Shown here: one piece after another, positions 1-32,176 of the stretch
How positions within the stretch are numbered: position 1 is the stretch's first letter
Layout of the letters: every line of letters begins with the position of its first letter
Assembly (NCBI GenBank): GCA_003141555.1
Contig: PLMN01000026.1
Coordinates: 1-32,176 of the forward strand
DNA: 32,176 bases
Direction: 5' to 3'
Source of the DNA: Candidatus Aminicenantota bacterium
GTDB taxonomy: Bacteria > Acidobacteriota > Aminicenantia > Aminicenantales > UBA4085
Made by a program: the position numbers and the translations under genes
Notes under the pieces: model-generated
Databases searched by the model: none
What the model saw: the letters and a program-made list of their open reading frames with translations, nothing else
What the model was told of the DNA's origin: nothing

Positions 1-44
1 CAAAAACTCAAGAAAGGAGGCTTAAGTCATTCCGATGAAGGGGC

Positions 45-109
45 GGAAATGTCCTTACCGCGCTCCTGGGAAATATCCTTACCGCAGGGATAGGAAAAGT
101 CCTTGACAT
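45..109. repeat. Three 17-bp direct repeats, 24-bp period; probable IS21-like terminus
   Basis: Copies start at 45, 69 and 93, exactly 24 bp apart: GGAAATGTCCTTACCGC, the same with one mismatch, and a diverged third copy GGAAAAGTCCTTGACAT. Read on the minus strand the block starts TGTCAAGGACTTTTCC and is followed by two AAGGA(T/C)ATTTCC units. Multiple internal repeats next to a TG-starting end are typical of IS21-family termini, so a transposon may lie just left of the window. No transposase domain is visible in the 1-110 stretch. The alternative is an iteron-like regulatory array. Confidence 0.4.
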
Positions 110-120
110 TTACACGAGGA

Positions 121-165
121 TAAAAAAGAAGGCACCGCGGAAGCTCGGGCGCCCGCGGTGCCTTT
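121..165 (-). terminator. Rho-independent terminator of the HU gene
   Basis: A perfect 12-bp inverted repeat, AAGGCACCGCGG at 129-140 and CCGCGGTGCCTT at 153-164, encloses a 12-nt loop. In minus-strand RNA it is followed by a U-rich run (TTCTTTTTTA). It lies 28 nt past the HU stop codon. The symmetric arms could also terminate transcription entering from the left. Confidence 0.85.
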
Positions 166-192
166 CGCTATGGATTCAGCGGGGATCCGGAC

Positions 193-474
193 TCAGCCGA
201 GGATCGCGTCTTTGCAGGCCTTGGCGACGCGGAACTTCACGACCTTCTTGGCCGGGATCTTGATCGCGGCCCCGGTGGCCGGGTTGCGGCCCATGCGGGC
301 CTTGCGGTTCACCAGGACGAGCTTGCCCAGGCCGGGCAGGGTGAAGCCGTTCTTCGCGCCCTTGTAAGCCATCGCGACCAACGCGGCGAGCGCTTCGCCG
401 GCCTGCTTCTTGGTGATGCCGGCCGCTTCCGAGACGCCCGTGATGATCTGGCTCTTCGTCATTGCTTTTGCCAT
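193..474 (-). CDS. hup: HU/IHF-family histone-like DNA-binding protein
   Basis: Predicted 93-residue basic protein of the HU/IHF family, which bends and compacts DNA as a dimer in the nucleoid. The family signature RMGRNPATG sits in the beta-arm region, preceded by the typical GLGKLVLVNRKAR stretch. The N-terminal helices carry MTKSQIITGVSEAAG and KKQAGEALAAL. The start at 474 is chosen because GAGGAGAAGGAG lies 8 nt upstream of this ATG; a longer reading to 579 has no ribosome-binding site and would overlap the promoter. The N-terminus has a second ATG four codons in (MAKAM), which could also be used. The gene is monocistronic, with its own promoter and a strong terminator. Whether it is the HU or IHF subtype cannot be decided from sequence alone. 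Confidence 0.95.
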   Translation of the reverse strand: MAKAMTKSQIITGVSEAAGITKKQAGEALAALVAMAYKGAKNGFTLPGLGKLVLVNRKARMGRNPATGAAIKIPAKKVVKFRVAKACKDAILG

Positions 475-550
475 TCGTTTTACTCCTTCTCCTCGTGAGA
501 GATTTGTAATTTCGAGGCGGCGCCCCTTCGGCCCGGCCTCGGGATGAGAC

Positions 551-579
551 ATTATCACTTTTTTCCGGGGAAAAAGCAA
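551..579 (-). promoter_or_regulatory. Sigma-70-type promoter of the HU gene
   Basis: On the minus strand TTGCTT (574-579) is followed after 17 bp by GATAAT (551-556), preceded by TG-like bases. It lies in the 117-bp gap after pckG and gives a leader of about 70 nt before the HU start. Confidence 0.6.
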
Positions 580-591
580 TCCCCGCCTTTC

Positions 592-2364
592 TCAGACCGC
601 GGCCAGACGGGCTTCCATCGCCTCGGCGTTCCTCCAGATCTCGTCCGGTATGTGACGGCCGAACTTGTCCAGGAAAGCCCGGGTGTCCCGGAGCTCGTCG
701 CGCCATTCCGCGGCGTTGACCTCGAATAATTTTTCCCGGCTCTCGAACGAGAGAGAAAGGCCGTCGAGGTCCATGTCCTCGGGACGGGGGACGAGGCCGA
801 TCGGGGTCTCGCGGGCGCCGACTTTGCCGTTCACCCGATCGATGATCCACTTCAGAACGCGCATGTTCTCGCCGAAGCCGGGCCAGAGGAACTTGCCGGC
901 GTCGTCCACCCGGAACCAGTTGACGGCGTAGATCCGGGGCGGCGCGCTGATCCGGCTGCCCATGTCGATCCAGTGGCGGAAGTAATCGCCCATGTTGTAG
1001 CCGCAGAAGGGGAGCATGGAGAAGGGATCTCGCCGGAGGACGCCGACCTGCCCGGTCGAGGCGGCGGTTGTCTCGGAGCCCGTCCGGGCCCCCATGAAGA
1101 CCCCGTTCGCCCAGTCGGTCGCCTCGGTGACGAGCGGGATGGTCCGGGAACGGCGGCCGCCGAGGAGGATGGCCGAGATCGGGACGCCCTTCGGGTTGTC
1201 GAACTGGGGGGAGAGGGTCGGGCAGTTGTAGAGCGAGACCGTGAACCGGGAGTTGGGGTGGGCGCACTTGGTCCCGGAGGCCGGGGTCCAGGGCTGGCCC
1301 TGCCAGTCGAGCATGTTCTTGGGGGGCTCCCCGAGGCCTTCCCACCACGGCTCGTTGGCCTCGAGGTCGAGGCCGACGTTGGTGAACAGCGTCGGGGCGA
1401 AGGCGGAGGCCTTGAGCGTCCGAATCATGTTCGGGTTGGTCTTCATCGAGGTGCCGGGCGCGACGCCGAAGAAGCCGGCTTCGGGGTTGATGGCCCACAG
1501 GCGGCCGTCGGGGCCGATGTTGAGCCAGGCGATGTCGTCGCCGATGGTGAAGACCTTGTATTCGGGCAGGGCCGATTGCATCATGGCTAGATTGGTCTTG
1601 CCGCAGGCCGAGGGCATGGCCGCGGTGACGTAGGTCACGTTTCCCTCCCTGTCCTCGACGCCGATGATGACCATGTGCTCGGCCAGCCAGTTCTGGAGGA
1701 GGCCGAGGTAGGACGCGATCCGGAGGGAGAAGCATTTCTTGCCGAGGAGGGCGTTGCCTCCGTAGCCCGATCCGATGCTCCAGACCAGGCCCTCTTCCGG
1801 GAAATGCATAATGTAGCGCCGGCCGGGGTCGAAGTCGCCCACGGAATGAATGCCCTTGACGAAATTCTCGGAGTTGCCGATCTTGTCGATCGTGTTCCGG
1901 CCCATGCGGGTCATGATCCGCATGCTGACCGCGACGTATGTCGTATCGGTGATCTGGACGCAGGGCTTGGCGTAGGGCGAGTCGACATGGCCCATCGTGT
2001 AGGGCAGAACGTACATGGTCCGGCCCTTCATGGCCCCCCGCGAGAGGCGGGTCAGGAGCTCCTTCGCTTCGGCCGGGGCCATCCAGTTGTTGTTCGGGCC
2101 GGACTGCTCGGCCTCGGGATGGCAGACGAAGGTCAGGTGCTCGGTCCGGGCGACGTCGGTGGGGTGGCTGCGGTGGTAGTACGAGTTGGGCCAGTTCTTG
2201 TGGCTGAGCTCGCGGAAGACGGGGGTTGTCCCGATCTTCTCCTCGCGGATGCCTTTGTCGATCAGGCGGGAGGCTTCGTTTTCCGATCCGTCGCACCAGT
2301 GGATGTCCTTCGGCTGGAAGAGCCGGGCCTGCTCGTCGACCCAGCGTTCAAGAGGTGTGCTCAT
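592..2364 (-). CDS. pckG: Phosphoenolpyruvate carboxykinase, GTP-dependent
   Basis: Predicted 590-residue cytosolic enzyme converting oxaloacetate + GTP to PEP + CO2 + GDP, linking the TCA cycle to gluconeogenesis. Length matches the GTP-dependent family (about 600 aa), which differs from the shorter ATP-dependent PckA. Visible signatures include GRTMYVLPYTMG (near 115-125), the substrate-loop stretch FPEEGLVWSIGSGYGGNALL, the PEPCK P-loop AMPSACGKTNLAM (near 250-262), DDIAWLNIGPDGRLWAINPE, and LLGGRRSRTIPLV. The start at 2364 follows AGGA six nt upstream; the 22 codons upstream lack a ribosome-binding site. It is transcribed alone on the minus strand. No disrupted motif is seen. Family assignment is firm; the physiological direction (gluconeogenic or anaplerotic) is not shown by sequence. 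Confidence 0.97.
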   Translation of the reverse strand: MSTPLERWVDEQARLFQPKDIHWCDGSENEASRLIDKGIREEKIGTTPVFRELSHKNWPNSYYHRSHPTDVARTEHLTFVCHPEAEQSGPNNNWMAPAEAKELLTRLSRGAMKGRTMYVLPYTMGHVDSPYAKPCVQITDTTYVAVSMRIMTRMGRNTIDKIGNSENFVKGIHSVGDFDPGRRYIMHFPEEGLVWSIGSGYGGNALLGKKCFSLRIASYLGLLQNWLAEHMVIIGVEDREGNVTYVTAAMPSACGKTNLAMMQSALPEYKVFTIGDDIAWLNIGPDGRLWAINPEAGFFGVAPGTSMKTNPNMIRTLKASAFAPTLFTNVGLDLEANEPWWEGLGEPPKNMLDWQGQPWTPASGTKCAHPNSRFTVSLYNCPTLSPQFDNPKGVPISAILLGGRRSRTIPLVTEATDWANGVFMGARTGSETTAASTGQVGVLRRDPFSMLPFCGYNMGDYFRHWIDMGSRISAPPRIYAVNWFRVDDAGKFLWPGFGENMRVLKWIIDRVNGKVGARETPIGLVPRPEDMDLDGLSLSFESREKLFEVNAAEWRDELRDTRAFLDKFGRHIPDEIWRNAEAMEARLAAV

Positions 2365-2391
2365 GGCGGTTCCTTTCGCGGGAGAAGAAAA

Positions 2392-2420
2392 TTCATAGCA
2401 TACGAGGCGGGATTTGTCAA
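2392..2420 (-). promoter_or_regulatory. Sigma-70-type promoter of pckG
   Basis: On the minus strand a consensus TTGACA (2415-2420) is separated by 17 bp from TATGAA (2392-2397). The predicted RNA start lies about 20 nt before the pckG ATG, just upstream of its Shine-Dalgarno. Confidence 0.65.
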
Positions 2421-2439
2421 AAAGGGTCACAGGAAAAGA

Positions 2440-2468
2440 TTGATATTCCGCCCCGCTTGTGCTAATTT
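2440..2468 (+). promoter_or_regulatory. Promoter of tRNA-Asn
   Basis: TTGATA (2440-2445), 17-bp spacer, TAATTT (2463-2468). The expected start point is near 2475, just before the mature tRNA 5' end at 2481. It is divergent from the pckG promoter. Confidence 0.5.
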
Positions 2469-2480
2469 ATCGCGGACTGC

Positions 2481-2556
2481 TCCCCGGTAGCTCAATAGGC
2501 AGAGCGGTTGGCTGTTAACCAATAGGTTGGCGGTTCGAGTCCGTCCCGGGGAGCCA
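2481..2556 (+). tRNA. tRNA-Asn (anticodon GTT)
   Basis: The full cloverleaf can be drawn: acceptor TCCCCGG/CCGGGGA (2481-2487 with 2546-2552), D stem GCTC/GAGC, anticodon stem GTTGG/CCAAT around loop CTGTTAA with GTT at 2514-2516, five-nt variable loop AGGTT, and T stem GGCGG/CCGTC with loop TTCGAGT. The discriminator is G2553 and the CCA tail (2554-2556) is encoded. Its last 12 nt, plus two more bases, form the left att-like repeat of the adjacent island, so the tRNA stays intact after the insertion. Confidence 0.97.
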
Positions 2557-2558
2557 TT
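2545..2558 (+). repeat. attL-like 14-bp direct repeat (tRNA-Asn 3' end)
   Basis: CCCGGGGAGCCATT at the tRNA 3' end recurs identically at 15610-15623. The flanking bases differ at both sides (TCCCG versus GCCCG; ATTT versus ATTC). Tyrosine integrases commonly use tRNA 3' ends as attachment sites, so this copy is read as the island's left boundary. Confidence 0.75.
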
Positions 2559-2587
2559 TTTCCCCTTGTCATCGTTCTGCATAACAT

Positions 2588-2617
2588 CTGGCATTTCCCA
2601 AACTGTTCGTATATTAT
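2588..2617 (+). promoter_or_regulatory. Candidate promoter of the island operon
   Basis: CTGGCA (2588-2593), 18-bp spacer, TATTAT (2612-2617) in the AT-richer 150-bp gap between tRNA-Asn and the first island gene. The -35 matches only four of six consensus bases. A small hairpin (CTGGC at 2623 pairing with GCCAG near 2645) follows. The same gap holds a 14-codon ORF (2650-2694) of doubtful meaning. Confidence 0.3.
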
Positions 2618-2709
2618 TGATCCTGGCGCGTTTGTTCAGGGGGCCAGCTATGGCAACAAAAGGGGAGACCCGGCCTTATCGTCAGCGAACGTAAAGAGAA
2701 TTCTTCCGC

Positions 2710-5556
2710 ATGACGACTCCGTTCCACAGCAAGTATTGGGCGAATGAACTGACGCTCCGGGCGGCAGCTGGGAGCATCGAGTCGTTATCCCGTTCCATTG
2801 CGGGCGCTCGGGTAGACCTCAATCCCCACCAAGTGGATGCCGCCCTCTTTGCGCTCCGGTCGCCGCTGGCGCGTGGGGTCATTCTGGCCGATGAAGTTGG
2901 TCTAGGAAAAACCATCGAGGCGGGCATCGTCATCGCCCAGCGATGGGCCGAGCGGAGACGACGTATTCTTCTCATCGTGCCCGCGATGCTGCGCAAACAA
3001 TGGCAACAGGAACTCGAATCCAAGTTCTACCTGCCTACGATAGTCCTCGACTCGAAGGTTTTTAACGCGCTTGTGAGCGGCGGAAATGCCAATCCCTTCG
3101 ATCTCACGGATAGGCTGATCGTTTGTTCCTACCACTTTGCATCGGCGAAAGCGCAAACGATCAATCATCTGCCTTGGGACTTGGTCGTTATCGATGAGGC
3201 TCACCGTCTTCGGAATGTCTATCGGAAGTCCAGCAAGCTCGCCCGCAATATCGTGGACGCAATTTCTCAATTCCCAAAGATTCTCGTCACGGCCACGCCG
3301 CTGCAAAATACGCTCATGGAGCTCTTCGGTTTAGCCAGCGTTATTGACGACCATCTCTTCGGGGATGCTGCCTCGTTCCGCGATCAGTTCGTGCGAGCAA
3401 CTGATGAGCGACAACGCAACGCCGAACTGAGGGAGCGGCTGCATTCGATCTGCATTCGAACGCTCCGCAAACAGGTTGTCGAATACATCCCCTTCACGCG
3501 GCGCGTTCCCGTGACGCAGGATTTTTGTCCAGGCGATGAGGAGCAAGCGCTCTACGAGAGCGTCTCTACCTATCTTCAGCGCGACGGACTGATCGCTCTG
3601 CCTGCCAGTCAACGCACCCTCATTACCTTGGTGCTTCGCAAACTCCTGGCGTCATCCACATTCGCCATTGCAAATACGCTGGACCGTTTGGTCAAGCGGC
3701 TTGAAGGCATCTCATCCAGCCAAGAGCTTCTCTTGAATGACGAAGACGTTGAAGGTGTTGACGAACTTCAGGACGAAATGGAGGAGCAGGAAGAGGATGT
3801 CGAAGGGAAGCTTCCGCAAGAAGATACCCCCATCGATCCGGAAAAACTGAAGGCGGAACTGGCCGAGTTGCGCGGATTTGTCGAAACGGCTCGCGGGATT
3901 TCCGTCAACGCCAAGGGAGAAGCGCTCATCCCAGCCCTCAAAGTCGCCTTCGAGCGTGCCGAGCGGCTTGGGGCGGAACGGAAGGCCGTCATCTTCACCG
4001 AATCGCGGCGCACCCAGCAATATCTCTTCGATCTGCTTTCCGCGCAGGGGTATAAGGACCAACTGGTGATGATCAACGGGTCGAACAACGACCCGCATTC
4101 AGGGAGCATATATCGCCAATGGCGCGATCGTCACGCCGGGCAGGAAGTGATATCCGGCTCCAAGCCTGTGGACATCAAGGCGGCTATTGTCGAGCAATTT
4201 CGCGACCACGCGAACATCCTTATCGCCACCGAGGCTGCCGCCGAGGGTGTGAATCTTCAGTTCTGTTCTTTAGTAGTGAACTACGATCTGCCATGGAACC
4301 CCCAGCGCATAGAGCAACGGATCGGCCGTTGTCACCGCTACGGTCAGAAGCATGATGTGGTGGTCGTCAACTTCCTGAACCGCCGCAACGAGGCCGATCA
4401 GCGAGTCCTGGAACTCCTGAGCGAGAAGTTCAAGCTCTTCGACGGAGTCTTTGGTGCGAGTGACGAGGTCTTGGGCGCGCTCGAATCCGGTGTGGACATT
4501 GAGCGGCGCATCGCCCAAGTTTACCAAACCTGCCGGAACGTCGAAGAGATCAAGGCTGCGTTCGATAAACTTCAGGCCGAACTGGAAGAACAGATTCAGT
4601 CCCGCATGGCTCAGACCCGCGAGGTGCTGCTCGAAAACTTCGACGAAGACGTGAGCGCCCGCTTGCGAGTCAACCGGGACAAGACGATGGAGACTCTCTC
4701 GAACCGCGAACGGAGTCTTCTGGAACTGACGCGCATAGAGTCGAACGGCGAGGCTCGATTCGAGGCCGAACGGCCGCGTTTCCTCTATTCCGGTACGCGC
4801 GCCCGGCAAGGCTGGTATCACTTCGATTGGAAGGAAGCCGAGAAGACCGGCGACACCTTCTATCGGCAAGACCATCCACTTGCCGTTCAGCTCATCGAGC
4901 AGGCTCTGAACCGCGAGCTGCCCCCGGCTACGCTTGCGCTGGATTATGCCGCCCATCGCCAAGTGATCAGCGTCCTCAAACCACTGGTTGGCTCTATGGG
5001 CTGGTTTGAACTTTCGAAGCTCACGGTTGACTCTCTCGACACGGAGGAATTTCTCGTTTTCGCAGCGCAAACAGACTCGGGACATACGCTCGACGAGGAC
5101 GAATGCCGGAAGTTGCTGCTTTTACCCGTTAAGATCGAGATACAACCGCCCGGCGCCTCGCCGGACCTTACGGCTATTCGCCATACCGAGATGCAGGGCA
5201 AGATTAAGCAGGTGGAGGATCGGAACGGGAAGTTTTTCGACGAGGAGGTCGTGAAGCTCGATCGCTGGTCCGATGACCTCAAGCAGGGGCTGGAGCGGGA
5301 GATCAAGGAACTCGACAAACAGATCCGGGAGGCCCGCCGGACAACGGCGTTGGCCGCATCCCTGCACGACAAACTGGAGGCCCAGAAGTCCATCAAGGCA
5401 TTGGAGAGCGCCAGGAACCGCAAACGGCGGGAACTGTTCGATGCGCAGGACGCCATCGACTCCCAGCGCGACGAACTGATCGGACGCATCGAGAAGCAGC
5501 TTCAGCAACGTCATTCATCGAAGCCGGTGTTCATGTTCCGGTGGAGGTTGATATGA
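2710..5556 (+). CDS. SNF2/HepA-like DEAD/DEAH-box helicase, island gene 1
   Basis: Predicted 948-residue superfamily-2 ATPase of the SNF2/RapA type, expected to translocate on DNA or remodel protein-DNA complexes. The N-terminus MTTPFHSKYWANEL leads into NPHQVDAALFAL (Q-motif-like) and Walker A ADEVGLGKTIEAG (K67). The DEAH box is VVIDEAHRLRN (near 159-169), with motif III VTATPLQN. After an acidic, Glu-rich linker (about 335-380) comes the helicase C lobe with ATEAAAEGVNLQ and motif VI QRIGRCHRYGQ (near 536-546). The C-terminal third is helical and charged with coiled-coil-like stretches (about 850-930) and no domain I recognise. It opens the island operon, and its stop overlaps the next start by 4 nt. 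Helicases of this type occur in DISARM and other defence clusters, but drmA/B/C partners are absent here. Confidence 0.9.
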   Translation: MTTPFHSKYWANELTLRAAAGSIESLSRSIAGARVDLNPHQVDAALFALRSPLARGVILADEVGLGKTIEAGIVIAQRWAERRRRILLIVPAMLRKQWQQELESKFYLPTIVLDSKVFNALVSGGNANPFDLTDRLIVCSYHFASAKAQTINHLPWDLVVIDEAHRLRNVYRKSSKLARNIVDAISQFPKILVTATPLQNTLMELFGLASVIDDHLFGDAASFRDQFVRATDERQRNAELRERLHSICIRTLRKQVVEYIPFTRRVPVTQDFCPGDEEQALYESVSTYLQRDGLIALPASQRTLITLVLRKLLASSTFAIANTLDRLVKRLEGISSSQELLLNDEDVEGVDELQDEMEEQEEDVEGKLPQEDTPIDPEKLKAELAELRGFVETARGISVNAKGEALIPALKVAFERAERLGAERKAVIFTESRRTQQYLFDLLSAQGYKDQLVMINGSNNDPHSGSIYRQWRDRHAGQEVISGSKPVDIKAAIVEQFRDHANILIATEAAAEGVNLQFCSLVVNYDLPWNPQRIEQRIGRCHRYGQKHDVVVVNFLNRRNEADQRVLELLSEKFKLFDGVFGASDEVLGALESGVDIERRIAQVYQTCRNVEEIKAAFDKLQAELEEQIQSRMAQTREVLLENFDEDVSARLRVNRDKTMETLSNRERSLLELTRIESNGEARFEAERPRFLYSGTRARQGWYHFDWKEAEKTGDTFYRQDHPLAVQLIEQALNRELPPATLALDYAAHRQVISVLKPLVGSMGWFELSKLTVDSLDTEEFLVFAAQTDSGHTLDEDECRKLLLLPVKIEIQPPGASPDLTAIRHTEMQGKIKQVEDRNGKFFDEEVVKLDRWSDDLKQGLEREIKELDKQIREARRTTALAASLHDKLEAQKSIKALESARNRKRRELFDAQDAIDSQRDELIGRIEKQLQQRHSSKPVFMFRWRLI

Positions 5557-6734
5557 ACCGAGGCCTGATGATCAGCGCGAAGGAACTGTCCGCCCTATTG
5601 ACTCAGAGCGAAGGCGAGACCATCGAGTTCAAACGTTCAACGGGTGAGCTGAAAGAAGCCATGCGGACGCTCTGCGCCTTCCGCTGGGAAAATCTTCCCG
5701 CCGAAGGACTGGCGCTGAAAGATCTGGATCGCAAGGAAATCCTGCGGACGCGCGAGCTGGCCATTCAGCAAAACCGGATTTCGCCGGATACGAGCCGTGA
5801 TATCGGCGAAATTCTTGACCGATTGGGGCTGCGGATTGACGGTGTTCTCACGCAGGCCGCGCTGATGCTTTATGGGAAGCGATTCCTCCCCGACTATCCG
5901 CAATGCCTTCTGAAACTGGGACGATTCCGGGGCACGGAGATTACCGGCGAGATCGTAGATAACCGGCAGGAGCACATGAACGCCTTCGCTATGGTCCGCG
6001 AGGGGATGGAGTTCCTGAAGCGCACGATGCCGTTGGGCGCTCGATTCCCGGCGGGCGAGGTATTCCGGGAGGACCGTTTCCCGGTTCCTTTGGATGCTCT
6101 CCGGGAAATCCTTCTCAATGCTGTGATGCACCGCGACTACTCCCACTACTCCGGCCATGTCGCCATTGTGGTCTTTGATGACCGGATCGAGATCCGGAGC
6201 TATGGACGCCTTCCCAACGGCGTGACGGTGAAACAGCTTTCAGGAAAACATATCTCGAAGCCGACCAACCCGCTGATCGCCGGAGCCTTCCACCGCACCG
6301 GCGCGGTCGAGGTTTGGGGCCGTGGCACCAACCGCGTCATCGAGATGTGCAAAAAGCATGGCGCGGCCCCACCAACATTCGAGGAGATGCAGGGATTTCT
6401 GATCGTTACGTTCAAGGCGCAGTTGGTCGCCGGTGGCGCGGCGGGGACTTCAGAGGTCCAGTCGGGGGACCAAGTCGGGACCAAGTCGGGACTAAGTCAG
6501 GACCAAGTGGAAGTCCTGCGGCTTTGCCGTCAAGAACAGACATTGGTTACGATGATGAATGTCGTCGGAAGGCAAAACCGTACCAAATTCCGAGGCGGCC
6601 TCGTAAAGTCGCTGATCGAAGCGGGGCTGCTGGAATTGACCATCCCGGACAAGCCGCGCAGCAGCAAGCAGAAGTACCGGCTGACCGAGAAGGGCCGGAA
6701 GGTTTTGCGCAAGCAGACGGGGGGCGGGAAATGA
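5553..6734 (+). CDS. GHKL-type ATPase with truncated AlbA_2 domain and C-terminal winged helix, island gene 2
   Basis: Predicted 393 residues. Start ATG at 5553 sits 5 nt after GGAGG and overlaps the previous stop (ATGA); the in-frame GTG at 5541 would lack a site. The N-terminus carries the AlbA_2 opening GETIEFKRSTGELKEAMRTL (residues 21-40). Then, after residue 43, the sequence jumps to RWENLPAEGLALKDLDR, which in homologues I know follows about 100 residues later. The AlbA_2 core therefore appears deleted in frame. A GHKL ATPase region follows (LREILLNAVMHRDYSHY near 184-198; VEVWGRGTNRVIEMC near 250-264). A linker encoded by 11-bp tandem repeats precedes a C-terminal winged helix ending near KYRLTEKGRKVL. 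Such proteins often accompany restriction systems; their biochemical role is not established. It may be a regulator or an ATP-dependent partner of the nucleases. Confidence 0.8.
   Translation: MNRGLMISAKELSALLTQSEGETIEFKRSTGELKEAMRTLCAFRWENLPAEGLALKDLDRKEILRTRELAIQQNRISPDTSRDIGEILDRLGLRIDGVLTQAALMLYGKRFLPDYPQCLLKLGRFRGTEITGEIVDNRQEHMNAFAMVREGMEFLKRTMPLGARFPAGEVFREDRFPVPLDALREILLNAVMHRDYSHYSGHVAIVVFDDRIEIRSYGRLPNGVTVKQLSGKHISKPTNPLIAGAFHRTGAVEVWGRGTNRVIEMCKKHGAAPPTFEEMQGFLIVTFKAQLVAGGAAGTSEVQSGDQVGTKSGLSQDQVEVLRLCRQEQTLVTMMNVVGRQNRTKFRGGLVKSLIEAGLLELTIPDKPRSSKQKYRLTEKGRKVLRKQTGGGK
6466..6509 (+). repeat. 11-bp tandem repeat (four copies) inside island gene 2
   Basis: GGGACCAAGTC occurs at 6466, 6477, 6488 (one change) and 6499 (end bases changed). 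Since 11 is not a multiple of three, copies are read in different frames and encode the linker DQVGTKSGLSQDQV. Gain or loss of a copy would shift the frame and remove the winged-helix domain. Confidence 0.85.
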
Positions 6735-8863
6735 AAATAACACATCTGCACATTGAGAACTACAAGGGGCTTCGCGAGATCGATATCCCGCTCTCGCGGT
6801 TTGCGTGCCTCATTGGCGAAAACAACGCGGGAAAATCATCTGTCCTGCAAGCTGTCTCTCTTTTCTTCTCTGGGTCCGCGCTACAAAAAATGCACTACTT
6901 CGATGCTGACAACCCGATCCGTATCGAAATGTCCTTCAATGAGATCGCCGATGGCGACCTCGACCGATTGGCTGAGGAGCACCGGACAAAGATAAAGGGC
7001 ATTATCAAGAATGGCGCGCTAACGTTGGTGAGGCTATACGGAGCAGAGGGTAAGAGCGCTCTAAAATATCGCAAACTACTTCCAAGAGAGGAGCGATTCT
7101 CTGACAACAAGATCGCCGAGTTGGTCAAGGGACAAAAGGCAAGCAAGGCATTCGCTGACGCAGTCACGGCAGTGTTCCCCGAACTCAATGGCATCGTAAC
7201 GGCCGCGATGAACCAGAACGATACTAAGGCCAAGATTCAGGAGTTGGCCGACAGCCTCCCGGATAATCAGAAATCACCCGCTGACGCCGACCTTCCCACG
7301 GGCATCGACAAGAGCATTTCGGCGTTACTCCCGGAGCCGATATACATTCCGGCAGTCAAGGATTTGAAAGACGATGTAAAGACAAGCGAGGGTACGCCTT
7401 TCGGAAAGGTGCTCGGCATTCTGCTAAAAGCCATTGAGCCGCATCTTGCCGAAGAGAAAACTCTCTTCGAGCAACTCAATAAAAAATTGAATCGTGTTAC
7501 CCAGGCCGACGGCACCGAGACGGACGAGCGGCTAGTACCAGTCAAGACCATCGAGGAAACGGTTGAACGCTTCGTTCAGGACAGTTTCAAGACCGTCAAG
7601 TTGCGGATCACCATTCCTCCGCCCGAATTGAAGACGGTTCTTTCGTCCGCCCTGATTTATGCCAATGACGGTGTTGACGGCCTGATCGACTCGAAAGGCG
7701 ATGGGCTTCGCCGCGCCATCGTCTTTGCCGTTCTTCGATCCTACGTCGAACTCAGCAAGACGGGATTGATTCCCGGGGAAGGCACGCAAACGCCGACTGA
7801 CCCTCGTCATCTGCTTCTCTTTGAAGAACCGGAACTGTACCTCCATCCCAAAGCGCAGCAGGTTCTGTTCGAAGCTCTGGGCACGTTTTCTCAAAAACAC
7901 CCGGTGATTGTAACCACGCACTCGCCTACTTTCTTCGGTCCGCAGTCCACCACGACCTTCATCAAGATGCACAAGAGGACGGACACCTCTGTTGCACGTA
8001 AGCCTTTTGGTGTCGCCCATCCGGTTGATCTGGGTGACACAAGCGCGAGAGATCAATTCCAGATAATTTGCTACGAAAACAACCACATTGCCTTTTTTGC
8101 GGAAACGGTGGTACTGGTTGAAGGCGACAGTGACTACATCGTCCTGCCGCATCTGGCGCGCATCATCAATCCTGCGTGGGACTCCGGCCAATTGCCTGTT
8201 CGCTTTGCCCGCATCGGGGGCAAAGGCAATATTCGACGGTACACACAGTTCTTCCGCCGGTTTCAAACACGCGTTTTAGTAGTGACTGATTTGGATTTTC
8301 TATTGGGAACCGAATTCGGACAGATCGATCCCGCTGATGATCTTAAAACCCAACGCGACGAACTGCTGGTGGCGGTCGATAAGGTCATTGACGCCAACGG
8401 CGGCACGCTGGAGCCGAACGCGGAACAAGTTAAGGATACCCACGAACGAGGCGATTTGCGTGCGTTGTGGAAAAAGGCTCGTGAGTTGCAGGCAAATTAC
8501 AAGATAGGCCACGCGTCCTTGGAGGATGTGACCAAAGCGGTTGATGAGTTTTTCGCATGGGAAAAATATTGGGGGCGGCGAGACACGCTTCGCCAATGCA
8601 ATGGTACTCTGTTATCGCAGAAACGAGCGCTCCTTGCCGGTCTCCGAGGACATGGGGTCTGCGTGTTGGAGAAAGGCACTATTGAAGACTACTACCCCGC
8701 CGACATAACCGGCGAAAGCAAGCCCGCCAAAGCACAGTGTTTCTGCAATTTCGTGACCTCCAAAGAGCAAGCACTGGCGTTGTGCGCCACGGGGCACAAG
8801 GGACCGAGGGGCGCGGACACCTCGGAATTTGAAGCAATCTTTGAAACAGTGTTCGGAACTTGA
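6731..8863 (+). CDS. OLD-family ATPase with TOPRIM nuclease domain, island gene 3
   Basis: Predicted 710-residue protein of the OLD (overcoming lysogenization defect) type: an ABC/SMC-like ATPase fused to a metal-dependent TOPRIM nuclease. It starts MKITHLHIENYKGL, with Walker A GENNAGKSS (K35). Walker B LLLFEEPELYLHP lies near 358-370, with the H-loop VIVTTHSPTFFG. The TOPRIM part shows VVLVEGDSDYIVLP (near 461) and the second acidic motif VVTDLDFLLG (near 516). The ATG at 6731 overlaps the preceding stop by 4 nt; in-frame sequence upstream of it merely shadows the previous gene. OLD proteins with a UvrD partner form Gabija; no UvrD-type gene is present here, the only helicase being the SNF2 gene two genes upstream. 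The likely role is DNA cleavage or nicking under ATP control in anti-phage defence. Confidence 0.9.
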   Translation: MKITHLHIENYKGLREIDIPLSRFACLIGENNAGKSSVLQAVSLFFSGSALQKMHYFDADNPIRIEMSFNEIADGDLDRLAEEHRTKIKGIIKNGALTLVRLYGAEGKSALKYRKLLPREERFSDNKIAELVKGQKASKAFADAVTAVFPELNGIVTAAMNQNDTKAKIQELADSLPDNQKSPADADLPTGIDKSISALLPEPIYIPAVKDLKDDVKTSEGTPFGKVLGILLKAIEPHLAEEKTLFEQLNKKLNRVTQADGTETDERLVPVKTIEETVERFVQDSFKTVKLRITIPPPELKTVLSSALIYANDGVDGLIDSKGDGLRRAIVFAVLRSYVELSKTGLIPGEGTQTPTDPRHLLLFEEPELYLHPKAQQVLFEALGTFSQKHPVIVTTHSPTFFGPQSTTTFIKMHKRTDTSVARKPFGVAHPVDLGDTSARDQFQIICYENNHIAFFAETVVLVEGDSDYIVLPHLARIINPAWDSGQLPVRFARIGGKGNIRRYTQFFRRFQTRVLVVTDLDFLLGTEFGQIDPADDLKTQRDELLVAVDKVIDANGGTLEPNAEQVKDTHERGDLRALWKKARELQANYKIGHASLEDVTKAVDEFFAWEKYWGRRDTLRQCNGTLLSQKRALLAGLRGHGVCVLEKGTIEDYYPADITGESKPAKAQCFCNFVTSKEQALALCATGHKGPRGADTSEFEAIFETVFGT

Positions 8864-8872
8864 GGAATAGGT

Positions 8873-10582
8873 ATGGCCAATAACAAGACAAAACTCGAAC
8901 TCACCTGGATAGGCAAGGAGAACCGGCCGAAACTGGAGCCGCGCATCCTCATTGAGGACCCGGCCAAGTCCCACCACGCGCCGTTTCGCACTGGAAAAGA
9001 CGACGTTTTCGATAACCGACTTATCTTCGGCGACAACCTACTCGCCCTTAAGGCGCTGGAGCAGGAGTTCGCGGGCAAAATCAATTGCATCTACATCGAC
9101 CCCCCATACAACACGGGATCGGCTTTTGAGCACTATGACGATGGAATTGAACACTCGCTTTGGTTATCGCTCATGCGCGATCGGCTGGAGATTCTACGAC
9201 AATTGCTGGCAAAGGATGGCTCGATTTGGATCAACATCGACGACATCGAGGGGCACTATCTCAAGGTCTTATGCGATGAGGTATTTGGCCGTCCGAATTT
9301 CGTCGCGAATATCGTGTGGCAGAAACGTACCTCTCGCGAGAATAGAGCTGCGGTCGGCTCTTCACATGACGACATTCTTGTCTATGCCATGTGTAGTCCA
9401 CAGGCGTGGAAAGCTGTTCGGAACAAGCTGCCGGCAAACGACTCCGGTTATGGGAATCCAGATAACGATCCTCGCGGAAAATGGCGGTCGATTCCATTCA
9501 GTGCACAGGGGTATCGGCTCAACCAGATGTACGACATCATCACGCCGACGGGCGTGGTCTTGCAGCCGCCGAAGGGCAGATGCTGGGGTGCGACAGAGCC
9601 GGTGTTTAGGCAATACCGCGCTGAGAACCGTGTCTACTTTCCCAAGGGTGGCGATGGTCGTCCCCGGATCAAGCAATTCGCAGGAGAGGAAGAAGGGCTA
9701 ACACCGATGACCTGGTGGGAAGCGTCGGAGTCTGGTGACAATGAGGAAGCCAAGAAGGAGATTCTAGAACTATTCCCGGATCAGGAGCCGTTCTCGACGC
9801 CAAAGCCGGAGCGTCTGATTCATCGGATAATGACCATCGCTACCGCCCCTGGCGACCTCGTCCTCGACTCCTTTGCCGGTTCCGGTACGACCGGCGCGGT
9901 GGCGCACAAGATGGGCCGCCGCTGGATCATGGTCGAACTCGGTGAGCATTGCCACACACACATCATCCCCCGGTTGAAGAAAGTGATTGATGGCGAAGAC
10001 AAGGGCGGCGTTTCGAAAGCCATGGACTGGAAAGGCGGAGGAGGGTTCCGCTATTATCGACTCGCGCCATCGCTCCTTCAAAAGGACGAGTTCGGCAACT
10101 GGGTCATCAGCAAGGAATACAACCCGGCCATGCTGGCCGAGGCGATGTGCAAGTTGGAGGGCTTTACCTACGCTCCCAGCGAAACGGTCTACTGGCAGCA
10201 CGGGCACTCCACCGAGACTGACTTTATCTACGTAACCACACAGACCTTAACCCGTGAGCAATTGCTGAAACTCCTCGATGAGGTCGGCGAAAGCCGTTCG
10301 CTCCTCGTCATGTGTGGCGCGTTTCGCGTTAAGAACCTCGACGAGTTCCCCAACCTGACGGTGAAGAAGATTCCGAAGGCGGTTCTCAACCGGTGCGAAT
10401 GGGGCAAGGACGATTACAGTTTAGAGATCCAGAACCTGCCGGTACGGGAGGAACCGCTGATTGGGCAGGTGGCGGTGGAAGCGGAGAGGGGGAGGAGGGG
10501 TAGGACGAAGGCGGAGCGGCGGGCGGAGGCGGCCGAACAGCCATCGCTTTTTGACCTTCCGGCGCAGGAGAAGAAACCGTGA
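8873..10582 (+). CDS. mod: Type III restriction-modification DNA methyltransferase (Mod), island gene 4
   Basis: Predicted 569-residue N6-adenine/N4-cytosine DNA methyltransferase. Motif IV is DPPYNTG (D76) and the AdoMet motif LDSFAGSGTTGAVAHKMGRR follows near residues 330-350. That motif order (IV before I) marks the beta class used by type III Mod subunits. The recognition region would be the roughly 130-320 segment between them. RLIFGDNLLALKAL before the catalytic motif is typical of Mod. The C-terminal 150 residues end in a low-complexity basic run (about 540-560). It lies 9 nt after the OLD gene, the only island junction without overlap, with GAGGAATAGG as ribosome-binding site. It should protect host DNA and supply target recognition to the Res subunit two genes downstream. 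Target sequence cannot be read from the protein. Confidence 0.93.
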   Translation: MANNKTKLELTWIGKENRPKLEPRILIEDPAKSHHAPFRTGKDDVFDNRLIFGDNLLALKALEQEFAGKINCIYIDPPYNTGSAFEHYDDGIEHSLWLSLMRDRLEILRQLLAKDGSIWINIDDIEGHYLKVLCDEVFGRPNFVANIVWQKRTSRENRAAVGSSHDDILVYAMCSPQAWKAVRNKLPANDSGYGNPDNDPRGKWRSIPFSAQGYRLNQMYDIITPTGVVLQPPKGRCWGATEPVFRQYRAENRVYFPKGGDGRPRIKQFAGEEEGLTPMTWWEASESGDNEEAKKEILELFPDQEPFSTPKPERLIHRIMTIATAPGDLVLDSFAGSGTTGAVAHKMGRRWIMVELGEHCHTHIIPRLKKVIDGEDKGGVSKAMDWKGGGGFRYYRLAPSLLQKDEFGNWVISKEYNPAMLAEAMCKLEGFTYAPSETVYWQHGHSTETDFIYVTTQTLTREQLLKLLDEVGESRSLLVMCGAFRVKNLDEFPNLTVKKIPKAVLNRCEWGKDDYSLEIQNLPVREEPLIGQVAVEAERGRRGRTKAERRAEAAEQPSLFDLPAQEKKP

Positions 10583-11769
10583 AACGAAAAAAAGGCATAT
10601 CGAGACCGTCGTTGCCGATGTATGAACGCATTCGGCAGATACTGGATTTCGCCAAAAGCACCGTGGCCCGTTCGGTAAATACGACGCAGGTGGTCGCAAA
10701 CTGGTTGATCGGACGCGAGATCGTGGAAGAGGAGCAGAAAGGCCGAGCGAGGGCCGAATACGGCAAGCGGCTGATCGAGAACCTATCAAAGCGTTTGGTG
10801 AAGGACTTTGGCCGTGGGTTCGCCGTCCGCAATCTGGAAACATTCAGAGCGTTCTATCTGGGATATCCCGAACTCGTAATTCCGCACGCACTGCGTGCGG
10901 AATTGGCAGATCATCGATCGGCAGTGATTCGCCCCGCAGTGCGCAGCGAATTGAAAGATACGGTTTTACTCCCCGTGCCGGTGATTCCGCACGCAGTGAG
11001 TACGAAATCCTGGAAGCCGGGCGTGCTTCATCCGAACTTGTCTTGGACGCATTATCGGGTTCTCCTTCGCGTGGACAAAGCGGCAGCCCGAGCCTTCTAC
11101 GAGATCGAGGCGATCAAAAACAACTGGGCCGCGCGGGAGCTGGAACGGCAGATCAACAGCCTTCTCTACGAACGTCTGGCCATGAGCCGGGACAAGAAGG
11201 GGCTGATGCGCCTTGCGGTCAAGGGCCATGAGGTGCAGAAGCCCACCGATGTGTTCAAAGACCCGGTGGTTATGGAGTTTCTCGGCCTACCGGAATCGCC
11301 GAGACTGGTAGAGACCGACCTGGAGCAGGCACTGATCAACAACCTACAAATCTTCCTGCTGGAGCTGGGCAAGGGCTTCGCCTTCGTAGCCCGGCAGGAG
11401 CGGCTGACCTTGGATGGAGATCATTTCTACATTGATCTGGTGTTCTATCACACCATCCTGAAGTGCTATGTGATCATTGACCTTAAAACCGGCAAGTTAT
11501 CGCATCAAGACCTTGGGCAACTCCAGTTATACGTGAACTACTACGACCGAGAACGTCGGACGGAAGGCGATGGTCCGACGCTCGGGTTGATCCTCTGTGC
11601 GGACAAGAACGATGCCGTGGTGCGGTACACGTTGGGCGCGGATCAGCGAAAGACCATCTTTGCCAGTCGCTACAAGCTCCATCTTCCCAGCGAGGCTGAA
11701 CTCCGGGCCGAACTGCGGCGCGAAGTGAGAGCGCTGTCCGCCCCGACGAATATGGGAGGCGCGAAATGA
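10579..11769 (+). CDS. DUF1016 (YhcG-type) PD-(D/E)XK nuclease, island gene 5
   Basis: Predicted 396 residues, starting at GTG 10579 (GTGA overlap with mod; AGGAG 8 nt upstream). The N-terminal DUF1016 helical domain has ILDFAKSTVARSVN, VANWLIGREIVEEEQ and YGKRLIENLSKRL, ending FRAFYLGYPEL. The C-terminal nuclease domain shows FYIDLVFYH (D286), VIIDLKTGKL (D301, K303) and the helix LGQLQLYVNYYDRE, a complete PD-(D/E)XK core. Between the two domains, about 45-50 residues (roughly 100-148) carry three related repeats not expected in the family; normally the YPEL stretch runs nearly straight into the LSWTHY motif. YhcG-like proteins recur in restriction and defence loci; their exact target is unsettled. 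It probably acts as an accessory nuclease of this system. Confidence 0.9.
   Translation: MKRKKGISRPSLPMYERIRQILDFAKSTVARSVNTTQVVANWLIGREIVEEEQKGRARAEYGKRLIENLSKRLVKDFGRGFAVRNLETFRAFYLGYPELVIPHALRAELADHRSAVIRPAVRSELKDTVLLPVPVIPHAVSTKSWKPGVLHPNLSWTHYRVLLRVDKAAARAFYEIEAIKNNWAARELERQINSLLYERLAMSRDKKGLMRLAVKGHEVQKPTDVFKDPVVMEFLGLPESPRLVETDLEQALINNLQIFLLELGKGFAFVARQERLTLDGDHFYIDLVFYHTILKCYVIIDLKTGKLSHQDLGQLQLYVNYYDRERRTEGDGPTLGLILCADKNDAVVRYTLGADQRKTIFASRYKLHLPSEAELRAELRREVRALSAPTNMGGAK
10878..11008 (+). repeat. Three in-frame palindromic repeat units within the DUF1016 gene
   Basis: Unit 1 (10878-10904) is a perfect palindrome: AATTCCGCACGCA, C, TGCGTGCGGAATT. Unit 2 (10927-10951) has the same length with 10 of 12 arm pairs intact. 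Unit 3 (10984-11008) is more decayed. Cores start at 10879, 10927 and 10984, so spacings are 48 and 57 bp, both multiples of three. They are translated as VIPHALRAEL, VIRPAVRSEL and VIPHAVSTKS in the linker between the two protein domains. Confidence 0.85.
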
Positions 11770-14477
11770 ACCCGCACATTAATACCATCGCCAACCGACT
11801 CAGTCTCCGGCCGCCCCAGCGCGACTCACTGGAGATTCTTGCGCGGGTTTGCGACATCGTGCCGCTGGAGAAGAACACCGACGTGGCCCAGGCGCTTAAG
11901 ACCATTCAGGCCGAGTATGCCACGGTTACCGACTTCGAGCGCGACTTTCCGTCGCTCTGCTTCGCCCTGGCGACCGGCGTGGGCAAGACGAGGCTCATGG
12001 GCGCGTTCATCGCCTACCTTTTCAAGGCCGAGGGCATTCGGCACTTCTTCGTCCTCGCGCCAAACCTGACCATCTACAACAAGCTCATCGCGGACTTCAC
12101 ACCCAACACGCCGAAGTACGTCTTTCAGGGCATTGCCGACTTCGCGGTCGAGCCGCCGGAGATCATCACCGGAGACAACTACGATAGCGGGCGGGGGGTT
12201 CGGACCAGGACGCTCTTTGGCACAGATGAAAGGGTGCACGTCAATATCTTCAACATCTCGAAGATCACGAGCACGGAGACGCCCAAAGGGGCTGAGAAGA
12301 CCAATATCCCGCGATTCCGTCGGCTCCAGGAATACATCGGACAAAGCTACTTTGAATATCTTTCGAAGCTCGACGACCTCGTGCTTCTCATGGATGAATC
12401 GCACCGCTACCGGGCCTCGGCGGGCATGAAGGCCATCGGCGAGTTGAAGCCCATTCTCGGCCTTGAACTCACCGCCACGCCGCATGTGGAGCGCGCAGGA
12501 GGTACGCAGGCGTTCCAGAACGTCATCTATGCCTACCCGCTATCGAGCGCCATGACCGACGGGTTCGTCAAGGAACCCGCCGTGGCGACTCGCGAAAATT
12601 TCAATCTGAAGAACTATGACGCGGCGGGACTGGAGCGGCTGAAGCTGGAAGACGGCGTCCGCATCCACGAAAACACCAAGGTCGAGCTGGAGGTATACGC
12701 CCGCGAGAACGGCAAGCCCATCGTTAAGCCCTTCATGCTGGTCATCGCTCGCGATACCGACCATGCCGACGTCCTCATGAAAGCCATTAAAGAAGAAGCG
12801 TTCTTCGCGGGCCGATACAAAGGCAAGGTCATTCAGGTTCACTCGAAACAAACGGGCGAGGAACGGGACGAGACCGTCGAGCAACTCATCAACGTGGAGA
12901 AGTCGGACAACCCGACGGAAATCGTCATCCACGTGAACATGCTCAAGGAGGGTTGGGACGTTACCAATCTTTACACCATCGTTCCGCTCCGGGCAGCGAA
13001 CTCGCAGACGCTGGTGGAGCAGTCCATCGGCCGCGGACTGCGCTTGCCCTACGGCAAACGCACGGGCGTGGGAGCGGTGGACCGGCTGACCATCGTGTCG
13101 CATGATAAGTTCCAGGAGATTGTGGACTACGCCAACAGCGCCGACTCCATCATCCGGGGCGGACTGAAGGTCGTCTATATCAGCGATGAGCGTTCCAAGG
13201 TCGTGATCGCCGAGCCGGAGATCATGCAACGCATTCAGCCTCAGGCCGTTGCGGAGGGCGCTGGCGAGTACAAGATTGAGCGGCCCAAATTATTGTTCGA
13301 TAATCCTAAGGAACAAGAAGCGGCTAAAGCAACGCTGGAGGTCATCCGTCGGGAATTCGAGCGCCTGCCGCGTTCCGCCGACCTCGCCAAACCGGAAATC
13401 CAGAAGCAGATCGTCGAGAGGGTGAAAGAGATCATCACCCCGGCACAACAAGAACTGGGAGGCATCGCCGAGCAGGTGAACGTGGCCGAGGTCGTGGCCA
13501 AGACCATCATCCTGCGGAACGAGCTTTCGATTGATATCCCCCGCATTGCGGTCCAGCCCGTTGGCGACGTGACGCGAGGGTACCGGGAGTTCAATCTCAA
13601 TCTCGCCGGCGTCCGCCTCCAGCCGGTTGATAACGAGATTCTCATCCAGGAACTGCACCGACGGGAACAGCATCGGCTCATGAGCGGCACCGGTATCGTG
13701 CCGGAGGAGAAGCTCGCAGACTATCTCGTGCGCGGCCTCATTGATTTCAATGACATCTGCTACGACGACCACGCGGGTTTACTCTACAAATTGGCCGGGC
13801 AAGTCGTGGCCCATCTACGGTCCTACCTCAAGAACGAGGACGAGGTCCTTAACGTCCTTCAATACCACCAGCAGGCGTTGGTCAATCTGACCCATGCCCA
13901 GATGCAGGAACACTACGAGGAGAAGGCGGCGGCTTATGAAGCGCAGGTGAGCAAGGGTTTCAGGACGATGCGCCCCAACAACTACTCGGCTCCTGCCGGG
14001 GAAAACGAGCGAGACTTCCGCGCGCCTGTGTCCGACAAGCAGGACATCCGCAAGATGCTTTTTGCCGGATTCGGAAAGTGCCTCTACCGGGTCCAGAAGT
14101 TCGACTCGGACTCGGAGCGACGGTTCGCCATGGTTCTTGAGAACGACAAGGAAGTCCTGAAGTGGTTCAAACCGGCGCGGGGAGTGTTCCAAATCATATA
14201 TGGCAATCGTGACGGCGAGATGTACGAGCCGGACTTCGTGGTCGAGACGAAGACGGAGAAGTTTCTATGCGAACCGAAGGCTGCGCGCGAGATGAACGAC
14301 GCGGAAGTATTGGCCAAGGCTAAAGCTGCGGCGGAATGGTGCGTCCATGCCACCACGCACGAGAAGCAGCACGGTGGTAGTAAACCGTGGAAATACCTGC
14401 TTATTCCGCACGATGTGATTACGGACAATAAGTCGCTTCAGGGCCTGGCCGCGACTTACGCTTGGGTGAAAAAATGA
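11766..14477 (+). CDS. res: Type III restriction endonuclease, Res subunit, island gene 6
   Basis: Predicted 903-residue ATP-dependent helicase-nuclease. Walker A is [11 protein letters not shown] (K74), the DEAD/H-type box is [10 protein letters not shown] (near 209-217), motif III is LELTATPH, and motif VI is [13 protein letters not shown] (near 420). The C-terminal nuclease core is [10 protein letters not shown] (P822, D823) followed by CEPKA (E836, K838), a D-x12-ExK arrangement as in PD-(D/E)XK enzymes. Type III Res proteins work in complex with Mod, cleaving after ATP-dependent communication between inversely oriented sites. All motifs look intact. The start overlaps the DUF1016 stop (ATGA), and the stop overlaps the Fic start. 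Unusually, mod and res are separated by the DUF1016 gene rather than adjacent. Confidence 0.93.
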
Positions 14478-15523
14478 CGAAGAGCTTCAAACCCATCTTC
14501 ACGATCACTAACCGCATCACCGCCGGGCTGACCCGTATCGAACGGGCTCGGGGGTTCCTGGAAGCCGCGGCATTGTCCGAGGCCTGGATACGCGAGATGG
14601 GTCAGCGCGCTTTGATCCTGGAAGCCCACCACACAACGCACATCGAGGGAACGCGCCTTACGTTAGAACAAGCCCAGCGCTTACTTGGAGGAAACTCGGT
14701 TCCCGGGGCTGACCCCGACGACGTGCGGGAGCTGCTGAATTACCGGAAGGCCTTCGATTTCGTTTCGGATCATTTGGAAACAAGAGGGCCGATCACGGAG
14801 GGGCTGGTTCGGGAAATTCACAAGTGGCTCGTCAAGGGTGTTCGGGGCGGGACCGCGGCTCCGGGCGAGTACAGAAAGATCCAGAACTATGTAGTCAATT
14901 CGGTCACCGGCGAAACGGTCTACACGCCTCCTCCGGCGCACGATGTCCCGATTCTTATGGCGGAGTTAGTGGGCTGGCTCAACCAGGAACAGGGGGTCCA
15001 TCCAGTATTGGTGAGTGGCATCGCCCAATATCAACTCGTACATATCCATCCTTTCCTAGACGGCAACGGGAGAACGTCCCGGTTGCTTTCCACTCTTTAT
15101 CTTTACCGGGCCGGGTACGACTTCAAACGGCTGTTCACGATCAGCGAGTATTACGACCGGGATCGGATCGCGTTCTATCGGGCGATCCAGAGCGTTCGCG
15201 AACACGGATTGGACATGACCGGCTGGCTTGAGTACTTCGTCGAGGGGTTGACCACCCAACTTGCCGAGATCAGAGAGCGCGGGGAGCAGGCTATCCGCCG
15301 TGATGTGCTTATCAAGGGACAGCGACTTTCGGATCGGCAAGCTAAGGCCCTCGAATATATCCTAGAACACGGCAGTCTTACAATTCAGGAATTCGAGCGC
15401 CTATGTCCCAAAGACAACCGGCGGACCTTACAACGCGACCTCAAGATGATGGTGAACCGCGGCTTGGTGATCACCGAAGGTAAAACCCACCAACTATTTT
15501 ACCGATTGGCAAAGCCGAACTGA
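14474..15523 (+). CDS. Fic/DOC-family protein with winged-helix C-terminus, island gene 7
   Basis: Predicted 349 residues. ATG 14474 forms ATGA with the res stop; an in-frame TTG at 14462 is less likely. The catalytic Fic motif HPFLDGNGR (H192) is complete, preceded by [11 protein letters not shown]. The inhibitory helix motif (S/T)xxxE(G/N) is present N-terminal to it as TTHIEG (T54, E58, G59), which in the family blocks ATP binding and keeps AMPylation off. The N-terminus [15 protein letters not shown] resembles the Fic_N region. The C-terminus (about 285-349) looks like a winged helix ([28 protein letters not shown]), suggesting DNA binding. It could AMPylate a host or phage protein, or regulate the operon. 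It is the last island gene before the repeat cluster and attR. Confidence 0.9.
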
Positions 15524-15525
15524 TC

Positions 15526-15580
15526 TTTGCGACAGGTTTGCGACAATGTTTGCGACACGTTCGCGGCAGGCTTTGTGACA
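15526..15580 (+). repeat. Five phased 9-bp repeats beside attR
   Basis: TTTGCGACA is exact at 15526, 15537 and 15549. TTCGCGGCA (two changes) is at 15560 and TTTGTGACA (one change) at 15572. Spacing is 11, 12, 11, 12 bp, so all copies face nearly the same side of the helix. The array fills the non-coding gap between the Fic stop and the right att-like repeat, the position expected of recombinase arm sites or excisionase sites. I see no copies beside the left repeat. Confidence 0.8.
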
Positions 15581-15609
15581 TAACCCGTAGTGCTGAGAAT
15601 TGAGCTTAG

Positions 15610-15623
15610 CCCGGGGAGCCATT
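15610..15623 (+). repeat. attR-like 14-bp direct repeat
   Basis: CCCGGGGAGCCATT, identical to 2545-2558 in the tRNA-Asn 3' end. It ends one base before the stop codon of the minus-strand hydrolase gene at 15625, marking the island's right edge. Confidence 0.75.
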
Positions 15624-15624
15624 C

Positions 15625-16341
15625 TTACTTCATATCCCGGACTCTTACCTCGATCCCTTTTTCGTCCTTCATGAGCGCCACGAGCTTGGCCGTGTCCGAA
15701 TTCCCGAAGTGGTAGGGGTAGAAGATCTTCGGCCGGACGACCTTGGCCGCCGCGGCCGCCATCTCCACGGACATGGTGTAGGGCAGGTTCATGGGCAGGA
15801 AGGCCACGTCGATGTCCTTCAGGGCGGCGAGCTCCGGGATGTTCTCCGTGTCACCCGCGACATAGACCCGCTTGTCGGCGAACGTGAGCACGTAGCCGTT
15901 GCCCCGCCCCTTGGGATGGAAAACCGCGGTGAGGTTGTAGGCCGGGACGGCTTCGATCTTGATGCCCTGGAAAATCTTCGTCTCGCCATTCTTCATGACC
16001 ACGGCCGCGGGCAGCGCCGCCTTGCACGACTCCGAGGCGACAATCTCGGTTCCCGGCTTCGTGATCGCCGCGACCGCCTTGGGATCGAGGTGATCGCCGT
16101 GTTCATGGGTGATGAGGATCAGGTCGGCCTTGGGCAGCGCACTGTAGTCCGCGAACTGGCCTACCGGGTCGACATGGATGATCTTGCCGTCGAAGCCGAA
16201 CATCAGCGTCCCGTGGCGGATGCAGGTGATCTTCAAGTCGCCCTTGGACGTCTTTATGATGTCTTCTTGGAACGACCATCCCAGCGAAATCAGGGCCAAG
16301 GCGGCCGAGGCCAAAAGACCGAACTTAAAAATTGTCTTCAT
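15625..16341 (-). CDS. Secreted metallo-beta-lactamase-fold hydrolase (UPF0173/UlaG-like)
   Basis: Predicted 238 residues with an N-terminal signal peptide (MKTIFKFGLLASAALALISL) and probable export to the periplasm. The metal-binding motif is HEHGDHLDP, followed further on by VAGDTENIPEL, with AFLPMNLPYTM and PYHFGN near the C-terminus, as in the UlaG/UPF0173 branch of the MBL superfamily. No substrate can be assigned. The start has GGGAG 8 nt upstream. It lies 46 nt downstream of a cytosolic paralogue on the same strand, so the two probably form an operon born of duplication. Its stop codon abuts the island's attR repeat, so its terminator region may have been displaced by the insertion. 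Confidence 0.9.
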   Translation of the reverse strand: MKTIFKFGLLASAALALISLGWSFQEDIIKTSKGDLKITCIRHGTLMFGFDGKIIHVDPVGQFADYSALPKADLILITHEHGDHLDPKAVAAITKPGTEIVASESCKAALPAAVVMKNGETKIFQGIKIEAVPAYNLTAVFHPKGRGNGYVLTFADKRVYVAGDTENIPELAALKDIDVAFLPMNLPYTMSVEMAAAAAKVVRPKIFYPYHFGNSDTAKLVALMKDEKGIEVRVRDMK

Positions 16342-16387
16342 GATCTTGTCTCCCGCGAGGTGGTCCTCCTCGCAACAACCGTCAGCA

Positions 16388-17074
16388 TTACTTCATCCTC
16401 CGGATGCGAACCTCGATCGCTTTCTCGCCCTTGAGGAGGGCGGCGAGCCTGGATACGTCCGTGTCGCCCTGGTGGTAGGGGTAGAGGACTTTAGGCTGGA
16501 ACATCCGGGCCGCGTCGACCGCCATTTCGGGCGTCATGGTGTAGGGGAGATTCATGGGCAAGAAGGCAATGTCGATGCCCTTGAGATCGGCCATTTCGGG
16601 AATGTTCTCGGTATCGCCCCCCACATAAATCCTTTGGCCGCCGAACGTGAAGATATAACCGTTGCCTTCGCCTTTCGGATGGAAGGGATGGCCGGGCGCC
16701 CGCATGTGCTTGATGTTGTAAGCCGGGACGGCTTCGATGGAGATTCCCTGGATCTTCCGGCTCTGGCCGTTTTTCAGGATGACGGCTCCGGGGACCTTGC
16801 CTGCGCACGAGGGCCCGGCGACGATCTCCGTCCCCGCTTTTTTGAGTGCGGCCAGAGCGGCCGCATCGAGGTGATCATAGTGGTCGTGGGTGATAAAGAC
16901 CAGGTCGGCTTTGGGCAGCATCGCGTAATCCGCTTCGGCCGTCACGGGATCGACGTGGATCACCTTCCAGCCGTCGGAAAACATGAGGGACGCGTGCCCG
17001 ATGAACGTGATTTCGAGGTCCCCGCCGGGCGCCGGAAAAACGTCCTTCTCGAATCGCGCATCTTTTCCGGTCAT
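16388..17074 (-). CDS. Metallo-beta-lactamase-fold hydrolase, cytosolic paralogue
   Basis: Predicted 228 residues. The metal motif is THDHYDHLDA, followed by VGGDTENIPEM, FLPMNLPYTM and PYHQGD, in parallel with the downstream gene at 15625. No signal peptide is seen: the protein starts MTGKDARFEKDVFPAP. The start at 17074 is chosen because AGGAGG lies 7 nt upstream; a reading out to 17218 would run through GC-rich intergenic sequence. It contains an extra short segment (HMRAPGHPFHP) where the paralogue has TAVFHP. An upstream TATAAT on the minus strand (17150-17155) may be its -10 element, although no good -35 was found. Substrate unknown. Confidence 0.9.
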   Translation of the reverse strand: MTGKDARFEKDVFPAPGGDLEITFIGHASLMFSDGWKVIHVDPVTAEADYAMLPKADLVFITHDHYDHLDAAALAALKKAGTEIVAGPSCAGKVPGAVILKNGQSRKIQGISIEAVPAYNIKHMRAPGHPFHPKGEGNGYIFTFGGQRIYVGGDTENIPEMADLKGIDIAFLPMNLPYTMTPEMAVDAARMFQPKVLYPYHQGDTDVSRLAALLKGEKAIEVRIRRMK

Positions 17075-17213
17075 GAAAAGCCTCCTTCCGCGTGCCTCTC
17101 GGGCGTCCCGCCGGGCCGTCGGCCCTCCGCGTCCCCGGCGCGCGCTTGAATTATAGCTCAAAAAGACCCGCGCCCCTAGCCGTTGCGCCTCAGGGACAGG
17201 GGAGGAATCCGAA

Positions 17214-17257
17214 TTCACTCAAAATTCATCGCCTCTTCATCATTTCTTAACACGGCA
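17214..17257 (+). promoter_or_regulatory. Candidate Pho box: four hexamers with 11-bp period
   Basis: TTCACT (17214), TTCATC (17225), TTCATC (17236) and TTAACA (17247) occur at exactly 11-bp steps. PhoB/PhoP-family regulators bind direct repeats with 11-bp period, and the TCAT core matches the E. coli repeat. A possible -10, TATCCT (17262-17267), follows. The site lies about 110 bp before the porin start, at the head of the porin-pst operon. The rest of the 293-bp divergent gap (17075-17367) is GC-rich, with the porin's Shine-Dalgarno AAGGAGG at 17354-17360. Confidence 0.55.
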
Positions 17258-17367
17258 AGCCTATCCTGGACTTGTCCATGAACCATGAAGATGCCCCTCA
17301 GTCGGCGGATCGAACCGGTGCACCCGACCGCCCCGGAGGAAGGGCAATTTTCCAAGGAGGAAAACGC

Positions 17368-18492
17368 ATGAAGAGCAAGATCTTGAAGAGGGCGGTTCTC
17401 GTCGCGCTGGTCGCCGCGGTCGCTTCGACCGGCCTGTTGGCCCAGACCCCGGCCGCCCCCCCGCAGACATTCAGCACGACGATTTACCTCGACTACAGCT
17501 TCTTCGGGACGAACAACGGCAACATGACCAACACCACGGCCAACCCGAACCTGATCACGAACAAGTTCCAGTTCCGCCGGGCCTACTTCACCTACGAGAA
17601 CAAGATCAGCAACGACTTGAAGTTCCGGTTCCGGTTCGACGCCGACAACACCGCCGTTCTCACCAGCACCTCGGGGACCACGGACCCCAAGATGAGGCCC
17701 TTCCTGAAGCACATCTACCTTGACTGGGCCGGCCTTCTGCCCAACTCCAGCCTGAAGATCGGCATGACCGAGACACTGGCTTTCAAGAACGCCGAGGATC
17801 GTTGGGGCTACCGGAGCGTGGCCAAGACGCTTCTCGACGGCTACAAGGACATCACCGGCGTCGACATCCGCACCTCGAGCGCCGACCTCGGCGTCAACCT
17901 CACGGGCGCGATCTCCAAGGAGCTGCGCTATGGCGCCATGGCGATGAACGGCGAAGGCTACTCCAAGCCCGAGCTCAACAAGTACAAGAAGTTCGGCGGC
18001 TACCTCCAGCTTGTCCCCGTATCCGGGCTCAACATCACGGGCTACTATGAATACGAGAAGCTCAGCGACAAGCCCGAAGCGGGCCAGTTGTATAAAGCCG
18101 ACGTTTACTTTGACATGATCCCCGGCCTGAACATCAGCGGCGAGTGGTTCAAGTACGATAACGATCAGAAATACAACGTGATCAAGGTGGACGACGGAAC
18201 CGGCACTGGCAACATGATCAACCAGAATATGCATTACAACGTCGGCGGCTACTCGATCTTCGGCAACTACAAGATCATCCCCGACAAGATCGCGGTCTTC
18301 GCCCGGTATGACAAGTACCAGCCCGACTCCACGAACGGCCTCAAGGACATGAGCATCGTGATCGCCGGCGTGGATTGGATCCCCGTCCACAGCAGCTGGA
18401 AGATCCAGCCGAACGTTTGGTTCTACAACTACACGGATCCCGCGAAGAAGAGCGACATCATCATCAACCTGACGTTCTTCCTTTCGTTCTAA
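17368..18492 (+). CDS. Outer-membrane porin, probably phosphate-selective (OprO/P-like)
   Basis: Predicted 374 residues with a signal peptide (KSKILKRAVLVALVAAVAST, cleavage after LLAQ-like sequence). The rest alternates short beta strands rich in aromatic residues, such as TIYLDYSFFG, KFQFRRAYFTYENKI and KFRFRFDADN, and ends in the classic outer-membrane C-terminal signature (INLTFFLSF, terminal Phe). That supports a beta-barrel porin. Phosphate selectivity is inferred from its place directly before pstS (32-nt gap) and the upstream Pho-box-like repeats; no selectivity-loop residues could be recognised. ATG 17368 follows AAGGAGG by 7 nt. It is expected to be made under phosphate starvation. 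Confidence 0.85.
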   Translation: MKSKILKRAVLVALVAAVASTGLLAQTPAAPPQTFSTTIYLDYSFFGTNNGNMTNTTANPNLITNKFQFRRAYFTYENKISNDLKFRFRFDADNTAVLTSTSGTTDPKMRPFLKHIYLDWAGLLPNSSLKIGMTETLAFKNAEDRWGYRSVAKTLLDGYKDITGVDIRTSSADLGVNLTGAISKELRYGAMAMNGEGYSKPELNKYKKFGGYLQLVPVSGLNITGYYEYEKLSDKPEAGQLYKADVYFDMIPGLNISGEWFKYDNDQKYNVIKVDDGTGTGNMINQNMHYNVGGYSIFGNYKIIPDKIAVFARYDKYQPDSTNGLKDMSIVIAGVDWIPVHSSWKIQPNVWFYNYTDPAKKSDIIINLTFFLSF

Positions 18493-18524
18493 GCATCGAC
18501 GCATAAGCAAGGAGGCTTAACAAT

Positions 18525-19439
18525 ATGTTTTACGAAAAGTACAAGAAGCTCATCGCCTGGGCCCAGCTCGGTCTGGCCCTCGTCTTCACCCCGATCCTGA
18601 TCGCCCAGGGCCGGAAGATGATCCAGGTCAAGGGTTCGGACACCATGATCAACCTCGTCCAGGTCCTGGCCGAGGAGTACATGAACAGGACCCCGGCGGC
18701 GAAGATCGCCGTCCTGGGCGGCGGCTCCGGGACGGGGATCACCGCCTTGATCAACGGCACGACCGACGTCGCCGACCACTCCCGCGAGATCAGCACCAAG
18801 GAGATCAACCAGATGTGGGAGAAGGGTGTCAAACCACGGACGTTCACCATCGCTGTGGATGGCCTGAGCATCATCGTCAACGAGAAGAACCCGATCACCA
18901 AGCTCACCATGGACCAGGTCGGCGCAATCTACCGCGGCGACGTCAAGAACTGGCGGGCCGTCGGCGGCAACGCCCAGCCCATCTCGCTTTACGGCCGGCA
19001 GTCCAATTCCGGCACGTACACCTTCCTCCAGGAGACGGCCTTGAAGAACAAGAACTACTCCTCGGACGTGAAGGAGATGAACGGCAATGCCCAGATCATC
19101 GAGGGCGTTCTCTCCGATGAGGCCGCGATCGGCTACGTCGGCGTAGGATATGTGTTGGACAAGACCACGGGCAAGCCGATGAAGGGCCTCAAGGTCCTAC
19201 TCATCGCCAAGGACGACAAGGCCGAGAGCTTCTCGCCCATGGACAAGGACGCCGTCGACACCGGCAAGTATCCCATCTCCCGAGGCCTTTACCAGTCGAC
19301 CAACGGCAAGCCCGGCGCCGACATCGCCGCGTTCATCCAGTTCGAGCTCGGCCCCGACGGCCAGAAGATTGTCGAGCGGGAAGGGTTCTATCCCATCGGC
19401 GCCAAATATACGCAAGAGAACGCCAAGAACCTCAAGTAA
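18525..19439 (+). CDS. pstS: Phosphate ABC transporter substrate-binding protein
   Basis: Predicted 304 residues, exported through an N-terminal hydrophobic segment (about 10-27) without a lipobox cysteine. It binds phosphate in the periplasm and delivers it to PstCA. Family features: IQVKGSDTMINL at the start of the mature part, GGGSGTGITALINGTTDVAD, the SREI stretch, LYGRQSNSGTYTFLQE and IGYVGVGYVLD. These correspond to the phosphate-binding loops (SGT/SGTY) of the PstS-like periplasmic proteins. ATG 18525 follows AAGGAGG. It is separated from pstC by 23 nt containing a perfect palindrome. Confidence 0.95.
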   Translation: MFYEKYKKLIAWAQLGLALVFTPILIAQGRKMIQVKGSDTMINLVQVLAEEYMNRTPAAKIAVLGGGSGTGITALINGTTDVADHSREISTKEINQMWEKGVKPRTFTIAVDGLSIIVNEKNPITKLTMDQVGAIYRGDVKNWRAVGGNAQPISLYGRQSNSGTYTFLQETALKNKNYSSDVKEMNGNAQIIEGVLSDEAAIGYVGVGYVLDKTTGKPMKGLKVLLIAKDDKAESFSPMDKDAVDTGKYPISRGLYQSTNGKPGADIAAFIQFELGPDGQKIVEREGFYPIGAKYTQENAKNLK

Positions 19440-19455
19440 TTCTGCAGCTGCAGAA
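19440..19455. other. 16-bp perfect palindrome between pstS and pstC
   Basis: TTCTGCAGCTGCAGAA begins immediately after the pstS stop codon and ends 7 nt before the pstC start. In RNA it would form a short hairpin that could stabilise the upstream pstS message or dampen pstC translation; as DNA it could be a protein site. It leaves pstC with only a weak Shine-Dalgarno (AGAAG). Confidence 0.6.
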
Positions 19456-19462
19456 GATCCCT

Positions 19463-20356
19463 ATGAGCAAGCAAGGGCTGCGCAACCTGAAAGAGTCCGC
19501 CGTCCGGACGTTCTTCCTGATGAATGGCGTCCTGACGATCATCATCCTGGTCGGGATCTTCGCCCTGCTCCTGTATTCGGCCGTGCCGGCCTTCCGAGAA
19601 GTGAAGATTGGGGAGTTCCTGACAAGCACGTCTTGGGATCCGACGTCTCCGGTCAAGGCCGAATACGGTATCCTATCGATGATCGTCAGCACGGTGATGG
19701 TCACCCTGGTCGCGGTCCTGATCGCTTTTCCCATCGGGCTGGGCGTGGCGGCTTACCTTTCGGACGTGGCCCATTGGCGCGTGCGCGAGATCGTCAAGCC
19801 GATCGTGGAGATCCTGGCCGGCATCCCCTCGGTCGTCATCGGGTTCCTGGGGATCGTCCTCTTCGGGCCGTTCCTGGCCGGGCTCTTCGGCCGGACCAAC
19901 GGCCTCAACGCCCTGAATGGCGCTGTCCTGCTGGCCATTATGGCCCTGCCGACGATCATCAGCATCTCCGAGGATTCGCTGAACGCCGTCCCCGCCGCCT
20001 ATGCCGAAGCGTCCCTGGCCCTCGGCGGGTCTCGCTGGCAGACGCTCGTCCGGGTCAAGATTCCGGCCGCCCTTTCGGGGATCATCGCCGCGTTCATGCT
20101 CGGCATGGGCCGGGCGATCGGCGAGACCATGACCGTCCTGATGGCCACTGGGAACGCCCGGTCGTTTCCCCACGGCCTTCTGGATTCCGTCCGGACGATG
20201 ACCTCCAATATCGCCATCGAGCTCGGCGAAGTGCCCTATTACACGACCCATTATTACGCCCTGTTCGCCATCGGACTCGTCTTGTTCATCATGACCTTCG
20301 GCGTGAACCTCGTGGCCGACCTCGTGCTCAGCAAGTATCAGGAGCGGGAGCAATGA
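19463..20356 (+). CDS. pstC: Phosphate ABC transporter permease PstC
   Basis: Predicted 297-residue inner-membrane permease. About six hydrophobic helices are visible, the first near 20-43 (MNGVLTIIILVGIFALLLYS). The cytoplasmic EAA-type loop that contacts PstB is EASLALGGSRWQTLVRVKIP. MGRAIGETMTVLMATGN is the usual PstC signature near 215-231. It forms the membrane channel with PstA. Its stop overlaps the pstA start by 4 nt. An alternative frame is also open across it, as is common in this GC-rich sequence, but that frame carries no family motif. Confidence 0.95.
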   Translation: MSKQGLRNLKESAVRTFFLMNGVLTIIILVGIFALLLYSAVPAFREVKIGEFLTSTSWDPTSPVKAEYGILSMIVSTVMVTLVAVLIAFPIGLGVAAYLSDVAHWRVREIVKPIVEILAGIPSVVIGFLGIVLFGPFLAGLFGRTNGLNALNGAVLLAIMALPTIISISEDSLNAVPAAYAEASLALGGSRWQTLVRVKIPAALSGIIAAFMLGMGRAIGETMTVLMATGNARSFPHGLLDSVRTMTSNIAIELGEVPYYTTHYYALFAIGLVLFIMTFGVNLVADLVLSKYQEREQ

Positions 20357-21219
20357 GCGTCAAGCCCGCGACAAGAAAGAAAATCATCCAGGGCATCGGG
20401 TTCTTTCTCCTGCGGGTCTGCCTCTATATCGTCCTGGCCGTCCTCCTTCTCATTCTCTATGACGTGGGCAAGAAGGGCGGGGGGGCGATCTCCTGGCAGT
20501 TCCTGACCCAAGCCCCTCGGCGGGGCATGACCGAGGGCGGGATTTTCCCAGCCATCATGGGGACGTTCCTCGTCACGATCGTCACGGCGGTCCTGGCGAT
20601 TCCCCTGGGCATGTTCAGCGCCATTTATCTGAATGAATACGCCCGGAAGTCGCGACTCAACCGTATGATCCGGCTCGCGATCCGGAACCTGTCCGGCGTG
20701 CCGTCGATCGTCTATGGCCTGTTCGGAGTCATCCTCTTCGTCAATATCCTCAAATTCGGGACGTCTATCCTCTCGGCTGGCCTAACACTAGGCCTGATGA
20801 CCCTGCCCTGGACCATCACGGCCAGCGAGGAGGCCCTGAAGACCATCCCGAATTCCTATCGCGAGGGGTCCCTGGCCCTGGGAGCGACGAAATGGCAGGC
20901 CATCCGGACGAACGTCCTGCCCTACGCCCTCCCGGGCATGCTGACCGGGACCGTCCTCGGCCTGGCCCGGGCGGCGGGGGAGACGGCGCCCATCATGTTC
21001 ACCGGCGCCGCATTCTCCCTCCCGTTTCTTCCGAGATCCCTGTCCGACCAGTTCATGGCCCTGCCGTACCATCTCTACATCATGGCCACCCAGCACCATG
21101 ACATCGCCAAGGCGAGGCCCCTGGCCTACGGCACGGCCCTGGTCCTGATCGTCTTCGTCCTGGGAATGAATATGGGCGCCGTGCTGCTCCGCTATCGGCT
21201 CCGCCGCAAGAAGAGGTAA
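20353..21219 (+). CDS. pstA: Phosphate ABC transporter permease PstA
   Basis: Predicted 288-residue inner-membrane permease with about six helices, the first at about 18-38 (FFLLRVCLYIVLAVLLLILY). The EAA loop is EGSLALGATKWQAIRTNVLP, and LARAAGETAPIMFTGAAF is the conserved PstA segment. LSGVPSIVYGLFG corresponds to the helix before it. The start is taken at ATG 20353 because it overlaps the pstC stop (ATGA) and matches usual PstA length; the open frame upstream only shadows pstC. It ends 6 nt before pstB. Confidence 0.95.
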   Translation: MSVKPATRKKIIQGIGFFLLRVCLYIVLAVLLLILYDVGKKGGGAISWQFLTQAPRRGMTEGGIFPAIMGTFLVTIVTAVLAIPLGMFSAIYLNEYARKSRLNRMIRLAIRNLSGVPSIVYGLFGVILFVNILKFGTSILSAGLTLGLMTLPWTITASEEALKTIPNSYREGSLALGATKWQAIRTNVLPYALPGMLTGTVLGLARAAGETAPIMFTGAAFSLPFLPRSLSDQFMALPYHLYIMATQHHDIAKARPLAYGTALVLIVFVLGMNMGAVLLRYRLRRKKR

Positions 21220-21225
21220 ACCCTC

Positions 21226-21990
<765 letters not shown>

Positions 21991-22020
21991 CGACCCCGGC
22001 CCATGGGAAGGAGAGTCCAA

Positions 22021-22719
22021 ATGGATCGACCGTTCGATGAAGAGCTCCGCGACTTGAGGAAGAAACTCCTTCACATGGCCGCCCATGTCGAGGAAGCCAT
22101 TGCCCTGGCCGTCCGCAGCCTCAAGGAGCGCAACGGCGAGCTGGCCCAGGAAGTCTTCCGGGGGGAGGATCTGACCAACGACTTCGACATCACCCTCGAC
22201 GAGCTCGGGATGAAGCTCCTCGCCCTTCGTCAGCCAATGGCTTCTGATCTGAGGTTCATCACCTCGGCCATGAAGATCGGCTCCGACCTCGAGCGGATCG
22301 GCGACCTGGCGGTGAACATCGCCCAGCGCTCGCTGGCCCTTCTCCAGAGCCCTCCGCTCAAACCGTTGCTCGACATTCCGGAAATGGCGGTCCTCGCCGA
22401 GCGCATGGTCCGGGACGCCATCAAGTCCTTCATCGACGGGGATGAAGCGCTGGCCCGCGACATCTGCCGGAGGGACGGCTCCGTGGACCAATACAACGAT
22501 CAGATTTTCCGGGAGCTTCTGACCTACATGATGGAAGATTCCGCGACGATCAACCGGGCAATGGGCCTCATCCTGGTCAGCCGCCATCTGGAGCGGATCG
22601 CGGACCACGCCACCAACATCGCCGAGGACGTGATCTACATCGTCTCCGGAAAGACCATCAAGCATCATGCCGAGGAGAAGGCCAAGGCCCAGCCCGGCCC
22701 CGGGGACGGGCCGGCCTGA
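22021..22719 (+). CDS. phoU: Phosphate transport regulator PhoU
   Basis: Predicted 232-residue all-helical protein with two PhoU repeats. Each carries the metal-binding pattern: MKIGSDLERIGDLAVNIAQR (about 90-109) and VSRHLERIADHATNIAEDV (about 181-199). PhoU links the Pst transporter to the PhoR kinase and keeps the Pho response off when phosphate is ample. ATG 22021 is preceded by AAGGAGAG; an ATG six codons upstream is too early for that site. Its C-terminus (AEEKAKAQPGPGDGPA) is low-complexity. It ends the transporter operon. Confidence 0.95.
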   Translation: MDRPFDEELRDLRKKLLHMAAHVEEAIALAVRSLKERNGELAQEVFRGEDLTNDFDITLDELGMKLLALRQPMASDLRFITSAMKIGSDLERIGDLAVNIAQRSLALLQSPPLKPLLDIPEMAVLAERMVRDAIKSFIDGDEALARDICRRDGSVDQYNDQIFRELLTYMMEDSATINRAMGLILVSRHLERIADHATNIAEDVIYIVSGKTIKHHAEEKAKAQPGPGDGPA

Positions 22720-22730
22720 GCCGAGCCGGC

Positions 22731-22754
22731 CGCCTGTTGCGGGGAGGCGTTTTT
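22731..22754 (+). terminator. Weak intrinsic terminator after phoU
   Basis: CGCCT (22731-22735) pairs with AGGCG (22745-22749), followed by TTTTT (22750-22754). A second GC-rich inverted repeat, GGCCGGC/GCCGGCC (22709-22731), overlaps its left arm, so the two hairpins cannot form together. The 5-bp stem suggests partial termination. Confidence 0.4.
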
Positions 22755-22757
22755 GTT

Positions 22758-22763
22758 TATAAT
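22758..22763 (+). promoter_or_regulatory. -10 element of phoB, leaderless-type start
   Basis: A consensus TATAAT ends 9 nt before the phoB ATG, which would put the RNA start within a few bases of the start codon. No Shine-Dalgarno lies at a usable distance. A matching -35 is not convincing (TGTTGC at 17 bp). It would let phoBR be transcribed apart from the pst genes. Confidence 0.5.
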
Positions 22764-22772
22764 GGGGCCGGC

Positions 22773-23480
22773 ATGAGCGTCGACGATCTCCGATCCCCGT
22801 CCCGAACGCGTATCGCTCTGATCGAAGACGAGCCCGACATCGCGAGCCTGCTCGCGGCCTTCCTCCGGAAAGAGGGCTATGCGGTTGACCATTTTCCGGA
22901 GGCGAACCGGTTTTTCCTCGCCCTTCAAAAATCCCGGCCCGACCTTCTCCTCCTCGACCTCATGCTTCCCGACGCCGACGGCTTCGAGATCTGCAAGGCG
23001 CTGAAGAAAAACGAGTCCTGGAGCCGGATCCCGATCATCATCATGACCGCCAAAGCCGAAGAATCGGACAAGATCCTGGGCCTCGAGCTGGGAGCGGATG
23101 ATTACGTCACGAAGCCGTTCTCGTTCAAGGAGATGGCCGCCCGGATCAAGGCCGTTCTGCGCCGGAGCGAGGGTCCGGAGCTCGCCAAGTCCATCGAAGT
23201 GGGGGGCGTCCTCCGGATCGACCTCGAGAAGTTCGAGGTCCGCGTCGGCGGCCAGCCGGTGAATTTGACGTCCACGGAGTTCAAGATCCTCAGCTTCCTG
23301 GCGGCCAGGAAGGGACGGGTCTTGACGCGCGACCAGATCCTGGATCACGTCTGGGGCGACGAGAAAATCGTACTCGACCGCACCGTCGACGTCCATATCC
23401 GCAACCTTCGGGAAAAGCTCGGCCCGGCCGCGGCGTTCGTCAAGAACCTGCGTGGCGTGGGATACAAGGTCGAAGAATGA
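22773..23480 (+). CDS. phoB: Response regulator, PhoB-like (OmpR family)
   Basis: Predicted 235 residues. The receiver domain has acidic residues E18/D19 in LIEDEPD, the phosphoacceptor D62 in LLLLDLMLPDADG, and the switch Lys in ADDYVTKPFS. The C-terminal winged helix (about 130-235) carries LTSTEFKILSFLA, and its recognition region DRTVDVHIRNLREKLG is close to E. coli PhoB. It ends in the typical LRGVGYKVEE. Phosphorylated by the downstream kinase, it should bind 11-bp-phased repeats such as those at 17214. The ATG at 22773 is preferred; a TTG reading from 22737 would run across the terminator and -10 box. The stop overlaps the kinase start by 4 nt. Confidence 0.93.
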   Translation: MSVDDLRSPSRTRIALIEDEPDIASLLAAFLRKEGYAVDHFPEANRFFLALQKSRPDLLLLDLMLPDADGFEICKALKKNESWSRIPIIIMTAKAEESDKILGLELGADDYVTKPFSFKEMAARIKAVLRRSEGPELAKSIEVGGVLRIDLEKFEVRVGGQPVNLTSTEFKILSFLAARKGRVLTRDQILDHVWGDEKIVLDRTVDVHIRNLREKLGPAAAFVKNLRGVGYKVEE

Positions 23481-25210
23481 AGAAATCCATCTTTCTGAAA
23501 GTGTTCGGCGGATATGCCCTCATCCTCCTGGCCGTCGGCGCCCTGATCGCCCTGTTTTCGTTCTCCACGATCCGCTCCCATTATCAGGACCTCCTGGCCC
23601 AAGACCTGGAATACCTGGGTCGGGCCCTCTCGACCGATGTCCGGGGCTTCCTCGATCAAGGTCGAACGGACGATATGGATGCTTACCTGAAGAGGGAGGC
23701 CAAGGACATCCATGCGCGGGTGACGGTGATCGACCCCTCGGGGACGGTCCTCGCGGACTCGGAGGCGGATCCCCGGAAGATGGAAAACCACAGGTATCGA
23801 CCCGAAGTGACCGACGCCCTAGAGGGGAGGATCGGCAGGTCGCTGCGGTACAGCGTGACGGTCGAAGAGAAAATGCTCTATGTCGGCTTGCCGCTCGAGA
23901 ACGATGGCCGGATCGTCGCCGTCCTCCGGCTGAGCCTGCTCATGAAGAATATCGACATGCTCCTGGGCAGCCTCCGGACGACCATCGGCCGGACCATCCT
24001 CCTCATGCTCCTGGCCGCCCTCCTTCTGGCGTTCTTCCTGTCTCTGAACATTATCCGGCCCATCCGGAAACTGACTCACGCCGCCCGGGAGATCGAAGCC
24101 GGCAAGTTCGGAACGCGCGTCACGCTGCACGCCAAGGACGACTTCTTCGAGCTCGGCGAAGCCTTCAATCTGATGACCGGGAGGATCGAGGCGCTGTTCG
24201 CCGACGTGTCCCGCCAGAAGGAGAGCTTGTCGAACATTCTCGCTTCCCTCGACGAGGGACTCCTGGCCGTCGATGCCGAAGGGCGGGTGGAGCTGGCCAA
24301 TGAGGCCTTCCGCAAGATCGTGGATGTCGCCGCCCCCGAGGGAAAATTTTACTGGGAGGTCGTCCGGAAGCCGCGGCTCCAGGAGTTCATCGCCCGGCTG
24401 CAGGACGAGTCGAAGCGCTTGAGCGCGGAGGTCCGCGTGGACGAAAAGACGCTCCTCTGCACCGGCGGGGCCCTCGATGATCGGGGCGGCGTCGTCCTGA
24501 CCCTGCACGACATCACCGACCTGAGAAACATCGAGGTCATCAAGCGGGATTTCATCGTCAACGCCTCGCACGAGCTGCGCACACCCCTGGCCGCCATCCT
24601 CGGCGCGGCCGAGACGCTGGAGGACGAGCCCGGCCGGGTCAACGCCGCCTCCCTGGAGATCTTGAAGCGGCACGCCGAGCGGCTCCGGGCCATCGTCGAG
24701 GACCTCCTGAAGCTGTCCGAGCTTGAAGAGCAGGGGTACCGTCTCGACCGCCGGGAGGTCGACCCGCGGGAGCTTGCCCGGAACGTCGTCCGGATCCTGT
24801 CGCCCCGCTTTAAGGAGAAGAACCTGGAGGCCAGGATCGAGTCCGCGGACGGGTTGCCCGTCCTCAAGGTCGATCCATTCCTCCTCGAACAGGCGCTGAT
24901 CAACCTGGTCGACAACGCGATCAAATATACCGACAAGGGGAACGTCACGATCTCCCTGGCTGCGGACGAAAGGGATTTCATCCTCGCCGTGCGGGATACC
25001 GGCGCCGGGATCCCGGCGGAGCATCTGCCCCGGATCTTCGAGCGGTTCTACGTGGTCGACAAGTCGCGGTCGAGGAAAGTCGGCGGGACGGGCCTCGGGC
25101 TGTCGATCGTCAAGCACATCATCCAGCTGCACGGCGGAACGGTCTCGGCGGCGAGCGAGGAAGGGCGGGGGACGGAGTTCACGATCCGGCTGCCCCTTCT
25201 CGGCGCTTGA
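23477..25210 (+). CDS. phoR: Phosphate-sensing histidine kinase, PhoR-like
   Basis: Predicted 577-residue inner-membrane kinase. TM1 is at about 7-30 (VFGGYALILLAVGALIALFS), followed by a periplasmic sensor of about 140 residues. TM2 is near 173-195 (ILLMLLAALLLAFFLSL), then a HAMP domain (IIRPIRKLTHAAREIEAG), a PAS-like segment (ILASLDEGLLAVDAEG), and HisKA with NASHELRTPL (H365). The catalytic domain has NLVDNAIKYT (N box), DTGAGIPAEHL (G1) and GGTGLGLSIVKHI (G2). The periplasmic sensor domain is larger than in E. coli PhoR, which lacks one, and resembles the Gram-positive PhoR/WalK plan. It presumably phosphorylates the adjacent regulator. Confidence 0.93.
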   Translation: MKKSIFLKVFGGYALILLAVGALIALFSFSTIRSHYQDLLAQDLEYLGRALSTDVRGFLDQGRTDDMDAYLKREAKDIHARVTVIDPSGTVLADSEADPRKMENHRYRPEVTDALEGRIGRSLRYSVTVEEKMLYVGLPLENDGRIVAVLRLSLLMKNIDMLLGSLRTTIGRTILLMLLAALLLAFFLSLNIIRPIRKLTHAAREIEAGKFGTRVTLHAKDDFFELGEAFNLMTGRIEALFADVSRQKESLSNILASLDEGLLAVDAEGRVELANEAFRKIVDVAAPEGKFYWEVVRKPRLQEFIARLQDESKRLSAEVRVDEKTLLCTGGALDDRGGVVLTLHDITDLRNIEVIKRDFIVNASHELRTPLAAILGAAETLEDEPGRVNAASLEILKRHAERLRAIVEDLLKLSELEEQGYRLDRREVDPRELARNVVRILSPRFKEKNLEARIESADGLPVLKVDPFLLEQALINLVDNAIKYTDKGNVTISLAADERDFILAVRDTGAGIPAEHLPRIFERFYVVDKSRSRKVGGTGLGLSIVKHIIQLHGGTVSAASEEGRGTEFTIRLPLLGA

Positions 25211-25242
25211 GCCGGGCTTTCCGCCGCCGTGCGTCGCCGCCG

Positions 25243-25992
25243 CTAGGCCGCGACGAAGGGCGACGCGTTTTTGCTGAAGGGGTTGATCCGGGCCGCCAGC
25301 GAATAGAGGAAGGGATAGGTTCCCTTGAGATGCTGGGCATAGGCCAGCCATTCACTCGCGATCTGGGAATACGCCCGGCGGACATCGACCGCGAGGTGGA
25401 GCGTGTCCGCCTCGGGCAGGTTCTCCAGATCTTCCGGTCTCATCTCCAGCTCATCCATCAGGTGGAACACCGCCCAAAGGAGGTCGGTGAAGCGGTCATG
25501 CTCCAGGAGGTTGGGATTCTCGAGCAGGCGGAGAAGGAATTCCCGGTGCGAGCAGAGGATCGTCTTCAGGTCCCGGAGCGAGGCGGGGCTGACATGGACC
25601 TTGTAGTTGAAGCAGCGGGCGGCCTCCATGGCCGCCAGGAAGTCCTTCTTTTCCCAGCGCCCGCCGAACTCCAGCCGAGGCGCGAGGTCCGAAGCGTTTT
25701 CCACGAACGTCGCGAACGTCCGAAGCATCTCGAGTCCGACGTCGTTGAAGAACGTCCCGATGACCATGTTCATCTTGTTCATCATGCCCTGCTTTTCGCG
25801 GCGGGACAGGATCTCCTCGAGGATGAGGATCACGAAGAGGATGTAGACGAACAGGAAGGCGATGTCCTTGATCAGGCTGTTGAAAAGATCCCGGGGCTGA
25901 TGAAAGACCAGGTAATCCAGGGCATAGACAAAGGCCGACGCTCCAACCAAGCTGAGGGCCATGATCAGGCGCCAGGGCGATCGTTTCCTCAT
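25243..25992 (-). CDS. Conserved two-TM membrane protein of unknown function
   Basis: Predicted 249 residues; I do not recognise a named family. Two hydrophobic helices near the N-terminus (WRLIMALSLVGASAFVYAL and IAFLFVYILFVILILEEIL) anchor a largely helical, charged cytoplasmic part. The C-terminus HLKGTYPFLYSLAARINPF resembles an ending I have seen in uncharacterised membrane proteins of similar build. The ATG at 25992 has GAGGAG 7 nt upstream; an ATG eight codons earlier does not. It converges on phoR with a 32-bp gap and is divergent from folK, so neighbours give no clear hint. No enzyme motif is visible. Confidence 0.85.
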   Translation of the reverse strand: MRKRSPWRLIMALSLVGASAFVYALDYLVFHQPRDLFNSLIKDIAFLFVYILFVILILEEILSRREKQGMMNKMNMVIGTFFNDVGLEMLRTFATFVENASDLAPRLEFGGRWEKKDFLAAMEAARCFNYKVHVSPASLRDLKTILCSHREFLLRLLENPNLLEHDRFTDLLWAVFHLMDELEMRPEDLENLPEADTLHLAVDVRRAYSQIASEWLAYAQHLKGTYPFLYSLAARINPFSKNASPFVAA

Positions 25993-26094
25993 CTCGTTTC
26001 TCCTCGCGGACGACAACGACGTTGGGATTGCGAAACCTTATTTTTGAAGATGGCCGCGGGAAAGTCAAGCCGGAATGAAGATGGGACGCCGCCG

Positions 26095-26124
26095 TTGACG
26101 GGGCCGGGCCGGACTCCATACAAT
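26095..26124 (+). promoter_or_regulatory. Sigma-70-type promoter of folK
   Basis: TTGACG (26095-26100), 18-bp spacer, TACAAT (26119-26124), giving a leader of about 30 nt before the folK start at 26161. Confidence 0.6.
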
Positions 26125-26160
26125 GAAGGCCGGCCGATTTTCCGAGGACGCGTGATATAT

Positions 26161-26718
26161 ATGATCTATCATCTGGGATTGGGAAGCAACCTGGGCAGCC
26201 CGGCGATAAACCTGGAACGGGCGCGGCGCCTCCTTGCTTCCGAAGGCATCGTCATCCTCCGGGCTTCGGCCTTGTACCGGACCGAGCCGGTGGGCTTTGC
26301 CGACCAGCCCTGGTTTCTGAATCAAGTCCTCGAGGTCGAATCCGAGCTTTCGCCCTGGGAGATGCTGAAAACGGCCAAGGCCATCGAAAAGGGGATGAAG
26401 CGCCGCGCTGCGCCGCCGAACGGTCCCCGAGTGATCGACATCGACATCCTGCTCGCGGGTCCCGCGGTAGTCCGGAGCCCCTCCCTGTCCGTCCCTCATC
26501 CGCGGCTCGAAGAGCGCAATTTCGTCCTTGTCCCTCTCGCGGAGATCGCCGCCGGGGCGGTCCATCCCGTCCTCAAGGCAAGCATCGCCGATCTGCTCCG
26601 CCTGTCGCCGGACCGCTCTCGCGTGGAAAAGATCGAGGTGAGGGCCAAAACGGGCCGCCGGGCCGGAAGGGGAGCGCGATCTTCGCCCCCGGCTAAAAAG
26701 CGTCCACGAAGTGGTTGA
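26161..26718 (+). CDS. folK: 6-hydroxymethyl-7,8-dihydropterin pyrophosphokinase
   Basis: Predicted 185 residues. The enzyme transfers pyrophosphate from ATP to 6-hydroxymethyl-7,8-dihydropterin in folate synthesis. HPPK motifs: LGLGSNLGSPAINLERAR at the N-terminus, SALYRTEPVGFADQPWFLNQV, GPRVIDIDILLAG (the metal-binding DxD) and VPHPRLEERNFVLVPLAEI. The folK domain ends near residue 150; the last 30 or so residues are basic, low-complexity and lie where the gene overlaps the convergent yraN gene by 26 nt. ATG 26161 is taken as start; GTG 26152 is nearer to GAGGA (26144) but too close for good spacing. It is not near other folate genes. Confidence 0.93.
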   Translation: MIYHLGLGSNLGSPAINLERARRLLASEGIVILRASALYRTEPVGFADQPWFLNQVLEVESELSPWEMLKTAKAIEKGMKRRAAPPNGPRVIDIDILLAGPAVVRSPSLSVPHPRLEERNFVLVPLAEIAAGAVHPVLKASIADLLRLSPDRSRVEKIEVRAKTGRRAGRGARSSPPAKKRPRSG

Positions 26719-27061
26719 CGACGGGACGCCCGTCTTCCGGGAAGAGGACCGCGATCACGTCAAAACGGCACGGGACGTCGCCCAGGCGATGGCGGACGAG
26801 GAATGCTTGGGCGAGCCTCCGAAGCTGGGCTTGTTTGGAGGGCGTGACCGACTCCTCAGGACGGCCGCAGCCCGTCCCGGAGCGGGTCTTGACCTCGACG
26901 AAAACCAGGATCCCGCGCCGTCGGGCGACGATGTCGATTTCGCCCCGGAGGAGCCGCGCCCCCCGGGCCAGGATTTTATAACCCCGCCGTTCGAGATGTG
27001 AAGCCGCCGCCTCTTCCCCGCGCCGGCCTAGCTCCCGCCGGAGGTCCGGACGATTTTCCAT
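26693..27061 (-). CDS. yraN: UPF0102 (YraN-like) endonuclease-fold protein
   Basis: Predicted 122 residues, the usual family length. UPF0102 features: ELGRRGEEAAASHLERRGYK, then RGEIDIVARR and VFVEVKTRSG, which form a PD-(D/E)XK-like core (E-x-D ... E-V-K). CRFDVIAVLFPEDG closes the fold. The family resembles Holliday-junction resolvases but lacks a settled function. Its only ATG overlaps the cysS 3' end by 34 nt, so the two are co-transcribed, probably with translational coupling. Its 3' end runs into folK from the opposite side. Confidence 0.92.
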   Translation of the reverse strand: MENRPDLRRELGRRGEEAAASHLERRGYKILARGARLLRGEIDIVARRRGILVFVEVKTRSGTGCGRPEESVTPSKQAQLRRLAQAFLVRHRLGDVPCRFDVIAVLFPEDGRPVVNHFVDAF

Positions 27062-28443
27062 CGCACGCCGTCCTTGGTGTCTTCGAGGACGACGCCGGCC
27101 GCGGCGAGCTCCTTGCGGATCTTGTCGGCCAGGGAAAAATCCCTGGCTTTCCTGGCCTTTTCCCTGGCCTCGACCTTGGCCCGGAGCTCCGCGGGCAGAT
27201 CCCGCTCGCCCGGCCTCGGGGGCATGATTCCGAGGACGCCGTCCAGGGAATAGACGTAGGCCGCGACGGCAATTGCGTCACCGGCCGCGAGCCGGTCCTC
27301 CTTGATTAGGACATTGACCCTCCGGATGAGCTCGAACAAGGCGGTCAGGGAGATGGAAATGTTCAGATCGTCGGCCAGGCCTTCATCGAATTTGGCCCTC
27401 GTGTCGACCAGGAGAAGGGCGATTTCGGGCGAGCTGCCGGCGGGAAAGGCGCGGGTCTCGAGCTCGAATAGAAAATCTCTGATCCGGCGCAAGCCCGCCG
27501 CGGCCTGGTCGAGGGCCTCGAACGTGAAATTGAGGACCTTGCGGTAGTGGGTCGAGACGAGGAGAAGGCGAAGAGCCATGGGGTCGATCCCGCGGGTTTG
27601 GACGAGATCCGGAATCGTATAAAAATTTCCTTTGGACTTCGACATTTTTTCCCCATCCACGATCAGGTGGTGGCAATGGAGCCAGTAATTGACGAACGGC
27701 CGCCCGGCAAAGGCTTCGGATTGGGCGATCTCGTTCTCGTGGTGGGGAAAGATATTGTCCACCCCGCCGCAGTGGATATCGAACGGCTGGCCGAGGTAGC
27801 GGGCGCTCATGGCCGAGCATTCGATGTGCCAGCCCGGCCGCCCCGGCCCGATCTCGGTCTCCCAGACGGGATCGCCTTCCTTCGGCGCTTTCCACAGGGC
27901 GAAGTCCTGGATGCTTTCCTTTTCATATTCGTCCGATTCGATCCTCCCGGACGGGCGAAGCTCGGAGAGGTCGAACTTGGACAGCCGGCCGTAGTCGGGA
28001 AATCGCGAGATCTTGAAATAAATCGACCCGTCCTTGCGGTAGGCAACTCCCTTCTCGAGCAGCCCTTTGATGATCCGGACCATATCCGGAATGTGGGCCG
28101 TGGCGCGCGGGTAGACGTCGGCCGGCTCGATCCGAAGAACGGCCAGGCCCTCGTGGAACGCCCGGATGAAGGGGGCGGTATATTCCTCGAGCCCGACCCC
28201 TTTGGCGTTCGCCCCCCGGATCGTCTTGTCGTCCACGTCCGTGATGTTCATCACGTGGGTGACCCGGAATCCGCTGTATTTCAAGAATCTTTTGAGCAGG
28301 TCCTCGAACATATAGGCCCGATAATTGCCGATATGGGCCTCGTCGTAGACCGTGGGACCGCAGGTATAGAGCTTGACCTCACCCGGGACGAGCGGAACGA
28401 ACGGCTCCTTGGCGCCGGAGAGCGTGTTGGTGAACCGGATCAT
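27028..28443 (-). CDS. cysS: Cysteinyl-tRNA synthetase
   Basis: Predicted 471-residue class I aminoacyl-tRNA synthetase charging tRNA-Cys. Zinc site: C28 in YTCGPTVYD, with WHIECSAM and the HHENEIAQSEA stretch supplying the other ligands. The HIGH motif is AHIGNYRAY and KMSKS is GEKMSKSKGNF. GGVDNIFPHHENE and VMNITDVDDKTIRGA are family hallmarks. The start at 28443 begins MIRFTNTLSG; the open frame extending to 28857 overlaps the divergent LKR gene and is spurious. No Shine-Dalgarno precedes the ATG, while TATAAT lies 10 nt upstream. Confidence 0.96.
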   Translation of the reverse strand: MIRFTNTLSGAKEPFVPLVPGEVKLYTCGPTVYDEAHIGNYRAYMFEDLLKRFLKYSGFRVTHVMNITDVDDKTIRGANAKGVGLEEYTAPFIRAFHEGLAVLRIEPADVYPRATAHIPDMVRIIKGLLEKGVAYRKDGSIYFKISRFPDYGRLSKFDLSELRPSGRIESDEYEKESIQDFALWKAPKEGDPVWETEIGPGRPGWHIECSAMSARYLGQPFDIHCGGVDNIFPHHENEIAQSEAFAGRPFVNYWLHCHHLIVDGEKMSKSKGNFYTIPDLVQTRGIDPMALRLLLVSTHYRKVLNFTFEALDQAAAGLRRIRDFLFELETRAFPAGSSPEIALLLVDTRAKFDEGLADDLNISISLTALFELIRRVNVLIKEDRLAAGDAIAVAAYVYSLDGVLGIMPPRPGERDLPAELRAKVEAREKARKARDFSLADKIRKELAAAGVVLEDTKDGVRWKIVRTSGGS

Positions 28444-28453
28444 GGCGGGTCTT

Positions 28454-28459
28454 ATTATA
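28454..28459 (-). promoter_or_regulatory. -10 element of cysS, near-leaderless
   Basis: Minus-strand TATAAT ends 10 nt before the cysS ATG, predicting a leader of only a few bases. The expected -35 region (28477-28482) reads TTTCTT, a weak match. Confidence 0.45.
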
Positions 28460-28514
28460 ATCACCCTCCGGGGCAAAAGAAATAGGAGGCGGACCGCCTC
28501 GCCCGGCCGGAAAA

Positions 28515-28543
28515 TTGACCGGACCGGGCATTTATGACATAAT
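28515..28543 (+). promoter_or_regulatory. Promoter of the lysine-degradation operon
   Basis: TTGACC (28515-28520), 17 bp, CATAAT (28538-28543). A second -10-like TATAAT lies at 28556-28561. The short inverted repeat ATGAC/GTCAT (28534-28553) overlaps the -10 and could be an operator. The predicted leader to the start at 28585 is about 35 nt. Confidence 0.5.
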
Positions 28544-28584
28544 TTCCCGTCATCATATAATATTTCCGCAAGCGAGATGCACTT

Positions 28585-29898
28585 ATGCCCAACATCATCG
28601 GCATCCGCCGGGAAGACCGAAATCCCTGGGAGCGCCGCGTTCCCCTGATCCCCAGCCATGTCCGGGAGCTCATCAGGGTTCACGGCCTCAAGGTGTTGAT
28701 CCAGCCGTCCCCGATCCGCGTCTTTGCGGACGAGGACTTCAACCTCGAGGGGGCGGAGGTCCAGGACAGCCTCGTTCCGGCCTCGGTCGTTCTTGGGATC
28801 AAGGAGATCCCGGCGGCCTTTTTCGAGGAGGGCAAGACCTATGTCTTCTTCTCGCATACCATCAAGGGACAGCCGGGAAACATGCCGATGCTGAAGTCCC
28901 TGATCGAGCGCAAGGCCAGCTTGATCGATTTCGAGCGGATCGTCGACGAAAAGGGCCGCCGGCTGATGTTCTTCGGCCGCCAGGCCGGCGCGGCGGGCAT
29001 GATCGATTCGCTCTGGACCCTAGACCGGCGGCTGAAGGCCGAGGGGATGGATAGCCCGTTCGGCGGTGTCCGGCAAACGCTTTATTATCAGAGCCTTGTC
29101 GAGGCGAAGGAAGAGATCGTGGACATCGGTGAGGGCATTCGGCGGAAGGGCCTGCCGCCCTCCCTCGTGCCGTTCATCTGCGGCTTTTTGGGTTACGGGC
29201 ATGTCTCCCAGGGCGCCCAGGAAATCTTCGACCTCCTGCCCGGCAACGACATCGATCCCTTGGAGTTCGACGAGTTTCTGCGCCGGGGCGATTTCTCTCC
29301 CCATCGCGTCTACAAAGTCGTCTTCCGCGAGGAGCATCTCGTCCGGCCCCGCAACCCGGCCGTGGCCTTCGATCTCCAGGACTACTACGATCATCCAGAA
29401 GCGTACGAGCCCATCCTGGAAAAATACCTCCCCCATCTGAACATGCTCATCAACGGCCTCTACTGGACTCCCCGCTACCCGCGCTTCGTCACCAAAAAGT
29501 ACCTCCGAGCGCTCTACGGCGGCGCCGAAGCGCCGCGCTTGAAGGTCATCGGCGACATTTCCTGCGACATCAACGGGGCGATGGAATGCACGATCAAGGA
29601 CACGGACCCGAGAGATCCCGTCTATGTCTATGACCCGGCGGCCGACGCGGCGATTCCCGGCGTCCAGGGCAACGGGCCCGTCATCATGGCGGTTTACAAC
29701 CTTCCGGCGGAGATCCCGCTCGAATCCTCCGTCTTCTTCAGCCAGTCGCTCATGCCTTTCATGCCCGCCCTCGCGCGCGCGGACTTCCGCGGAGCCTTCG
29801 AGGACTGCGAGCTTCCCCTGCCGATCAAGAAGGCCGTGATCCTCTTCAGGGGAGAGTTCACCCCGGCCTACCGATATATGGCCGACTTTCTGAAATAA
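28585..29898 (+). CDS. Lysine-ketoglutarate reductase (saccharopine-forming), AASS N-terminal-like
   Basis: Predicted 437 residues, expected to condense L-lysine with 2-oxoglutarate to saccharopine using NAD(P)H. The sequence follows the LKR half of the bifunctional eukaryotic AASS closely: GIRREDRNPWERRVPLIPSH, FFSHTIKGQPGNMPML, GRQAGAAGMIDSL, FLGYGHVSQGAQEIFDLLP, NGLYWTPRYPRFVT and VIGDISCDINGAMECT. The N-terminal part belongs to the alanine dehydrogenase/PNT-N fold. Here it is a free-standing protein, with the dehydrogenase half encoded by the next gene. The Shine-Dalgarno is poor (GCGAGA). Direction (catabolic) is inferred from the AASS-like pairing. Confidence 0.88.
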   Translation: MPNIIGIRREDRNPWERRVPLIPSHVRELIRVHGLKVLIQPSPIRVFADEDFNLEGAEVQDSLVPASVVLGIKEIPAAFFEEGKTYVFFSHTIKGQPGNMPMLKSLIERKASLIDFERIVDEKGRRLMFFGRQAGAAGMIDSLWTLDRRLKAEGMDSPFGGVRQTLYYQSLVEAKEEIVDIGEGIRRKGLPPSLVPFICGFLGYGHVSQGAQEIFDLLPGNDIDPLEFDEFLRRGDFSPHRVYKVVFREEHLVRPRNPAVAFDLQDYYDHPEAYEPILEKYLPHLNMLINGLYWTPRYPRFVTKKYLRALYGGAEAPRLKVIGDISCDINGAMECTIKDTDPRDPVYVYDPAADAAIPGVQGNGPVIMAVYNLPAEIPLESSVFFSQSLMPFMPALARADFRGAFEDCELPLPIKKAVILFRGEFTPAYRYMADFLK

Positions 29899-29920
29899 TC
29901 CGGGTTCCGGAGGCGCGGGC

Positions 29921-31249
29921 ATGACGATGATCCTGGTTCTGGGCGCTGGCTTCGTAGCCGGACCCCTCGTCCGATATTTCCTGGAATTTCCTGAGATCAA
30001 GGTCCGGATCGCGGACGTGGAGCTTCCCAAAGCCCGGGCCCTGGCCGGGTCGCATCCGCGCGCCGAGGCCGTTGCCCTCGACCTCAGGAGCGACGAGTCC
30101 CTGAAACGGGAAATCGCCGGCGCGGATCTCGTGGTCAGCCTTGTCCCGTATGCGTTCCACCCGGTGGTGGCGAAGCACTGCATCGCCTTCCACCGGAACA
30201 TGGTGACGACGTCCTATGCGAGCGAGGCCATGAAAAGTCTCGACGCGGACGCGCGCCGGGCGGGGATCACGCTCTTGAACGAAGTCGGGCTGGATCCCGG
30301 CATCGACCACATGGAGGCGATGCGGGTCATCCACAGGATCGGGGACGAGGGCGGGACCGTCCTGGGATTCACCTCCTGGTGCGGCGGCCTGCCCGCGCCC
30401 GAATCCAACACCAATCCCTTCGGCTATAAGTTCTCGTGGAGCCCGCGGGGCGTGCTCCTGGCGGGCACGAACGCCGCGCATTACCTCAAAGAGGGCCGGG
30501 AGACTCTCATCCCCGGTCCCGAGCTCTTCGCCCATTACGAAATGGTGAACGTCGAGGGCCTGGGGACCTTCGAAGGCTATCCCAATCGGGACTCCCTGTC
30601 CTATGCGGGGCTCTACGGAATCCCGAAGACCCGGACGATGTTCCGCGGGACGCTGCGATACCCCGGTTGGTGCGCGACCATGAAAAAGATCGCCGATGTC
30701 GGTCTTCTCGGCCAAGCCGGGAGGGACCTCCGAGGCAAGACCTTCGGCGGCTTGCTGCGAGAGCTGACGGGCTTGCCGCCGGCTTCGGACCTGAAGACCG
30801 CCCTCCCGGAGAGGCTGAGGCTTCCCGCCGGATCCGCGGTCCTGGATCGCTGGGAATGGCTCGGTCTGCTCGCCGAGGCGCCGATTCCCCTAGACCAGGG
30901 CTCGCCCCTCGAAGTCCTCGAAGGCCTCATGCTCGACAAGCTTCGCTACGCCGAGGGAGAGCGGGACATGATCATCCTCCGGCACGAGTTCCGCTACGCC
31001 GCCGCCGACGGCGGAGAACGGTCGGCCATCTCGACCCTGATCGACTACGGCCTTCCCGGCGGCGATTCGTCGATGGCCCGGACCGTCGGGCTTCCGGCCG
31101 CTGTCGGGGCCAAGCTCGTCTTGGACGGCAGGATTTCGCGGAAGGGCGTCTGCGTTCCCATTCATCGCGAGATCTACGGACCCATTCTCCGGGAGCTCGA
31201 AGGCCGCGGCCTCGTTTTCCAGGAAAACGAGGGACCGGCCGGCTCCTGA
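29921..31249 (+). CDS. Saccharopine dehydrogenase (glutamate-forming), AASS C-terminal/LYS9-like
   Basis: Predicted 442 residues. It should oxidise saccharopine to 2-aminoadipate 6-semialdehyde and glutamate with NAD(P)+. The N-terminal Rossmann motif is VLGAGFVAGPLVRYF. Family signatures are SYASEAMKSLDADARRAGIT, LLNEVGLDPGIDHMEAM, CGGLPAPESNTNPFGYKFSW and the following SPRGVLLAG. The C-terminal part contains the KGVCVPIHREIYGPIL segment typical of the family. CGGAGG lies 7 nt before the ATG. It follows the LKR gene by 22 nt and precedes amrB by 12 nt, forming one operon. Confidence 0.92.
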   Translation: MTMILVLGAGFVAGPLVRYFLEFPEIKVRIADVELPKARALAGSHPRAEAVALDLRSDESLKREIAGADLVVSLVPYAFHPVVAKHCIAFHRNMVTTSYASEAMKSLDADARRAGITLLNEVGLDPGIDHMEAMRVIHRIGDEGGTVLGFTSWCGGLPAPESNTNPFGYKFSWSPRGVLLAGTNAAHYLKEGRETLIPGPELFAHYEMVNVEGLGTFEGYPNRDSLSYAGLYGIPKTRTMFRGTLRYPGWCATMKKIADVGLLGQAGRDLRGKTFGGLLRELTGLPPASDLKTALPERLRLPAGSAVLDRWEWLGLLAEAPIPLDQGSPLEVLEGLMLDKLRYAEGERDMIILRHEFRYAAADGGERSAISTLIDYGLPGGDSSMARTVGLPAAVGAKLVLDGRISRKGVCVPIHREIYGPILRELEGRGLVFQENEGPAGS

Positions 31250-31261
31250 GGGGGAGAATCC

Positions 31262-32068
31262 ATGAGAAGAAAAGCGGCGTTCGCGGGGTCTTTCTATCCG
31301 GGCTCGAAAGGCCAGCTCAAAGAGCAGTTGAGCACACTGATCGATCTTGCCGCGGACAAGATTCCGGCTAAGGCCGTGGTGGCTCCCCATGCGGGGTACA
31401 TCTATTCGGGTCCCGTGGCGGGGGCCGTCTATTCCTCGGTCGTGATTCCCGACCGTTTGGTCATCCTGGCTCCGAGCCACAGGCCCATCCGGCCGGTCTT
31501 CGCCCTGATGGAGGATGGCTCGTGGGAAACTCCGCTCGGCCTCGTCCCGGTTGAGAAGGACCTGGCCGCGGCCATTCGAAAGGCCGGGCGCTACGCCGTC
31601 GTCGATCCCGCCGCTCATGAAAAGGAGCATTCCCTCGAAGTCCAGCTTCCGTTCCTCCAATACCTCAACCCTCGGATCTCGATGGTCCCCGTGGCGGTTT
31701 CCTACCTGGCGACTTTCGACCAGCTCGAGGACCTCGGCCGGGCGGTCGCAGCCGGCATTCGGGGTCTCGGTCGGGACGTCTTGATCGTGGCCAGCACGGA
31801 CATGAGCCATTATCTCAGCCGGCGGGAGGCCGAGACACGGGACGCTCTTGCCATCCGCAAAATCCTCACCCTCGACCCCCGGGGGCTGTTCGACGTGGTA
31901 AGGGCCGAGGACATCAGCATGTGCGGCTTCCAGCCGACGGCGGCCGCGCTGATCGCGGCGAAAGAGCTTGGAGCGGAAAAGGCCGAGCTCGTCATGTACG
32001 CCACGTCGGGCGACCGGACGGGCGACGACCGGGAAGTGGTCGGCTACGCCGGCCTGCGCATATACTGA
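31262..32068 (+). CDS. amrB: MEMO1/AmrB family protein
   Basis: Predicted 268 residues of the MEMO family (AmmeMemoRadiSam system protein B), related in fold to class III extradiol dioxygenases. Conserved metal-site-like residues are H43 in APHAGYIYSG, H73 in LAPSHRPI and C221 in SMCGFQPTAA; VASTDMSHYLSR and EKEHSLEVQLPFLQ are further family motifs. The usual partners, an AMMECR1 protein and a radical SAM enzyme, are not in the window, and the gene is instead third in a lysine-degradation operon (12-nt gap). Its activity is not established. Human MEMO1 is reported to bind copper or iron. Confidence 0.92.
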   Translation: MRRKAAFAGSFYPGSKGQLKEQLSTLIDLAADKIPAKAVVAPHAGYIYSGPVAGAVYSSVVIPDRLVILAPSHRPIRPVFALMEDGSWETPLGLVPVEKDLAAAIRKAGRYAVVDPAAHEKEHSLEVQLPFLQYLNPRISMVPVAVSYLATFDQLEDLGRAVAAGIRGLGRDVLIVASTDMSHYLSRREAETRDALAIRKILTLDPRGLFDVVRAEDISMCGFQPTAAALIAAKELGAEKAELVMYATSGDRTGDDREVVGYAGLRIY

Positions 32069-32102
32069 AAAACGTCATCCCGAGCGAAGCAAGGGATTGA
32101 AA

Positions 32103-32163
32103 AAGGGGACACGGAATACTCAATTTCCGTCGGCAAAGAGAATTCGGGGTTCCGTGTCCCCTT
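32103..32163. repeat. REP-like inverted repeat downstream of amrB
   Basis: AAGGGGACACGGAA (32103-32116) and TTCCGTGTCCCCTT (32150-32163) are perfect 14-bp arms around 33 nt. It starts 34 bp after the amrB stop. AAGGGGACAC palindromes of this kind are commonly seen with RAYT (REP-associated tyrosine transposase) elements, but no transposase fits in the remaining sequence. A large hairpin could also act as a terminator or RNA stabiliser. Confidence 0.65.
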
Positions 32164-32176
32164 CTATGATGGCGAA

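Follow-up and report, generated by a model that had tools for sequence, protein, structure and literature searches.

A row of nine-base-pair direct repeats behind a SoFic-like gene as the predicted DNA target of its own Fic protein

Background

The Fic-HTH protein CccR of Yersinia pseudotuberculosis represses its own promoter and binds the inverted repeat AGATAATCAT-N26-ATGATAATCT (PMC9755527), and CbFic2 of Coxiella burnetii binds DNA through its C-terminal helix-turn-helix (HTH) domain, which promotes its activity, having bound random DNA with nanomolar affinity (PMC10628234). With an inverted repeat as the site in one case and random DNA in the other, the Fic-HTH family is not known to bind direct repeats, which counts against the explanation preferred below. 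In the SoFic/Sofic anti-phage system (PDB 3eqx, 3zec; PMC12249575) the Fic protein is a dimer whose C-terminal domain controls activity, and which DNA is read by SoFic-like winged helices is stated as an open question in the CbFic2 paper (PMC10628234).

Rows of short direct repeats are bound by proteins of other kinds. RptR, from a type I restriction-modification island (PMC12255303), is a defence-island repressor whose target is a few 9-bp direct repeats in a row, and BldC (PMC5859096; described in PMC11963761) is a winged-helix-like regulator, copies of which align along 9-bp direct repeats spaced by about one turn of DNA.

The locus described here lies in a stretch of 32,176 nucleotides (contig PLMN01000026.1 of a Candidatus Aminicenantota bacterium), the whole of which is referred to as the window. 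As in CccR, its Fic domain is followed by an HTH domain and a candidate HTH site adjoins the gene, but the site of CccR is an inverted repeat in a promoter, its halves separated by 26 bp, whereas the window has a row of direct repeats that begins 2 nt past the stop codon. CbFic2 (PDB 8cil) is among the closest solved folds to the modelled protein (TM 0.73 to chain B), but it was tested on random DNA, without a known specific site; SoFic is without demonstrated DNA binding, and that of the window protein is predicted. RptR differs in being a small repressor of its own, with a palindromic core and a site in the promoter, and BldC in being an unrelated protein that lacks an enzyme domain and whose repeats are not linked to its gene's 3' end. 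No prior description of arrays at fic genes, or of arrays inside genes of the AlbA/HATPase_c_4 type, was found in the open-access literature searched.

Results and discussion

A SoFic-like protein at the end of a defence island

A 13-kb defence island, with the array at its end, occupies the interval between a tRNA-Asn gene and a 14-bp copy of the 3' end of that tRNA (Table 1). The genes of this compact island (2710-15523) encode a DrmD-like SNF2 helicase, an AlbA/HATPase_c_4 protein with a Fic-like_C winged helix, an OLD-like ATPase, a type III methyltransferase, a YhcG nuclease (PDC-S02), a type III restriction helicase and the Fic protein, a toxin-like AMP-transferase whose gene overlaps the preceding one.

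The Pfam Fic domain is recognised in the product (E 2.5e-19), with an active-site motif, HPFLDGNGR (residues 196-204), that fits HPFx[D/E]GN[G/K]R, and a putative inhibitory motif, TTHIEG (residues 58-63), located N-terminal to the Fic core and matching [S/T]xxxE[G/N]; judged by these sequences, both motifs of a class II Fic protein are present. The PADLOC SoFic model covers nearly the entire protein (E 1.6e-65), and the score against the NCBIfam SoFic family NF046030 is 75.8 bits, under the 550-bit cut-off, so that by its profile score the protein is SoFic-like rather than a SoFic equivalog. An AlphaFold2 model (mean pLDDT 86) confidently predicts the C-terminal winged helix that is characteristic of SoFic, consisting of helices 291-303, 308-314 and 320-332 and strands 336-339 and 346-349, in a fold that matches SoFic and CbFic2; the closest solved folds include Desulfovibrio Fic (4rgl), CbFic2, 7xux and SoFic, and the winged helix by itself, as the query of a sequence search in the PDB, gave no useful match. 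E. coli Sofic is followed by the gene of a 47-residue antitoxin (PMC12249575). In a search of the window for a small AS1-like antitoxin gene downstream of fic, the open reading frames that start around 15480-15640 were all short (21-42 aa), none of them supported.

Table 1. Positions in the window of the fic gene, the two repeat arrays and the island ends
Feature	Position	Strand	Remarks
tRNA-Asn	2481..2556	+	3' end and two next bases (2545-2558) form putative attL
HATPase_c_4 and Fic-like_C winged-helix gene	5541..6734	+	Pfam PF13749, PF21247; carries in-gene array
Second array, four GGACCAAGT-like units, 11-bp steps	6467..6508	+	in linker ahead of winged helix
fic gene, SoFic-like protein	14462..15523	+	ATG at 14474 is the likelier start
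Fic C-terminal winged helix, aa 288-353	15323..15520	+	proposed array reader; AlphaFold2 model
Fic recognition helix, aa 320-332	15419..15457	+	AlphaFold2 model
Array unit 1	15526..15534	+	TTTGCGACA, exact
Array unit 2	15537..15545	+	TTTGCGACA, exact; 11 bp from unit 1
Array unit 3	15549..15557	+	TTTGCGACA, exact; 12 bp from unit 2
Array unit 4	15560..15568	+	TTCGCGGCA; TTCGCGACA in sibling genome G309
Array unit 5	15572..15580	+	TTTGTGACA; TTTGCGACA in sibling genome G309
Putative attR	15610..15623	+	CCCGGGGAGCCATT; 29 bp beyond array

The array behind the fic gene

The stop codon of fic (TGA, 15521-15523) is followed 2 nt downstream by the first of five units, of which three are free of mismatches to TTTGCGACA, one has one mismatch and one has two. 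A sequence-only reading of this DNA had described five such copies at 15526-15580 in steps of 11/12/11/12 bp, and the positions and steps were verified on the + strand. With a chain score that rewards likeness among 9-mers spaced 10-13 bp, the array scores 11, the highest of any such array in the window; the best chains of 12 simulated 32-kb windows (first-order Markov) scored 4-8, and 300 local simulations gave scores of at most 4, none equal to that of the array. The p-values calculated for single arrays derive from 200 shuffles and have a floor of 0.005. No further exact adjacent pair of TTTGCGACA was found elsewhere in the 3.8-Mb genome. The helical phasing that the same reading proposed has to be qualified as regards the period, which is that of a double repeat of 23 bp: adjacent steps in relatives with an array sum to 23 bp (11+12 or 10+13) in 42 of 51 cases.

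Arrays at related fic genes

When 84,980 genomes were scanned for pairs of exact TTTGCGACA units 2-3 bp apart, at least 116 stretches came to light. Among the matches listed, tBLASTn with the window Fic identified close relatives (65-83% identity) in L007, L010, L030, L046, L053, L085, L091, L098 and L102, all nine of them with the array downstream of fic and some with a broken or partial gene, and distant relatives (about 30%) in L079, L107, L109 and L048. The same motif is upstream of the fic start in the Patescibacteria-type loci L079, L107 and L109; in L079 and L107 a TATAAT box adjoins the array and the ATG comes immediately after it, which argues that the array is a DNA site. Repeats in a 3' untranslated region could instead be an RNA element that binds a protein or folds, and the 3'-end arrays are suitably placed for co-transcription with fic; however, the repeats of L079 and L107, being upstream of TATAAT and ATG, would be outside the transcript and read on the opposite strand relative to the gene, and the arrays of a second family (below) are inside coding sequence. 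The promoter-located arrays were taken as grounds to reject the RNA explanation, the chance of which is judged to be very small.

Most of the two-unit matches listed are without a link to Fic, some of them being near integrases, and some are within genes, probably by chance (about 15 expected collection-wide by our own estimate). In addition to the array behind its fic gene, L048 possesses a second TTTGCGACA array (5214-5246), which is 4 bp away from a sigma-70 gene. About 20 Bacteroides/Prevotella loci (L012, L050, L057, L059, L071 and about 15 others) share a conserved pair, TTTGCGACATATTTGCGACA, about 120 bp past a dnaK-like chaperone gene and ahead of an HTH_17 (excisionase-like) gene.

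An unbiased set of Fic genes was gathered by protein search alone, and the 90 bp past the stop codon and the 90 bp ahead of the start were scored. Where Fic identity was at least 52% and the 3' flank was readable, an array scoring at least 5 follows the stop codon in 16 of 22 genes; the remaining six are three gene fragments (L170, L218, L226) and three genes with shorter arrays (L204, L210, L216). At 25-40% identity, 15 of 23 full-length relatives carry an array on one side of the gene. Control Fic genes with a different C-terminal domain gave arrays in 2/98 cases past the stop and 0/99 ahead of the start, and neighbouring genes in 1/168 (a fic array read from the convergent gene) and 3/164 (one of them a fic array), respectively. 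Relative to the stop codon, arrays begin at -3 to +11 nt, with a single exception at 34, and in some relatives the stop codon is itself part of the array (TAGGACA; TGACA). Promoter-side arrays are found in L079, L107, L109, L152-L155 and L185, whereas that of the window is past the stop codon and not in the fic promoter, where an operator of the CccR type would be.

Relatives found by protein search mostly carry other motifs at the stop codon, namely GCTGTGACA, TTACTGTGACA, TATAGGACA and GGTTGGCGATTA; drifted examples are GCTGYGACA (L177), CTGTGACA (L178), TTACTGTGACA (L148), ATCGCGACA (L205) and TATAGGACA (L206 and L214). The combination of fic and array recurs in many gene neighbourhoods and phyla. 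A search of plasmids with Fic (E 1e-40) and two scans of viral contigs with distant Fic relatives as queries found no match.

In the sibling genome G309, of the same genus, fic has been deleted from about codon 9 to unit 3 of the array, leaving directly behind the first fic codons three units (TTTGCGACA, TTCGCGACA, TTTGCGACA; L342, about 762-820) that fit the consensus better than those of the window. The repeats of the window are therefore no isolated accident, and the absence from sibling islands that would have counted against the sequence-only reading was not observed. That reading had also allowed for the remnant of a degraded coding sequence, and the drift of units 4 and 5 in the window is what such a remnant, or a neutral tandem repeat, might display. 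Against this, the 11/12 spacing disrupts every reading frame, arrays with other motifs recur at the same place in relatives, and the sibling genome retains good units despite the deletion of fic; an origin as a coding remnant was rejected on the broken frame and the recurrence with a changed motif, and the chance that the array is either kind of relic is close to negligible.

Covariation of motif and recognition helix

The similarity of array motifs follows that of the recognition helices of the adjacent Fic proteins. Across 43 array-bearing genes, a set of related sequences from which a few low-complexity arrays were excluded by eye and in which permutation leaves some shared ancestry, the partial rank correlation of motif similarity with helix identity was 0.42 (permutation p 0.001) when catalytic identity was removed, and that with the catalytic domain was 0.09 when the helix was removed. 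A cleaner case is the pair L149 and L150, with catalytic parts that are 90% identical, helices that are 43% identical and motifs that differ (GGTTGGCGATTA and GGTTGTCATTTA, respectively). L149 and L223, with helices 93% identical, agree in motif; L079 and the window are only 29% identical in the catalytic part, are 60% identical in the helix and have identical motifs; and L149 and the window, with 41% identity in the catalytic part and none in the helix, differ in motif. This is the pattern that should be expected of a protein reading its own array.

Defence islands can contain separate repeat-binding repressors, such as RptR with its three 9-bp direct repeats (PMC12255303), and the array could likewise be the target of another regulator of the island, with Fic adjacent by chance. 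That the array accompanies Fic across many neighbourhoods and phyla and covaries with its helix makes such a coincidence highly improbable.

Relation to the putative att site

The sequence-only reading had placed the repeats next to attR. The 14-bp match that the two ends of the island have in common (2545-2558 and 15610-15623) makes the att assignment plausible; an empty att site was sought in the sibling genome and none was found. The reading went on to suggest recombinase arm sites or an excisionase array left from a mobile state, and the arm-type sites of a lost tyrosine integrase could indeed be expected this near to the putative attR (29 bp from the end of the array). Unrelated pairs or arrays of TTTGCGACA are present near tyrosine integrases in L009, L081 and L035, and long direct repeats border some units of fic and array (98 bp in L326, 41 bp in L312, 35 bp in L332 and 20 bp, exact, in L327). 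This explanation is contradicted by the start of the array, which keeps its place relative to the fic stop codon rather than the att site, by the motif, which tracks the Fic recognition helix, and by the distant relatives in which the array is in the fic promoter; it is already largely refuted by arrays with other sequences that occupy this position at Fic genes remote from att sites. Furthermore, a Pfam scan found no integrase among the genes of the island, and when two tyrosine integrases and a serine recombinase served as tBLASTn queries, none turned up in the window and one weak match across 31 enlarged contexts. The proposal of arm sites or an excisionase array is accordingly not borne out, and only a slim chance is left to it; the association of the array with attR is incidental. 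The flanking repeats indicate that the fic gene and its array may move as one unit, which would explain the location of the array near the end of the island.

The TTTGCGACA pairs and arrays by tyrosine integrases, of which that of L081 is at about 2929-2970, are possibly arm-type sites and are a separate class, unrelated to Fic.

A second array family

The second-best array in the window, with a chain score of 10, is inside the gene of the HATPase_c_4 protein, which we take to be AlbA, Pfam having assigned only HATPase_c_4 and Fic-like_C. Counting the gene in the window, 28 of 34 genes of this family score at least 6. Their arrays are mostly within the gene, 68-109 codons before the stop codon, with four at or just past it. 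A period of 11 bp crosses all reading frames, suggesting that selection acts on the DNA in these in-gene repeats. Members with a 12-bp period encode TGEVTGEV-like peptide repeats, and selection on the protein instead is possible for them. Both the 4-residue repeats (such as TGEVTGEVTGEV) and the in-gene repeats of 11 bp, located ahead of the winged helix, have the appearance of DNA arrays embedded in a coding sequence.

A possible mechanism

The array, its fixed position, its co-occurrence with winged-helix Fic genes and its covariation with the helix, which are established here, agree with the option, also raised in the sequence-only reading, of a cooperative site or operator for the Fic winged helix: arrays accompany winged-helix Fic genes regardless of any nearby att site, they begin no more than about 10 nt from the stop codon or else cover the fic promoter, and they vary in motif along with the recognition helix. 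On this comparative evidence, the array is very probably the target of the winged helix of the Fic protein itself, and nearly the same confidence attaches to the fuller explanation, in which the Fic protein whose gene is directly upstream has the array as its cognate DNA target.

One 9-bp unit would be read by the C-terminal winged helix of Fic, the 23-bp double repeat would hold two subunits, and several molecules would be aligned side by side along the array, presumably with cooperativity; the array would travel with fic, and its sequence would co-evolve with the recognition helix. In relatives with promoter arrays, these are most likely operators of an autorepressor, following the precedent of CccR. 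An array at the 3' end is not obviously able to regulate its own gene, and its placement in the clade of the window may perhaps be due to a lack of room for an operator of its own, fic often being tightly packed in an operon. The favoured view, at about even odds, is that such an array would keep Fic beside its gene and may limit expression from the 3' side by obstructing transcription there; negative autoregulation through the array in general is likewise about evenly balanced. By analogy with CbFic2, the activity of which is promoted by DNA binding, it is also possible that the 3'-end array switches the enzyme.

A different and rather unlikely reading is that the array controls the enzyme and not transcription, with Fic parked on the array in a state set by the DNA; equally unlikely is its sequel, in which loss or alteration of that DNA (by phage degradation or modification, or by loss of the island) would free or switch the AMP-transferase and the cell would stop. 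If this were true, the same logic might apply to the AlbA/HATPase_c_4 proteins, and both would be defence proteins whose own genes have a DNA tripwire inside or next to them.

Implications

With the array as the cognate target of Fic, the preferred explanation, a predicted DNA site becomes available for dozens of SoFic-like enzymes, and from it follows a table that relates recognition helix to motif and is testable with short oligonucleotides. It may also explain the odd 4-residue repeats and 11-bp in-gene repeats of the AlbA/HATPase_c_4 proteins.
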